The translations under genes were made by a program, and so were the position numbers. This document shows, piece by piece, positions 1-64,000 of a stretch of 64,000 nt of DNA (its first letter is position 1; each line of letters opens with the position of its first letter). The DNA comes from Comamonadaceae bacterium (lineage in GTDB: Bacteria; Pseudomonadota; Gammaproteobacteria; Burkholderiales; Burkholderiaceae_C), in NCBI GenBank assembly GCA_007280205.1, contig QYPX01000059.1, positions 35,030-99,029 on the forward strand. The letters are read 5' to 3'. A model generated the notes under the pieces. It ran no database searches, was not told where the DNA came from, and saw only the letters and a list, made by a program, of their open reading frames with translations.

Positions 1-1955
1 TGCCGGGTATCGAGCAGGACCCCGGCGTACTGAAGGCGCAGGTCGAGATTGTCGGCTGGCGAGCGTTTGACAAGGTCGCGCATCAGACGCAGGGCCTCGA
101 CGGGTTGCCCCAGACGGGACCAACATCCAGCCACCTGTGCCAACAGCGAAATGTCGCCGCCAGCCTGCGACTCGGCTTGCAGCGCCGCCGCCTGTGCTGC
201 CTGCAAATTGCCTTGGGCAAACAGCTGCTGAGCTCGCTGGACCTGCAGGTTGACCGCGAGTCGCTGCAGGTCCTCGGTCATATTCTTGCTGCGCGCGGCC
301 ACCGGTATTCGTTCCATCACACTCAATCCGTCAAGCCATTGCTTTTGCTCGGCGTACAGCAAAGCGCGGGCATGCAGGACTTCAACCAGTTTAGGATGGG
401 TCACCAGCAGCTTGTCGAGCAGGGCCTCGGCCTTGCTCAAGTCACCCTGGCGCTGGTACTGACGCGCCAAAGCAAGTCGGGGCCATGGATCGGTGGGGTC
501 AAGCAACTGGGCGGCCTCAAGCTTGGCCGCGGCCGCTGCGTAATCGGCCGCCCGCTCGTCAGCTTCAGCCAGCTTCAGCAGGATGCCAGCCTTGAGTTGG
601 TTGAGACCGTCCATCTTCGAAGCAGCGGCTTGATCCAGCCCCGAAATCATGGTCATGGCCTCCCCTTCTCGATCCGTCTGCAGCAAGACCGTTATCAAGC
701 CACGAAACGCACCCGGATCAGTGGCAGAGGTCTTGAGGGCCAGCCGGTACATGCTCTCGGCTTTGGCCAACTGACGCTTTTCCAGCCACAAATCACCCAT
801 CAACACCTGACCCAAGATCTGGCGCTCATCAAGTTTGTTGGCCTCAAGCAATTTGTCTTCCAGGTCCAACAGTTTGCCCGCCTGTCGCGCTGCCGACACT
901 TGCTGCAGCAACGTCCAGTACTGTGCCGTATCGCGCGCCTGTTTCCAGCGTTCAGGGTGCCGGCGATCGTAGCGTATCGCCTGATCGAGTAACCGAACCG
1001 CCTCCCCGAATGCCTGCTGGCGCAAACGGACGGTCCCGAGTCCACCCAGAGCATCGACATCACGCGGCTTTTTGGCCAGGATCGATTCGAAACGTGCCGC
1101 AGCCCCTTGCATGTCACCCTGCTCCAACAGTTTGAATCCCGCCTGGCTTGGGCCGACCCGCCCCGCTTTCCTGGTTTCAACCAAAGGACGATCCAGCAGC
1201 GCCAAACGCTCCCGCACCGCCTGGTCATCAGGAAAGCGGGAAAGATAGCTGACAAACAGAGCCCGATCACCACGCCGGGCGTTGAGCCAGACCAGGGCCT
1301 GGCTCAGGCTCTTGCGCACTTCCTCGGGCTGCTCCGGCTGCTTCAAGACCGAGAGTTGGCGGATGCCTTCACGCCGGGCTGACTCGCGATAGGTGAGGTG
1401 ACGCGCCAGAGCAACAAGGTAACGTTGATTGCCAGGGTTGCTGCGGGCCAATTCGGCCAGGCCGCGCCGCGCTTCTTCCCAACCTTCGGCCGTAGCGCCC
1501 AGGGTTTGGTAATACTCCAGACCCAATTGCCCGGTCGGCTTGCTGGTACCCAGCGCGCTTCGATAGGTGCTTGTGGCGGCCTCGGCCTGTCCAGACTGCG
1601 CCTGTTTGCGCGCGATGCCGAGCGTGGGCGCGCTTTTTCCAGACTTCAACACGGTTTCGAGCTCGGCCAGACCGGCTGGCGCCGATGGCAACTGCGTGGC
1701 ACGCTGGTACAACTCCTGGGCCTGTGCAAGGCGGCCGGCGCGCGCCTCAAGCAGGCCCAGGCGCACCAACCCCTCCGGATGGCTCGCATCAGCCCGCAGC
1801 AGTTTCTTCCAGGCATCGCTGGCAAGATCATCCCGTCCATTTTGTTGCCAATATTGCGCCTGCGCCACCAATTGGCGGGTCGCAGCATCGTCAGCAGACC
1901 AGGCGTCGGCCAGGCCAAGACCCAGTGCAAACAACAAACAGACCAGCTTCTTCAT
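1..1955 (-). CDS. bcsC: Cellulose synthase operon protein C (TPR outer-membrane secretin-like), C-terminus beyond the left window edge
   Basis: Open minus frame starting MKKLVCLLFALGLGLADAWSADDAATRQLVAQAQYWQQNGRDDLASDAWKKLLRADASHPEGLVRLGLLEAR (signal peptide then TPR-like); directly follows bcsZ. Absent from the ORF track because no stop lies inside the window. Alternative in-frame ATG at 1973. Confidence 0.85.
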   Translation of the reverse strand, partial: MKKLVCLLFALGLGLADAWSADDAATRQLVAQAQYWQQNGRDDLASDAWKKLLRADASHPEGLVRLGLLEARAGRLAQAQELYQRATQLPSAPAGLAELETVLKSGKSAPTLGIARKQAQSGQAEAATSTYRSALGTSKPTGQLGLEYYQTLGATAEGWEEARRGLAELARSNPGNQRYLVALARHLTYRESARREGIRQLSVLKQPEQPEEVRKSLSQALVWLNARRGDRALFVSYLSRFPDDQAVRERLALLDRPLVETRKAGRVGPSQAGFKLLEQGDMQGAAARFESILAKKPRDVDALGGLGTVRLRQQAFGEAVRLLDQAIRYDRRHPERWKQARDTAQYWTLLQQVSAARQAGKLLDLEDKLLEANKLDERQILGQVLMGDLWLEKRQLAKAESMYRLALKTSATDPGAFRGLITVLLQTDREGEAMTMISGLDQAAASKMDGLNQLKAGILLKLAEADERAADYAAAAAKLEAAQLLDPTDPWPRLALARQYQRQGDLSKAEALLDKLLVTHPKLVEVLHARALLYAEQKQWLDGLSVMERIPVAARSKNMTEDLQRLAVNLQVQRAQQLFAQGNLQAAQAAALQAESQAGGDISLLAQVAGCWSRLGQPVEALRLMRDLVKRSPADNLDLRLQYAGVLLDTR

Positions 1956-1960
1956 ACGAA

Positions 1961-3118
1961 TCACATTTTGCATGTCAAAGTCACTCCCCAGTCAAGTCGA
2001 CCGTCCGGCGCGAACCGAAAGCGCTGGTCGATCCAGCCCAGCGAAAAAAGCCCCAGGGCCTGCTCGTAGTAAACCAATGGAACGCCACCCATCGCAACAA
2101 TTCTGAGTCGCTGCTGGCGGGCGCCCGTTTTTGCACCCACGGCATGCAGGTAGGGCAGCAGAGCCGCAGAAAAGCCGCCGGGGCCGCTGCCCTCGGACTC
2201 TCCAGAATAAGCATTCACACTGGCTGGAGGAACCAGCAGCCTTTCAACCAGCGTCCTCATCCCTTTCATGCGTGCCAGCAAACGTTTGCGCATCGGGTCC
2301 TGCGTCGGCAGCATGGCCGCCCACAGGTAGGTTCGAATCGCGTCATAGCTCCCCTGATAGCCCAACTCAGGATCGAGCGCAAAGCCGCGTTCGGGCCGTA
2401 CGGCAACCCAGTCAGGGACCAGATAGTGAGGTGTAACCGACTCGATCATGCTGACCGTCGTTGTCACCAGTGCCGCCCAGACGCCGGTCGGGACTTCGGT
2501 CGCCAATCCGCGCAAGACCGGCAAGGGCAGATAGCTTGGGTTGAGCTTCCAGCCACCCGATTTCAAGACAAAACCCTGCGGTCCCGGCAGCAGCACCGGG
2601 CCAACTCCGGCGACCTCCACGACCAGTTCCTTTTCAATGCGCGCCTGCATCAATTCGGCAGCTGCCAGCAGGCTGCTGTCACGCCAGCGCCGGGCGGCCT
2701 GAAAAAGCACATAGGCCAGCCAGAGGTCGGCGTCGCCCGCCGCATTGTTGTCGATGACGCCCCAGCTTCCATCGGGCCGCCTGCCCCACTTCCAGGCCAT
2801 CAGGCGGGCCGACAGGTCGCCCTGCGCCAGATTCGCCCGCGTCCAAGCCAGCAATCGATCAAAGGTCGGCCTATCGTTGGCCACCAGCGCGAAAAACATG
2901 GCATAAGCCTGGCTTTCCGAAGTGCTCTGAGCATCCGCCGAAAAGTCGACAACACGTCCATCAGCCTGAACAAACTTGTCTCTGAAAATGATCCAGTCCG
3001 CCCAACCATCGCAGTTCTCGGCACGTGCCATGCGGGGTGACGTCAACGCCAGCGCCACGACTGACTCCAGGAAGTGTCGACGTGAGCGCATCAAAACCAA
3101 CGATTTCCCGGCACCCAT
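1961..3118 (-). CDS. bcsZ: Periplasmic endo-1,4-beta-glucanase, GH8
   Basis: 385 aa; motifs WADWIIFRDKFVQADGRVVD, SESQAYAMFFALVANDRPTFDRLLAW, DADLWLAYVLF typical of GH8 BcsZ; operon context. Confidence 0.92.
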   Translation of the reverse strand: MGAGKSLVLMRSRRHFLESVVALALTSPRMARAENCDGWADWIIFRDKFVQADGRVVDFSADAQSTSESQAYAMFFALVANDRPTFDRLLAWTRANLAQGDLSARLMAWKWGRRPDGSWGVIDNNAAGDADLWLAYVLFQAARRWRDSSLLAAAELMQARIEKELVVEVAGVGPVLLPGPQGFVLKSGGWKLNPSYLPLPVLRGLATEVPTGVWAALVTTTVSMIESVTPHYLVPDWVAVRPERGFALDPELGYQGSYDAIRTYLWAAMLPTQDPMRKRLLARMKGMRTLVERLLVPPASVNAYSGESEGSGPGGFSAALLPYLHAVGAKTGARQQRLRIVAMGGVPLVYYEQALGLFSLGWIDQRFRFAPDGRLDWGVTLTCKM

Positions 3119-3130
3119 GGGCGCCTCACG

Positions 3131-5431
3131 CTACTCAAGATGCCTCTGCATGCGTTTGGCCGCAACCTCTCGCAAGGCGCGAAAGGCGATCGTCGCTAAC
3201 AGAATGCAAATCAGAACGCCGAGCAAACTGACCAGCACCGGATGGTTCGAAAAGGCCCAACGCAAGTGGATGCTCATGGGCAACGAACCAAGATAATAGG
3301 TCTCGCCGACTTTGGCGTACCGGTCACCCTTTTCATCAACGACCACAAAATCGCCCTGCACACTCTTGACTCGATCCGGGTCCAGCAGAATGTCGCCAAT
3401 CTTCCCCAGGTCGACCGCTCTGTCTGCGTACAACAGGACAACACTGCGTCCAGACTGCAAAGGTGACTCAAATGCCATCAGGCTTGTCAAACTACCCCCC
3501 TGCAATTTCAAGCTGCCCGCGGGGCGCGGCGTGACCTGAATGTCCTCCTCTTCCCAGCGAAAAATTGTGCGCCGGAATATGTCTGGCTCGCGAACGCGGT
3601 GCTCGCCGTCGACTTGCATCAAGGGCAAACGGTCAGCCCACTTGGTCATCAGATGCTGGTCTTTTGCCGAACCAATGACGATCAAATCACGCTGCGCCAC
3701 CTTGTCCAATTCAGGGGGCGCCACCAGCGCATGACGCAAGGCGGGATAACCAGTAGCCTCGCCCATTCGCCCCATCAGCATCAAATAGGCTCCAATTTCC
3801 GGCGCCGCGGGTTGTTCCGGCATCACCACCGCAGTCTCCGAGAGATCTGCCATGCGTGTGAACGGAAAACCAATATTTCTGAAAAAGGCCAAGTCCGGCA
3901 AGGCGCTGTAATGCGGAAAGCTGCTTAGATCGAAGGTCGACTCCGGGTCTATCGCGCCGCGCAAATTATCCGTCAGTGAGTCGCGACATTCACCCTCCTT
4001 GACCAGATCAAAATAGTACTGAAACTGCAGTTGGCTGCGACCATCGACCCGATGCAGCGGGACAAAGACACTGTCTTCCCGGTAGCTGGGCACTTTGTCG
4101 AAGAAGGGCACTTTCAGCAGGTCCTTGCTCGCCGACTTCTTGTTCGACTCATCAAGTACCAGTGCACGAACGAACTCGCCATTGATGCCGATGTTGAGAG
4201 TCGACTTCTTGCTCAGCGGCAAGGCCGTAAAACGATATTTCAATTCAACCGGAACGCCTGGACTGCGCCACGTAAACAGGTCCGGAGCATTGCGAAAATT
4301 TACCGATATCAAACCGGGGAAGAATCCCTGCACCTGAAGCTCTTCGGGTTGAGTCAATTCGGCGAACCGTACCGGTCGATCGGTCGGCACCCAGGCTGGC
4401 GCATCGTACGGCTTGCGGGCTGGTGGTTCTACGTCCTGCGTGACCACGACGCGCTGTCCACTAAGCGTTCCGTTGCCAAGTACGATGGACCTGACGGCAC
4501 GCATCAAGTCTTGTTCGCCATCACCAGAAATCAGCAATAACTTGGCGTTCGGGTTGTTCGGATGGGGCTCGATCGACACCGTCGCGCCCGATGTACTGCT
4601 CAGGCCGCCCATTTTTTCACTGCCGTCGAGAAACACGACTGCATTTCCCTCTGGCAAAGCATTCAGGAAGGTTGGGAAGCGTGCGCCACGATAACTGGCA
4701 AGACTGCCAAACCAGGATGCCAGTACGCCAGCCGCCTTGAGTGTTCCGAAAGACGGTGCAGCAACAAAAACGAAGGGCAATTTGAGCGTGGCGTTGTCAC
4801 GCTTTTCAAAAAATGGCAGCGGTAAATACTTCAGATCGTTTGTCAGTGCCAGGGGCGCCAGCGTCAATTCAAGCCGCCCAAGGTTGCTCAGTTCAAGCCA
4901 TAGCGAACTGTGCAAGGGGTCTTCGCATTTGTAGGTGTAATGCCCGATCAGCCGGAACTGAAGCTTGTTGTAGTCTGTGAAGAAGCGCGGATCGAGATCT
5001 ATCTCACGCCGGTTGGGCAAGCCCTTCTCACGAGGCAGCGGCAGCACAGCAATCACTTCATCATTGAGCATCACCTTGAGATGACTCAACTCAGCGAGCA
5101 AAGCAGGCGAGTAGGAATAGTCAAACTTCAACTTCGCCGAGGCCACCACCTCATCGGAGCGAATCGCAAAAGGCAGCGCGATGGACCCATCAACACCGCG
5201 CAATCGGATCGGTGTCGAGGCACCCAATTGTTTGAAGCTATACGAGGCGATTCGTTGCCCGGATGCCTCCGGGGTGACCGCCTTGGGTGATTTGGCTTGG
5301 ATCGGTGCGCTGATCAACACACCGAGCAGGAGCAGCAGCGCCGTCGCCGAACTCAGCTTTGAAGGTAGATAACGCAAGATTTGTGGCATGACATCAAATT
5401 TCATTTTTTCCATACTGGCAACCGCCTCCAC
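3131..5431 (-). CDS. bcsB: Cellulose synthase regulatory subunit BcsB
   Basis: 766 aa, signal sequence, C-terminal TM; LRGVDGSIALPFAIRSDEVV, overlaps the bcsA 3' end. Confidence 0.92.
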   Translation of the reverse strand: MEAVASMEKMKFDVMPQILRYLPSKLSSATALLLLLGVLISAPIQAKSPKAVTPEASGQRIASYSFKQLGASTPIRLRGVDGSIALPFAIRSDEVVASAKLKFDYSYSPALLAELSHLKVMLNDEVIAVLPLPREKGLPNRREIDLDPRFFTDYNKLQFRLIGHYTYKCEDPLHSSLWLELSNLGRLELTLAPLALTNDLKYLPLPFFEKRDNATLKLPFVFVAAPSFGTLKAAGVLASWFGSLASYRGARFPTFLNALPEGNAVVFLDGSEKMGGLSSTSGATVSIEPHPNNPNAKLLLISGDGEQDLMRAVRSIVLGNGTLSGQRVVVTQDVEPPARKPYDAPAWVPTDRPVRFAELTQPEELQVQGFFPGLISVNFRNAPDLFTWRSPGVPVELKYRFTALPLSKKSTLNIGINGEFVRALVLDESNKKSASKDLLKVPFFDKVPSYREDSVFVPLHRVDGRSQLQFQYYFDLVKEGECRDSLTDNLRGAIDPESTFDLSSFPHYSALPDLAFFRNIGFPFTRMADLSETAVVMPEQPAAPEIGAYLMLMGRMGEATGYPALRHALVAPPELDKVAQRDLIVIGSAKDQHLMTKWADRLPLMQVDGEHRVREPDIFRRTIFRWEEEDIQVTPRPAGSLKLQGGSLTSLMAFESPLQSGRSVVLLYADRAVDLGKIGDILLDPDRVKSVQGDFVVVDEKGDRYAKVGETYYLGSLPMSIHLRWAFSNHPVLVSLLGVLICILLATIAFRALREVAAKRMQRHLE

Positions 5432-7629
5432 TGCCGACTCAGGGCAATTCGCTTGACAAGACGAGTCAAACCTTCGATACCGACACCAAGCACTTCGCGG
5501 ATACCTTGCAGAGGGCGATCGATGTCACGTTCAGGCAACCAGTCTTGCCACGCATCCGCCCGCGAAAAGGTCGCAGCAACGAGTGAACGATAGTCGTCAA
5601 GGTTCATATTTTCAAACCGTGCCCGCATCACCAGTCCCTGATTAAATACGATCGCGGCCGGAATGGCGAACTCCCGCTCACCCCGGAACAAGGATATTCT
5701 GACCATGCTGCCCTGCTCAAGGGCCACTTCCGTCGGCAGTTTGACAGCCAGACCGCCTTCGGAAAAATCGTCCACTTCGCAGGCGACGGTGCGCCCATTG
5801 GGCAACCTGATCATTGCCGGCAAATCGATTTGAACCCGCCAGTGGCGCCGGATCTGTCGTGCCTCCAGCGCGACGGACAGGGTGGCTGCGAGAATCGTCA
5901 GGTTATAGGCGGTCCACATCAAATTGAACAAGACGGTGCCGAATTCATGGCTGTTCCACCAGAACAAGCGGCCGATGCCGACGACGAGGCCAGCAATGTT
6001 CAATACCAGGATGACAATATAGGGCATTGAAGTCTTCCAGTCGAAATACTCTTGCTCAACCCGGCCGCCCTTGCCTGTGACATTGAACTGGCCAAATTTC
6101 GGATTGATCATTGCCAGCGTCGTTGGCACCATGATGTACCAGGCCAACGCAGTTTCGTAGACTTCCGCCCAGAACGTGTGGCGGTGCTTCCCTTGCATTC
6201 TGGAGTTGGCAATATTGGCGTGCGTCAGGTGGGGTATGGCGTAAACCGCAATCAAATCGGCCGACGCCTGAATGATGTGCGCTTCGAAGAACAGATAGGA
6301 CAGCGGCGCCGTGAGAAAGATGATCCGTGGCAACCCGTAGAAGAAGTGCAGCATGGCGTTCAAATAGCATAGGCGCTGCGGCCAGCGCAGGCCCTTGCCC
6401 AGCAGCGGATTGTCAATTCTGAAAATCTGCGCCATACCGCGTGCCCAGCGGATCCGCTGGCGCACATGCGCCGACAAACTCTCGGTGGCCAGGCCGGCCG
6501 CCTGGGTCACTCCCAAGTAGGCCGTGCTGTATCCCAATCGGTGCAGCTTCAGTGCAGTGTGTGCATCCTCTGTCACCGTCTCGGTGGCCACACCGCCAAC
6601 CTCCATCAGCATGGTGCGCCGTAGCACCGCGCAGGAACCACAGAAGAAGGTTGCGTTCCACAGGTCATTGCCATCCTGCACCAGTCCATAAAACAACTCG
6701 CCTTCATTGGGCATAAGCCGGAACAACTGCAGATTGCGCTCAAAGGGGTCGGGCGACAGGAAATGGTGTGGCGTCTGCACCATGGCAAGTGCGCTGTCCT
6801 GCAAGAACAGGCCAACCGTGGCCTGCAAGAACGTTCGCGTAGGAATGTGATCACAATCGAAAATCGCAATCAATTCTCCGTCCGTCTCCGGCAATGCCGA
6901 ATTGATATTTCCCGCTTTGGCATGCAGGTTGTTGGAACGCGTCAAATAGTTCACTTCCAGCGAGGCAGCAAAGTCCCGAAACTCGTTGCGTCGCCCATCA
7001 TCAAGAAGGTAGACCTTGATCTTGTCGCGCGGCCAGTCCATGGCGAGTGCCGCAATCACCGTAGGCATAACAACAGAGAGGGGTTCGTTGTAGGTCGGAA
7101 TAAAGACATCTACCGTCGGCCACATGGACAAGTCCTGTGGCATCGGCACGGGCTTGCGCTTCAGCGGCCAGGCTGTCTGGAAATAGCCGACAATCAAAAT
7201 GATCCAGGCATACAACTCGGCCGCCAACAAGGCCAAACCGAGCAGCAGGTCAACACTCTGTTCAATTTGCAAACTCGTGATGCAGCGCCAATACAAGTAA
7301 CGCGTCGATGCCAGCACTGAAAGACTGACAAGCACCAGGGTCACCAACGTCCCAACGTAGCGACGCATGTACAAGGCGACTGAAACTATAACCAAAGAAA
7401 ACACAAGTTGCTCGTCGCGCGAAAACGGAATAGTGATCAGCACACCGAACAGGATCAGACAGACAACAGCAAACGCCCCCAACACACCCGGCGTCGACCA
7501 CGCCGACCAATTCACCAGTCGGTTGCCTGATTCATTGACAAGGCCATACAAATAGCGCGGATTGAGCAAAGAACGCGCCCCAAAGCTCCAATGCTTTCGC
7601 CAGCGCATCAAGATGGAGCGTGCACTCAT
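5401..7629 (-). CDS. bcsA: Cellulose synthase catalytic subunit (GT2, C-terminal PilZ domain)
   Basis: 742 aa; VDVFIPTYNEP, FDCDHIPT, TEDAHTALKLHRLGY, QRIRWARGM (QxxRW), PilZ region. Confidence 0.96.
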   Translation of the reverse strand: MSARSILMRWRKHWSFGARSLLNPRYLYGLVNESGNRLVNWSAWSTPGVLGAFAVVCLILFGVLITIPFSRDEQLVFSLVIVSVALYMRRYVGTLVTLVLVSLSVLASTRYLYWRCITSLQIEQSVDLLLGLALLAAELYAWIILIVGYFQTAWPLKRKPVPMPQDLSMWPTVDVFIPTYNEPLSVVMPTVIAALAMDWPRDKIKVYLLDDGRRNEFRDFAASLEVNYLTRSNNLHAKAGNINSALPETDGELIAIFDCDHIPTRTFLQATVGLFLQDSALAMVQTPHHFLSPDPFERNLQLFRLMPNEGELFYGLVQDGNDLWNATFFCGSCAVLRRTMLMEVGGVATETVTEDAHTALKLHRLGYSTAYLGVTQAAGLATESLSAHVRQRIRWARGMAQIFRIDNPLLGKGLRWPQRLCYLNAMLHFFYGLPRIIFLTAPLSYLFFEAHIIQASADLIAVYAIPHLTHANIANSRMQGKHRHTFWAEVYETALAWYIMVPTTLAMINPKFGQFNVTGKGGRVEQEYFDWKTSMPYIVILVLNIAGLVVGIGRLFWWNSHEFGTVLFNLMWTAYNLTILAATLSVALEARQIRRHWRVQIDLPAMIRLPNGRTVACEVDDFSEGGLAVKLPTEVALEQGSMVRISLFRGEREFAIPAAIVFNQGLVMRARFENMNLDDYRSLVAATFSRADAWQDWLPERDIDRPLQGIREVLGVGIEGLTRLVKRIALSRQWRRLPVWKK

Positions 7630-8390
7630 CGATCGGCCTGACCGATCAGGTATGCGGCAAGTCGCTGAAAATCGTGCGTCGCCTGGCAGCGCGGATCGTA
7701 GGACAACACCGGTTGCAAAAACGCCAACGCCTCACAAACCGCTTCATCCCGGTGAATTCCCACTGGCAACAAACGTTTGCCAAGACGTTGCTGCAGCACT
7801 TCCCCGATATCACGGTTCAGACGCACCGATTCATCTGTCTGGTTCAAAAGGTAAACGCTCTGGACTCCCGGACGCTGCACAGCAATCTGCTCAATCCAGG
7901 TTTCCATCGCAACAATGGTCGAGTACGACGCCGCATCCGCAAGCAACACAATCAGGATCAGATCGGCACAGGCAAAGCCTTGATTCAGGTACACGGAGGG
8001 CCCCGGCGGCATGTCAATCAACACCAGATCATCGTCCCCAAGGCCGGTCTGTGCCAACTGGCGTTCCAACCAATCGGGCTCTTCCACCAACAGGTCTTCA
8101 AATGCCTCGCGTTCGGATTCACTGACAAGCCCATAGGGAAGGCAAACCACGCCGAACGGGCTGTCTACCATCGCAGACTGCCAACTCCTGCGTCGCAAAG
8201 CCTGCTTGCAAATGCTCTGGCCTTCCACTGCCTCGATACCCAGGTGTAGACGCAAGGCGTTTTGTGGATCAAGATCGATTGCCGAGACCCGACCGGCACC
8301 AAGCTCGGCTGCCATGGCAACGGCCAGATTGGCGGTCACAGAAGTTTTTCCGACCCCGCCCTTCATTGACGCAACAACGATAACGCTCAT
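7626..8390 (-). CDS. bcsQ: Cellulose biosynthesis MinD/ParA-like ATPase BcsQ
   Basis: 254 aa; MSVIVVASMKGGVGKTSVTANLAVAMA Walker A; directly upstream of bcsA. Confidence 0.93.
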   Translation of the reverse strand: MSVIVVASMKGGVGKTSVTANLAVAMAAELGAGRVSAIDLDPQNALRLHLGIEAVEGQSICKQALRRRSWQSAMVDSPFGVVCLPYGLVSESEREAFEDLLVEEPDWLERQLAQTGLGDDDLVLIDMPPGPSVYLNQGFACADLILIVLLADAASYSTIVAMETWIEQIAVQRPGVQSVYLLNQTDESVRLNRDIGEVLQQRLGKRLLPVGIHRDEAVCEALAFLQPVLSYDPRCQATHDFQRLAAYLIGQADR

Positions 8391-8426
8391 ACTGTTCCTA
8401 GCAGTTCAGCTGATCAGGGTGAAGAA

Positions 8427-8726
8427 TCACCACTTTGCCTTTTGACCTGGGCTTGCAGCGCGCTCGATTCGCCTGAAAACCCGGCTCAATGCGCTGTCCG
8501 TGCCATGGCCTGGACGCTCACTCGTTTCCTGTTCGAGCCATCCCTGTTTTTGACGCCTCGAGAGTGCCGGCAGCGTGAAGCGCGCGTCAATCGCCATGGA
8601 TTTCACCAATGGCCATCGGTTTTCAGCATGGCTGGCCTCTGCTTCCCGGTTAAATTCCCGAAAGCCGTTGACGTCACGCCAGAAGGGCTTGAATAGCGCG
8701 CCTGCATCATCAAACCGTTTGGACAC
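8427..8726 (-). CDS. bcsP: BcsP/BcsR-like cellulose biosynthesis accessory protein
   Basis: GTG start; VSKRFDDAGALFKPFWRDVNGFREFNREAEASHAENRWPLV resembles the (Y/F)xEhxREexxxxAxxRWPLL core of BcsP/BcsR; sits directly before bcsQ. Confidence 0.6.
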   Translation of the reverse strand: MSKRFDDAGALFKPFWRDVNGFREFNREAEASHAENRWPLVKSMAIDARFTLPALSRRQKQGWLEQETSERPGHGTDSALSRVFRRIERAASPGQKAKW

Positions 8727-8728
8727 CC

Positions 8729-9376
8729 TCAAGTCCCCCCCACATACGGATTGCTCTTGCGCTCCCGCCCAAACGTGCTCTCCGGTCCATGGCCCGGAAT
8801 GAAGACCGTTGCATCGCCCATGGGCCAAAGGCGCTCGACGATGCTGGCAATCAGTGTCTCGTGGTCGCCCTGCGGCAGATCGGTGCGACCGATGGACCCG
8901 GCAAACAGCACATCACCGACAAAGGCCCGGTTCGCCTCGGCACTATAAAAGACCACATGGCCGGGCGTGTGACCGGGACAATGCCGCACCTGCAGTGTGC
9001 TTTGCCCCAGCGTCACGGTGTCGTGATCGGACAGCCAGCGCGTCGGCGCGAAGCCCATCGCCTGAGCAAAGCCGAACATTTTGCTCTGGGCCGGCAGGCC
9101 GTCGATCCAGAACTGATCGGCCTGATGCGGTCCGATGATGGGCAGATGAAGTTGCGCCGCCAGTTCACCGGCGCCTCCGGCATGATCGATGTGGGCGTGG
9201 GTCAGCCAGATCTGGCTCAGCGCCAGTTGCCGCTGGTTCACAGCGGCCAGCAGCAAGTCGAGATCGCCACCCGGGTCAATGAGGGCCGCCTGCAAGGTCT
9301 GGTCACACCAGACAAGAGAGCAATTCTGCTGAAAATTGGTGACAGGAATGGTTTGGTAGCGTAGCATTTGAATCAC
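8729..9376 (-). CDS. MBL-fold metallohydrolase, YcbL/GloC-like
   Basis: 215 aa; NFQQNCSLVWCDQTLQAALIDPGGD, LTHAHIDHAGG, HCPGHTPGHVVFY. Confidence 0.9.
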   Translation of the reverse strand: MIQMLRYQTIPVTNFQQNCSLVWCDQTLQAALIDPGGDLDLLLAAVNQRQLALSQIWLTHAHIDHAGGAGELAAQLHLPIIGPHQADQFWIDGLPAQSKMFGFAQAMGFAPTRWLSDHDTVTLGQSTLQVRHCPGHTPGHVVFYSAEANRAFVGDVLFAGSIGRTDLPQGDHETLIASIVERLWPMGDATVFIPGHGPESTFGRERKSNPYVGGT

Positions 9377-10422
9377 ATTCTAGGGCTCAATCCGGTCTCT
9401 TGTGCGCCTGCGCCGCCCTGCTCGATGCGTTGCACCAACAGATCGACAAAGTTGCCTTCGCCAAGGTCGATGCGGACCCGTACCGGCAGGTACTGCAAGC
9501 TTGGCGCAAACCACAATTCAGCGGTAATAACACCGCTCGGGTTCGCAATGGGCCGGGGGCGCAGATGAAAGGCCGACACGGGTCCGAGTTCCGGTGTCTG
9601 CAGCAGTTCTTCCTCGACCACGTCATAGGTCCATAAAGCCATGCCTTGCGGTCGGGCCAGCCACAGGCTGACCTGCTGCCCCACCCTGAGTTCTTCACGG
9701 CCCGTTGAAAACCGGTGACTGAGTTCGACAAACTGGCTGGCGGTGTCCTGCAGCGCAGGCGGCTGCGGCAATTGAACGCCATTGTCGAACCAGACCAAGG
9801 CACCATCAAACACCAGTCGCCGCAAGCCCCAGGGGAATTGTTCCTGGTAGATCCGCGGCAACAGCGCATCGGCGCGAACCTCACCCTGGCTGGTCAAGGA
9901 AACCTGCAGCAGAGCCAGACTCAGGTCAACACGAACCTGATAACGGCTCTCTTCGCGCTGCCACTGCACGCGGGCACTGCCATGCAGATTGCCGCGGTAG
10001 TACCCACCCAGGCGGTAAGACAGCCGGGTGTCGGCGGGCCAGCCATCACCGCTCACCCCCTTGGAGTCAGGAGCCGCAGCGCCCGGGTCAACAGGCGGCA
10101 GTTCGTCCGGCTCGGCTGGCTTCGTATCCTGCGCCTCTACAGGCGCCTCCTCAGGTGCGACGACCGGCTGCGTTTCATCAGCGGCTGGCGACAACGCCGG
10201 CACAGCACCAACACGGGGCTCAGGCCTCGCCAACGTTTTGTACCGTGGCGACACTGAAAGCGTGGGCGTGATCATCCGGGTGAACATGGGGTCTGCCATC
10301 AGCGCCATGCGCTCGCCCGGTGGCAACTGGCCCTGCAACCAGCGCAGCCCCAGCAGATGTGCGCAAAGCACACTCAGCAGCATCAAGCCGAGCCAGAGCG
10401 GTCGCGACGGCGCACGATTCAC
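9373..10422 (-). CDS. DUF3108 domain-containing protein
   Basis: 349 aa; N-terminal TM, RLSYRLGGYYRGNLHGSARVQWQREESRYQVRVDLSL, C-terminal LPVRVRIDLGEGNFVDLLVQRIE. Confidence 0.75.
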   Translation of the reverse strand: MNRAPSRPLWLGLMLLSVLCAHLLGLRWLQGQLPPGERMALMADPMFTRMITPTLSVSPRYKTLARPEPRVGAVPALSPAADETQPVVAPEEAPVEAQDTKPAEPDELPPVDPGAAAPDSKGVSGDGWPADTRLSYRLGGYYRGNLHGSARVQWQREESRYQVRVDLSLALLQVSLTSQGEVRADALLPRIYQEQFPWGLRRLVFDGALVWFDNGVQLPQPPALQDTASQFVELSHRFSTGREELRVGQQVSLWLARPQGMALWTYDVVEEELLQTPELGPVSAFHLRPRPIANPSGVITAELWFAPSLQYLPVRVRIDLGEGNFVDLLVQRIEQGGAGAQETGLSPRM

Positions 10423-10510
10423 GGCCGCTGCCCTGAATAGAGATAGACCAAGGAGGCTCCGGTTGCTAAGATCACAGCCCCGATCTTATGCAATCGCAGC
10501 AAGGCATCCC

Positions 10511-11254
10511 ATGATCATCTCGCTGATAAACCATTCCAGGGTCATCACGGACGAACAGGTCCAAGAGGTCATTCGGGCCATCAATCGCCAGTTGAAGGAA
10601 GACTTTGAGCCCTACTGGAGTTTTTCTGCAACGCTGCGCCTGGAGGGACCGATCGGCCAGTGCCCCAGCCTCAGCAAGTTTGGCGACATGCGCGGCGACG
10701 CGGTCCTGTACCTTGTCGACGGCGTCAATTCGCTGGGCGCCACCGGCTGGCACCTTGCCAACTACGGGGACATTCCCTACGGCGTTGTGTTCCTGGGCTT
10801 GTGCGCGAAAGTGAAGGAAGCCTGGTCGATCACGCTGTCACATGAGTCGCTTGAACTGGTCGGTGACCCGATGTGCAATCTGCTGGTGCAGGGCAATGAT
10901 CCGCTGGACCGGCGCCGCCGTGTTTTCCACCTGTTTGAAATGTGCGATGCCGTGCAAGCCGAGAGTTACAGCACAGAGGGCGTTGCGCTTTCCAATTTTG
11001 TGCTGCCGAGCTACTTCAGCCTGGGCGAGCAGCCGGGGCGGCGCAACGACTTTCTGGGGCGCTGCTACAAGGGCAAGACGCTGGAGTCGTTCGGCATGAA
11101 TCCGGGCGGCTACCTCAACATTTTTGACCCCAAGACCGGCAACTGGGAGCAACCCGTTTACGACGACGACAAGGAAGCCCGGCGACGCAGGAAATTGAAA
11201 AGCCAGGTCAAAGCCGGCCGCGGCTATCGACGCTCCCACCCAGAGCCGCAATAG
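10511..11254 (+). CDS. Conserved hypothetical protein with SHESLELVGDP motif
   Basis: ATG at 10511 inside ORF 10028..11254; MIISLINHSRVITDEQVQEVIRAINRQLKEDFEPYWSFSATL; 21 bp before the cyclase ORF. Confidence 0.75.
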   Translation: MIISLINHSRVITDEQVQEVIRAINRQLKEDFEPYWSFSATLRLEGPIGQCPSLSKFGDMRGDAVLYLVDGVNSLGATGWHLANYGDIPYGVVFLGLCAKVKEAWSITLSHESLELVGDPMCNLLVQGNDPLDRRRRVFHLFEMCDAVQAESYSTEGVALSNFVLPSYFSLGEQPGRRNDFLGRCYKGKTLESFGMNPGGYLNIFDPKTGNWEQPVYDDDKEARRRRKLKSQVKAGRGYRRSHPEPQ

Positions 11255-11275
11255 CGCCGCTGCGCCCCTGCCACC

Positions 11276-14200
11276 ATGGAGCTCGAACAGCAACAGTTGA
11301 CCACCGCCATCACGGCGCTGGAAGCGCAGCGCGAGTTGCTGGGCGGGGCCGTGGTCGACACCGCACTGGCGCCCTTGCGCGAGCGGCTGGCCAAACTGGC
11401 CGGGCAAACTGGCGAAGACAAGCTTGGTGACAGCCAGCAGACGCTCAAACAGGTCAGCGTTCTCTTTGTCGATGTGGTCGGCTCAACCACCCTGAGCCAG
11501 CAGCTCGATCCTGAAGAAGTGCACATCGTGATGGACCAAGCGCTGGCGCGCTGCACAGGGATTGTCCAGCGGCACGCTGGCAAGGTGCTGAAGTATGCTG
11601 GCGACAGCCTGCTGGCCGTGTTCGGTGGCGACGAAGTTCAGGAAGACGACGCCGAACGCGCAGTGCAGACCGGCCTGGACTTGCTGGAAGAAGGCCGGCG
11701 CCAGGGCGAACTGGTGCTGCAGCGTTACCAGCACGAGGGCTTCAATCTGCGCGTGGGCATCCACACCGGGCCTGTGTTGCTCGGCGGCGGCCTGGATGCC
11801 GAGAACAATATCCGCGGTTTCACTGTCAACGTGGCGGCGCGCATGGAGCAAACTGCGCCCGCTGGTGGCCTGCGCATCAGCCACGACTGCTACCACCAGG
11901 TGCGCGGCGTGTTTGACGTGGTGCCGCAGGAACCGCTGCTGGTCAAAGGTGTGGCCGCTCCGATCGTGACTTATCTGGTACTGCGCCGCAAACCACGCGC
12001 TTTTCGCGTCAGCACGCGCGGCATCGAGGGAGTGGAGACCCGGATGGTCGGGCGCGACGCCGAACTGGATCGGTTGCAGGAAGCCTTCAAACGCATGTAC
12101 AGCCAGCGCAGACTGAGCGTAGTGACCGTGCTCGCCGATGCGGGAGTCGGCAAGAGCCGGCTGCTGTTCGAGTTCGAGAACTGGGCCGAGGCGCGCTCTG
12201 AAATTTTCTATTTTTTTCAGGGCGGCTCGCATCCGCTGACGCAGAGTCAGCCCTATGGCCTGTTGCGTGACATTGTGGCCTGGCGTTTGCAGATCGCCGA
12301 CAGCGACAGCATGGAAGTCGCCAAGATGAAAGTCGAGCAAGGCTTGGTGCCCTTGTTTCTGGCTGAGGATGGCCAGGACACGGCGCTGGCACACGCCCAC
12401 CTGCTCGGACACTTGATCGGGCTTGACTTTACACAGAGCCCGCACCTTCGGGGCATCCTGGACGATGGCAAGCAGATCCGCAATCGTGGTTTTCATGCGG
12501 CGGCGCAGCTGTTCCGCCGCTTCGCATTCCAGAACAACTCTCCCATCCTGCTGCTGCTCGACGATCTGAATTGGGCTGATGACGGCTCGCTGGACTTCCT
12601 GAGCTATCTGGTGCAGGTCAACCGCGATGTGCCGACACTGATCGTGGCGATGGCGCGCCCGACGCTGTTGGAGCGGCGCGCCGATTGGCCCGGCACGGCT
12701 GATTCACAACGCATCCTGCTCGAACCACTGGACACAGGTGCCAGTCGGCAACTGGTCAATGAGTTGCTGAAGAAGATTGCGGAGATCCCGAGCCGGCTGC
12801 GTCAATTGATCACGGGTGGCGCGCAGGGCAATCCGTTCTATATGGAAGAGCTGGTCAAGATGCTGATCGACGAGGGTGCCATCGTGACTGCTGGCGAGCA
12901 TTGGAGTATCAACGCTGAAAAGCTGCTGGCCACTCACGTTCCCCAGACACTTACTGGCGTCTTGCAGGCGCGCCTGGATGGCCTGAAGCCCTCAGAAAAG
13001 CTGGCCCTGCAACAGGCCAGCGTGATCGGCTTTGTATTCTGGGACCAGACCCTGGCCGCTCTGGACCCCAAGGCCCCCGCTGAATTGGGCTCTCTGGTAC
13101 AGCACGAACTGACTGTCTCGCACCAGGACGCGGCGCTCGGCGATGCGGTCGAAGGTGTGCGTGAATATGCTTTTTCACACCAGGTGCTGCACCAGGTCAC
13201 CTACGACACGCTGCTCAAGCGAACCCGGCGCGGCTACCATGCGCAAGCCGCCCAGTGGTTTGCCAGCCAGACCGGCGCGCGGGCCAATGCTTTTCTGGGC
13301 GCCGCCGCCGAACACTTCCTCAAAGCCGACGACAGGCAACAGGCTTGCGAGTACTTCATACGCGCCGCCGAGCACGCTGCGGCACGCTATGCCCACGAAA
13401 CGGTGACCAGCTACGTCAGCGCGGCTCTGGGCTTGACCGATCAGCCTTTGCAGCGTTGGCGTCTGCTCAATGTGCGCGAGCGAACATTGGACCTGCAGGG
13501 AAAGCCCAGTGAGCAGCAGGCCGACATTGATGCCCTGCAACAGCTCGCTGACGAACTCGATGACGACCACCGGCGTTGTGAAGTCGCCTGGCGGCGCAGC
13601 AGCTTTGCCCTGCGCCGGGGCGACTACCGGGCCATGGAAGCGGCCGCGCGCCAGACCGTGACTCTGGCCGAGCGCATTTCGGACACCGTGCTGGCGCTGC
13701 GCGGACAGCATCGACTGGCGCTCGCCCGCACCTATCTCGGAGACAAAGTGCAGGGTCAGACGCTGGCCAGCGAGGGGCTATCCAAGGCACGCGCGCTTGG
13801 TCTGCGCCAGATCGAGACACTGTTCCTGAACGCTCTGTCGGTCATTGCCGACGCCCGGGGCGATCAATTGGCAGCAATCGCACTCGATCAACACGATCTG
13901 CTCATCAATCGCGAGCTCGGAAACCGGCGCAACGAGGCCATTGCTCTGGGCAATCTGGGCAATGGCTGGCTTAGGCTGGGCGAACACACGCAGGCCCGCT
14001 TGCATCTGGAGGAGTGTCTGCGCCTGGTGCGCTCGGTGGGCGACCGCGCCACCGAACCCAATATCCTGAGCAATCTGTCGATGCTGGCGCTGCGCCAGAG
14101 CGCTGATGCCCCGGCCCTGGCGCACGCGCAGGCAGCGCTGGACATGGCGGTCGAAGTTGAAAATCCTGACTTCGAAGCGATTGCGCTGTGTTCACTCGGT

Positions 14201-14629
14201 AACGCCGAGCTGGCGCTGGGACGCCATGCACAGGCGGCACAGGCCTTTGGACGCGCCAAAGAAATCGCCACGATGCTCGACACCGCGACACGGCTGGACG
14301 CGGGTGCCGGCTTGGTCCGCGTGGCAATGGCGCAGCTCGATGCCACGCTGGCACAGCAACGGGCTGAGGAACTTATGCCGAACCTGAGCGGCCACAATGC
14401 ACTGGAAGGCACCGAATCGCCGTACCTGATCCGCCTGACCTGCCAGCAAGCACTGGCGCGTGTCGGCGATCCACGCGCCGCTCCGTTGCTGGGCAGCGCC
14501 CACGCTGAACTGCTGGCCGAGGCTGTCAGCATCACCGACGCTGCACTGCGCCAGAGCTTTCTCAACAACATTCCGGAGCACCGCACCATCATGGCGGAGT
14601 GGACCCGCAACCCGGCGCAGCGCTTCTGA
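11276..14629 (+). CDS. Class III adenylate/guanylate cyclase domain + STAND-type ATPase + TPR repeats
   Basis: 1117 aa; SVLFVDVVGSTTLSQQLDPEEVH, HAGKVLKYAGDSLLAVFG, LRVGIHTGPV (cyclase); VLADAGVGKSRLLFEF (P-loop), LLLLDDLNWADDGSLDFL; C-terminal TPR-like repeats. Confidence 0.9.
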   Translation: MELEQQQLTTAITALEAQRELLGGAVVDTALAPLRERLAKLAGQTGEDKLGDSQQTLKQVSVLFVDVVGSTTLSQQLDPEEVHIVMDQALARCTGIVQRHAGKVLKYAGDSLLAVFGGDEVQEDDAERAVQTGLDLLEEGRRQGELVLQRYQHEGFNLRVGIHTGPVLLGGGLDAENNIRGFTVNVAARMEQTAPAGGLRISHDCYHQVRGVFDVVPQEPLLVKGVAAPIVTYLVLRRKPRAFRVSTRGIEGVETRMVGRDAELDRLQEAFKRMYSQRRLSVVTVLADAGVGKSRLLFEFENWAEARSEIFYFFQGGSHPLTQSQPYGLLRDIVAWRLQIADSDSMEVAKMKVEQGLVPLFLAEDGQDTALAHAHLLGHLIGLDFTQSPHLRGILDDGKQIRNRGFHAAAQLFRRFAFQNNSPILLLLDDLNWADDGSLDFLSYLVQVNRDVPTLIVAMARPTLLERRADWPGTADSQRILLEPLDTGASRQLVNELLKKIAEIPSRLRQLITGGAQGNPFYMEELVKMLIDEGAIVTAGEHWSINAEKLLATHVPQTLTGVLQARLDGLKPSEKLALQQASVIGFVFWDQTLAALDPKAPAELGSLVQHELTVSHQDAALGDAVEGVREYAFSHQVLHQVTYDTLLKRTRRGYHAQAAQWFASQTGARANAFLGAAAEHFLKADDRQQACEYFIRAAEHAAARYAHETVTSYVSAALGLTDQPLQRWRLLNVRERTLDLQGKPSEQQADIDALQQLADELDDDHRRCEVAWRRSSFALRRGDYRAMEAAARQTVTLAERISDTVLALRGQHRLALARTYLGDKVQGQTLASEGLSKARALGLRQIETLFLNALSVIADARGDQLAAIALDQHDLLINRELGNRRNEAIALGNLGNGWLRLGEHTQARLHLEECLRLVRSVGDRATEPNILSNLSMLALRQSADAPALAHAQAALDMAVEVENPDFEAIALCSLGNAELALGRHAQAAQAFGRAKEIATMLDTATRLDAGAGLVRVAMAQLDATLAQQRAEELMPNLSGHNALEGTESPYLIRLTCQQALARVGDPRAAPLLGSAHAELLAEAVSITDAALRQSFLNNIPEHRTIMAEWTRNPAQRF

Positions 14630-14959
14630 TCAATCCCAAGAGCGGGTCAGCAATTCGTCCAGTGCATCGGCAATGCTTTGCCCCTCCTGCTGCAGGGAGC
14701 CGACCCGTTCGCCCAATTGGTCGAAAGCGACCGAGACCATGTCCAGCGAATGCAGGACAACATGAATACCGTCAACGACAAAGACCGGGTTCATCCTGGC
14801 ACCTACGGTGGGCGTGTTGCGCGGGAGCACGGTCTGACGCACCAGTGGAACGACCACACGTCTGCGGTAGCGGTCAAACTGCCCGGATTGAACAATCACC
14901 ACAAAAGGAATCGAATCGCGCAAGGCCCCCTTGTTGCGATGAACATCAAATTGCGCCAT
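14630..14959 (-). CDS. ccdB: CcdB-family toxin
   Basis: 109 aa; MAQFDVHRN...IPFVVIVQSGQFDRYRRRVVVPLV...MNPVFVVDGIHVVLHSLDMVSV...LGERVGSLQQEGQSIADALDELLTRSW. Confidence 0.93.
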   Translation of the reverse strand: MAQFDVHRNKGALRDSIPFVVIVQSGQFDRYRRRVVVPLVRQTVLPRNTPTVGARMNPVFVVDGIHVVLHSLDMVSVAFDQLGERVGSLQQEGQSIADALDELLTRSWD

Positions 14960-15207
14960 TACAAAGTGGAGTGCTCGTCTGCAAACGAACCGACTGCCGC
15001 ATGTACCGCATTCCAGTCGGCCGCACAGGCATCGGCTGCTCCCTGGCGATCGCGCCGCACGTTCTGCTGATTGACTACAAACTCAGCCAGCAGCGACTCC
15101 ATGGTCGCCGACAGGTTGTTGGTGTAGGTCTTGGCCTGCGCCACCAGAGCCTCGTTCATCGTCAGGTTAACAGGCCGTTTACGGGTCGGCGCGACACTGA
15201 TTTCCAT
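14959..15207 (-). CDS. ccdA: CcdA-family antitoxin
   Basis: MEISVAPTRKRPVNLTMNEALVAQAKTYTNNLSATMESLLAEFV; GGAG 9 nt before the ATG; start overlaps the ccdB frame typically. Confidence 0.9.
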   Translation of the reverse strand: MEISVAPTRKRPVNLTMNEALVAQAKTYTNNLSATMESLLAEFVVNQQNVRRDRQGAADACAADWNAVHAAVGSFADEHSTL

Positions 15208-15230
15208 TTTTGGAGACTCCATTTTGTGTG

Positions 15231-15249
15231 ATGCGCATATTATGCGCAT
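15231..15249. promoter_or_regulatory. Candidate ccdAB autoregulatory operator: ATGCGCAT-ATT-ATGCGCAT
   Basis: Two copies of the self-complementary octamer ATGCGCAT separated by 3 bp, immediately upstream of ccdA. Confidence 0.55.
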
Positions 15250-15302
15250 AGAGACCACACAGCGTCAAATAGCGTTTTCCGCCGTGACTTTGGCGCCCTG
15301 CG

Positions 15303-16106
15303 TCACAACTGCAAGTCGTATTCGATCGTGATGGGTGCGTGATCCGAGAACTTCTCGGTCTTGTAAATTTGCGCTGAGCGCGCGCCCTGGGCCAGGGTAG
15401 AAGTGGCCAGATGATAGTCAAGCCGCCAGCCCACGTTCTTGGCGTAGGCCTGGCCACGGTTGCTCCACCAGGTGTAGCAGTCGTCTGTGGCCTCGGGGTG
15501 CAAGCGGCGATAGACATCGACCAGACCTGCCTCGCCCAGCAGTTTCGACATCCAGGCCCGCTCATCGGGCAGGAAGCCCGAGTTCTTGCGGTTGCCCTTC
15601 CAGTTCTTCAAGTCAATTTCCTGGTGCGCAATGTTGACGTCACCACACAGAATGAACTCGCGCTCACGCTTGAGTTGGGCCAGATGCGGATAGAACTCTG
15701 CCAGAAAACGATATTTCGCCTGCTGGCGCTCCTCACCCGACGAGCCGCTGGGAAAATAGCAACTGATGATGGAACGCTTGACACTGCCACGGTCAAAGCG
15801 CAACTCAACATAGCGTCCTTCGGCGTCAAACTCGGACGAGCCATAACCCACCCGCACGTCGCTTGGCTCCTGGCGTGTATAGACCGCCACGCCTGAATAA
15901 CCCTTCTTCTCGGCAAAATGAAAGTAAGCGCGCAGATCGGCCAGTTGCTCAAAGCGTCCCGCCACGTCGGGGGCCTGCGCCTTGACTTCCTGCACGCAAA
16001 TACAATCGGGTCTGGATTGGGCCAACCAGGCTTCAAGCCCTTTGCTGCTGGCCGAGCGAATACCGTTGAGATTCAGGCTGGTCAATTTGAACAAGGAAGT
16101 TCCCAT
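15303..16106 (-). CDS. xth: Exodeoxyribonuclease III
   Basis: MGTSLFKLTSLNLNGIRSASSKGLEAWLAQSRPDCICVQEVKAQ ... CGDVNIAHQEIDLKNWKGNRKNSGFLPDERAW ... WRLDYHLAT ... SDHAPITIEYDL. A TTG start 5 codons in is also possible. Confidence 0.93.
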   Translation of the reverse strand: MGTSLFKLTSLNLNGIRSASSKGLEAWLAQSRPDCICVQEVKAQAPDVAGRFEQLADLRAYFHFAEKKGYSGVAVYTRQEPSDVRVGYGSSEFDAEGRYVELRFDRGSVKRSIISCYFPSGSSGEERQQAKYRFLAEFYPHLAQLKREREFILCGDVNIAHQEIDLKNWKGNRKNSGFLPDERAWMSKLLGEAGLVDVYRRLHPEATDDCYTWWSNRGQAYAKNVGWRLDYHLATSTLAQGARSAQIYKTEKFSDHAPITIEYDLQL

Positions 16107-16821
16107 GTCAGAGTGCGTCGCAAGCCATTCCGGATCAGCCCCTGCGCAGGATGCGCTGGCCCAGGATTTCTTGCAGTTTGTTGTGGATTGTGGCGTGCTA
16201 AGGTTCGGCGAATTCAAGACCAAGGCCGGCCGTATCAGCCCCTACTTTTTCAACGCCGGCCAGTTTGACGATGGAGCCAAGCTGGGACGACTGGCGCAAT
16301 TCTATGCCCAGCGCCTGCTGCAAAGCGGGATCGGGTTTGACATGATTTTTGGCCCGGCCTACAAAGGCATTCCCCTGGCCGCCGCGCTGGCGGTCGAACT
16401 CGCCAGGCTCGGCGTCAACGTTCCCTTTGCCTACAACCGCAAGGAGGCCAAGGATCACGGCGAAGGGGGTACGCTGGTGGGCGCTGCACTGAAGGGCCGC
16501 GTCCTGATCGTTGACGATGTGATGTCGGCCGGTACTGCGACGCGCGAGTCGATTGCCATCATCAACGCTGCCGGTGCCAAAGCGCACGCAGTGATCATTG
16601 CCCTGGACCGGCAGGAAAAAGCGACCGAGGATGGACGCGATGTGGAACACAGCGCGGTCCAGTATGTGCAAAGGGAACTCGGCCTTCAAGTGTCTGCGAT
16701 TGCCAAACTCGCGGATTTGATGCAGTATCTGCAACAACGCCGCGCTGACGGACTGGCGATCGACCAGCAGCGTGTGCTGGCCTACCAGCAGCGCTATGGC
16801 GTCACCGAAAGTCGATCATGA
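16105..16821 (+). CDS. pyrE: Orotate phosphoribosyltransferase
   Basis: FGEFKTKAGRISPYFFNAGQFDDG, AYKGIPLA, VLIVDDVMSAGTATRES. Confidence 0.96.
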   Translation: MSECVASHSGSAPAQDALAQDFLQFVVDCGVLRFGEFKTKAGRISPYFFNAGQFDDGAKLGRLAQFYAQRLLQSGIGFDMIFGPAYKGIPLAAALAVELARLGVNVPFAYNRKEAKDHGEGGTLVGAALKGRVLIVDDVMSAGTATRESIAIINAAGAKAHAVIIALDRQEKATEDGRDVEHSAVQYVQRELGLQVSAIAKLADLMQYLQQRRADGLAIDQQRVLAYQQRYGVTESRS

Positions 16822-17519
16822 TCAGCGTCTGCACCCCGCATCTGGAGCAACGGCACACCCACCTGGTCGCAGCACTGCTGCTGGCCGTCGTCGCCACAGC
16901 CAGCCTGGCACAAACGCCACGCCCTGGGGCCCCGGAAATCTACACCTGCGTTGACGCCAAGGGCCGTAACCTTACCTCCGACCGCCCGATTGCCGAGTGT
17001 CTGGATCGCGAACAGAAGATACTCAATCCGAGTGGCACCGTCAAAGCCAAGGTCGGACCCAACCTGACGGCACAGGAACGAAGTGCACTTGAAGCCAAAG
17101 AGAAGGCAGAACTGGAAGAGCGTGCTCGCCTGAACGAAGAAAAGCGGCGCGACCGGGCCCTGCTGGTGCGCTACCCCAACAAGGCCGTGCATGACCGGGA
17201 GCGTGCGGTGGCACTGGCGCAAATTGGCGTGGTACGGCAGGCCGCCGTCAATCGTGTCGATGAACTTCAGCGCCAGCGCGCCGCCGTGCTCGACGAGATG
17301 GAGTTTTACAAAAAAGACCCGAACAAGGCCCCCGCCTCGGTGCGGCGCCAGCTTGAAGAGGTCAACATCAGCCTGGCGGTGCAGGCGCGCTTCATTGCCG
17401 ACCAGGACGCCGAGGTCAAACGCGTTACCTTTCGCTTTGAGGAAGAACTGTTTCGCCTCAAGCAGTTATGGACGCTGCAGGCTGGCGTTCCCGCCGCCGG
17501 CGCAAGCAAGACGCGCTGA
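16818..17519 (+). CDS. DUF4124-type periplasmic protein
   Basis: Signal peptide, IYTCVDAKGRNLTSDRPIAECLDREQKILNPSG, coiled-coil-rich. Confidence 0.75.
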   Translation: MISVCTPHLEQRHTHLVAALLLAVVATASLAQTPRPGAPEIYTCVDAKGRNLTSDRPIAECLDREQKILNPSGTVKAKVGPNLTAQERSALEAKEKAELEERARLNEEKRRDRALLVRYPNKAVHDRERAVALAQIGVVRQAAVNRVDELQRQRAAVLDEMEFYKKDPNKAPASVRRQLEEVNISLAVQARFIADQDAEVKRVTFRFEEELFRLKQLWTLQAGVPAAGASKTR

Positions 17520-17520
17520 C

Positions 17521-18975
17521 TCAGCCCATTTTTTTGCGCAGCAGTTCATTGACTTGCTGCGGATTTGCTTTGCCCTGGCTGGCCTTCATGATCTGCCCGA
17601 CCAGCGCGTTGAGCGCCTTGCTGTTGCCGCCCCGGTATTCTTCGACGTTTTTCGGGTTCGCCGCCAGAACGCCATCGATGATTCTGTCCAGGGCGCCCGT
17701 GTCGTTCAACTGCTTGAGTCCCTTGGCTTCGATCAGCTGATCGACGTCACTGCCTTCTCGACTCCAGAGCGCGTCCAACACCTGCTTCGCCGCATTGTTG
17801 GAGATCGTGCCATCGACGATACGCACGATCAGCTGCGCCAGTTGCTGGGCGTTCGCCGGTGATTCGGCGATGTCGATCTCGCCGGCATTGAGGCGGCGCG
17901 CCAGTTCGCCCATGATCCAGTTGCTGGCCAGTTTGGGCTGCCCGGACGCCTTGGCAGCAGCTTCAAAATAGGCGGCCATGGTGCGGCTTTGCGTCAGCAC
18001 GGTGGCATCGTATTCGGTCAGGCCATAGTCGGCCTGAAAGCGCTGTGCCATGACACGCGGCAACTCGGTCATCGCATCGCGCACACGCTGCACCCATTCA
18101 TCTGCAATCACCAGCGGGGGCAAATCCGGATCCGGAAAGTATCGATAGTCGGCCGCATCTTCCTTGCTGCGCATGGCTCGCGTCTCACCGGTATCCGGAT
18201 TGAACAGCACCGTAGCCTGCTCTATTGCATGGCCGTCCTCAATCCTCTCGATCTGCCAGCGCACTTCAAAATCAATGGCCTGTTGCATGAACTTGAAACT
18301 GTTGAGGTTCTTGATCTCGCGCCGGGTCCCCAAAGGCGCACCGGGTTTGCGCACCGACACATTGGCGTCACAGCGAAAACTGCCCTCCTGCATATTGCCG
18401 TCACAGATGCCGATCCAGGTCACGATCTTGTGCAGTTCCTTGGCATAGGCCACCGCCTCTTCGCTGGAGCGCATGTCGGGCTCGGTCACGATCTCCAGCA
18501 AGGGCGTGCCGGCCCGGTTCAGATCGATCCCGGTCTGCCCAACAAAGTCCTCGTGCAAGGACTTGCCGGCGTCTTCTTCGAGGTGTGCGCGCACCAGCCG
18601 CACGCTGCGCCTCTCCCCCGCCAGGAAGAATTCAATCTGTCCCCCCTGCACCACCGGAATTTCAAACTGGCTGATCTGATAGCCCTTGGGCAGGTCCGGA
18701 TAAAAATAGTTCTTGCGCGCAAAAATGCTGCGCGGCGCAATGTGCGACCCGACGGCCAGACCGAACTCGATGGCACGTTCCACCGCCCCCTTGTTCATGA
18801 CCGGCAAAGTGCCCGGCAAGGCCAGGTCGACGGCGCAGGCCTGCGTATTGGGCTCGGCGCCAAACGCGGTTGAAGCCCGACTGAAGATCTTGGAGCGGGT
18901 TGAGAGTTGCGCGTGGGTCTCGAAACCAATCACTACCTCATAGCCGTGTACCAGCGCTGACTTGCCTGTGTTCAT
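17521..18975 (-). CDS. gatB: Asp-tRNA(Asn)/Glu-tRNA(Gln) amidotransferase subunit GatB
   Basis: [35 protein letters not shown]...[12 protein letters not shown]...CDANVSVR. Confidence 0.97.
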
Positions 18976-18977
18976 GT

Positions 18978-20453
18978 TCAAAACCCCTCCGGCTTGGCGA
19001 GATGCCAATCGCTTGCCTGCTGCAGGCGGTGCGCCGCATTGAGTAGCCTGGACTCCTGCAGATAGTTAGCTATCAGTTGCATCCCCACCGGCATATTCCC
19101 TGCTCCAAACCCGACCGGAATACTCATTCCCGGCAATCCCGCCAGCGACGCCGGCAGGGTAAAAATGTCAGCCAGGTAACTGGCCAGCGGATCGTCGCTC
19201 TTGTCGCCAAGTTTCCAGGCCACGGTGGGGGCCACCGGGCCGGCGATCAGGTCACACTGCTTGAAGGCCAGCTGAAAGTCGTCCGCAATCATGCGCCGGA
19301 TTTTTTGCGCCTGCAGATAGTAGGCATCGTAGTAGCCATGCGAGAGCACATAGGTGCCGATCATGATGCGGCGCTTCACCTCGTCACCAAAGCCCTGCGA
19401 GCGGGTCTTTTTGTACATATCGATCAGGTCGCTATATTGCCCGGCGCGGTGGCCAAACTTGACGCCATCAAAACGACTCAGATTGCTGGAGGCTTCGGCT
19501 GGCGCAATGACGTAATAAACCGGGATCGACAGTTCGGTACGCGGCAGCGTGATCGGGACCAGTTTGGCGCCCAGTTTTTCATATTCCTTCAGGGCGGCGT
19601 CGACCGCCGCGCGCACGTCGGCGTCCAGACCTTCGCCAAAAAATTCGGCTGGCACGCCAATGCGCAAACCCGCCAGCGAGTCGTCCAGCGTACGGGCAAA
19701 ATTCTCAGCCGGTACGTCGAGCGAAGTGGAATCGCGATCCAGGTCCGGCCCGCACATCGCCGACAGCAGCAAGGCGCAGTCCTCGGCCGAGCGTGCCAGG
19801 GGTCCGGCCTGATCCAGGCTGGAGGCAAACGCCACCATGCCGTAGCGCGAGGCGCGTCCATACGTCGGCTTGATGCCGGTGATGCCGCAAAACGAGGCTG
19901 GCTGGCGAATCGAGCCACCCGTATCGGTGCCGGTCGCTGCTGGCACCAGGCGCGCCGCCACGGCAGCCGCGCTGCCGCCCGACGAGCCACCCGGTACGCG
20001 AGTCTGATCCCATGGGTTTTTTACCGGGCCAAAGGCCGAATTTTCATTGGCTGAGCCCATCGCAAATTCATCGCAGTTGAGCTTGCCCAGCGTGACGGCG
20101 CCCTGCTCGGCCAACCTGGCCACCACCGTTGCGTCGAAGGGTGAGCGGTAGCCGTCCAGCATTTTCGAGCCGGCCGTGGCAGCGAAATCGCGCGTCACAA
20201 AAATGTCCTTGTGTGCCACCGGAACGCCCAGCAAGGCCGCTCCCGGCGTGCCGGCAGCCAACGCGGCATCGGCTGAACGAGCCTGGGCCAGCGTTGCTTC
20301 CTCATTGAAATCCAGGAAAGCGCCAAGCCCGGCGTTGGCGCGCGCACGCGCCAGAAAATGCTGCGCCGTCTCGACGGCAGACACCTTGCGCGCCCGCAGC
20401 TGCTCGGCCAGTTCCGCCACGCCGAGATCGTGCAAGTCAGTTGAAGTGCTCAT
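18978..20453 (-). CDS. gatA: Asp-tRNA(Asn)/Glu-tRNA(Gln) amidotransferase subunit GatA
   Basis: Amidase signature [38 protein letters not shown]. Confidence 0.97.
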
Positions 20454-20749
20454 TCGATCACCTTGGGAACCAGAAACAGACCCCGCTCCACGCTGGGCGC
20501 ATTGCGCTGATTGGCAGCGCGGTCGTCGCTCTCGCTGACCGCGTCCTCGCGCAGGCGCAGCACAACGTCCTGCCAGCAGGCCACCGGGTGCGCCAGCGGC
20601 TGCAAACCGGTCGTATCAACAGCACGCATCTTTTCGACCAGGTCGAAAAACCCGTTGATCTGGGTCAGCATACGCTCACTCTCGGGGGGGCTTAGTTCCA
20701 ATCGGGCCAGATTGGCGATACGGTCAATGTCGGTCGAAGTCAGGGGCAT
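20450..20749 (-). CDS. gatC: Asp-tRNA(Asn)/Glu-tRNA(Gln) amidotransferase subunit GatC
   Basis: [55 protein letters not shown]. Confidence 0.94.
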
Positions 20750-20863
20750 AAGGTATTTTTCGTTCAAAACCAGATGCCTGGCGGCTCGCGAGGCGCTGCG
20801 CCGGGCAATGTTTTCACAGGGGATGGGGTATTATCTCACCTTTGGCCGATGCGCCTGTGATGA

Positions 20864-21922
<1,059 letters not shown>

Positions 21923-21937
21923 GACCCGGGTGCAGCG

Positions 21938-22858
21938 ATGCCGCTTGGTACGCTGGACGATACTCCGCCACCCTTCTTCAGGCAGGGCCCATCGGCGCTG
22001 TCCAAACTCACCCTGTTCAGTGCCCTGGCGCTGTTCCTGATGGTGGCCGATGCGCGCTTCGAGATCGCCAAACCCCTGCGCGTCGTCGTTGCCAGCGTCC
22101 TCTACCCGGTGCAGTGGCTGGTGCTGCAACCGGTGCTGCTGGCGCAAGGCGGCGCTCAGTACTTTGAATCCCTGAAGTCTTCCCAAACGCGCGAAGCAGC
22201 CGCGCACCGCCAGCTTGCGGCGCAATCACAACGCGCCAATCAGGTCGAACAACTGGCACTGGAGAATTCGCGCCTGCGCCAGTTGCTGGGTCTGCGCGAC
22301 AAGGTGAGCACCTCATGGCAGGCAGCGCAAGTGCTGTACGACGCGGCCGACCCCTACACCCACAAAGTCGTGATTGACCGCGGCGCACTCGAAGGCGTGC
22401 TGGCTGGCTCTCCCGTGCTCGATGAAAACGGCGTCCTCGGGCAGGTAACGCGGGTCTACCCGATGGTCAGCGAAGTGACGCTGGTCACCGACCGCGACCA
22501 GGCGATTCCCGTGCTCAACACCCGCACCGGGGCGCGCGGCGTGGCGTTTGGCGACCCCGCCGTGCGCGCCAACGCCCTTGAGTTGCGCTACATGGCGGCC
22601 AATGCCGATGTGCAGGCCGGCGACTTGCTGACCACCAGCGGTGTCGACGGCGTCTATCCGCCGGGCTTGCCGGTAGCCAGGGTAGAAAAGGTCGAGCGCC
22701 GGGTTGACTCGGCCTTTGCCCGCATCACTTGCCAGGCACTGGCGCTGGTTTCCGGTGTCGGTCAGGTCATGGTGCTCAAGCCGATCGCGACCCAGATCGC
22801 GCCCCGGCCGGCCATCGAGCCACCGAGCACCACCGTCAGGAAACGGGGCAAGCGATGA
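21938..22858 (+). CDS. mreC: Rod shape-determining protein MreC
   Basis: N-terminal TM, coiled coil, PVLDENGVLGQVTRVYP, downstream of mreB. Confidence 0.95.
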   Translation: MPLGTLDDTPPPFFRQGPSALSKLTLFSALALFLMVADARFEIAKPLRVVVASVLYPVQWLVLQPVLLAQGGAQYFESLKSSQTREAAAHRQLAAQSQRANQVEQLALENSRLRQLLGLRDKVSTSWQAAQVLYDAADPYTHKVVIDRGALEGVLAGSPVLDENGVLGQVTRVYPMVSEVTLVTDRDQAIPVLNTRTGARGVAFGDPAVRANALELRYMAANADVQAGDLLTTSGVDGVYPPGLPVARVEKVERRVDSAFARITCQALALVSGVGQVMVLKPIATQIAPRPAIEPPSTTVRKRGKR

Positions 22859-23385
22859 TCATGCGCCCGGGCCATCAGTTGCTGCTGCCGGCCAATCCTT
22901 TCTTCATTTTTGGCAGCCTGCTGGCAGCACTCGGACTCAACATGTTGCAGAACATGGGTTTGTTTGGACGAGCCGCCTGGACGCCTGACTTTATGGCCCT
23001 GGTGCTGGTGTTCTGGAGCATTCACCAACCACAGCGTATCGGTGTCGGTGTTGCTTTTGTTTTTGGCATCCTTGTCGACGTGCATCAGGGCGCCCTGCTG
23101 GGACAGCAGGCATTGGCCTACACCGTGCTGAGCTTCCTGGCCATCGCGATTCATCGGCGTCTGCTCTGGTTCCCGGTGCCCTCGCAAGCGCTGCAGGTGT
23201 TCCCCCTTTTTGCGGCAGCGCACGCGATCGAACTGATTTGCCGGCTCGCCGCCGGCGGCGCCTTCCCGGGCTGGCTGATACTGCTGGCGCCGGTGCTGGA
23301 GTCGCTGCTTTGGCCGGTGGTCAGCGTGATTCTGCTGGCCCCGCAAAGACGCTCGCCCGACCCTGATGCGCACAGACCCCTGTAA
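22855..23385 (+). CDS. mreD: Rod shape-determining protein MreD
   Basis: Polytopic membrane protein, ATGA overlap with mreC; DFMALVLVFWSIHQPQRIGVGVAFVFGILVDV. Confidence 0.93.
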   Translation: MIMRPGHQLLLPANPFFIFGSLLAALGLNMLQNMGLFGRAAWTPDFMALVLVFWSIHQPQRIGVGVAFVFGILVDVHQGALLGQQALAYTVLSFLAIAIHRRLLWFPVPSQALQVFPLFAAAHAIELICRLAAGGAFPGWLILLAPVLESLLWPVVSVILLAPQRRSPDPDAHRPL

Positions 23386-25355
23386 TGACCGAACTGCGCA
23401 ACGTTGAGGCCGACCTTTCGCGCTTTCGCGCGCGGGTGCTGGTGGCCACGCTGGTCGTACTGATCTGCTTTTTGCTGGTGGCATCCAGGCTGGTCTACCT
23501 GCAGCTGGTGCGCCATGAAGACCTGCTGGAGCAGGCCGAGAACAACCGCACCGCGATTGTTCCGGTGCTACCCAACCGGGGCCTGATTCTGGACCGCAAT
23601 GGCATCGTGCTGGCCAGCAACTACTCAGCCTATACGCTTGAAGTCACACCGTCCAGGATCAACAACCTGGAGCAGACGATTGAAGAACTGGCCGGCGTTC
23701 TTGACATCACGCCACGCGACCGACGCCGCTTCAAAAAATTGCTGGAAGAATCCAAGAGCTTCGAATCCTTGCCATTGCGCACACGACTTAGCGACGAGGA
23801 AGTAGCCAAGTTTGCGGCGCAGCGCTATCGCTTCCCCGGCGTCGAAATCAAGGCGCGCCTGTTCCGCAACTATCCCTATGGCGAACTGGCCAGTCACGTC
23901 GTCGGCTACATCGGGCGCATCAACCCGGCCGAAAAGGAAAAGCTCGACGAGTCAGACGACCAGGCCAATTACCGCGGCACCGAATACATAGGCAAACTCG
24001 GTGTCGAGCAAAGTTTCGAGGCACAACTGCACGGCACCACCGGCGTCGAATCAGTGGAGACTTCGGCTGGCGGGCGCGCCATGCGCAAACTTGCCAGCAG
24101 TCCGGCGACACCTGGCAACACCGTCAAGCTCTCGATTGACATCCGGCTGCAGCATCTGATCGAACAGCTCTTTGGCGATCGGCGCGGCGCGCTGGTGGCG
24201 CTGGACCCCAAGACCGGCGAAGTACTGGCCTTTGTCAGCAAGCCGACTTTTGATCCCAACCTGTTTGTCGAAGGCATTGACAGCGAAAACTGGCAAGCCC
24301 TGAACGAGTCGCCCGACAAGCCGCTGCTGAACCGTGCCCTGCGTGGCACCTACCCGCCCGGCTCCACCTACAAGCCCTTCATGGCGCTGGCGGCCCTGGA
24401 GACCGGAACGCGCAGACCGGAACAAACCATCTCCGACCCCGGCTTTTTCATGTTCGGCAACCACCGTTTTCGGGACGACAAGGAAGGTGGGCACGGCACC
24501 GTCAACATGTACCAGTCGATCGTGCAGTCCTGCGACACCTACTACTACGTACTGGCCAACGATCTGGGCGTGGACACCATCCATCAACAGATGCAGCGCT
24601 TTGGCTTTGGTGAGTTCACCGGCATCGATATCTTTGGCGAAGTGCGTGGCCTGCTGCCCTCGACCGACTGGAAGCGCCGCGCCTACAAGCGCGCCGATCA
24701 GCAGAAGTGGTACGCCGGCGAGACCATCTCGCTGGGCATCGGCCAGGGCTACAACAACTTCACCATGCTGCAACTGGCTTCGGCCACCGCGACGCTGGCC
24801 AACGATGGCATCAAGATGAAGCCGCACCTGGTCAAGGAGGTGCTTGACATCCTGACGCACGCGCCCACGGCCACCACGCGTGAAGCGGTGGGTGAAGTGA
24901 TCGCCAAGGCAGCCAATATTGCCATCATCAAGAATGCGCTGGTCGGGGTCAACATCGAGGGCACCTCGGCGGCAGCCTTTCGCGGCGCCGGATATACCAG
25001 CGGCGGCAAGACCGGCACGGCGCAGGTGATTCAAATCAAGCAGAACGAAAAATACGTGGCCTCCAAAACAGAGGAACGCTTTCGCGACCATGCGCTGTTT
25101 ACTGCCTATGCACCGGCCGAAGAACCCAAAATTGCACTGGCGATGGTGGTTGAAAACGCCGGCTTTGGCTCACAGAATGCCGCCCCGATCGCGCGCCGGA
25201 TTTTTGACTACTGGTTGCTGCAGCAGTACCCCAGCGAAGAAGATATTGCGGCAGTGCAAAAGGCGCAGGCACCGGCGCCGATTGGCAGAATTCGATCGCT
25301 CTCCGAGGTACCGTGGCCGCCGCCAGCGCTCGCTGCCGGCACGCCACGCCCGTAG
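23385..25355 (+). CDS. mrdA: Penicillin-binding protein 2 (peptidoglycan DD-transpeptidase)
   Basis: 656 aa; transpeptidase PPGSTYKPFMAL (SxxK), SGGKTGTAQ (KTG). Confidence 0.96.
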   Translation: MTELRNVEADLSRFRARVLVATLVVLICFLLVASRLVYLQLVRHEDLLEQAENNRTAIVPVLPNRGLILDRNGIVLASNYSAYTLEVTPSRINNLEQTIEELAGVLDITPRDRRRFKKLLEESKSFESLPLRTRLSDEEVAKFAAQRYRFPGVEIKARLFRNYPYGELASHVVGYIGRINPAEKEKLDESDDQANYRGTEYIGKLGVEQSFEAQLHGTTGVESVETSAGGRAMRKLASSPATPGNTVKLSIDIRLQHLIEQLFGDRRGALVALDPKTGEVLAFVSKPTFDPNLFVEGIDSENWQALNESPDKPLLNRALRGTYPPGSTYKPFMALAALETGTRRPEQTISDPGFFMFGNHRFRDDKEGGHGTVNMYQSIVQSCDTYYYVLANDLGVDTIHQQMQRFGFGEFTGIDIFGEVRGLLPSTDWKRRAYKRADQQKWYAGETISLGIGQGYNNFTMLQLASATATLANDGIKMKPHLVKEVLDILTHAPTATTREAVGEVIAKAANIAIIKNALVGVNIEGTSAAAFRGAGYTSGGKTGTAQVIQIKQNEKYVASKTEERFRDHALFTAYAPAEEPKIALAMVVENAGFGSQNAAPIARRIFDYWLLQQYPSEEDIAAVQKAQAPAPIGRIRSLSEVPWPPPALAAGTPRP

Positions 25356-25363
25356 CTGGCAAA

Positions 25364-25394
25364 AAAAAGGGCACCGGGATCGGCCGGTGCCTTT
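25364..25394 (+). terminator. Rho-independent terminator after mrdA
   Basis: GGGCACCGG-GATC-GGCCGGTGCC-TTTTCT stem-loop with T tail. Confidence 0.75.
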
Positions 25395-25529
25395 TCTCAC
25401 TTATAAGCCCTGACGGGCTGTCTCCACGGTCCTTCTTTTTCCAGCAAGCCGCTGTTGCCAACGCTTGAGCGAAATGTACGCGGCAAGACCGACCGGTGCA
25501 TCAGTGCTTACCCTTTCCGGATTTACCCT

Positions 25530-27242
25530 TTATCGGCCAGCATCCTCGGCAATCCACTGCGCCGCCTTCTCGGCAATCATGAGGACCGGAGAGTTGGTGT
25601 TGCCGCTGGTGATACTGGGCATGACGCCGGCGTCAACGACGCGCAAACCGGCAATCAGCCCCGCTTTGCCGCGCACCCGCAGGCGCGAATCAAGCACCGC
25701 CAGCGGGTCGTCTGCGGTGCCCATCTTCGTGGTGCCGACGGGGTGAAATATGGTGGTCGCAATGTCGCCAGCAAGTTTGGCCAGATCCTGGTCGCTCTGG
25801 TATTGCACCCCCGGTTTCCACTCCTGCGGCTGGTATTTGGCAAGCGCCGGCTGTGCCACGATGCGCCGCGTCAAGCGCAGAGAATCTGCTGCCACCTTGC
25901 GATCCACCTCGGTGCTCAGGTAGTTCGGCGCGATCGCCGGCGCGTCCTGAAAACTGCCACTCCTGATCTGGACCCAACCCCGGCTGGTTGGATTGAGATT
26001 GCAGACGCTGGCGGTGAAGGCGTTGAAACTGTGCAGCGGCTCCCCAAAGGCCTCCAGACTGAGCGGCTGCACGTGGTACTCGATGTTCGGATACGGCTGC
26101 TGTGGGTCGCTGCGTGTGAAGGCCCCCAGTTGCGATGGCGCCATGCTCATCGGCCCGCTGCGCTTGAGCGCGTATTCCAGACCAATCATGGCCTTGCCCC
26201 AGAGTGTGCTGGCTTGCGTATTGAGCGTCTTGACACCCTCGACCTTGAAGACGGCACGAATCTGCAGATGATCCTGCAGGTTGGCGCCAACCCCCGGTGC
26301 GTCGTGCAGCACCTGGATGCCATGCTGCTCCAGCAAAGCCGCCGGGCCAATGCCGGAGAGCTGCAGGATCTGCGGCGAGCCGATGCTGCCGGCGCACAGA
26401 ATCACCTCGGCGCTGGCGCTGGCTGTGACCATTTCCGCATGGTCCCAAACCTGCACGCCAACGCAGCGCTGGCTGCCATCGGCCTGCGTCTGAAGCAGCA
26501 GCTTCGCCACCTGGGCCGAGGTCCACATCTCGAAATTGGTCCGCGCGTAACAGGTGGGGCGCAGGAAGGCTTTTGCGGTACTCCAGCGCCAGCCCGCGCG
26601 CTGGTTCACCTCGAAGTAGCCGACGCCCTCGTTGTCACCGCGGTTGAAGTCATCGGTCGCAGCAATGCCGGCCTGCTGCGCCGCCTGGGCAAAAGCGTCC
26701 AGCACGTCCCAGCGCAGACGCTGCTTTTCGACCCGCCACTCGCCACCGGCACGGCGATGGCGCAGCAACTTGCGGTAGTCGGTCGAACTGTCACTCATCA
26801 GTTCCGGCGCCACACCGCGCGCGCCGTGGGCGGCGTTGGCTCCCAGGTAATGATCTTCGTGCAGCTTGAAATACGGCAGGGCATTGTTCCAGGTCCAGGT
26901 CTCGTCACCCGTCAGCCGGGCCCACTGGTCGTAATCTCGCGCTTGCCCGCGCATGTAAATCATGCCGTTGATGCTGCTGCAACCGCCCAGCGTCTTGCCG
27001 CGCGGGTAGCGCAGCACGCGGCCGTTCAGCCCCGCGTCGGGCTCGGTGCTGTAGAGCCAGTCGGTGCGCGGGTTGCCAATGCAGTACAGGTAGCCTACCG
27101 GGATGTGAATCCAGTGGTAGTCATCCTTGCGCCCGGCCTCGATCAGCAGCACACGCTTGCTGGCGTTGGCCGATAGCCGGTTGGCCAGCAGGCAGCCGGC
27201 GGTGCCGGCACCGACAATGATGTAGTCGAACTCGGTGCTCAT
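25530..27242 (-). CDS. GMC-family oxidoreductase (choline dehydrogenase-like)
   Basis: MSTEFDYIIVGAGTAGCLLANRLSAN, GGCSSINGMIYMRGQARDYDQWA, VILCAGSIGSPQILQLSGIG, C-terminal HPVGTTKMG. Confidence 0.93.
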   Translation of the reverse strand: MSTEFDYIIVGAGTAGCLLANRLSANASKRVLLIEAGRKDDYHWIHIPVGYLYCIGNPRTDWLYSTEPDAGLNGRVLRYPRGKTLGGCSSINGMIYMRGQARDYDQWARLTGDETWTWNNALPYFKLHEDHYLGANAAHGARGVAPELMSDSSTDYRKLLRHRRAGGEWRVEKQRLRWDVLDAFAQAAQQAGIAATDDFNRGDNEGVGYFEVNQRAGWRWSTAKAFLRPTCYARTNFEMWTSAQVAKLLLQTQADGSQRCVGVQVWDHAEMVTASASAEVILCAGSIGSPQILQLSGIGPAALLEQHGIQVLHDAPGVGANLQDHLQIRAVFKVEGVKTLNTQASTLWGKAMIGLEYALKRSGPMSMAPSQLGAFTRSDPQQPYPNIEYHVQPLSLEAFGEPLHSFNAFTASVCNLNPTSRGWVQIRSGSFQDAPAIAPNYLSTEVDRKVAADSLRLTRRIVAQPALAKYQPQEWKPGVQYQSDQDLAKLAGDIATTIFHPVGTTKMGTADDPLAVLDSRLRVRGKAGLIAGLRVVDAGVMPSITSGNTNSPVLMIAEKAAQWIAEDAGR

Positions 27243-27244
27243 GC

Positions 27245-28033
27245 TCAACGCCCTGCCCAGTGGGGCTTGCGCTTCTCCTGAAAGGCTTTCTGTCCTTCCC
27301 TGGCGTCTTCGGTCAGGGTAAACAGGGCAATCTGACTCTCGGTAAAAGACATCGACTCCTCGAACGCCATGCTCTCCACTTTCTTCAAGGTGTACAGGCC
27401 GCGCCGGATCGCTGCCGGCGACTTGTCGAGCAGGCGCTCCAGCAGCCACTGCAATTTCAGGTCCACATCGTCGTCCACGTAATTCACCAGACCCGCTTCG
27501 AGCGCCTGCGCTGCAGTGATCGGCTCACCGGTCAGGCACATCTCACTTAAGGTGCGCCGAGGAATCAAATGCTGCAAAACGCTGAGCACCTGCGCCGGAA
27601 AAACGCCGACCTTCACCTCCGGCAAACCAAAGATGGCGTGGCGTGCTGCCACCGCCATGTCGCACATGGACATCAAGCCCATGCCGCCAGCCATGCAGGC
27701 ACCGTTGACGCGGGCAATCAGGGGCAGGTAACTGGCGCGCGCAACGCGCAGCAGTTGCGCCAGATGGCCATGCGGTTCTGAATAATCGGTGGTAAAGGCC
27801 TGCGCCGACTGCAGATCGGCACCAGCGCAGAAAGCCTTGGTTCCGGCACCGGTGACAACGATGGCGCGAATATCACGCTCTGTCTGCGCCGCCGAAATGG
27901 CTTGCGTCATGCCGGCAAGCACCGCGTGACTCATGGCGTTGCGCCGCTCTTCGCGGCTGATGGTCAACCACAGTACCGGTCCACGCTGCTCAACAACAAG
28001 CTCCGGCGTCGACGAAGAAAGGGATGGATTCAC
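27245..28033 (-). CDS. Enoyl-CoA hydratase/isomerase family protein
   Basis: 262 aa; GTKAFCAGADLQ, RVNGACMAGGMGLMSMCDMAVAARHAIFGLPEVKVGVFP. Confidence 0.93.
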   Translation of the reverse strand: MNPSLSSSTPELVVEQRGPVLWLTISREERRNAMSHAVLAGMTQAISAAQTERDIRAIVVTGAGTKAFCAGADLQSAQAFTTDYSEPHGHLAQLLRVARASYLPLIARVNGACMAGGMGLMSMCDMAVAARHAIFGLPEVKVGVFPAQVLSVLQHLIPRRTLSEMCLTGEPITAAQALEAGLVNYVDDDVDLKLQWLLERLLDKSPAAIRRGLYTLKKVESMAFEESMSFTESQIALFTLTEDAREGQKAFQEKRKPHWAGR

Positions 28034-28095
28034 TTGTCTCTCCTGTTTGTGGCATTTTGCCGCAAGAGCGTTGCCGTTCGCGTTACGATGTCCGG

Positions 28096-29226
28096 ATGGT
28101 CGAGAAAAGCCCCCTCATCACACGGCAACAGTCACCGCAGGGTGGACATGTGCTGCTGTCGGGCTGCTGGACTGCCGCTCGACTGGCCGAGCCACAGAGC
28201 TGGAGCTCCATTGAATCGACACTGGCAGACTGCACCGCATCGGGCGAGAGCCCTTTGGGCTGGGACCTGCGCAAGCTGCAAAAACTCGACCATACCGGCG
28301 CCCAGCTCCTGTGGAACGCCTGGGGTCGGCAATGGCCACAGAGTCTTTTGCTGCTCGAAGCCCAGCGCCCGATGCTTGAGCGGGTCGCCCATTACGCCAT
28401 CAAGGCCCCAGCGCCTGCGCGGAAAACCCTCTGGCAACTTTTCCTGCTGCTCGGTGAACGCCTGCTGGTGCTGCTCGATCACCTCAAATATCTGACCCGT
28501 CTGACCGGTCAACTGCTGCTCGACGCGATCAAGCTGGCAGGCAAGCCGAGCCAGGGACCCTGGCGCGACGTATCGGGCCACCTCTACCACGTGGGAGCGA
28601 CGGCGCTACCGATCACGGCACTGGTGGGCTTTCTGATCGGCGTGGTGCTGGCCTACCTGATGTCGCAGCAACTGCGCCAGTTCGGCGCCGACGCCTTCAT
28701 CGTCAACATCCTGGGCATCGCCCTGATCCGCGAACTCGGCCCGGTGTTGGCAGCGATCCTGATTGCCGGGCGCTCCGGCTCAGCCATCACGGCCCAGATC
28801 GGCGTCATGCGGGTCACCGAAGAGCTCGACGCCATGCGCGTCATGGGCATCGCCAAGGGCTTTCGTCTGGTGTTGCCGCGCGCCATCGCCATGGCTATTG
28901 CCATGCCGCTGCTGACAGTCTGGACCACACTGGCCGCATTGCTGGGCGGCATGCTGGCCTCCGACCTGGCGATGGGCGTGACACCAGCCTACTTCTTTGA
29001 GGCCTTGCCAAAGGCTGTGCAAGTCTCCAACCTGGCGCTGGCGGTTGGCAAATCGGTCGTCTTCGGTCTGCTCATTGCGGTGATCGGCTGCCACTATGGC
29101 TTGCGCGTGAAGCCCAACACCGAAAGCCTGGGTCAAGGTACCACGGCCTCGGTCGTGACCTCCATCACGATGGTGATTCTGGTCGATGCCCTGTTTGCTG
29201 TCGTCTTCAAGAACATCGGCATATGA
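28096..29226 (+). CDS. MlaE-type ABC transporter permease with N-terminal STAS-like region
   Basis: LIGVVLAYLMSQQLRQFGADAFIVNILGIALIRELGPVLAAILIAGRSGSAITAQIGVMRVTEELDAMRVMGI; start chosen within ORF 28024..29226. Confidence 0.9.
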   Translation: MVEKSPLITRQQSPQGGHVLLSGCWTAARLAEPQSWSSIESTLADCTASGESPLGWDLRKLQKLDHTGAQLLWNAWGRQWPQSLLLLEAQRPMLERVAHYAIKAPAPARKTLWQLFLLLGERLLVLLDHLKYLTRLTGQLLLDAIKLAGKPSQGPWRDVSGHLYHVGATALPITALVGFLIGVVLAYLMSQQLRQFGADAFIVNILGIALIRELGPVLAAILIAGRSGSAITAQIGVMRVTEELDAMRVMGIAKGFRLVLPRAIAMAIAMPLLTVWTTLAALLGGMLASDLAMGVTPAYFFEALPKAVQVSNLALAVGKSVVFGLLIAVIGCHYGLRVKPNTESLGQGTTASVVTSITMVILVDALFAVVFKNIGI

Positions 29227-30020
29227 CCCAGACCACGGCACCGGTCATCAAGATCCACAAACTCTGGTCGGTGTTTCACAATGCCGGCCATGCTTCGGTG
29301 ATTCACCAGGACCTTGATCTCAGCGTCAAAGCAGGAGAGTTCCTGTCCATCGTTGGCGGCTCCGGCAGCGGCAAGACCGTGCTGCTGCGCCAGATCCTCG
29401 GTCTTGAAACGCCCGAGCGCGGACGCGTCACGGTGCTGGGCCGCCCGGCAGCAGAAATGGGCGCTGAAGGCGCTGCCAGCAGGGTCGGCATGTTGTTCCA
29501 GCACGGCGCGCTGTTCTCGGCCTTCACGGTGCTGGAGAACATTGCCTTCGCGCTGCGCGAGCTCAAGACCCTGCCCGCTGCGCTGATCCGCGACGCAGCC
29601 ATGGTCAAGCTGCAGATGGTCGGACTCGACCCCTCGCAAGCGCACAAGATGCCAGCCGATTTGTCGGGCGGCATGGTCAAGCGCGTGGCTCTGGCGCGCG
29701 CGCTGGTGATGGATCCACCGCTGTTGCTGCTCGACGAGCCGACCGCCGGGCTCGACCCCGACAGCGCCGACGCCTTTTGCGCCCTGCTGCGCTCGCTGCA
29801 CCACGAGCTCGGTCTGACCGTGCTGATGGTGACGCACGACCTGGACACCCTGTTTGAACTCAGTACCCGCATCGCGGTGGTGGCCGACAAACACATCGTT
29901 GTCAGCGGCAGCGCCAGCGAGGTGCTGGCCAGTGCCCACCCCTTCGTACGCGACTTCTTTCAGGGTGCGCGCGGTCGGCGCGCCGCCGCCTTGTTGCAGC
30001 CAACAGCGCCGCAGGTGTAA
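29223..30020 (+). CDS. ABC transporter ATP-binding protein (MlaF-like)
   Basis: IVGGSGSGKTVLLRQILGLETPERG, LSGGMVKRVALARAL, LLLLDEPTAGLDP. Confidence 0.95.
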   Translation: MTQTTAPVIKIHKLWSVFHNAGHASVIHQDLDLSVKAGEFLSIVGGSGSGKTVLLRQILGLETPERGRVTVLGRPAAEMGAEGAASRVGMLFQHGALFSAFTVLENIAFALRELKTLPAALIRDAAMVKLQMVGLDPSQAHKMPADLSGGMVKRVALARALVMDPPLLLLDEPTAGLDPDSADAFCALLRSLHHELGLTVLMVTHDLDTLFELSTRIAVVADKHIVVSGSASEVLASAHPFVRDFFQGARGRRAAALLQPTAPQV

Positions 30021-30041
30021 AAAGGGAACCTGAGGACCAAG

Positions 30042-31007
30042 ATGGAAAACAAATCTCACGCCCTGGCGGCCGGCACCTTTGTGCTGTTGTTACTGAGCTT
30101 GCTGATCGCGCTGGCGGTCTGGCTGACGCGCGACAGCCGCCAACTGCGCGTCTTTGAACTCGCCAGCAGCAGCGCCGTCACCGGCCTGCAGCCGCAGGCC
30201 TCGGTTCGCTTCAAGGGCGTGCCGGTGGGTAAGGTCACAGCCATTGGGCTCGATCCACAGGTCAGCGGCCAGGTGCTGGTGCGCATCGCCATCAACGAGC
30301 AGGCACCCATCACTCAATCGACCTTCGCCACACTGGGCTTTCAAGGCGTCACCGGTCTGGCCTTTGTGCAACTCGATGACAGCGGCGACTCGCAGGAAAT
30401 GCTGCAGTCCAGCGAGCGCCGACCGCAGCGCATCCCGATGCGCCCTAGCCTGCTGTCCAAGCTGTCCGATCAGGGCGCGCAGATCCTGTCGCAACTGGAA
30501 GAAACAACGCGCCGTGTCAACCTGCTGCTGGCCCCCGCCAACCAGCAAAACCTGATGTCGGCCCTGGCCAGCATGGGTCAGGCTGCCAGCGGCATCAGCC
30601 GGTTTTCCGGCGCAGCCTCCGAGGCGATGCCGCAGTTGGTGCAGGAGGCCAGCGCGACGCTGAAGATCGTCAAGGACACTTCCGTGCGGGTCGGCGAGAG
30701 CGCCGACGAAGCACGCCGCTCAGCACGCGCCTTCCGGGCGGTGACGGAGCGCATGAACGAAGCCGGAGGTACGCTCGACCAGATCGCCAGCGGCGGCCAG
30801 ACACTCGAGCGCAGCGGCCAGAGTCTGAACAGCAGCACCCTGCCGCGTGCCAACCGCGCGCTGGAGGACGCCGCGCGCAGCGCGCGCCAGCTCGGACGCG
30901 CCGCCAGCACGGTCAGCGAGAATCCGCAGTCGATGCTCTTTGGCACCACGCCAGCAGCCCCGGGACCCGGTGAGCCGGGCTTTTCCGTCAAGCCCACCCA
31001 ACCATGA
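30042..31007 (+). CDS. MlaD/MCE-domain substrate-binding protein
   Basis: ALAAGTFVLLLLSLLIALAVWLTRDSRQ...VTGLQPQASVRFKGVPVGKVTAIGLDP. Confidence 0.92.
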   Translation: MENKSHALAAGTFVLLLLSLLIALAVWLTRDSRQLRVFELASSSAVTGLQPQASVRFKGVPVGKVTAIGLDPQVSGQVLVRIAINEQAPITQSTFATLGFQGVTGLAFVQLDDSGDSQEMLQSSERRPQRIPMRPSLLSKLSDQGAQILSQLEETTRRVNLLLAPANQQNLMSALASMGQAASGISRFSGAASEAMPQLVQEASATLKIVKDTSVRVGESADEARRSARAFRAVTERMNEAGGTLDQIASGGQTLERSGQSLNSSTLPRANRALEDAARSARQLGRAASTVSENPQSMLFGTTPAAPGPGEPGFSVKPTQP

Positions 31008-31636
31008 AGAACGCCATGCAAAGAGTTACGCCTGTCCTGTTCCTGATCCTGGCGCTCTCGGGCTGCGCCTTGCAGAACCCGGCACCGCGCGTGGTGATTT
31101 ATGACTTTGGCCCCGGGCCACTCAGCAGCGCCGCACCCACTCCAGGTAAAACGCCGCCGGCCCTGGTGCTGGAAATGCTGGAAGCCCCGGCCGCGCTTGA
31201 CAGCACGGCGGTGCTGTATCGCCTGGCCTATGCCGACAGCCAGCAGTTGCGCCCCTACGCACTGGCGCGCTGGAGCATGACGCCGACCCAGTTGCTGCGC
31301 CAGCACTTCAGGCAGCAACTCGGCCAGCAGCGGGCCCTGCTCAACCCCGGCGACAGCACCGGACCCAACGCCGCCAAACCGCTGCTGCTGCAACTCGAAC
31401 TCGAAGAGTTCAGCCAGCTGTTCGAGAGTGCCGACAAAAGCAGCGGTCTGCTGCGTCTGCGCGCCACGCTGACGCGTCCTGGAACCAAGGGCAGCCAATG
31501 GCTGGCGCAGCGCAGTGTGGTCGTTCAGCGCAGCGCCAGCACAGCCGATGCACCCGGCGGCGTAAGGGCACTGACAGCGGCCGCCGACGCCGCCGCGCAT
31601 GAAATCGAACTGTGGCTGAAGGATTTCGCGCCATAG
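31004..31636 (+). CDS. ABC-type transport auxiliary lipoprotein (PqiC-like)
   Basis: Lipobox LALSGC; RVVIYDFGPGP; operon position. Confidence 0.8.
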   Translation: MKNAMQRVTPVLFLILALSGCALQNPAPRVVIYDFGPGPLSSAAPTPGKTPPALVLEMLEAPAALDSTAVLYRLAYADSQQLRPYALARWSMTPTQLLRQHFRQQLGQQRALLNPGDSTGPNAAKPLLLQLELEEFSQLFESADKSSGLLRLRATLTRPGTKGSQWLAQRSVVVQRSASTADAPGGVRALTAAADAAAHEIELWLKDFAP

Positions 31637-31698
31637 CCGCAGCCGGCGCCCTGCGCTGGCAAGAAACCAACACGCCCACAGTCGGTTTGAAAAATTCT

Positions 31699-31712
31699 TT
31701 GATATAAATCAA
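31699..31712. promoter_or_regulatory. Perfect FNR-type box TTGAT-ATAA-ATCAA upstream of cytochrome c
   Basis: Exact match to TTGATN4ATCAA, 131 bp before the ATG at 31843. Confidence 0.7.
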
Positions 31713-31842
31713 CCAGATCTCATACCATTGGAAATTCGGCAGCACGGTAGACTTGCGAAGGTTTATCCTGTCAGCCAAGTAACCTCTGGTTGGCTTGGGG
31801 TTGCCGTAAACTTGTTAAAACTGTTAACTGAAAGGCTTTGAA

Positions 31843-32184
31843 ATGAAATTGACAAAACTCGCAGCGTCGCTCGCTATCGCCGCTCTGGCTGGATTTTCGA
31901 CCCAAACCATCGCAGCGGTTGACGCCGATGCAGCGGCTGCTCTGTTCAAAAAGAACGACTGCAGCAAGTGCCACTCAGTTGACAAGACCAAGAAGGGCCC
32001 GTCCTTGAAAAAGATTGCTGCCAAGTACAAAGGCAAGGCAGATGGTCAGGCCAGCATCGTGAAGAACATCACCAACGGCGCCAAGGTCAAGCTTGACGAC
32101 GGCAGTGAAGAAGAGCACAAGATCATCGACACCAAGGATCAGGCCGCTCTCAAGAATCTGGCTGACTGGGTTCTGGCGCAGTAA
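31843..32184 (+). CDS. Small periplasmic monoheme c-type cytochrome
   Basis: 113 aa, signal peptide, CSKCH; paralog of 54145..54483. Confidence 0.92.
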   Translation: MKLTKLAASLAIAALAGFSTQTIAAVDADAAAALFKKNDCSKCHSVDKTKKGPSLKKIAAKYKGKADGQASIVKNITNGAKVKLDDGSEEEHKIIDTKDQAALKNLADWVLAQ

Positions 32185-32311
32185 GAACCAGGCTGCCCCA
32201 CGGGACGCAGAATGGTTCACTTAGGATGAATTGCAAAGAGATAACGGTATCGCGCAAACCGCTTTGAGCAGTTCGTGTCGTGTCGTTTAACCTGGAAACG
32301 ACGGAGAAAAA

Positions 32312-34828
32312 ATGAAACATTCATTGGCTCGTTGGGGTATCGTGGGTGTGCTGGCGGCCGCTGTTGCCGCTTGCGGCGGCGGCGGATCGTCGCCAGCCGT
32401 GCCGGCAACGCCGGTTGTTGCCGCCAATAGTGCAATCGCCGCAGCCAGTGCACTGGCTGCCAACGACACTGCAAGCAACGCTGCAGCACCGTTCACTACT
32501 GTGCAAGGCGCTGGCATTGCAGCCGTTGTTGTCAACGGCGCACCGAAAGTCAACTTCTCGGTGTTTTCCGACGGCGCTGTCAAGGCCGGCCTGAAAATCA
32601 CCGACGTCAGCTTCGCCATCGCCAAGTTGGTGCCCGGCAGCGATGGCAACCCGGACCAGTGGGTCAACTACATCTACCGCAAGGAAACGGCAGCCACCGG
32701 CGTCGGCCCTGCCGGCAAGCCGGCGCTCGCCAGCGCGATGCAGGCGACCACCGATGCCAAGCAGACCGATGCCGCCCTGCTGGCAGCACAGCTGGTGTAC
32801 AACGCCGACGGCTACTACACCTACACCTTCAAGACCAACATCCAGGATCCGGCGCAAACCAATGGCGTCGTTTTCGAGCCAGCACGCACGCACCGTGTCG
32901 CCATTCAGCTGAGCTACAAGAATGCGGCGGGCCAGGCGGTGCTGGTCAACCCCTATATCGACTTCACCGTTGACGCTGCCGGCAAGTCGGTGCTGGTCAC
33001 CGATCCGGCCAGGACGCGCAAGATGACCGATGTGTCGTCCTGCAACAGTTGCCATGAAAAACTCGGCCTGCATGGCGGCGGGCGCGTTGACACCCAGTAC
33101 TGCGTGCTCTGCCACAACCCCGGCACGGTCGACGCCAACAGCGGCAACAACCTCAATCTCTCCACCATGGTGCACAAGATCCATGCCGGAAAACGTCTCA
33201 ACAGCGCCGGCGAGGACTACACCATCTGGGGTTACCAGAACAGCAAGCACAGTTACGCCGAGGTCGGCTTTCCGCAAGACCTGCGCAACTGCAGCAAGTG
33301 CCACTCCGCTGCCAATGCCAGCACGCCGCAGGGTGACAACTGGAAGAGCAAACCCAGCAAGGAAGCTTGCCTGAGCTGTCACGTCAGCGCGGTCGGCTCC
33401 CCTTGGGAAACGCTGCACAAGATCGTCGCCGTCCAGTATGGTGGCGCGGGCACTGCAGCCAGCGCCCTGCCGAACCAGGAATGCGTGCGCTGCCACGGTG
33501 CAGGCTCGGTGGTTTCAGCTGAGAACGTGCACTTCAACCAGGTTGAAGTCAACGCCGCCAAGTACAAGATGAACATCGAAAGCGTTGCTTTCAACGACAC
33601 GGCAGACCACAAGGGTCGCAGCGTCACAGTCAAGTACTTCCTGTCGGATCCGACCAACGGCAATGCTGCCTACAACCTGGTCAGCGCGGATTGCGTCAGC
33701 ACACCGACCCTGACCTGCGCCAACACCAGCAAATTCGGCAACCTGCGTTTCTACCTGGCCTACCAGAACATGGTCGGCCAGTATGCGGCGGTAACCGAAT
33801 ACTCCGCCTACAACAACGGCGGCAGCACGGCCAATGCCTACGCCTACAAGGGCACGAACGATGGAAAGAATCACTACACGCTGAGCATCCCGCTGCCTGA
33901 TGACACTGCCACCGCCGTTGCCACTGGCACGGCCCGCGTCGTCAGCATCGGTCAGGTCAAGGAAGCCAAACTGGCCGCCACGTCCGGCGTCAATCCACGG
34001 CCCGAAGTCAGCCCCGGCGTGCAGGCGAATATCCTGGTGCAGCACACTTCAAGTGAACTCGCGCTCAGCGGTGCGCTGCAAGCTCGCCGCACCATCGTTT
34101 CCAACGACAAGTGCAATGCGTGCCACAGCAACCTAGGCGCCGCCTCAGGCTCCAACACGCTGGCCAACGCCTTCCACAGCGGCGGCCGCGATACGGTGGA
34201 AGCCTGTAGCCTTTGCCACGACGCCAACCGGGTTTCCAGCACCGTCATGACCAATGGCATGGCTCTGAACGAGTCCTATCAGTTCAAGCGCATGATCCAT
34301 GGTATCCACGGCAATTCCAAGCGCACTTACCCGTTCACCATTGGTAACCTGACGCAAGGTGTTTTCGCCAAGCTGACCGGCGCACCGGTCGCACCCTGGA
34401 CGATTCCGATGAAGGACAGCTACGGGCGCGCCATTGGCACGACCGGACCCGGCCAGGCCGGCGTCGTGGGCCTGAGCACGGTCGAGAACTTCGCCGCCGA
34501 AGTCGCCTGGCCGGGCGTTGGCATCAACTGCAATGCCTGCCACGTCAACGACTCCTACAAGATTGACCAGAGTCCGCTCGGCGCAGTGGTCAAAAAAGAC
34601 AGCGGCGTCACCGACCCGAACCTCTGGAAGGTCATCTCGCCCAAGGCCGCGAGCTGCACCGCCTGCCATGACTCGCCGGCAGCGACCGACCACGTGGCAA
34701 GTTTCGGCGGCGCTTACTTTGGCAACCAGACCCAGGCGCAGATCGCCGGTTCACCGCGCGAGACCTGCAATGATTGCCATGCCAGCGGCGGCGCCAAGAG
34801 TGTGGACCTCGTCCACGGTCAAAAATAA
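32312..34828 (+). CDS. OmcA/MtrC-family decaheme c-type cytochrome lipoprotein (paralog 1)
   Basis: 838 aa; lipobox AAACGGGG; 10 CxxCH counted (CNSCH, CVLCH, CSKCH, CLSCH, CVRCH, CNACH, CSLCH, CNACH, CTACH, CNDCH). Confidence 0.95.
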   Translation: MKHSLARWGIVGVLAAAVAACGGGGSSPAVPATPVVAANSAIAAASALAANDTASNAAAPFTTVQGAGIAAVVVNGAPKVNFSVFSDGAVKAGLKITDVSFAIAKLVPGSDGNPDQWVNYIYRKETAATGVGPAGKPALASAMQATTDAKQTDAALLAAQLVYNADGYYTYTFKTNIQDPAQTNGVVFEPARTHRVAIQLSYKNAAGQAVLVNPYIDFTVDAAGKSVLVTDPARTRKMTDVSSCNSCHEKLGLHGGGRVDTQYCVLCHNPGTVDANSGNNLNLSTMVHKIHAGKRLNSAGEDYTIWGYQNSKHSYAEVGFPQDLRNCSKCHSAANASTPQGDNWKSKPSKEACLSCHVSAVGSPWETLHKIVAVQYGGAGTAASALPNQECVRCHGAGSVVSAENVHFNQVEVNAAKYKMNIESVAFNDTADHKGRSVTVKYFLSDPTNGNAAYNLVSADCVSTPTLTCANTSKFGNLRFYLAYQNMVGQYAAVTEYSAYNNGGSTANAYAYKGTNDGKNHYTLSIPLPDDTATAVATGTARVVSIGQVKEAKLAATSGVNPRPEVSPGVQANILVQHTSSELALSGALQARRTIVSNDKCNACHSNLGAASGSNTLANAFHSGGRDTVEACSLCHDANRVSSTVMTNGMALNESYQFKRMIHGIHGNSKRTYPFTIGNLTQGVFAKLTGAPVAPWTIPMKDSYGRAIGTTGPGQAGVVGLSTVENFAAEVAWPGVGINCNACHVNDSYKIDQSPLGAVVKKDSGVTDPNLWKVISPKAASCTACHDSPAATDHVASFGGAYFGNQTQAQIAGSPRETCNDCHASGGAKSVDLVHGQK

Positions 34829-34841
34829 CCGTGGACCTTTT
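34811..34841 (+). terminator. Hairpin spanning the stop codon of decaheme 1, possible attenuator before mtrA
   Basis: GTCCACGGT-caaaaata-ACCGTGGAC-CTTTT. Confidence 0.4.
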
Positions 34842-34854
34842 GAAGGAATTTGGG

Positions 34855-35823
34855 ATGCGAATCAATCGTTTAATCGCCATCATCGGCCTGGGCCTGTTCG
34901 CGCTGCTGGGCTCAAGCGCCTGGGCCGCCGGTGAGACCGGCGCCAAGCTCTGCGTCACCTGCCACGACGAGGAAGATCTGCCTGACATGAGCCGTTCAGC
35001 GCACGGCTTCTCGGCTGACAAGCGGGTGCCGGACTGCATCACCTGCCACGGCGAGAGCCCAACCCACGCCAAGAAACCCTCGAACGTGAAAGAGCGCCCG
35101 CGCCCGGACCGCATGTTCATCCGCGCCTACGCGTCACCGCCGAGCGAGCGCAACGCCGCTTGTCTGACTTGCCACAGCAAGGACGCCAAACGCGCCCTGT
35201 GGGCCGGCAGCCAGCACGAAAATGCCGATCTGGCCTGCAACTCCTGCCACAAGATTCACGCCAACCGCGACAAGGTGATGAACAAGGCAACGCAGACCGA
35301 GGTCTGCTACACCTGCCACAAGGAACAGCGCGCCCAGCTGAACAAGCCCTCACATCACCCGATTCCCGAGGGCAAGATGAGCTGCGCCGACTGCCATAAC
35401 GTGCACGGCTCGGCCGGCCCCAAACTGGCCAAGCGTGACAGCACCAACGCCACCTGCTACACCTGCCACGCCGAGAAACGCGGCCCCTTTGTGCACCAGC
35501 ATGAGCCGGTGGCCGAGGACTGCGCCAACTGCCACAACCCACATGGCAGCACCGTGGCCGGCATGCTCAAGACCCGTGCCCCGCTGCTGTGCCAGCAATG
35601 CCATACGCCGCACGTCGCCGGTGGTGTCGGTGCAGTTGCCGGCCAGCCCGGTGTTTCCAGTGCTGCCGCCGGTTTGACGGCTCCGCTGATCAACGCCACC
35701 ACCAATGGCAAGAACGTCGTCAACCTGTGGCAGGGTCGCAGCTGCCTGAACTGCCACACGCAGATTCACGGTTCCAACAATCCGTCGGTCAGCAACCCGA
35801 CGCCCCAGCTGATGCTGCGCTGA
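34855..35823 (+). CDS. mtrA: MtrA/PioA-type decaheme c-type cytochrome
   Basis: MRINRLIAIIGLGLFALLGSSAWAAGETGAKLCVTCHDE...; 10 CxxCH counted; followed by an mtrB-like barrel gene. Confidence 0.92.
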   Translation: MRINRLIAIIGLGLFALLGSSAWAAGETGAKLCVTCHDEEDLPDMSRSAHGFSADKRVPDCITCHGESPTHAKKPSNVKERPRPDRMFIRAYASPPSERNAACLTCHSKDAKRALWAGSQHENADLACNSCHKIHANRDKVMNKATQTEVCYTCHKEQRAQLNKPSHHPIPEGKMSCADCHNVHGSAGPKLAKRDSTNATCYTCHAEKRGPFVHQHEPVAEDCANCHNPHGSTVAGMLKTRAPLLCQQCHTPHVAGGVGAVAGQPGVSSAAAGLTAPLINATTNGKNVVNLWQGRSCLNCHTQIHGSNNPSVSNPTPQLMLR

Positions 35824-35839
35824 AGTACCGAGAGCCATC

Positions 35840-38068
35840 ATGATCCATTCTGATTCTTCTTTCCGCTTTCACCGCAGCCTGCTGGCGCTCTCGCTGGCCG
35901 CCGCCTTCCTTCCCTTGCAAGCGCACGCCGAAGGCGACGATGCAGCCCCGATTACGAGCGTCAGCTTTGGTCTGGGCCTGCAAAGCGGCTCCAGCGCCGA
36001 CCACGCGCAGTTTGGCCAGTACAACGGCCTGCGCGCCGACCGCAACTTCTTTGGTAACCTGGGTTTCAGTCACAGCCTGCGCGACACAGAAAAAAGCAAC
36101 TGGCTGCAGATCGAGGGTTCCAACCTGCTGGGCGAGACCCGCGAACTCAGCCTGGTCAAGAAAGACCCCGGCAACTGGAGGCTCAGCGCTGCCTACGGTG
36201 AACTGGTGCGTTATGAGCCCAACACGGTCAACAGCGGCCTCCTTGGCGCCGGCTCCAGTACGCCGCAAGTGGTCGCTCTGGCCGCTGGCAGCGGGTCCGA
36301 CCTCGAACTCAAGACCAAGCGCAGCGCTCTGGGCCTGGGTTTTTCCAAAACCATCAACCCGGCGCTGCAGTTTGACCTGGATCTGAAGAGCGAAAACAAG
36401 GACGGCGCGCGCCTCTCCGGCATTGGCATCAACTGCCCCACCGTGATCGCTCCCGGTTGCCTTGGCACCACCCTCGCCAACACCGGCTGGGCCAGCCTGA
36501 TGCTGCCCGAACCCGTCAGCGCCAACCACAGCCAGGTCGAGGCCCGCCTCACTTACGGCGCCGAAAAGCTGCGCTTCAACCTGGGTTACTACGGCTCCTT
36601 CTACCGCAACAACAACGGCAATCTGACCGGCAACATCCCGGGCAGCCTGTACAACCCGGTGGGCAGCCTGCTGCCCCTGAGCACCGGCTTGCGCGCTGTA
36701 CTGGGCCAGCCCGTGGCGCTGGCGCCAGACAACCAGGCACACCAGCTGGATTTGAGCGGCAGTTACGATCTGGGCAGCGCCACCCGCGCTACCTTCAAGC
36801 TGGCACGCAGCGTGGCAACGCAGAACGCCGACTTTGCCGCTGCCGGTTTGACCGGCGCCCCGGCGGGCGTGAACAACCTGGACGGCCAGGTTCGCAACTC
36901 GCTGGCCAAGCTCAGCCTGAGCTCGCGCCCGGTGCGTCAGCTTTCCCTGCTGGCCGACCTGCGCTACGAGAAAAAGGACGACCAGACACCGCTGGCCACC
37001 TACAACATCGAAGGTGCGGTGCCTGCATTGCCGGCCTTGCCCTTCACCTACACCAACCGCAATCTGTCGAGCCAGAAGGGCAATGCCAAGCTGCAGGCCA
37101 GCTGGCAGTTGAGCAGCGACTACCGTGCCACGCTGGGCGCCGATCGCGAAACGATTGACCGGGGCGAATTCACCGCCAGCAGTGCCATCTCGGGCATCAG
37201 CGCCCTGCGCCAGAAGACCAACGAGAACACGGTGCGCGCCGAGCTGCGGGGTCGCCTGGCAGAGACTTTGACTGGCAGCGTCGCCATCTCGCGCAGCAAG
37301 CGCGATGGCTCCAACTGGCTGAAAGACAACAGCGGATTGGGCGTCACCGAAGTCATCAACCCGGCCGATCCGGTCACCGGCTTGTTGCCGACGTCCGTCT
37401 TCATGCCAACGCTCTCAGACCGCCAGCGCAACAAGGTCAAACTGTTTGCCGACTGGCAGGCCAGCGAGGCCCTGTCGCTACAAATCAGCGCAGAGAGTGG
37501 CAGTGACCGCTACACCACACCCAGCAGCTACGGTCTGCGTGACACCGGAGTGCATCAGTTCAGCCTGGACTGGGCCTATACGCTGTCCGACAACTGGGGC
37601 CTGACCGGTGCGTTCTCGAGCAGCCAGCAAAGCCTGAACCAGGCGCGCGCCGCTGCTTACCTGATGGCGTTTGACAACAGCAACCTGGGCGCCAGCATCG
37701 GCGCCAACGGCAAGATCAACGCCAAGTTGGATGTTGGCGGCAGCCTGTCCTACGCCGGCGACAAGAGCGTCTATGGCCAGACCCTGGACAGCCTGGCCGG
37801 CAGCGATTCTGTCGCCCTGCTGGCCGCTACCGGTGGCTTGCCTGACATCCTGTACAGCCAGACCGCGCTCAAGCTGTTCGGCAAGTACGCGCTCGAAAAG
37901 GGCTCTTCGGTGCGCGTTGACTTTGTGCACCAGCGCAACAACGTCAACGACTGGACCTGGAGCTTGAACGGTGTTCCCTACGTCTATTCGGATGGCTCCA
38001 CGGTACTGCAAAAGGCCAACCAGAGCGTCAACGTCATCGGCGTGACCTACGTCTACCAGTTGCCTTAA
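35840..38068 (+). CDS. mtrB: MtrB/PioB-type outer-membrane beta-barrel
   Basis: 742 aa, signal peptide, alternating beta strands (NWGLTGAFSSSQQSLNQARAAAYLMAFDNSNLGASIGANGKINAKLDVGGSLSYAGDKSVYGQ), adjacent to mtrA. Confidence 0.9.
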   Translation: MIHSDSSFRFHRSLLALSLAAAFLPLQAHAEGDDAAPITSVSFGLGLQSGSSADHAQFGQYNGLRADRNFFGNLGFSHSLRDTEKSNWLQIEGSNLLGETRELSLVKKDPGNWRLSAAYGELVRYEPNTVNSGLLGAGSSTPQVVALAAGSGSDLELKTKRSALGLGFSKTINPALQFDLDLKSENKDGARLSGIGINCPTVIAPGCLGTTLANTGWASLMLPEPVSANHSQVEARLTYGAEKLRFNLGYYGSFYRNNNGNLTGNIPGSLYNPVGSLLPLSTGLRAVLGQPVALAPDNQAHQLDLSGSYDLGSATRATFKLARSVATQNADFAAAGLTGAPAGVNNLDGQVRNSLAKLSLSSRPVRQLSLLADLRYEKKDDQTPLATYNIEGAVPALPALPFTYTNRNLSSQKGNAKLQASWQLSSDYRATLGADRETIDRGEFTASSAISGISALRQKTNENTVRAELRGRLAETLTGSVAISRSKRDGSNWLKDNSGLGVTEVINPADPVTGLLPTSVFMPTLSDRQRNKVKLFADWQASEALSLQISAESGSDRYTTPSSYGLRDTGVHQFSLDWAYTLSDNWGLTGAFSSSQQSLNQARAAAYLMAFDNSNLGASIGANGKINAKLDVGGSLSYAGDKSVYGQTLDSLAGSDSVALLAATGGLPDILYSQTALKLFGKYALEKGSSVRVDFVHQRNNVNDWTWSLNGVPYVYSDGSTVLQKANQSVNVIGVTYVYQLP
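38033..38064 (+). repeat. mtrB 3'-end direct repeat, copy 1 (inside mtrB)
   Basis: gtcatcggcgtgacctacgtctaccagttgcc, 32 bp, identical to 38698..38729. Confidence 0.95.
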
Positions 38069-38415
38069 GTCGGGTGTAGCTCCTCGCGAATCACTTCGCG
38101 CAGTGCTTCTTTGACGGCGTCCGCCTGCAGCCCGCGGCGCAGCGTTTCGTTGATGAGGGTCTGGTAGCCACGCCCACCGGCGCGTGCCTTGTAGGCGTGC
38201 AGCACCGCATTGTCGAGTTTGATCGTGATGCGAGTCTTGCCAGTTGAAAGCATGGGCAAAACCTCACCCAGTGGTCGCAGTTGGGCTGCCTCAGCCGGCG
38301 TCAACTCGGGGCTATCCTCATCACTTGCGTCAGCCAGTGGAGCCGCCTCCACGGCCGCCCAGTCAATCGCTGGCGTCGAATCAGAGGGCATTAGCTTCAA
38401 ATTTCTTTTGCTCAC
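38065..38415 (-). CDS. brnA: BrnA-family antitoxin
   Basis: GKTRITIKLDNAVLHAYKARAGGRGYQTLINETLRRGL; GTG start overlapping the brnT 3' end. Confidence 0.88.
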   Translation of the reverse strand: MSKRNLKLMPSDSTPAIDWAAVEAAPLADASDEDSPELTPAEAAQLRPLGEVLPMLSTGKTRITIKLDNAVLHAYKARAGGRGYQTLINETLRRGLQADAVKEALREVIREELHPT

Positions 38416-38656
38416 GGATGTTGGCCTTTCTAAAGGAGATGATGTGGATTTGCTCAAACACTGGCAGGCAAAACACCACCACCATCAAGCGTCCAGCGAG
38501 TTGGTTATAGCCAACAAACCGGCGCTCTGAATAGGTCCGTCTGGTGTCCTCGCGCACAAGCATAGTCGCCGTAAACATGGCGCGGGCCGCCAGCAAGGGC
38601 AACTGCCGATCACGCACATTCACAGCGTTCTTGTCCGGATTGCAGGTAAATTGCAT
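38381..38656 (-). CDS. brnT: BrnT-family ribonuclease toxin
   Basis: MQFTCNPDKNAVNV...REDTRRTYSERRFVGYNQLAGRLMVVVF...IHIISFRKANIREQKKFE. Confidence 0.85.
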   Translation of the reverse strand: MQFTCNPDKNAVNVRDRQLPLLAARAMFTATMLVREDTRRTYSERRFVGYNQLAGRLMVVVFCLPVFEQIHIISFRKANIREQKKFEANAL

Positions 38657-38666
38657 TGTCTGAATT

Positions 38667-38686
38667 GTGCATATTTTAATATGCAC
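38667..38686. promoter_or_regulatory. Candidate brnTA operator: perfect palindrome GTGCATATT-TT-AATATGCAC
   Basis: 9+2+9 inverted repeat 11 bp upstream of the brnT ATG. Confidence 0.6.
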
Positions 38687-38697
38687 CGTCAATCAAG

Positions 38698-38729
38698 GTC
38701 ATCGGCGTGACCTACGTCTACCAGTTGCC
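38698..38729 (+). repeat. mtrB 3'-end direct repeat, copy 2
   Basis: Perfect 32/32 copy followed by G TAG in the mtrB frame; lies beyond brnTA. Confidence 0.95.
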
Positions 38730-38770
38730 GTAGCGAACGGCTCGGGGCAGAACGTTTTCCGAAACTGCCC

Positions 38771-38797
38771 GGCCACCCCCGAGTGGGGGATTCTTTG
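38771..38797 (+). terminator. Possible rho-independent terminator after mtrB-tail copy 2
   Basis: CCCCC-GAGT-GGGGG-ATTCTTT. Confidence 0.45.
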
Positions 38798-38851
38798 GTG
38801 TTCGTGTAATTACTATACAAAACAAAAAATGTGTAGTAACGTTCGTCAGTC

Positions 38852-39913
38852 ATGCAAACCCTCTCGACTGAGCTTTCCCTGAGCGCGCAGGCATCCTATT
38901 CGGAGATGTTTGACGCCGCATTGGCCAACGACATGGCGCCGTTTTCCCTGCTGACTGGCGCCTTTCACAAGCGAGCCATTCGGGGCCATGAGTACGTCTA
39001 TTTTGGCTACCGCGACATTGACGGCACCGGCCGCATGGCTTACGTTGGACCGAACAGCGAGCGGGTTCAGTCACTGGTCGCCAATTACAAGGCGGCGCTG
39101 GGTGGGCGCCAGGACCTGCTGAAGAAGCGTGCAGCGGCGTCCAAAGCTTTGGGATGCACCGAGATGCTGGACAAGCACTTTCGGATCGTTCACAAGCTTT
39201 CCGCCTATGGTTTTTTCAAGGCAGGCGGCGTTCTCATTGGCACGCATGCCTTCACCGCATTTGGAAACATGCTTGGCGTGCGCTGGATGTCGGGCGACAA
39301 GACGCTCGATGTTGACTTTGCACATGCAGGTCGGAACATTTCGATTGCCCTGCCTGCCAACATCAGCATATCGGTTCACGATGCCATCACCTCGCTGGAG
39401 ATGGGATTGCTGCCAGTGCGCGAATTCTCTGGCGCCACCGGCGCCCAGTATCGCAACCCCGACGACCCGGAACTTCGCATTGATTTCCTGACAAGCAACG
39501 CTGGACGCGAATCGGCCGACGGTGTCGTTCGGATGGAAGGCCTGGGCCTGGTGCTGGAGCCACTGAAATTCATGGAATTTTCATTGGAAGGGACGACCCA
39601 GGGGGTGGTCTTCTCTGGCTCTGGTGCCTGCGTTGTGAATCTTCCCGACCCCGCGCGCTACGCTGTGCACAAACTCATTGTGTTTGGTGAAAGACCGATC
39701 GCCCAGCGCGCCAAATCCAACAAGGACCTGGTGCAGGCCGCCGCCCTGGTCGAGTGGCACCTCGCCAACGGGGCGTCTGAAAGGGTGGCTGCTGCGTGGC
39801 AAGACGCCGTTGGCCGAGGCTCTGGATGGAACCAACGAGCGGAGCAGGGTCGCGCCGAATTGCTTGCCCGCTACCCGCACCTGGTGAACGCCTTCGGTGC
39901 CGATTCTGGCTAG
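38852..39913 (+). CDS. GSU2403-family (NTP_transf_8-like) nucleotidyltransferase-fold protein
   Basis: 353 aa; GVLIGTHAFTAFGNMLGVRW...TLDVDFAH pattern, RYAVHKLIVFGERP. Confidence 0.7.
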   Translation: MQTLSTELSLSAQASYSEMFDAALANDMAPFSLLTGAFHKRAIRGHEYVYFGYRDIDGTGRMAYVGPNSERVQSLVANYKAALGGRQDLLKKRAAASKALGCTEMLDKHFRIVHKLSAYGFFKAGGVLIGTHAFTAFGNMLGVRWMSGDKTLDVDFAHAGRNISIALPANISISVHDAITSLEMGLLPVREFSGATGAQYRNPDDPELRIDFLTSNAGRESADGVVRMEGLGLVLEPLKFMEFSLEGTTQGVVFSGSGACVVNLPDPARYAVHKLIVFGERPIAQRAKSNKDLVQAAALVEWHLANGASERVAAAWQDAVGRGSGWNQRAEQGRAELLARYPHLVNAFGADSG

Positions 39914-39919
39914 CCCAAG

Positions 39920-39933
39920 GTCTACCAGTTGCC
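39920..39933 (+). repeat. mtrB 3'-end repeat, partial copy 3
   Basis: gtctaccagttgcc (14 bp exact), 7 bp after the nucleotidyltransferase stop codon. Confidence 0.75.
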
Positions 39934-40067
39934 CTGCCTCTCCATTCATCGGCAATTGAATCCGGTCGCCTATTTCTTAAAAAATAAATTTGTTGGCAGC
40001 GCTACCGTATCCCGAGAGCCACGCCCCAGACATTAGTCCGAAATAGCCCCCCATATGTGCATTGGGC

Positions 40068-40133
40068 TTGATCTAGAACAAACTCACGACTTGATGTGAA
40101 GCAGAGAATTCATCGGTGTAAACCCTTTGTAAA
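40068..40133 (+). promoter_or_regulatory. Promoter module of decaheme 2: TTGATCTAGAACAA / GAGAAT / GTAAA-N6-GTAAA
   Basis: FNR-like box 40068-40081, -10-like 40104-40109, direct repeats 40118-40122 and 40129-40133. Confidence 0.65.
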
Positions 40134-40176
40134 GTGTTTTTTCCGTGTGTGTTTCTTGAGACTTAAGGAGTCTGAT

Positions 40177-42927
40177 GTGAAATTATTTGACAAAAGCATG
40201 AATCAACCGCCCTCTCATTGGGCCAAGCTTGCTGCGGCAGGCTTGCTGGTGGCTGCTGCGCTCGCCGGTTGCGGCGGTGGTAGTGACGGTGCAGCGGGAC
40301 CCGCTGGCGCGGCCGGCCCAGCTGGTGCCGCTGGCGCCGCTGGCGCAACCGGACCGGCCGGCACCAATGCCGTGGCAACGGTACAGATCAAGGCGCTTTC
40401 GAGCGATCAATGGGCTGCGCTGGCGCCCAAGGGTGAAGTCACCAAAGTAACCATGGGCGGCGCGCCGGTGGTCGAATTCAAGGTGACCGATGCCAACGGC
40501 TTCCCGATTGTCGGTCTTGGCAATACGTCCAAGAGCGCGACGGCCACCGTTGCCAGTTACCCCAACCTGGCCTTTGCCCTGGCCAAGCTGGTCCCAGCCA
40601 CCACTACCAGCCCCAGCAAGTGGGTTAGCTATCTGGTGACTACCGTGCCCAGCACCACAGCAGCGCTGACCGCTACCCGCCCCTCCACCGATGCCAACGG
40701 CACGCTGGTGGACAACGGTGACGGCAGCTACAAGTACACCTTCTACCGCGACATCACCAAGGCCAAAGCCGTGGTTGATGGCCTGACGCTGGTCAGCCCG
40801 AACGTCGCCGCCGACCTGGGCGACCTCAGCTACGAACCAACGTTGACACACCGCGTGGTGGTCCAGGTTTCCGGTAACGCACCGGGTACGGGTAGCAATA
40901 CCGCGAACGCCGTGACAGTGATGCCTGCGGTCGCCATGCTCAATCCGGTCAACCTCGTTTATGACTTCATTCCGGCTACCGGCAAAGTGGTCACCGCAAC
41001 CGACACGCAACGCGAACTGGTCTCCAAAGACAGTTGCAATGAGTGCCACAACCAGATTGGCGTGACCACACCGCATGGCGGGCGCGTTGACACGCGCTAC
41101 TGCGTGATGTGTCACACCGATCAGCGCAAGTTTGGCTATGCCAGCGTGGCGTCGGTGGCCGGCAAGTTCCCGGCACTGACAGAAACAGCTACTGTCAATG
41201 CCACAACCGGCATTACCAGCTACAGCTATTCCCCGGAAACCCGGATTGCCGACGGTGAAGTTTCAGGCAACTTCCCGATCTTCATCCACAAGATCCACAA
41301 CGGCGGCGAACTGGTGAAGTCAAACTACAACTACGCCAACGTGGCCTTCAATAACAAGGGTTATTCGATGCTGGGCGGCGGCCAGAAGATGTGCAGCAAG
41401 TGCCACGACAGCGCCAAGGCAGCACAGGCCGACAACTGGAGCTCCAAGCCGAGCCGCCAGGCCTGCGGTTCTTGCCACGACGGTATCAACTGGGCCACCG
41501 GTCTGGGTTCGACACTGGCTGACAAAGCCGCTGCGGGTGCTGTTGGCGCCGTGATGGCCACCACCGGTCACATCGGCAAAATGCAAACCAGCGATGCAAC
41601 CTGCGTGCTGTGCCATGACGCAGCAGCGGTCAAGATCTATCACCAGACTGAAAACATTACCGCCCACAATCCAACGATTGCGGCCGGCCTGAAGACCTTT
41701 ACCTATGACGTCCTGTCGGCCACGGTTGATGCCACCAGCAACGATGTGACCATCAAATTCAAGGTCAGCGCCGACGGCACGCCGGTCACTTACCTGGCCC
41801 CGGCAGCTGCCATGGCCAATCCGCTGACTGGCTTTATCGGCAGCCCAAGCTTCCTGCTGGCCTATGCAACGGCGCAGGATGGCGTAGCAGCACCGATCGA
41901 CTACAACAACACCGGCGTCAAACAGGCGCAAGCTGTCAGCGTTTCGATCGCCAACCTGCTGGATACCACAAAGACTGCGGACGGTTCACTGTCAGCCACG
42001 GCCGATGCCAGCGGTTACTACACTGCCACCCTCAAGGGTACGGGCACCAAGAAGTTCCCGGTTGGCGCCAAAATGCGTGCGGTGGGTCTGCAAGGCTACT
42101 TCACCCAAAACGCAGTGGCGGTTGGTGGCGTTGCTACAGCGCGGCACGCCATCTCGGTGGTCAAAGCAGTCACGGGTGACGCAGTGCGGCGTACCGTGGT
42201 CGATCCGGCCAAGTGCTCCAGTTGCCACGAATGGTTCGAAGGGCATGGCGGTAACCGCGTCTATCAAACCCAGGTTTGTGTGATGTGCCACACGCCTGGT
42301 CTAGCGACCAGCGGCCGTGGTATCTCGGACGCGGCCCTGATGGCCTATCCGTTCAGCGCAGCCGATGTGAAGATCCTGGGCTACTGGGGCTTCGACAAGA
42401 CCGTGGTGAACGCCGCCTTGAACTTCCCTGTCGTTACCAACAACTTCAAGGACATGATCCACGGCATCCACGCTGGTCGCGACCGCGTGACACCGTTTGT
42501 TGACGCACGTGACCGCACACCTTCGGCCATCACCCTTCTCGACTTCAAGAGAATGGACTTCCCGGGCAAGCTCAACAAGTGTGACACCTGCCACGCGACC
42601 GGCACCGCATTGGCCACCACCTTCAACACGGTGCCCGCGGGTGCTCTGGCTTCGACCTACGAGTCCGTCAACGCAGCCTACTTAGCAGCGCCCACTCCGG
42701 CCACCGCGAAAGCCGCTTTGAGCACAGCCAACCCGGAAGACAAGGTCACCACGCCTTTTGCCGCAGCCTGCGTCAGTTGCCATGACTCCTCGCTTGCGCA
42801 GGGTCACATGAGCCGCGAAGGCGGGCAGATCAAGGTGAGCCGCAGTGCCATGAACCTGGCTGGCGAAGGTTGCGCCCTGTGCCACGGCGCCGGCGCAGAC
42901 TTTGACCCGGTCAAGGCGCACAAATAA
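40177..42927 (+). CDS. OmcA/MtrC-family decaheme cytochrome lipoprotein with collagen-like linker (paralog 2)
   Basis: GTG start after TAAGGAG; lipobox LAGCGGG; 8 Gly-X-Y triplets; 10 CxxCH counted. Confidence 0.94.
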   Translation: MKLFDKSMNQPPSHWAKLAAAGLLVAAALAGCGGGSDGAAGPAGAAGPAGAAGAAGATGPAGTNAVATVQIKALSSDQWAALAPKGEVTKVTMGGAPVVEFKVTDANGFPIVGLGNTSKSATATVASYPNLAFALAKLVPATTTSPSKWVSYLVTTVPSTTAALTATRPSTDANGTLVDNGDGSYKYTFYRDITKAKAVVDGLTLVSPNVAADLGDLSYEPTLTHRVVVQVSGNAPGTGSNTANAVTVMPAVAMLNPVNLVYDFIPATGKVVTATDTQRELVSKDSCNECHNQIGVTTPHGGRVDTRYCVMCHTDQRKFGYASVASVAGKFPALTETATVNATTGITSYSYSPETRIADGEVSGNFPIFIHKIHNGGELVKSNYNYANVAFNNKGYSMLGGGQKMCSKCHDSAKAAQADNWSSKPSRQACGSCHDGINWATGLGSTLADKAAAGAVGAVMATTGHIGKMQTSDATCVLCHDAAAVKIYHQTENITAHNPTIAAGLKTFTYDVLSATVDATSNDVTIKFKVSADGTPVTYLAPAAAMANPLTGFIGSPSFLLAYATAQDGVAAPIDYNNTGVKQAQAVSVSIANLLDTTKTADGSLSATADASGYYTATLKGTGTKKFPVGAKMRAVGLQGYFTQNAVAVGGVATARHAISVVKAVTGDAVRRTVVDPAKCSSCHEWFEGHGGNRVYQTQVCVMCHTPGLATSGRGISDAALMAYPFSAADVKILGYWGFDKTVVNAALNFPVVTNNFKDMIHGIHAGRDRVTPFVDARDRTPSAITLLDFKRMDFPGKLNKCDTCHATGTALATTFNTVPAGALASTYESVNAAYLAAPTPATAKAALSTANPEDKVTTPFAAACVSCHDSSLAQGHMSREGGQIKVSRSAMNLAGEGCALCHGAGADFDPVKAHK

Positions 42928-42982
42928 ACCTGTGCCCAGGGACCGGGAGACCCTCTCCCGGTCTGTTTGACAAGCTCACAAC

Positions 42983-43011
42983 CCGGCTGCGGCGACGCAG
43001 CCGGTTTTTTT
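42983..43011 (+). terminator. Rho-independent terminator after decaheme 2
   Basis: CCGGCTGCG-GCGA-CGCAGCCGG-TTTTTTT. Confidence 0.85.
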
Positions 43012-43063
43012 GCCGCCAAGCCCATGTGTGGGTCTGCCATATCGAAAGCTAAATATCTGAAGC

Positions 43064-43129
43064 TTGATTTAAAACAAACCTTCGGGGTGTGGTGAAGCAG
43101 AGAATTCCTCGGTGTAAACCCTTTGTAAA
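43064..43129 (+). promoter_or_regulatory. Promoter module of decaheme 3: TTGATTTAAAACAA / GAGAAT / GTAAA-N6-GTAAA
   Basis: Box 43064-43077, GAGAAT 43100-43105, repeats 43114-43118 and 43125-43129. Confidence 0.65.
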
Positions 43130-43172
43130 GTATTTTTTCCGTGTGTGTTTCTTGAGACTTAAGGAGTCTGAT

Positions 43173-45914
43173 GTGAAATTATTTGACGATACGATGAACA
43201 GGCCGCCCACTCATTGGACCAAGCTGGCTGCGGCTGGCTTGTTGGTGGCTGCTGCCCTTGCCGGTTGCGGCGGTGGTAGTGACGGTGCAGTTGGCCCCGC
43301 AGGCCCTGCCGGCCCTGCGGGAGCAGCCGGCGCAACCGGCCCAACCGGCCCCGCTGGTGCTGACAAGACCACCGGCACAGTGGACGCTGCGCAGCTCGGC
43401 TTCGCTGACCTGACCAACAAGGCCCTGGCTGGCAAGGTCTTGAGCGTTGATACCTCGGGCAACCAGCCGGTCGTCAACTTCCAGGTCGTCATGAAAGACA
43501 CCAACGAAGGTGTGCGCGGTCTGCGGACTTTTGCTCTGCACATTGCGCAGCAAAAACCCGCCGTTGACGGTAGCGCCTCTTACTGGCTCAACTACCTGGC
43601 CGACGGCCTTCCACTGACGGCTGATCCAGCTGCCGCGGCGGCCAAGGTCAATCCGAGCGCAGACTCCGTTACATCATTCAATGCCGACGGCACCGTCAAG
43701 GGTCAAGGCTATGCAGTGACCGATAACGGCGACGGCACTTACGCTGTCAAGTTTGGCGCCAACATCAAGGCGAACACCAAGGTCGTTTACGACGCATCAC
43801 TGACACACCGTGTCGTGGTTGGCGTGCGCAGCGTCGCCGTTCCTGGCGTGGTGGGCAAAACGGCTGGCGCTTACGCCGGTCCGCTCAACCCGCTAACCGG
43901 TGCTGTCATTGCGCAGTTCACCAACACCAACGGTACCAACCTGGCCTATGACTTCAAGCCGGCAGCAACAGGTGTGGGCGCGGTCCTGAAAGACAGCGCT
44001 GGCAATGCGACCTTTGCCCGCGACAACGTCACGGTAGCCGCTTGCAACCAGTGCCACATGAAGCTTGAATACGGCTTCCCGCGCGGCAACAACACCAGCG
44101 GTCACTTTGGTTCGCGTACCGACACCAAGACCTGCGTGATGTGCCATACACCGCAAAACACAGCGGGCAAGGGCGACTTCACGACCTTCATCCACAAACT
44201 GCACATGGGTGAGGAACTGAAGAAAACAGAATTGCTGTTCTGGAGTACCACCTTGAACTACAACGAGGTCAAGTACCCGCAGGATGTCAGAAACTGTGCA
44301 CAGTGCCACAAGGGTTCTGTCGTTAACAGTCAGTTGACACCCACGCTCAAGGCTTGCGGTTCCTGCCATAACGCAGTGGACTTCAGCCTGGGTAATGTTG
44401 CTGGCGGTCACATTGGTGGTGCCAAGGCTGACGACAAGACCTGCGCGCTGTGCCATGACGCAGCAGACATTGGCTTGAATCACGTCGCCGTGATCGCACC
44501 CGATCCAGCCAACGTCTTCAGCACCCCGGTCGGTGGCAACAACAACACCAACGCGTCCTACCTGGCCGCAGTCGGTGTGGTGCCTTCCGGCGCAGCGAAG
44601 ATTACTTACGCCATTTCCAGCGTCACACGCAATGCAACGACGGGAAACCCATCGATTGTTTTCAAGCTGATGAAAGACGGCGCTGACGTGGTCTTCAATA
44701 CCTACTCCGCCACCGGCAAGACCGAACTGATTGATGGCTTCGTGGGTTCACCCAGCGTGTACTTCGCGTTCTCCGTCGCACAAGACGGTATCGCTGCACC
44801 GGCCGACTACAACGCCAGCGCCAGCACCTACATCAAGAACATCTGGCGTGGTGATGGCAAGGACGTCAAGGGTGCCGCTCTGGCCGCCGCTGCCGTGGGC
44901 ACCATAACCGGCCCGGTCGCTGGCTACTACACCATCACGCTGACGGGTGTGAACGTTCCGGCAACGGCCAAGATGCTGACCGGTGGCGTGGGTTACACCT
45001 ACGGCCTGGCCACCACCCTGCCGCTGACGCAGATCAACCTTGCCAAGTATCCGTACACGGCCAATGCCGCTACGGTCAACTCCGGCGTGGGTGGTGTGGG
45101 TGGCCTCAGTGTCCCGGCACCGAACGTCTGGAAGGTAGCTACCGGCTTTACGGGTCGTCGTCTCATCACCGACACAGCCAAGTGCAATGCCTGCCACGGC
45201 GCGTTGGGTGTCAAGCCCACGTTCCATGCTGGCCAACGCAACGACGCACAGACCTGTACGTTCTGCCATAACGTGAACCGGACCAACAGCGGCTGGCCAG
45301 TCAACATCAACTACGACGTGCACGCCATCCACAATGGCAAGAGCGGCCAGCGTACAAACAAGTTCAGTTGGGAAGCGACTGCCGGCGCCAAGTTCTGGGA
45401 AGTGGGCTATCCAGGCCAACTCAAGAACTGCGAAGGCTGCCACATCGCTGGTATGTATGACTTCAGCAATACAGCCTACGTCGGTACCGCCACGGTCCCG
45501 AGCGTTGTGCCTAACCTGCTGATGACCACCGCTGCCAGCGGCACCATCAACGCCGCTGGCTTCCAGATCATCACGGGTCTCGAAACTGTCCTGAGCACGA
45601 GCTCGGTCATTTCGCCCTTCGTGACGCCCGGAACCGCTTACGGCGTAACCTTCAGCTTTAACGCCAACACCGGCGTGACGGTCCCTGCGGCAGACACCAC
45701 GCTGGTGCTCTCGCCCATCAGTGCCGCCTGCTCCGGTTGCCACGACTCCAAGATCGCTCGCGCTCACATGAAGAGCAATGGCGGCTCGGTGTTTGATCCG
45801 CGCACGGAAGCCATGGCCAAGACAGAGCAGTGCCTGGTTTGCCATGGCCCGGCCAACAACGCGGTATTCAACGACACCGTGCCGACCATCAAGCTGGTGC
45901 ACCGTTGGTGGTAA
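43173..45914 (+). CDS. OmcA/MtrC-family decaheme cytochrome lipoprotein with collagen-like linker (paralog 3)
   Basis: GTG start after TAAGGAG; lipobox LAGCGGG; 8 Gly-X-Y triplets; 10 CxxCH counted. Confidence 0.94.
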   Translation: MKLFDDTMNRPPTHWTKLAAAGLLVAAALAGCGGGSDGAVGPAGPAGPAGAAGATGPTGPAGADKTTGTVDAAQLGFADLTNKALAGKVLSVDTSGNQPVVNFQVVMKDTNEGVRGLRTFALHIAQQKPAVDGSASYWLNYLADGLPLTADPAAAAAKVNPSADSVTSFNADGTVKGQGYAVTDNGDGTYAVKFGANIKANTKVVYDASLTHRVVVGVRSVAVPGVVGKTAGAYAGPLNPLTGAVIAQFTNTNGTNLAYDFKPAATGVGAVLKDSAGNATFARDNVTVAACNQCHMKLEYGFPRGNNTSGHFGSRTDTKTCVMCHTPQNTAGKGDFTTFIHKLHMGEELKKTELLFWSTTLNYNEVKYPQDVRNCAQCHKGSVVNSQLTPTLKACGSCHNAVDFSLGNVAGGHIGGAKADDKTCALCHDAADIGLNHVAVIAPDPANVFSTPVGGNNNTNASYLAAVGVVPSGAAKITYAISSVTRNATTGNPSIVFKLMKDGADVVFNTYSATGKTELIDGFVGSPSVYFAFSVAQDGIAAPADYNASASTYIKNIWRGDGKDVKGAALAAAAVGTITGPVAGYYTITLTGVNVPATAKMLTGGVGYTYGLATTLPLTQINLAKYPYTANAATVNSGVGGVGGLSVPAPNVWKVATGFTGRRLITDTAKCNACHGALGVKPTFHAGQRNDAQTCTFCHNVNRTNSGWPVNINYDVHAIHNGKSGQRTNKFSWEATAGAKFWEVGYPGQLKNCEGCHIAGMYDFSNTAYVGTATVPSVVPNLLMTTAASGTINAAGFQIITGLETVLSTSSVISPFVTPGTAYGVTFSFNANTGVTVPAADTTLVLSPISAACSGCHDSKIARAHMKSNGGSVFDPRTEAMAKTEQCLVCHGPANNAVFNDTVPTIKLVHRWW

Positions 45915-45977
45915 GCTGAATTGGAGGGGGCGGGTCGACGGCCTGCTCTCTTCGGTTCGAGGTTTGAATTGAGATAA

Positions 45978-46013
45978 TTGACCCGGCTGCAATGCAGCCG
46001 GGTCAATTTTTTT
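45978..46013 (+). terminator. Rho-independent terminator after decaheme 3
   Basis: TTGACCCGGCTGC-AAT-GCAGCCGGGTCAA-TTTTTTT. Confidence 0.88.
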
Positions 46014-46057
46014 GTCGGCAGCCTTGCTGCCTCATTTTTTTCTTTCAGGAATATTCA

Positions 46058-46480
46058 ATGAATCGCCCTCTTCTCCAAAGTGCTCTGCTGGTCTCTGCCT
46101 TGCTGCTCGCAAACGCTTCCTGCTTTGCAGCCGATCAAAAATCCGAAACGACAGCAAAGCCCGCGGCCGTTGCCAGCGCTGCCAAGCTCTCACAAGAGCA
46201 GACCAAAACCAGGAAGCCCGTCACGCCAGCCAACACCAAGGCCGCCCAGGCGGCAGCCGCCAAGCTGGTCGACATCAATAGCGCCAGCAAGGCCGAGTTG
46301 ATGAAGCTGCCCGGCGTCAGCGATGCGGATGCCGCCAAGATCATTGCCGGCCGACCCTACCTCACCAAGACCCGTCTGGTGACAAAAAACATCGTTTCAA
46401 TGGAGGTTTATCAGAGCATCAACAAGCTTGTGATTGCCAAGCAAAAGGAACCGCCGGCGCCCAAAGCGGCTTCCAAGTAA
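46058..46480 (+). CDS. Secreted helix-hairpin-helix (ComEA-like) protein
   Basis: Signal peptide; [40 protein letters not shown] (HhH). Confidence 0.88.
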
Positions 46481-46534
46481 TCCGCTGCGGGTCAGCAGCG
46501 ATCCTGAAAATTTACTTCCTTAAGCACATCAAGT

Positions 46535-46600
46535 TTGATCCAGGACAAACTTGACCCAGGTCAGCACATGGAAAATCGCGCCTTGTAAAGCGTCGGTAAA
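46535..46600 (+). promoter_or_regulatory. Promoter module of decaheme 4: TTGATCCAGGACAA / GAAAAT / GTAAA-N6-GTAAA
   Basis: Box 46535-46548, GAAAAT 46571-46576, repeats 46585-46589 and 46596-46600. Confidence 0.65.
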
Positions 46601-46637
46601 GATTTTTGTGTGTAACTTAGGGCTTAAGGAGACTGTT

Positions 46638-49367
46638 GTGAACTGTTTAGATCAAAGCAAGAAAGGGCCGGCCCAGCATTGGACCAGGCTCGCTGCCGCC
46701 AGTGTGCTGGCAGCAGCTGTCCTCGCCGGTTGCGGCGGCGGCAGCGACGGTGCACCGGGCGCAAGCGGTGCCACCGGCCCGGCAGGTGCTGGTGGCGCCA
46801 CAGGACCCGCCGGCACCAATGCCGTCGCAACGGTCCAAATCAAGGCTCTATCGCCCGACCAGTGGGCTGCTGCCAACTTCGCCGCAACCATCACCGGTGT
46901 AGCGATCAGCGGCACACCCGTGGTCAGCTTCAAAGTCACAGACAGCGTCACCGGTTACCCGGTCATCGGCCTGGGCAGCAAGTCCAAAAGCGCAACAGCC
47001 ACGGTTACCAGCTATCCGAATGTGGCGTTTGCCATTGCCAAGCTGGTTCCCGGCGCCAACGGCAGCCCAAGCAAGTGGGTCAGCTACAACGTGACCTCGG
47101 TGCCCACCACGACGGCCCCTACCGTCCTGCCCGCCAAGCCGACCACCGACAACGCCGGCACCCTGGTTGACAACGGCGACGGTTCCTACAAGTACACCTT
47201 CTACCGCGATGTCACCAAGAGCAAGGACATTGTTGCCGCCGCTGCAGCCTCAGCAACAACCGCCAGCGTCAACAACAAGGTCGCTGATCTGGGTGACCTG
47301 ACCTATGACGCGGCACTGACGCACCGTGTCGTGCTGCAACTCTCGGGCAACGCGCCGGGCACCGGCACCAACACAGCCGATGCAGTGCAAGTGGTCCCTG
47401 GCGTGGCCATGAAGAACCCGCTGAACGTGGCCTATGACTTCATTCCCGCTACCGGCAAGGCAGTCGCTGCCACGGACACGCAGCGCGAAATCGTCGCCCT
47501 GGCTTCTTGCCTGGAATGCCACAGCAAGTTTGCCGTTCATGGCGGTGGCCGTCAGGACCCCAAACTGTGCGTGACCTGCCACAACGACCAGCGCAAGTAC
47601 GGTAATGCGGAAGCCGCCGCCGGTACGACGACAACCTACTCCGGCAGCACCTACAAGATCAACGGCCTGGCCGTCGGTGACCTGCCAGCCTTCCTGCACC
47701 GCCTGCACATGGGCAAGGAACTGAAAAAGACCGGCTACAACTATGCCAATATCTTGTTCAACGAAGTGACCTATCCGCAAAGCATCACCAACTGCGCCAA
47801 GTGCCACGACGGCGCCAAGACTGCGCAGGGCGACAACTGGAAGAAGGTTCCTAGCGCGATGGCCTGCGGTGCTTGCCACGACGGCATCAACTTCACCACC
47901 GGTCTGGGCACCGCCATCAACGGCGACACCGCCGGCCACATTGGCAAGGCGCAAGCCGATGATTCCAAGTGCACCTTGTGCCATGACGCCGTCAGCATTC
48001 CGGTTTACCACGTCACCGTTGACCCGACGGGGGCGGTTGATCGCGGTGGCTATCCGCTTAATACCGCAGCGAACGTTCCGACCGTGGGCTTGCCCGCCGG
48101 CATGGGCCCGGCGATTCCGCTGGCTTCGCAACTCAATCTGCCAGCTGGCGTATACAAGATCGGCTTCGAGCTCAAGCAGGTCACCGTTGCCGGTGCGGCT
48201 GGTGCCAAGAAGGCGACTGTGGTGTACCGTATCCTGAAAGACGGCGCACCGGTCACCCTCAACGCCACCGGCTTCCTGATGGACAACGTTGACGGAACAC
48301 CGAGCATCTATGTTGGTTATGGTCTGCCGCAAGATGGCATCACCACACCGGTGGACTGGAACGCCAGCATCAGTGCCACCGTGCTGCAGCTGCGCGACAA
48401 GGTAGCCGGCAATACCCAGACCGGTCCGGACGCAAGTGGTTACTACACGGCAACACTGGCCGCAGTGGTTCCTGATGCAGCCAAGATGGTGACCGGCGCG
48501 ATCGGCATCAACTACAACGGCTTTGTGCAACTCGGGTTGGCTGCCTATCCGAAGGGCATCCGTCTGCGTGAGCCAGCCTTTGTCATGAAGCAGGCCGACG
48601 GCTTTACCGGAACTGCTGCACGGCGCACGATTGTCAGCAATGCCAAGTGCAACAACTGCCATGGTCAGTTGGGTGTCTCGCCATCGTTCCACAGCGGCGC
48701 CCGCAACAACGGCGAAGGCTGCGCGATCTGCCACCAGGCCAATACATCCACCGGTCATACCGGTGCCGCGTACAACTTTGGTGGTGGCTGGAACGTCGGC
48801 ATCAAGAACATGGTGCACTCGATCCATGCCGGCAAGAAGCGCGAACAGTCCTTCACCTACGAAGCCACGGCCGCCAATCCGAACGGCTTCAAGGAAGTGA
48901 CCTATCCGGGCGTGCTGCGCAATTGCGAACAGTGTCACGTGGCTGGCAGCTATGACTTCAGCACCGCCGCCAATGCGGCCGCTGTGCCGAACCTGCTGTG
49001 GACGACGGATGCCAAGGCCGACATGAGCAACCCGACCAATGCCGCAACACTCGGTCTGTCGCCATGGGTCACCTCCCTGGGCAGAGGCCAGACCAGCTAC
49101 ACGGCTGACAATCTGGTGACCTCACCAGTGACTTCCGCCTGCTTTGGCTGCCACGACAGCAAGATCTCCGTATCGCACATGCAACTCAACGGCGGCACGG
49201 TTTACGGCTCGGTGTCCACGGTTTCCAGCGGTGGTCCGCGCCCCGCAGTTCCGTCAGCTTCTGCTGCGCCGGTAGCAACCACCTTCAGCTTTACCAAGGT
49301 GGAGACCTGTATGGTTTGCCATGCGACCGGCAAGGTCGCCGACATCAAGGTCATGCACGCCAAGTAA
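46638..49367 (+). CDS. OmcA/MtrC-family decaheme cytochrome lipoprotein with collagen-like linker (paralog 4)
   Basis: GTG start after TAAGGAG; lipobox LAGCGGG; 7 Gly-X-Y triplets; 10 CxxCH counted. Confidence 0.94.
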   Translation: MNCLDQSKKGPAQHWTRLAAASVLAAAVLAGCGGGSDGAPGASGATGPAGAGGATGPAGTNAVATVQIKALSPDQWAAANFAATITGVAISGTPVVSFKVTDSVTGYPVIGLGSKSKSATATVTSYPNVAFAIAKLVPGANGSPSKWVSYNVTSVPTTTAPTVLPAKPTTDNAGTLVDNGDGSYKYTFYRDVTKSKDIVAAAAASATTASVNNKVADLGDLTYDAALTHRVVLQLSGNAPGTGTNTADAVQVVPGVAMKNPLNVAYDFIPATGKAVAATDTQREIVALASCLECHSKFAVHGGGRQDPKLCVTCHNDQRKYGNAEAAAGTTTTYSGSTYKINGLAVGDLPAFLHRLHMGKELKKTGYNYANILFNEVTYPQSITNCAKCHDGAKTAQGDNWKKVPSAMACGACHDGINFTTGLGTAINGDTAGHIGKAQADDSKCTLCHDAVSIPVYHVTVDPTGAVDRGGYPLNTAANVPTVGLPAGMGPAIPLASQLNLPAGVYKIGFELKQVTVAGAAGAKKATVVYRILKDGAPVTLNATGFLMDNVDGTPSIYVGYGLPQDGITTPVDWNASISATVLQLRDKVAGNTQTGPDASGYYTATLAAVVPDAAKMVTGAIGINYNGFVQLGLAAYPKGIRLREPAFVMKQADGFTGTAARRTIVSNAKCNNCHGQLGVSPSFHSGARNNGEGCAICHQANTSTGHTGAAYNFGGGWNVGIKNMVHSIHAGKKREQSFTYEATAANPNGFKEVTYPGVLRNCEQCHVAGSYDFSTAANAAAVPNLLWTTDAKADMSNPTNAATLGLSPWVTSLGRGQTSYTADNLVTSPVTSACFGCHDSKISVSHMQLNGGTVYGSVSTVSSGGPRPAVPSASAAPVATTFSFTKVETCMVCHATGKVADIKVMHAK

Positions 49368-49419
49368 ACAGCAAGTTCGCTTGCAGCAGTTCACCCCCCC
49401 GGGTGAACTACATTAACAA

Positions 49420-49451
49420 AACCCGATGGTGGCAACACCGTCGGGTTTTTC
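49420..49451 (+). terminator. Rho-independent terminator after decaheme 4
   Basis: AACCCGA...TCGGGTTTTT hairpin. Confidence 0.7.
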
Positions 49452-49489
49452 AATTTTTTTCCAAGTCACGTTAACGCAGAGAGAACATC

Positions 49490-49858
49490 ATGAAATCCAG
49501 TACCGTCAAAATCGCCCTGATCGCCCTGGCACTGAGCCTGTCAACCAGCCTCGCCCTGGCCGCCGAGAGCAAGCCGCCTGTCGCCGACGCAGCCAAAGCC
49601 AGCGCCAAGCCCGCATCCACCAGTTCAGCCCCGAGAGTCAAGCTGGTGGACCTCAACAGCGCAAAAAAGGAAGAGCTGAAGAGCCTGCCCGGCGTGACCG
49701 ACGAGGTGGCGGCCAAGATCATTGCCGGCCGACCCTACCTCTCCAAAGCGCATCTGTTGACGCGCAAGATCGTCGAAGCTGGGGAATATGAGAACCTCAG
49801 AGCCCTGGTGATCGCGAAGCAAAAAGGCCGTCCGGACGCGAAACCTGTCAAAAAGTAG
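49490..49858 (+). CDS. Secreted helix-hairpin-helix (ComEA-like) protein
   Basis: Signal peptide; [45 protein letters not shown]. Confidence 0.88.
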   Translation: MKSSTVKIALIALALSLSTSLALAAESKPPVADAAKASAKPASTSSAPRVKLVDLNSAKKEELKSLPGVTDEVAAKIIAGRPYLSKAHLLTRKIVEAGEYENLRALVIAKQKGRPDAKPVKK

Positions 49859-49913
49859 ACGCTTGCAAACTCACTGGCGGCGTCCGGGATTTACATTCCT
49901 AAGCTCTCAAAGT

Positions 49914-49979
49914 TTGATCTAAGACAAACTTGACTCAGGTCAGGCAATGGAGAATCGCGCGGTGTAAAGTGAATGTAAA
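49914..49979 (+). promoter_or_regulatory. Promoter module of decaheme 5: TTGATCTAAGACAA / GAGAAT / GTAAA-N6-GTAAA
   Basis: Box 49914-49927, GAGAAT 49950-49955, repeats 49964-49968 and 49975-49979. Confidence 0.65.
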
Positions 49980-50021
49980 GTGGAATTTTTCTATAAATTG
50001 TTAACGCCATAGGAGGCAAAA

Positions 50022-52910
50022 GTGAAGCAAATAGAACTGTCAAGCAAGACAAGATCCTCGCCGCATTGGACCAAACTCGCCGCGGCGAGCCTGGTTGCGC
50101 TCGCCATCGCCGGTTGCGGCGGCGGCAGCGATGCTCCCGTCGTAACACCACCCGTCGTGACCCCGCCGGTCGTGACGCCACCTGTGGTTGTCGTTCCTCC
50201 CGTGGATGCCCCCCCCGCCGGCACTGCCGTTCTGACGGCCGCTGCCGCCAGTCCCGCCACCACCAATACCGCTGCCAATCCGGCGCAGGCGTTTGGTCTG
50301 ATTCAAACGGCTGGTGCCAATTCGGTCACCATCCAGAGCCCGCCCGTCGTGCAGTTCACCGTGATCGGCTCGGACGGCAAGTTTGTACCCGGCCTGAAGT
50401 TGGCCAACACCACCAGTTCCGCCGCTGGCCTGGCTGCCGACGCGAATTGCAGCCAGAACAATGTGACTTTCGCCATCGCCAAGTTTGACGGTACCAACTG
50501 GCAGAGTCTGATCTCGCGTCAACGTTATGCGACGGCCGACACCGCAGTCAATCGCAATACGGCGAACCCGGCAGTGCCGAAATACCGTTACGCAGTGGTT
50601 GAAGGCACGACCGATCCGAAGCCAACTGCTCCGACCACAGTCACCAAGGCTGATGGCAGCACGGTTGCCAATTTCTCCTTTGCCAATCCAGCCACTGCCG
50701 TGACCGACCCGGCCACCCGCATTGTCGGCATCCTGGAAGAAAATGCAGCAGGTGGCTACTACACCTACCGCTTTGCCACCGACGTTTCAACAGCCCTGAC
50801 CATGGCCAATGCGGTTGACGTGAAGAACGTTTCCGTCGGCAAGGTTGCTAACAACGGTAATGTCGCTGCCAAAGACGGCAAGACCCTGCACCGGATCGGC
50901 GCACAACTGTGTTACACCGACCCTGTCACCAAGGCCAAAGTGGTGGTCAACCCAACGGTTGACTTCACGCTCGCTGCCAACGGAGTTGCCACGCCAGTCA
51001 AGGCTGCCGACGGCTCTCTGGCGCTATCCAGAAAAGTGGTTGCCATGGAAAGCTGCAATAGCTGCCACGCACCACTGGCTGCCCATGGCACCCGGGTTGA
51101 CCCGAACTACTGCGTGATCTGCCACAACAGCGGCAGCATCGACTTCAACACCAACAACCCGATCGACCTGAAGAACATGCTGCACAAGCTGCATGGCGGC
51201 AAGAACGTACTGACCAAGGACTACAGCATCAACGGCCTGTCCTTCAAGTTGACGGACCCGGTGACCAAAGCCGTCTCTGGTACCGCCTTCCCGCAGGACG
51301 TGAAGAATTGCGCTACCTGTCACGAAACCAAATATGCCACGCAAGCCGGCAACTGGAAGACCGTTCCCTCTGTCAGCGCCTGCGGCGCTTGTCACGACGG
51401 TATCAACTTTGCCACCGGGCAGGGTCTGACCTTGGGCGACGCTGCCAAGGGTGCAACGACATCGCTGTATGGCCACATTGGCGGACGCCAGGCTGATGAC
51501 TCCAAGTGCGTGCTGTGCCACACCGCAGCCGACACGCCGGTTTACCACGCAGCTGCTGTCAAGACCGAGCACAACGCGACGCTGATCGCTGGTGCGGCGG
51601 AGATTGCCTATGAAATCGGTAGCACGACCCTGAACGCCAACCGGCAAGCGGTGGTGACCTTCAAGGTGACCAAGAACGGTACGCCTGTAACGGCATTTGC
51701 CGTACCCACGCTGGTTGTCCACAGCAATGGCTCAACGGTCGTCAGCCCGGCCTACGAACCCATCGCTGGCTTTGCCGGTGGTCCGTCGATCTACGCCGCC
51801 TATGCTGTACCGCAAGATGGCATCACCACGCCGGCTGACTTCAACTTCTACGCCAGCGCCAGCTTGGGTAGCCTGCTGGCGCCCAACAGCGGCACCACGG
51901 TGGTCAAGGGTACCAACATCAATACCGGTACGCTCACTTATGACGCCACGACCGGTTACTGGACGGCCACCCTGATGAATACGTCGCCATCTTCTACTGC
52001 AGCAGCGCTACCCATCGCTGTGCCGGCAAACGCCAGCATGCTGACGGGCGCGATCATCGGCACCTTCGTGCAGAAGAATCTGGCAGCCTATCCCTACACA
52101 CCGGCAGTGGTTGCAACAACACCCACCTCCAATGCGTCGGGTGGATTGATCATCAAATCAATGCTGAAGCAAAAAGTGGCAACCGGCTTCACGGGTCGCC
52201 GCGCCATTGTGGATACCGCCAAGTGCAATAGCTGCCACGAGCAACTGGGTACCGATCCAGAGTTCCATGGCGGTGCACGCAACGATGCCACTTCCTGCGC
52301 CATCTGCCATACGCCGAACAGAGCCAGTTCTGGTTGGGCCGCTGATTCCAGGTCCTTCATTCACGCGATCCATGGCGCCAAAGCCCTGACTTCTTCGACC
52401 CGCAGCCGCACTGTGCCCTACATGTGGCATGCCGTCTCGGCAACCGCCAGCTACGCGAAGATCGTGTTCCCCGGCGATCTGAAGAAGTGCTCGGCCTGCC
52501 ACCTGGACGGTACCTATGACTTCACGGCCAGCGCTTACACGCCAGCCCTGTTGGCCAATCTGCTGGATGTAACGGTGGCGACCGGCAAGTTCAATGGCGC
52601 CAGCACAACGGCCTACACCATCTCGCCTTATGTCATCAAAGACAACGTGATGGATTACGGTACTGGCTTCAGCACCTCGCCTGCAGCTGTCATCACTTCG
52701 GATGCCGCCGGTACCAATCTGGTAAGTTCGCCGATCGCCGCAGCCTGCTTCTCCTGCCACGACAGCGCCACAGCGCAAACGCACATGGCCAACGACGGTG
52801 GTGGTTCGATCTACGCTACCCGCGCCGTCGCACTGACCAAGACTGAGCGTTGCCTGGACTGCCATGCCGCTGGCAAGGCATCACCGATCAAGACCAAGCA
52901 CAAGCAATAA
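50022..52910 (+). CDS. OmcA/MtrC-family decaheme cytochrome lipoprotein with PVVTP-repeat linker (paralog 5)
   Basis: GTG start after AGGAGG; lipobox IAGCGGG; 10 CxxCH counted. Confidence 0.94.
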   Translation: MKQIELSSKTRSSPHWTKLAAASLVALAIAGCGGGSDAPVVTPPVVTPPVVTPPVVVVPPVDAPPAGTAVLTAAAASPATTNTAANPAQAFGLIQTAGANSVTIQSPPVVQFTVIGSDGKFVPGLKLANTTSSAAGLAADANCSQNNVTFAIAKFDGTNWQSLISRQRYATADTAVNRNTANPAVPKYRYAVVEGTTDPKPTAPTTVTKADGSTVANFSFANPATAVTDPATRIVGILEENAAGGYYTYRFATDVSTALTMANAVDVKNVSVGKVANNGNVAAKDGKTLHRIGAQLCYTDPVTKAKVVVNPTVDFTLAANGVATPVKAADGSLALSRKVVAMESCNSCHAPLAAHGTRVDPNYCVICHNSGSIDFNTNNPIDLKNMLHKLHGGKNVLTKDYSINGLSFKLTDPVTKAVSGTAFPQDVKNCATCHETKYATQAGNWKTVPSVSACGACHDGINFATGQGLTLGDAAKGATTSLYGHIGGRQADDSKCVLCHTAADTPVYHAAAVKTEHNATLIAGAAEIAYEIGSTTLNANRQAVVTFKVTKNGTPVTAFAVPTLVVHSNGSTVVSPAYEPIAGFAGGPSIYAAYAVPQDGITTPADFNFYASASLGSLLAPNSGTTVVKGTNINTGTLTYDATTGYWTATLMNTSPSSTAAALPIAVPANASMLTGAIIGTFVQKNLAAYPYTPAVVATTPTSNASGGLIIKSMLKQKVATGFTGRRAIVDTAKCNSCHEQLGTDPEFHGGARNDATSCAICHTPNRASSGWAADSRSFIHAIHGAKALTSSTRSRTVPYMWHAVSATASYAKIVFPGDLKKCSACHLDGTYDFTASAYTPALLANLLDVTVATGKFNGASTTAYTISPYVIKDNVMDYGTGFSTSPAAVITSDAAGTNLVSSPIAAACFSCHDSATAQTHMANDGGGSIYATRAVALTKTERCLDCHAAGKASPIKTKHKQ

Positions 52911-52938
52911 GCTGGTCCCGGCTTAAGCCGAACTCAAA

Positions 52939-52973
52939 AACCCCGGCAGCGGCAACGCTGCCGGGGTTTTTTT
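52939..52973 (+). terminator. Rho-independent terminator after decaheme 5
   Basis: AACCCCGGCAGC-GGCAAC-GCTGCCGGGGTT-TTTTT. Confidence 0.88.
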
Positions 52974-53006
52974 ATGCCCGCCGCAATGGCGTGGTAGAGT
53001 TAATAA

Positions 53007-53303
53007 ATGGATCAACTTGAGTTGGACTCGCTAAAGCAATTGGCAAACAAATATGTCTGGTGGAAAACACCCGACGAAGCTGTTTGTATGCCGGAGCGCG
53101 TCATCGCCCAAGTCATGAATATTGGCGATTACGACGATGTTCGTGAGTTGTCCCGCCAAGTCGGTGACGACGTCCTGCGCAAAGTGCTGCTGCACGCACA
53201 GGTCGGGCAATTTGGTAAGCGATCATGGGCCTACTGGAATTACCGGCTCGGCCTGGCCAGCGTCGATGACGTCCCTGCCATGCCGGTTCGGAGATTTGAA
53301 TGA
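53007..53303 (+). CDS. Small protein, putative cognate antitoxin of the AbiEii-like gene
   Basis: 98 aa; ATGA overlap with the downstream nucleotidyltransferase; no canonical AbiEi features. Confidence 0.6.
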   Translation: MDQLELDSLKQLANKYVWWKTPDEAVCMPERVIAQVMNIGDYDDVRELSRQVGDDVLRKVLLHAQVGQFGKRSWAYWNYRLGLASVDDVPAMPVRRFE

Positions 53304-53992
53304 CCAGCACGTTCAGCCCGCACTTCGAAATCCTCCCCGCAGCGCAACAACGACTTTGGCCAGAGCTCAAGCCAACGCTGGACTTGGGTTTTGTTCTGTA
53401 TGGCGGCACTGCCATTGCCTTGCGTCTGGCTCATCGACAGTCCGTTGATTTTGACTTTTTTTCGGACGAACCGCTCGACCGTGCGGCCATGCGGGCTGCC
53501 CTTTCGTTCATGCCAACATCCACCGTTCTGCAGGATGAGCGAAACACATTGAGCATGCTGGTTCCCTATGGAGATGCGCAACGAAGCCATGTCAAAGTCT
53601 CCTTTTATGGCGCCATTGGATTCGGTCGGGTAGGCGTTCCGGACATGACCAACGATGGCGTTCTTCAAGTGGCCTCGCTGGCTGACCTGATGGCGACCAA
53701 GGTGAAAGTCGTCCTGCAGCGTGCTGAAGCGAAGGACTATCGGGATATTGCCGAAATGCTCAGGGCCAAGGTCAGTCTTGCAGGGGGCTTGGCCGCCGCC
53801 CGGGAACTTTTTGGGCCCGCCTTCCAGCCGAGCGAGAGCTTGAAGGCGATGGTCTACTTTGACGATGGTGACCTGAAGACGCTCAGTAGAGATGACAGGG
53901 TCACGCTTGTCAATGCAGTTAGTGCCGTGCGCGAACTCCCGACAGTCAAGGTTCTCTCAAGCAAGCTGACATCCAATCCAACTTTGCGCTAG
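53300..53992 (+). CDS. AbiEii/AbiGii-family nucleotidyltransferase toxin
   Basis: VLYGGTAIALRLAHRQSVDFDFFSDEPLD (GG[ST]-xn-DxD), KVVLQRAEAKDYRDIAEM. Confidence 0.85.
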   Translation: MTSTFSPHFEILPAAQQRLWPELKPTLDLGFVLYGGTAIALRLAHRQSVDFDFFSDEPLDRAAMRAALSFMPTSTVLQDERNTLSMLVPYGDAQRSHVKVSFYGAIGFGRVGVPDMTNDGVLQVASLADLMATKVKVVLQRAEAKDYRDIAEMLRAKVSLAGGLAAARELFGPAFQPSESLKAMVYFDDGDLKTLSRDDRVTLVNAVSAVRELPTVKVLSSKLTSNPTLR

Positions 53993-54144
53993 ATCAAAGT
54001 CTCTGCACTTAGGGTAGGTCCGAACGGATTATTGAAAATCGACTGCTAAGATGCCACGCTGGATTTGCGCAGTCGTTCATTTTCAAGAAATGACGCGCGG
54101 AGACGAGACCGTGGCACCGCCACACAACCCTTTTTCTTTTTAGG

Positions 54145-54483
54145 ATGATCAGAATGAAGATTCTTTCGACCCTGCTCGTGGCCGCTGGCCTGATGACTGC
54201 TTCTGTTGCTTTTGCTGCTGTGGACGCCGACGCGGCCCAGGCACTGCTGAAGAAGAGCGATTGCATGAAGTGCCACGCCCTGGACAAGAAAAAGGACGGC
54301 CCGGCTTACAAGGAAGTTGCCAAGAAGTACAAAGGCAAGGCTGACGCAGAAGACAAGCTGATCAAGCACGTGACCCTGAGCCCGATGATCGAGATCGACG
54401 GCAAGAAGGAAGAGCACAAGTCGGTCAAGACCAAGGATGCAGCTGAAATCAAGAACATGGTCCAGTGGATCCTGTCACTGTAA
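54145..54483 (+). CDS. Small periplasmic monoheme c-type cytochrome
   Basis: 112 aa, signal peptide, CMKCH; paralog of 31843..32184. Confidence 0.92.
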   Translation: MIRMKILSTLLVAAGLMTASVAFAAVDADAAQALLKKSDCMKCHALDKKKDGPAYKEVAKKYKGKADAEDKLIKHVTLSPMIEIDGKKEEHKSVKTKDAAEIKNMVQWILSL

Positions 54484-54568
54484 TCGTTTGAGGGTTTGAC
54501 ACGCATCACGGCGCCACGGCTTGAACTGATGGCGACCAGGATGCGTGTTTTCTTTGAAGGAATGGCTT

Positions 54569-55189
54569 ATGCCTAAGAGATTATTCGCCAAGGTGAAACG
54601 ACTGGTGACCGGCAACTCGGCCATCAAGGTGTTGTTTGGGGGGTTTGCCATGGCCGTCATTGGCATGAGCTTGTTCGGTACGAGCATGATTTACACCGGC
54701 ACGGAACAATTCTGTGCCAACAACTGCCACGAGATGGCAAACAACAACACGCGTGAATTTCGGGACACGATTCACGACAAGAACCGCACCGGTGTGCGCG
54801 CCACCTGCGCCGACTGCCATGTGCCGCACGCCCCGGTACCGCTCTATGTCGCCAAGATGGGTGCACTGAACGACTTGTGGAGTCACCACGTCACACACTC
54901 GGTCGATACGCCTGAGAAGTTTGACGCGCAGCGTCCCATGATGGCAACCCGGGTCTGGACCTACATGAAGGGCAATGACTCGCGCGAATGCCGCTTCTGC
55001 CATGACGAGTCCAAGATGGATCCGGAGAAGCAGTCCGAAATGGCGAAAGCCCGCCACACCAAGGCCAAGAAAGAAAGAATGACCTGCATTGACTGCCATT
55101 ACGGCATCGCGCACAAGGTGCCAGAGGGTCCGGGGCCGCAGGAAATTGAAGTCGACAAAGCCTTCATTTCCAGAAGCTCGATTTTCTAA
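54569..55189 (+). CDS. NapC/NirT-family tetraheme cytochrome (first heme motif CX3CH)
   Basis: N-terminal TM; FCANNCHEM, CADCHVPH, CRFCH, CIDCHYGIAH. Confidence 0.93.
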   Translation: MPKRLFAKVKRLVTGNSAIKVLFGGFAMAVIGMSLFGTSMIYTGTEQFCANNCHEMANNNTREFRDTIHDKNRTGVRATCADCHVPHAPVPLYVAKMGALNDLWSHHVTHSVDTPEKFDAQRPMMATRVWTYMKGNDSRECRFCHDESKMDPEKQSEMAKARHTKAKKERMTCIDCHYGIAHKVPEGPGPQEIEVDKAFISRSSIF

Positions 55190-55257
55190 GACGCACATTA
55201 TTGCGACAGTTTCCCCGCGCAACCGCTGCGTTGCGCGCACCAGAGGAGTAGATTTAA

Positions 55258-55857
55258 ATGTCGAAAATTATTGAGAGATTTCGGGCACTCGGCTCGCGCC
55301 GAGGTTCGATCTTGGTGCTGGCGGTCGGCCTGATTCTTGGCTTGGCCGCGTTCTTCTCGGCCGGGTCCTTCATGGTCTATGCCAACTCCGAACAGTTCTG
55401 CGCCACTTCCTGCCACGAGATGAGCTACCTGGCGGTTGAGCACAAGGGCACGATTCACGACAAGAACCGCACCGGCGTGCGTGCCACCTGCAACGACTGC
55501 CATGTGCCGCACGGTTACATCACCAATTACCTGGCCAAGCTCAATCTGTTCAACGACTACTGGGGTCACTTCGTCACGCATTCGATCGACAGCAAGGAAA
55601 AATTTGAAGCCAAGCGCGCCGAACTGGCGGTCAAGGTCTGGGTCTACATGAAGCAGAACGACTCGCGCGAGTGCCGGCATTGCCACACCACGGCCAAGAT
55701 GGATCCAGAAAAGCAGACCGAAAAGGCCAAGGCACGGCATGAAAAGTTGCGTACCGAGGGCCTGACCTGTATTGATTGCCATTTCGCCATTGCCCACACC
55801 GAGCCGAACGGCCCAGGCCCAAAGGAACTGTTTGCTGCCGGCCCGGCCAAGAAATAA
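55258..55857 (+). CDS. NapC/NirT-family tetraheme cytochrome (first heme motif CX3CH)
   Basis: N-terminal TM; FCATSCHEM, CNDCHVPH, CRHCH, CIDCHFAIAH. Confidence 0.93.
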   Translation: MSKIIERFRALGSRRGSILVLAVGLILGLAAFFSAGSFMVYANSEQFCATSCHEMSYLAVEHKGTIHDKNRTGVRATCNDCHVPHGYITNYLAKLNLFNDYWGHFVTHSIDSKEKFEAKRAELAVKVWVYMKQNDSRECRHCHTTAKMDPEKQTEKAKARHEKLRTEGLTCIDCHFAIAHTEPNGPGPKELFAAGPAKK

Positions 55858-55869
55858 AAGGAAGTCATC

Positions 55870-56118
55870 ATGCTCATCGATTGCTACGAATGCAAAGCCA
55901 AGGTCAGCGACACGGCGGCGAGCTGCCCGCATTGCGGCGCCCTGCCGCTGGACTCGGACAAATCGCTGTCGGTCGCGGTCTCTGACCTGGACATGAAATT
56001 CATGACGATTTTCTGGTTTCTGATCAAGGCTTCGGTGGCAGCCGTGCCGGCCATGGTGGTTCTGTACACCGCCTCGACCGTTATCGGTGGCATCGTCACG
56101 CCCTTGCTCAACCGCTAA
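55870..56118 (+). CDS. Zinc-ribbon small membrane protein
   Basis: 82 aa; CYECKAKVSDTAASCPHCG plus C-terminal TM. Confidence 0.75.
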   Translation: MLIDCYECKAKVSDTAASCPHCGALPLDSDKSLSVAVSDLDMKFMTIFWFLIKASVAAVPAMVVLYTASTVIGGIVTPLLNR

Positions 56119-56265
56119 GCCGGGTGGAGTGACTGGGCGTGCCTTGCCCGATTTCAAGATCGGCAATCGCGGCTCGTTTGATCTATGTCATAGCTCTGTC
56201 ACTCTTCCTCAGCGTGCGCAAGGCTGAAGTTACACTCGCTTTACTTATCTCCGGAGGTTCTTTAC

Positions 56266-58272
56266 ATGCGACTTGAGCGCTCGGTCCTGTCGACCATTCT
56301 TGCTTGTCTTGTGAGTGTTTTTCTGGCCCTGCCGGCCAGTGCCGCGCCAACGCCAGCAGCCCCCCCCTCACTTGATAACGCCACCTGTCTGACCTGCCAT
56401 GACGGCAAGAAGGGCAAGCTCGAAGTCCCCGGAACTGACGGCAAGGCGCGCGCCCTGCGCAGCGTCGCCGGCGACAAGTTTGCCCAGAGCGTGCACGCCA
56501 ACATGCAATGCGTGGCCTGCCATTCTGACATTGCAGACAACGCCGACAAGGCCAATGCCCACGTCAAGGACCCGGCCCTGGCGCTGAAGAAGGTCGATTG
56601 CGCAGGCTGCCACACTGAGTTGTGGGAGCAGACCGAGAAATTTGGCAAGGGTGCAGAGCGCCCGCGCCTGGGTGTGGTGGCCAAGAACATCGAGGCCTAC
56701 AAGAAGTCCTTCCACGCACGACCCAATTCAGACGACAAGACCAAGCCCAATGCCTCGTGCGACAGCTGCCACGACACGCACAGCTTCAGCGTGCCGCCCA
56801 AGGGCAGCCCGCAGCGCACGCAGTGGCGTCTGCAGATTCCGACGGTCTGCGGCGCAAGCTGCCATACCGAGCAGCTCGAAGCCTATCTGACTTCCGTCCA
56901 CGGTCAGGAAAACAGCAAGAAGCTGTTGGCGCAAGCGGCCGTCTGCTCTGACTGCCATACGGCGCACAGCATCACCAACACGTCCGGCGATGCCTTCAAG
57001 CTCACAGTCTCAAGCAATTGCGGCAATTGCCACGTCGATAAGCTCGACTCTTACAAGGACACCTTCCATGGTCAGGTCAGTACGCTGGGCTATGCCTATA
57101 CGGCCAAGTGCTACGACTGTCACGGCAGCCACCAGATCCTGAAGGTCAACGACCCGAAATCGATGGTGCATCCGAACAACCGGATGAAAACCTGCCAGAC
57201 CTGCCACAACGCGAAGAAGGGTCTGCCCGACGTGCCAGCAGCGTTCGCCAGTTATCAGCCGCACGGCAACGCGCATGATTTCAACAAATACCCGCAGATC
57301 TGGGTGGCCTGGCAGATCATGGTGCAGTTGCTGGTCGGCACTTTTGGCTTCTTCTGGTTGCATACGGCACTCTGGTTCTATCGGGAATACCAGGAGCGCA
57401 AAGAGCGCGCCGGCAAGCCGCACATCAAGCCTGACTCGATACCGGCGCAGTTCAAGGGCAAGCACGTGCAGCGCTTCACGCCGATCTGGCGCATCGCTCA
57501 CCTGACGTTTGCGCTGAGTTTGATGGTGCTGACTCTCACTGGCATGCCGCTGTTCTACTCCGAAGTGAGTTGGGCACCGACCATCATGAAGGCGCTGGGT
57601 GGTCCGCACACAGCGGGCATCATCCACCGTGTTGCGGCCGTCGTCTTTGCCGGCGTGTTCTTCTGGCACCTGATCTATATGACCTGGGGCATCATCCGCA
57701 ACCGCAAGACCTTCAAGATTCTGGGTCCGAACTCCATGGTGCCCAATCTGCAGGATGGCAAGGACATGCTGGCCATGTTCCAGTGGTTCTTTGGCCAGGG
57801 CCCACGGCCCAAGTTCGACCGCTGGACCTACTGGGAGAAGTTTGACTACTGGGCACCGTTCTGGGGGGTCACCATCATTGGTGTCAGCGGCCTCGTCATG
57901 TGGGTACCAGGCTTCTTCGGCGCTTTCCTGCCGGGCTGGATCTTCAACGTGGCTGCCATCTTCCACGGTGAAGAAGCCTTCCTTGCGGTGGTGTTCCTGT
58001 TCACGGTGCACTTCTTCAACAACCACTTCCGTCCGGACAAGTTCCCGCTCGAAGTGGTGATGTTTACCGGCACCTTCTCGCTCGAAGAGTTCAAGCACGA
58101 CCACGGCGTGGAGTACCAACGTCTGGTGGACAGTGGTGAGTTGGAAAAATACCTGGTTGACGCTCCGTCGCCTGGCAAGCTGGCAGCCTCGAAAGTGCTG
58201 GGCTTTACTTTGATCACGATCGGCCTGACCTTGCTGACGCTGGTGGCGGTGGGCTTCTTCACGAGTCACTAA
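56266..58272 (+). CDS. CbcL-like fusion: multiheme cytochrome c (9 heme motifs) + diheme cytochrome b (FdnI/HydC-like) membrane domain
   Basis: 668 aa; 8 CxxCH plus CGASCH (CX3CH); C-terminal TM helices with RIAHLTFALSLMVLTLTGMPLF, HRVAAVVFAGVFFWHLIYM. Confidence 0.88.
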   Translation: MRLERSVLSTILACLVSVFLALPASAAPTPAAPPSLDNATCLTCHDGKKGKLEVPGTDGKARALRSVAGDKFAQSVHANMQCVACHSDIADNADKANAHVKDPALALKKVDCAGCHTELWEQTEKFGKGAERPRLGVVAKNIEAYKKSFHARPNSDDKTKPNASCDSCHDTHSFSVPPKGSPQRTQWRLQIPTVCGASCHTEQLEAYLTSVHGQENSKKLLAQAAVCSDCHTAHSITNTSGDAFKLTVSSNCGNCHVDKLDSYKDTFHGQVSTLGYAYTAKCYDCHGSHQILKVNDPKSMVHPNNRMKTCQTCHNAKKGLPDVPAAFASYQPHGNAHDFNKYPQIWVAWQIMVQLLVGTFGFFWLHTALWFYREYQERKERAGKPHIKPDSIPAQFKGKHVQRFTPIWRIAHLTFALSLMVLTLTGMPLFYSEVSWAPTIMKALGGPHTAGIIHRVAAVVFAGVFFWHLIYMTWGIIRNRKTFKILGPNSMVPNLQDGKDMLAMFQWFFGQGPRPKFDRWTYWEKFDYWAPFWGVTIIGVSGLVMWVPGFFGAFLPGWIFNVAAIFHGEEAFLAVVFLFTVHFFNNHFRPDKFPLEVVMFTGTFSLEEFKHDHGVEYQRLVDSGELEKYLVDAPSPGKLAASKVLGFTLITIGLTLLTLVAVGFFTSH

Positions 58273-58302
58273 AGCCGGGTTGCCATGGTGGGTTGTTGGT
58301 TG

Positions 58303-58359
58303 CTGTCATGCCGGCTTGATCCGGCATCCATGGATTGCGGGTCGAGCCCGCAATGACAG
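58303..58359. repeat. REP-like palindromic element
   Basis: ctgtcATGCCGGcttgatCCGGCATccatggATTGCGGGtcgagCCCGCAATgacag. Confidence 0.75.
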
Positions 58360-58401
58360 AGTCTTGTTGGTTGGAATCACTTCGGTGATGGAAAGGAAGA
58401 A

Positions 58402-60159
58402 ATGGAAATAGTCAATACCGATGTCGTCATCATTGGTGCGGGGGGCGCGGGTTTGCGCGCCGCCATCGCGCTGGCCGAGACCGACCCGAAGCTGAGCGTG
58501 GCCTTGATCTCCAAGGTCTACCCGATGCGCAGCCACACCTGCGCGGCTGAAGGCGGCGCCGCTGGCGTCATCAAGAAGGACGACAGTTTTGACCTGCACT
58601 TTGACGACACCGTGGGCGGTGGCGACTGGCTGTCGGATCAGGACTGTGTTGAGTACTTCGTGCACGAAGCACCGAAGGAACTGACGCAGCTCGAACACTG
58701 GGGTTGCCCCTGGAACCGCGAGGCGGATGGCTCGGTCGCCGTGCGCCCCTTTGGCGGCATGAAGAAGCAGCGCACCTGGTTTGCCGCTGACAAGTCCGGC
58801 TTTCACATTCTGCATACGCTGTTCCAGACGACGCTGCAGTTCCCCTCGATTCAGCGTTTTGACGAGTACTTTGCGCTCGATCTGCTGGTCGATGACGGTC
58901 GCTGCCAGGGCGTCACGGCGATGGAAATGCGCAGCGGCATGATCAAACAGTTCCACGCCAAGTCGGTCATTATTTGCGGTGGCGGTGCCGGGCGCATGTT
59001 CCCCTTCAGCACCAACGGCGCCATCAAGACTGGTGACGGCATGGCACTGGCTTACCGCGCCGGTGTGCCACTGAAAGACATGGAGTTTGTGCAGTACCAC
59101 CCAACCGGTCTGCCCAATACCGGCAGTCTGCTGACCGAAGCCTGCCGCGGTGAAGGCGGCGTGCTGCTCAACAAGAACGGCCGGCGCTACCTGCAGGACT
59201 ACGGCATGGGCCCGGAAACGCCACTGGGCAAACCGCAACTCAAGACCATGGAACTGGGCCCGCGCGACCGCGTCAGCCAGGCCTACTGGCACGAACTGCA
59301 AAAGGGCAACACCGTGACGACGCCGTGGGGCGAGTGCGTGATGCTTGATATGCGCCACCTCGGTGAAAAATACATCGACGAGCGTCTGCCGCTGGTGCGC
59401 GAACTTGGTATCGCCTACCTCGGTGTGGACATCGCCAAGGAAGCGATCCCGATCCGGCCCGTGGTGCACTACATGATGGGTGGCATCTCCACCAATACCA
59501 AAGCCGCGACGCAACTGCCGGGGCTCTTTGCCGCTGGCGAATGCGCCTGCGTCAGTCTGAACGGTGCCAACCGCCTGGGCTCCAATTCGCTGGTCGAGTT
59601 GCTGGTCTTCGGCAAGAGCGCTGCGCTGTCGGCCATTGCCCACATGCAAGGTCTGCCCAAGCCCAATACGGCAGCGCTGCAGGCGCGCGCCAACGAGTCG
59701 CAGGCGCGTGTGCGCGAACTGTTCTCGCGCACCGACGGCACCGAATCGATGTCCGGTTTGCGCAAGGAAATGATGGACACGATGGAGAAGAACGCCGGCC
59801 TGTACCGCGAAGAAATCGGTCTGAAGGAAGCGGTTGCCAAGCTCGCCGAGCTGCGCCAGCGCTACAACAAGATCGTGCTGCACGACAAGAGCAACGTTTT
59901 CAACACCGACCTGTTCCAGGTGCTCGAACTTGGCTCCATGCTCGACTGCGCCGAGGCCCTGGCCGTCAGCGCGCTGGCACGCAAGGAATCACGCGGCGCA
60001 CACCAGCGTCTGGACTACGTCGAGCGCGACGACCAGACCTTCCTGCGTCACAGCATGGCCTTCTACCAGGGCCTGAACCCGCCGCGTCTGGACTATCTGG
60101 ATGTGGTCATTACCAAATCGCCACCGGGTGTGCGTGACTACTCGGGAGACCACAAATGA
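58402..60159 (+). CDS. frdA: Fumarate reductase/succinate dehydrogenase flavoprotein subunit
   Basis: 585 aa; VVIIGAGGAGLRAAIAL, RSHTCAAEGGAAGV (covalent FAD His region), HPTGLPNTGSLLTEACRGEGG; followed by frdBCD. Confidence 0.95.
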   Translation: MEIVNTDVVIIGAGGAGLRAAIALAETDPKLSVALISKVYPMRSHTCAAEGGAAGVIKKDDSFDLHFDDTVGGGDWLSDQDCVEYFVHEAPKELTQLEHWGCPWNREADGSVAVRPFGGMKKQRTWFAADKSGFHILHTLFQTTLQFPSIQRFDEYFALDLLVDDGRCQGVTAMEMRSGMIKQFHAKSVIICGGGAGRMFPFSTNGAIKTGDGMALAYRAGVPLKDMEFVQYHPTGLPNTGSLLTEACRGEGGVLLNKNGRRYLQDYGMGPETPLGKPQLKTMELGPRDRVSQAYWHELQKGNTVTTPWGECVMLDMRHLGEKYIDERLPLVRELGIAYLGVDIAKEAIPIRPVVHYMMGGISTNTKAATQLPGLFAAGECACVSLNGANRLGSNSLVELLVFGKSAALSAIAHMQGLPKPNTAALQARANESQARVRELFSRTDGTESMSGLRKEMMDTMEKNAGLYREEIGLKEAVAKLAELRQRYNKIVLHDKSNVFNTDLFQVLELGSMLDCAEALAVSALARKESRGAHQRLDYVERDDQTFLRHSMAFYQGLNPPRLDYLDVVITKSPPGVRDYSGDHK

Positions 60160-60908
60160 CACAGCTAAAAAAGAGGATGGTTCAGCTCGAAGTGCTGCGC
60201 TATGACCCCGAAAAAGACAAAGAACCGCGTTTCCAGAGCTACACGGTTGAGTGCAACGAAGAGTGGGTGGTGCTGGACGCGCTGACGGCCGTCAAGGAAA
60301 CCATAGACCCGACGCTGAACTTCCGCTGGTCCTGCCACATGGCGGTCTGTGGCAGCTGCGGCATGATGGTCAACGGTGAGCCCAAACTCTCCTGCCACGC
60401 CTTCCTGCGCTCCTACGAGGGCGTGATCCGGGTCGAGCCGCTCGCCAACTTCCCGATCGAGCGCGATCTGGTCACGGTGGCAGACGACTTCATTGACAAG
60501 CTCAAGCGCGTCAAGCCCTATCTGATCCCCAAGGAAAAGAAGAGCATCGCCGAGGGCGAGTACAAGCAGACGCCGGCGCAGCTGATGAAGTACCGCCAGT
60601 TCTCGATGTGCATCAACTGCATGCTGTGCTACGCCGCCTGCCCTGAATATGGCTTGCAGCCCAAGTTCATCGGTCCGGCAGCGATCACGCTGGCGCACCG
60701 CTACAACCAGGACTCGCGCGACGGTGGTCGCGATGAGCGCCAGGAAGTCATTGCGACCAACGAAGGCGTCTGGGAATGCTCGTTTGTCGGCGCCTGCTCC
60801 GAAGTGTGCCCGAAGGCCGTCGATCCGGCCAGCGCATTGCAGCAGGTCAAGGTTGCCAGCACCATCGACTGGTTCAAGGAACATCTGTTACCCGGAGGCG
60901 CAAAATGA
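60156..60908 (+). CDS. frdB: Fumarate reductase iron-sulfur subunit
   Basis: CHMAVCGSCGMMVNGEPKLSC (2Fe-2S), CINCMLCYAACP, CSEVCPKAVDP. Confidence 0.95.
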   Translation: MTQLKKRMVQLEVLRYDPEKDKEPRFQSYTVECNEEWVVLDALTAVKETIDPTLNFRWSCHMAVCGSCGMMVNGEPKLSCHAFLRSYEGVIRVEPLANFPIERDLVTVADDFIDKLKRVKPYLIPKEKKSIAEGEYKQTPAQLMKYRQFSMCINCMLCYAACPEYGLQPKFIGPAAITLAHRYNQDSRDGGRDERQEVIATNEGVWECSFVGACSEVCPKAVDPASALQQVKVASTIDWFKEHLLPGGAK

Positions 60909-61297
60909 GCCGCAAACCTTTTGTTCGCGAGGTCTCCAAGACCGGCTGGTACTTGAAGCATCCGCGCTATATGCGCTATATGTCGCGCGAAGTCACCTGC
61001 ATCCCGATCGGCGCTTTTGCGCTGCTGCTGGTCTGCGCGGTCGAGCGTCTGTCCCAAGGACAGCAAGCCTGGGACGCTTTCACTGCAGCCCTCAAGGGCC
61101 CCTGGAGTTTTCTGGGCATGGCGGTGATCCTGGCTTTCGCCACCTACAACGCAACCAACTGGTTTAACGTGACGCCCAAGGCGATGCCGGTACAAACCGG
61201 CGAAGAATTCCTGGACGGCAAGTACATTGTTGGTGCTCACTACGCGGTTTGGGCTGTAGCCACGCTGGTGGTCTTGTTTTTCGCAGGAGTGCTGTAA
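60905..61297 (+). CDS. frdC: Fumarate reductase membrane anchor subunit C
   Basis: MSRKPFVREVSKTGWYLKHPRYMRYMSREVTCIPIGAF; E. coli FrdC-like start and size. Confidence 0.88.
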   Translation: MSRKPFVREVSKTGWYLKHPRYMRYMSREVTCIPIGAFALLLVCAVERLSQGQQAWDAFTAALKGPWSFLGMAVILAFATYNATNWFNVTPKAMPVQTGEEFLDGKYIVGAHYAVWAVATLVVLFFAGVL

Positions 61298-61299
61298 CC

Positions 61300-61641
61300 A
61301 TGGCCAAGTCGAATAAACCCATCTTCTGGAGCCTGTTTGCTGCCGGCGGTACGCTGGCCGCCTTTCTGGCACCGGTGCTGGCGCTGCTGTTCCTGATGCT
61401 CTCGCTGGGCCACGCGCCCGATCTGCTGAGCTATGCCAAGCTGCACGCTTTTGCCGCCCACTGGTTTGGCAAGCTGTTCCTGCTGGGTGTGATCACGCTC
61501 TTTCTGTGGCATGCGGCGCACCGTCTGCGCGTCACCTTCTTTGACTTCGGGCTGCGCAAGGACTCACTGGTGGCCATCGTGGTCTACCTGGTGGCCGGCA
61601 TTGGCACCATCGTGACGGCCCTGGCGCTGCTGCGCATCTGA
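61300..61641 (+). CDS. frdD: Fumarate reductase membrane anchor subunit D
   Basis: NKPIFWSLFAAGGTLAAFLAPVLALLFL; E. coli FrdD-like. Confidence 0.88.
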   Translation: MAKSNKPIFWSLFAAGGTLAAFLAPVLALLFLMLSLGHAPDLLSYAKLHAFAAHWFGKLFLLGVITLFLWHAAHRLRVTFFDFGLRKDSLVAIVVYLVAGIGTIVTALALLRI

Positions 61642-61690
61642 CCGTTCTGGTTTAAGATAGGCGCATGAACCCGGGCTACTGTGGCCCGGG

Positions 61691-61714
61691 AGCCCCCGTT
61701 GGGGGCTTTTTTTT
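61691..61714 (+). terminator. Rho-independent terminator between frdD and rquA
   Basis: AGCCCCC-GTT-GGGGGCT-TTTTTTT. Confidence 0.85.
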
Positions 61715-61725
61715 AAGGTTTCTTC

Positions 61726-62448
61726 TTGAGCCCCAAAGAATCCGCAGGCGCTGCCAGCGCCGAGTCGAGCCTGTCCCTGGTGCCGGTTCCCAAGTATCTG
61801 CAGGAAACCTATTGGTGGGCCTATGTGCACCCGAACGCAGTGCGTGTTTTCGAGCGCCAGTGGCTGGTCAACCTGATTTTGTGGGGCAACTTTGCGCGAC
61901 TGCGAAATGCCGCACTGGACGAACTCAAGGACGCTTCTGACGGCAAGATCCTGCAAGTGGCCTGCGTCTATGGTGACTTCACCGAACATGTGCTGAACCG
62001 CCTGGGGCCGCAGGGTCATCTGGACGTGATCGATGTGGCGCCGGTCCAGATCAAGAACCTGCACGACAAGTTGCAGGGACGACGCCAGTGGTCGGTGTTG
62101 CGACAGGATTCGACCAACATGCAGTTTGAAGACGCGAGCCGTGACGCGGTGGTGGTCTTCTTCCTGCTGCACGAGCAGCCGCTGGAAGTGCGACGCAAGA
62201 CCGTTGCCGAAGCGCTGCGCATCACGCGGCCCGGCGGCAAACTGGTTTTTGTTGACTACCACCGCCCCAAGGCATGGAGCCCGTTTCGCTACCTGATGGT
62301 GCCGATTCTCAAGACGCTGGAGCCGTTTGCCATGGACCTGTGGCGCAATGACATAAGCACCTGGCTACCGGCCGACTGCCAGATAGCCAAGGTCGAGAAG
62401 CAAACCTACTTTGGTGGGCTCTACCAAAAAGTCGTGATCACACGCTAA
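61726..62448 (+). CDS. rquA: Rhodoquinone biosynthesis methyltransferase-like protein RquA
   Basis: TTG start; VPKYLQETYWWAYVHPNAVRVFERQWLVNLILWGNFARLRNAALDEL and the atypical motif I ILQVACVYGDF, both characteristic of RquA. Confidence 0.88.
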   Translation: MSPKESAGAASAESSLSLVPVPKYLQETYWWAYVHPNAVRVFERQWLVNLILWGNFARLRNAALDELKDASDGKILQVACVYGDFTEHVLNRLGPQGHLDVIDVAPVQIKNLHDKLQGRRQWSVLRQDSTNMQFEDASRDAVVVFFLLHEQPLEVRRKTVAEALRITRPGGKLVFVDYHRPKAWSPFRYLMVPILKTLEPFAMDLWRNDISTWLPADCQIAKVEKQTYFGGLYQKVVITR

Positions 62449-62460
62449 AGGCGGTCATCT

Positions 62461-62580
62461 TTGTCATTGCCACCCTCGTTGTCATTGCGCCCTCGTTGTC
62501 ATTGCGCCCTCGTTGTCATTGCACCCTCGTTGTCATTGCGCCCCCGTTGTCATTGCGCCCTCGTTGTCATTGCGGACTTG
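62461..62580. repeat. 17-bp tandem repeat array (TTGTCATTGCGCCCTCG, 6 units) running into a REP-like arm
   Basis: Units at 62461, 62479, 62496, 62513, 62530, 62547; seventh start continues as ttgtcattgcggacttgatccgcaat. Confidence 0.92.
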
Positions 62581-62643
62581 ATCCGCAATCCAGGCTGCGC
62601 GCTGGAATAGCATAAGGCACTGGATCCCTGGTCGAGCGCGGGA

Positions 62644-62780
62644 TGACAACTCCTTGAGCCCGGGATGACAACTCCTTGAGCCCGGGATGACAACTTTCCA
62701 AGCCCGAGATGACAACTTTCCAAGCCCGAGATGACAACTTTCCAAGCCCGAGATGACAACTCCTGGAGCTCGGGATGACA
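62644..62780. repeat. 22-bp tandem repeat array (TGACAACTYYYYRAGCCCGRGA, 6 units)
   Basis: Units at 62644, 62666, 62688, 62710, 62732, 62754. Confidence 0.92.
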
Positions 62781-62786
62781 GCCCGT

Positions 62787-62963
62787 TCAGGCCACGCGCT
62801 CCAGAACGAGTACGCCAAAGAAACCGAGGCCCGCGAACACCACCCATTTCAGGATCAGCAGACCCCAGCGCTTGTAACGAGGCTCGCCGGTGGTGGTGTA
62901 GAAGAGAAAAGAAACGGCCGCACCGAGCAGCAGCAGGAGAATGAGCCAGCGAAAGAGCAACAT
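62787..62963 (-). CDS. Small two-TM membrane protein (58 aa)
   Basis: MLLFRWLILLLLLGAAVSFLFYTTTGEPRYKRWGLLILKWVVFAGLGFFGVLVLERVA; below the ORF-track length cutoff; directly downstream of lpxC. Confidence 0.75.
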   Translation of the reverse strand: MLLFRWLILLLLLGAAVSFLFYTTTGEPRYKRWGLLILKWVVFAGLGFFGVLVLERVA

Positions 62964-62981
62964 GATGAAATCCGTTTGGTG

Positions 62982-63905
62982 TTACCAGGCCCTGGCCAGT
63001 TGCGCGAAGCCGGTAGGTGCCAGCTTTTCATCCTCAAAGCTCACCACCTCCCAGGCGTCGGTGCGTGCGAGCAGTTCGCGCAACAGCAGGTTGTTCAGCG
63101 CATGACCTGAGCGGAAGGCACTGTAACTGGCCAGTAGCGGCTTGCCGATCAGATAAAGGTCACCCATGGCGTCGAGGATCTTGTGCTTCACAAACTCGTC
63201 GTCATAGCGCAGACCCTCGGCGTTGAGCACCTTGTAGTCATCCATCACGATCGCGTTGTCCAGTCCACCGCCTAGCGCCAGACCGTTGGCGCGCATCATC
63301 TCCACATCCTTGGTGAAACCAAAGGTGCGAGCCCGCGCGATGTCTTTCGAGTAGGAGCCGCTGCTCATGTCGAACACCACGCGCTGGCCGGTTGCATCCA
63401 CCGCCGGATGGTCAAAGTCAATCTCGAAACTGAGCTTGTAACCGTGGTAGGGCTCAAGCCGTGCCCACTTCTGCGCGGCGCCCTGCCCCTCCTTGACCTC
63501 CACCGTCTTGAGCAGTCGAATGAAGCGCCTGGGTGCATTTTGCAGTTCAATGCCAGCACTTTGCAGCAAGAACACAAAAGAAGCCGCCGAGCCATCGAGT
63601 ATCGGGACTTCTTCGGCGTTGATGTCAATGTACATATTGTCAACACCGAGGCCGGCGCAGGCGGACATCAAATGCTCAACGGTATGCACCTTGGCGTTGC
63701 CGTTGGCCAGCGTGGATGCCAGCCGGGTATCTGAAACCGCGGTGGCCGTGGCAACAATATCGACCGGCTCGGGCAGGTCAACCCTGCGGAATACGATGCC
63801 AGTGTCTGGCTGCGCCGGGCGCAGCGTGAGCTCCACACGCTGGCCACTGTGCAGACCGACACCAACGGCGCGGGTCAGGGATTTGAGAGTACGTTGCTTG
63901 AGCAC
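62982..63905 (-). CDS. lpxC: UDP-3-O-acyl-N-acetylglucosamine deacetylase
   Basis: [63 protein letters not shown]. Confidence 0.97.
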
Positions 63906-63934
63906 TGTTGGATTTTACGATTGCCGTTGTCTGT

Positions 63935-64000
63935 CATGCCGGACCTGAGGAGCCTGCCCCGGACTCCGATCCGGGGGCATCCACTGGATCCCGGATCAAG
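63935..64000. repeat. REP-like palindromic element, truncated by the window edge
   Basis: tgtcatgccggacctgaggagcctgccccggactccgatccgggggcatccactggatcccggatcaag; similar arms to 58303..58359. Confidence 0.6.

Follow-up and report, generated by a model that had tools for sequence, protein, structure and literature searches.

The way in which recombinase-free toxin-antitoxin modules pass from one chromosome to another is an unsolved question. It is raised here by the 3′ end of mtrB, an outer-membrane gene of electron transfer to minerals, which recurs behind a brnTA toxin-antitoxin module and again, in degenerate form, behind a nucleotidyltransferase gene. The locus was analysed in a window of 64,000 nt from a 99-kb contig of a 4.19-Mb draft genome (G000), and was compared with 90 Rhodoferax genomes, nearly all of them draft or metagenome assemblies. 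Empty, single, double, reordered, and decayed states occur at this one gene end within one genus, and the route by which the modules move is therefore testable.

Tail copies and modules in the window

The region is organized as follows:

35840–38068, plus strand: mtrB, the host gene, encoding an MtrB/PioB decahaem-associated outer-membrane barrel (TIGR03509, E 6e-140); its last codons are the duplicated sequence
38033–38064, plus strand: tail copy 1, within mtrB (...VIGVTYVYQLP); an exact repeat, present as a single copy in the empty-site genome G019
38065–38415, minus strand: brnA antitoxin gene, convergent to mtrB (PF14384); the start is the GTG used by homologues (116 aa)
38381–38656, minus strand: brnT toxin gene (PF04365); carries an internal deletion in G103, according to the alignment
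38698–38729, plus strand: tail copy 2, an exact 32-bp repeat between brnT and the nucleotidyltransferase cassette
38776–38797, plus strand: terminator-like hairpin at the left end of the nucleotidyltransferase cassette (a consensus match only)
38810–38839, no strand assigned: near-palindrome TTACTATACA-N10-TGTGTAGTAA just 5′ of the nucleotidyltransferase gene, a possible operator judging by its sequence
38852–39913, plus strand: NTP_transf_8 nucleotidyltransferase (NTase) gene, 353 aa, without a partner gene (PF12281, E 3e-45)
39914–39933, plus strand: tail copy 3, degenerate, 20 bp (17/20), delimited by alignment with G028; followed by site-native sequence, as in G103
40177–42927, plus strand: decahaem c-type cytochrome gene (predicted start), the native neighbour of mtrB at the empty site; in G019, a cytochrome gene directly follows mtrB

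The domain matches agree with the gene calls of an earlier note on this DNA, which had named mtrB, brnTA, and an NTP_transf_8-like gene. The BrnT and BrnA domains both score over the cut-off and their genes overlap, as is characteristic of a BrnTA type II toxin-antitoxin module, and searches with PADLOC and NCBIfam returned no matches for the toxin genes. We infer that the NTP_transf_8 protein may be a toxin; the label is kept at this strength because the gene has no partner, although the near-palindrome, which is largely retained in G028, G035, and G018, lies upstream of it.

Tail copies 1 and 2 are identical at 32 of 32 positions, as the earlier note had claimed, and a match of this length is not expected by chance (0 in 100 shuffles). 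When extended to 38028–38067 and 38693–38732, they match at 38 of 40 positions. The alternative stop reported for copy 2 is also present: copy 1 is followed by CCT TAA and copy 2 by CCG TAG. Copy 2 is chimeric, since its upstream bases are those of this mtrB and its stop, CCGTAG, is that of G035. The brnA gene ends exactly at the junction, where the stops of brnA and mtrB share the bases TTAA (38065–38068). Copy 3, CCCAAGGTCTACCAGTTGCC, was previously described as a 14-bp core; the 14-mer is indeed located at 39920–39933, but the extent of the copy was understated, as it spans 20 bp and begins at the first base 3′ of the NTase stop. A reading of copy 3 as CAAGG plus the 14-mer, that is, as copy 2 with an internal deletion, was dropped because the alignment with G028 shows a simple degenerate 20-bp copy. 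Apart from the copies, no site on either strand of the window matches the 20-bp copy at 15 or more of 20 positions. The possible terminator proposed after copy 2 corresponds to the hairpin CCCCC-GAGT-GGGGG-ATTCTTT, but terminator-like matches of this type are no rarer in shuffled sequence. The hairpin region can be aligned with sequence 3′ of mtrB in G028 and G035.

A search of the 90 Rhodoferax genomes with a 26-bp tail motif, allowing up to two mismatches, gave 20 matches, all of them at mtrB ends or in cassette-end copies, while the control search of the same genomes gave none. Therefore, the repeat is a feature of mtrB rather than a product of chance, and it is not scattered through the genomes unrelated to mtrB. 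Neither of the two outcomes that the earlier note had named as contrary to its reading was thus obtained.

Module states behind mtrB in related genomes

In G019, the MtrB of which is 86% identical to that of the window, mtrB has a single tail, no module is present, and the cytochrome gene comes next; this is the empty site. In G103 (MtrB 97% identical), mtrB is followed by brnTA and a second tail matching at 30 of 32 positions, behind which the sequence native to the site begins at once. Exactly between tail copies, G103 lacks the NTase cassette of the window. These two genomes uphold the proposal of insertion at the 3′ end of a host gene that is kept whole. The genome G028 (MtrB 85% identical) contains mtrB, the NTase gene, a 20-bp tail (16/20) that, as in the window, begins at the first base after the NTase stop, and a remnant of brnA. 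The tail and the remnant align in register with the mtrB-brnA junction of the window (71 bp, 79%, E 2.5e-10), which indicates that the order of the modules is reversed relative to the window while the border of each module to the tail is kept.

The NTase gene lies directly behind mtrB in G035 and G018, where a second tail is absent; in G018, the cassette is followed by a sequence resembling an IS5-type transposase (named by eye). The NTases at mtrB in G028, G035, and G018 share 93–94% amino acid identity with that of G000. Between G000 and G035, the NTases are 93% identical, yet the mtrB genes are only 68% identical at the DNA level, and no introgressed tract was found in mtrB by DNA comparison. 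Together, these observations place the exchange point within the last ~30 bp of mtrB. Introgression of mtrB together with the NTase gene was considered as well, and was rejected because the raised identity at the 3′ end is equal against the empty-site genome G019.

The downstream regions of 47 mtrB ends were read by eye, and 9 of the 47 bear a toxin-type module, whereas some of the remaining ends coincide with contig ends and cannot be judged. In G015, mtrB is followed by MntA (PF01909) and HepT (PF01934) and an exact 40-bp copy of the genome's own mtrB tail, into which the reading frame of HepT continues. G029 encodes a HipA_C protein at mtrB, followed by 136 bp of the mtrB 3′ end at 76% identity; in G007, a HipA_C protein is also encoded at mtrB, and the stop of this HipA-like gene lies at the start of a decayed mtrB-derived stretch. 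A HipA-HipB pair is located at mtrB in G089, where a tail copy is absent. The earlier note had proposed looking among relatives for single-tail empty sites and other tail-flanked cassettes, and had suggested a hotspot for toxin or defence cassettes; the hotspot is supported by the brnTA, NTP_transf_8, MntA-HepT, HipA-like, and HipBA modules of the different relatives. Sequence comparison thus indicates that small modules of the toxin-antitoxin or toxin-like kind have repeatedly been inserted at the mtrB 3′ end in Rhodoferax, and that module insertion behind mtrB often leaves an extra tail copy on the far side, so that mtrB itself stays intact. Addiction modules are in this way tied to outer-membrane electron-transfer genes of Rhodoferax; they could stabilize the electron-transfer cluster or merely exploit a permissive spot. 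A literature search for Rhodoferax, mtrB, and toxin-antitoxin in combination found no paper.

Duplicated ends of other genes

Related modules are also flanked by duplicated parts of unrelated host genes. In G080, a related NTase gene lies between duplicated nrdR ends of ~80 bp, together with a PIN-domain gene and a glyA fragment, ahead of an intact nrdR. In G071, a related brnTA is positioned behind a cytochrome c7 gene and is convergent to it, as brnTA is to mtrB; a 495-bp duplicate (89%) of the 3′ part of the cytochrome c7 gene and a Fic-family gene come next. A toxin island in G013 has a glycosyltransferase gene on one side and, on the other, a decayed duplicate of the 5′ part of that gene, and a toxin array in G035 lies between two partial copies of the end of a peptidyl-prolyl-isomerase-like gene (both host families were assigned by eye). 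Direct repeats span 7 of 26 HepT loci, several of the repeats being REP-like, and 0 of 30 loci of the control family HTH_18. Flanking repeats that consist of tandem flagellin genes (L166), of a palindromic interspersed repeat (L191), or of REP-like or other interspersed sequences (L169, L171, L217, and L220) were not counted as examples. Among 892 gene-like 3′ ends, hardly any beyond the module loci described here, apart from tandem flagellin genes and a minisatellite, recur over at least 19 bp within 3 kb, a figure that does not represent a genome-wide rate because the sample was drawn around these loci. The duplication process extends beyond mtrB, and its generality is suggested by the variable length of the copies and by host genes that are unrelated to one another.

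Possible routes of insertion

Insertion with long target duplication was reportedly first described for restriction-modification genes by Nobusato et al. in 2000 (Gene 259:99). The mtrB locus resembles it in that an addiction-type module is inserted without an integrase of its own, direct target duplications of variable length flank the module, the host gene remains whole, and the repeats can drive loss or rearrangement. Two papers describe this mode of insertion for restriction-modification genes (PMC3031569, PMC1643837), the first with target duplications that are long and of variable length. The corresponding hallmarks found here are an empty allele with a single target copy (G019), the absence of the NTase cassette between the tails (G103), duplications of 20, 32, 40, and 136 bp at mtrB, ~80 bp at nrdR, and ~500 bp at the cytochrome gene, and a lack of transposase, integrase, and terminal inverted repeats, the inverted matches of the cassettes being weak and scattered. 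The differences are that the inserted genes are toxin modules (BrnTA and the NTP_transf_8 protein) rather than a restriction-modification system, that the mtrB tails are short (20–136 bp), and that one gene end is reused by unrelated modules, resulting in an array that can be reordered.

Integrative elements at gene or tRNA 3′ ends likewise carry and regenerate the 3′ end of their target and accrete in tandem. However, the comparison with integrase-driven elements of tRNA 3′ ends is not supported in the form in which the earlier note drew it, since the mtrB cassettes, which are 0.65–1.2 kb long, have no adjacent tyrosine or serine integrase, their identity blocks vary from 20 to 136 bp instead of being fixed between the ends, unrelated genes' ends are used elsewhere, and several cassettes have no second tail. 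The absence of an integrase or transposase, which the same note had pointed out, is real: the open reading frames of the window include no recombinase gene between the tail copies, and the 99-kb contig has no match to the tyrosine recombinase family PF00589. Integron cassettes, including those with toxin-antitoxin genes, are similarly small single-module units that change their order in an array while keeping their borders, but the array at mtrB has no integron integrase, and its exchange sequence is mtrB coding DNA, not a recognized attC. Modules of the pdif (XerC/XerD) type have 28-bp dif-like sites in inverted order; the repeats at mtrB are direct. An att-site system seems to describe the locus less well than insertion with a target duplication that is long and variable in length.

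The modules are enclosed by mtrB tail copies, of which the one within mtrB keeps the gene whole, and site-native sequence follows the last copy. Among relatives, individual modules occur at these copies, are missing from them, or stand in another order. On balance, we consider it somewhat probable that toxin modules have been inserted recurrently with duplication of the target end, by short-homology recombination of incoming or circularized DNA, that the tails recombined later, and that no dedicated integrase was involved. A module would arrive on DNA bearing its own mtrB end, presumably from the same place in another strain. It may be a linear piece, joined on one side by homology and on the other by end-joining, or a small circle formed by joining the ends of the module DNA. 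Linear DNA that enters E. coli can, according to one report (PMC3240628), be closed into a circle by ligation and then integrate through one RecA-dependent crossover. A crossover inside the short homologous tail would insert the module, giving the order tail, module, tail, with native sequence beyond. Later recombination between tails may remove modules, as in G103, or reorder them, as in G028. The modules would persist by addiction, and the site would be tolerated because mtrB is regenerated. The genome contains members of the ComEC and DprA families, and DNA uptake is therefore possible. Against this short-homology reading, tails of 20–32 bp are short for RecA-dependent recombination. Furthermore, the right border of the module coincides with the last codons or the stop of the toxin gene in G000, G028, G015, and G007, which is tighter than random end-joining predicts, and the mtrB cassettes without a second tail (G035, G018, and G089) require later loss or another route.

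Precise junctions of this kind, a single site used by several unrelated modules, the change of module order with unchanged borders between G000 and G028, and the exact absence of the NTase cassette between the tails of G103 could also be explained if the cassettes were non-autonomous and moved by a site-specific recombinase acting in trans, with the mtrB tail as its attachment site. The genome contains 17 PF00589 tyrosine-recombinase matches elsewhere. A fixed attachment site is argued against by the variable length of the tail copies, which have neither a constant identity block nor a common layout, by the absence of a common core, and by the location of related modules at duplicated ends of unrelated genes; moreover, no larger integrase-bearing element was noticed by eye downstream of the 47 mtrB ends. 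We regard this explanation as unlikely, but retain it as a contender because of the tight right borders of four cassettes and the stop TTAA shared by brnA and mtrB.

Homology-facilitated illegitimate recombination alone, in which a linear donor would cross over in mtrB and its other end would be joined to the recipient tail without a circle, appears quite unlikely. It would account for copies whose match ends at the host stop codon, with divergence beyond it as in orthologues, as well as for the varying start points of the second copy, and competence-type genes are present; however, mtrB upstream of the tail contains no donor tract, and the NTase of the window sits behind tail copy 2, where the homology is only ~32 bp. 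Similarly unlikely is a cassette-exchange system of Rhodoferax in which one cellular recombinase would act in trans on modules equipped with a host gene's 3′ end as their exchange site; the mtrB end would then serve as a platform of the integron kind in the absence of an integron. A chance resemblance, or an artefact of assembling mixed strains, is very improbable: the draft or metagenome state of the assemblies and the termination of the G080 and L170 contigs inside repeats would favour an artefact, but no matches are expected by chance, the hits in the 90 genomes are exclusively mtrB-linked, recurrence among the 892 3′ ends is nearly confined as described above, and the brnTA junction is common to two separate genomes, G000 and G103.

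Duplicated gene ends in related Rhodoferax genomes

In genome G015, the duplicated MtrB tail is in frame and forms the C-terminus of a HepT-like protein, GVIAVTYSYQLP (L033, 6764-7168, minus strand). Duplicated nrdR/glyA 3' ends flank an NTP_transf_8 nucleotidyltransferase gene and a PIN-domain gene in G080 (L170, contig C59, 2820-5859), with an intact nrdR alongside; the repeat is the site where this contig breaks off. A cytochrome c7 gene in G071 (L178, contig C18, 2949-6504) is followed by convergent brnTA and then by approximately 500 bp in which its own 3' part is duplicated, beyond which lie an HTH gene and then a Fic gene. In G035 (L165, contig C181), a gene end reading DVVILSATQTQ-stop is present twice, once on each side of an array of toxin-like modules:

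136-3468: relBE-like remnant, nucleotidyltransferase, VapBC-like and MazEF-like modules

Surroundings of the nucleotidyltransferase gene

Upstream of the NTP_transf_8 gene in the window is a near-palindrome, TTACTATACA-N10-TGTGTAGTAA (38810-38839); the relatives in G080 (L170) and G035 (L165) have another palindrome in the equivalent position. Sequence resembling an IS5-type transposase begins directly after the nucleotidyltransferase stop in G018 (L037, contig C395, from 1473), where G035 has ordinary downstream sequence.

Other repeats in the window

Two decahaem cytochrome genes are arranged in tandem (40096-45914), and their near-identical upstream leaders translate as RCKPFVK..FFRVCFLRLKESDVKLFD. 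A minisatellite-like array of a short unit (TTGCGCCCTCGTTGTCA) is located at approximately 62450-62580 on the plus strand.
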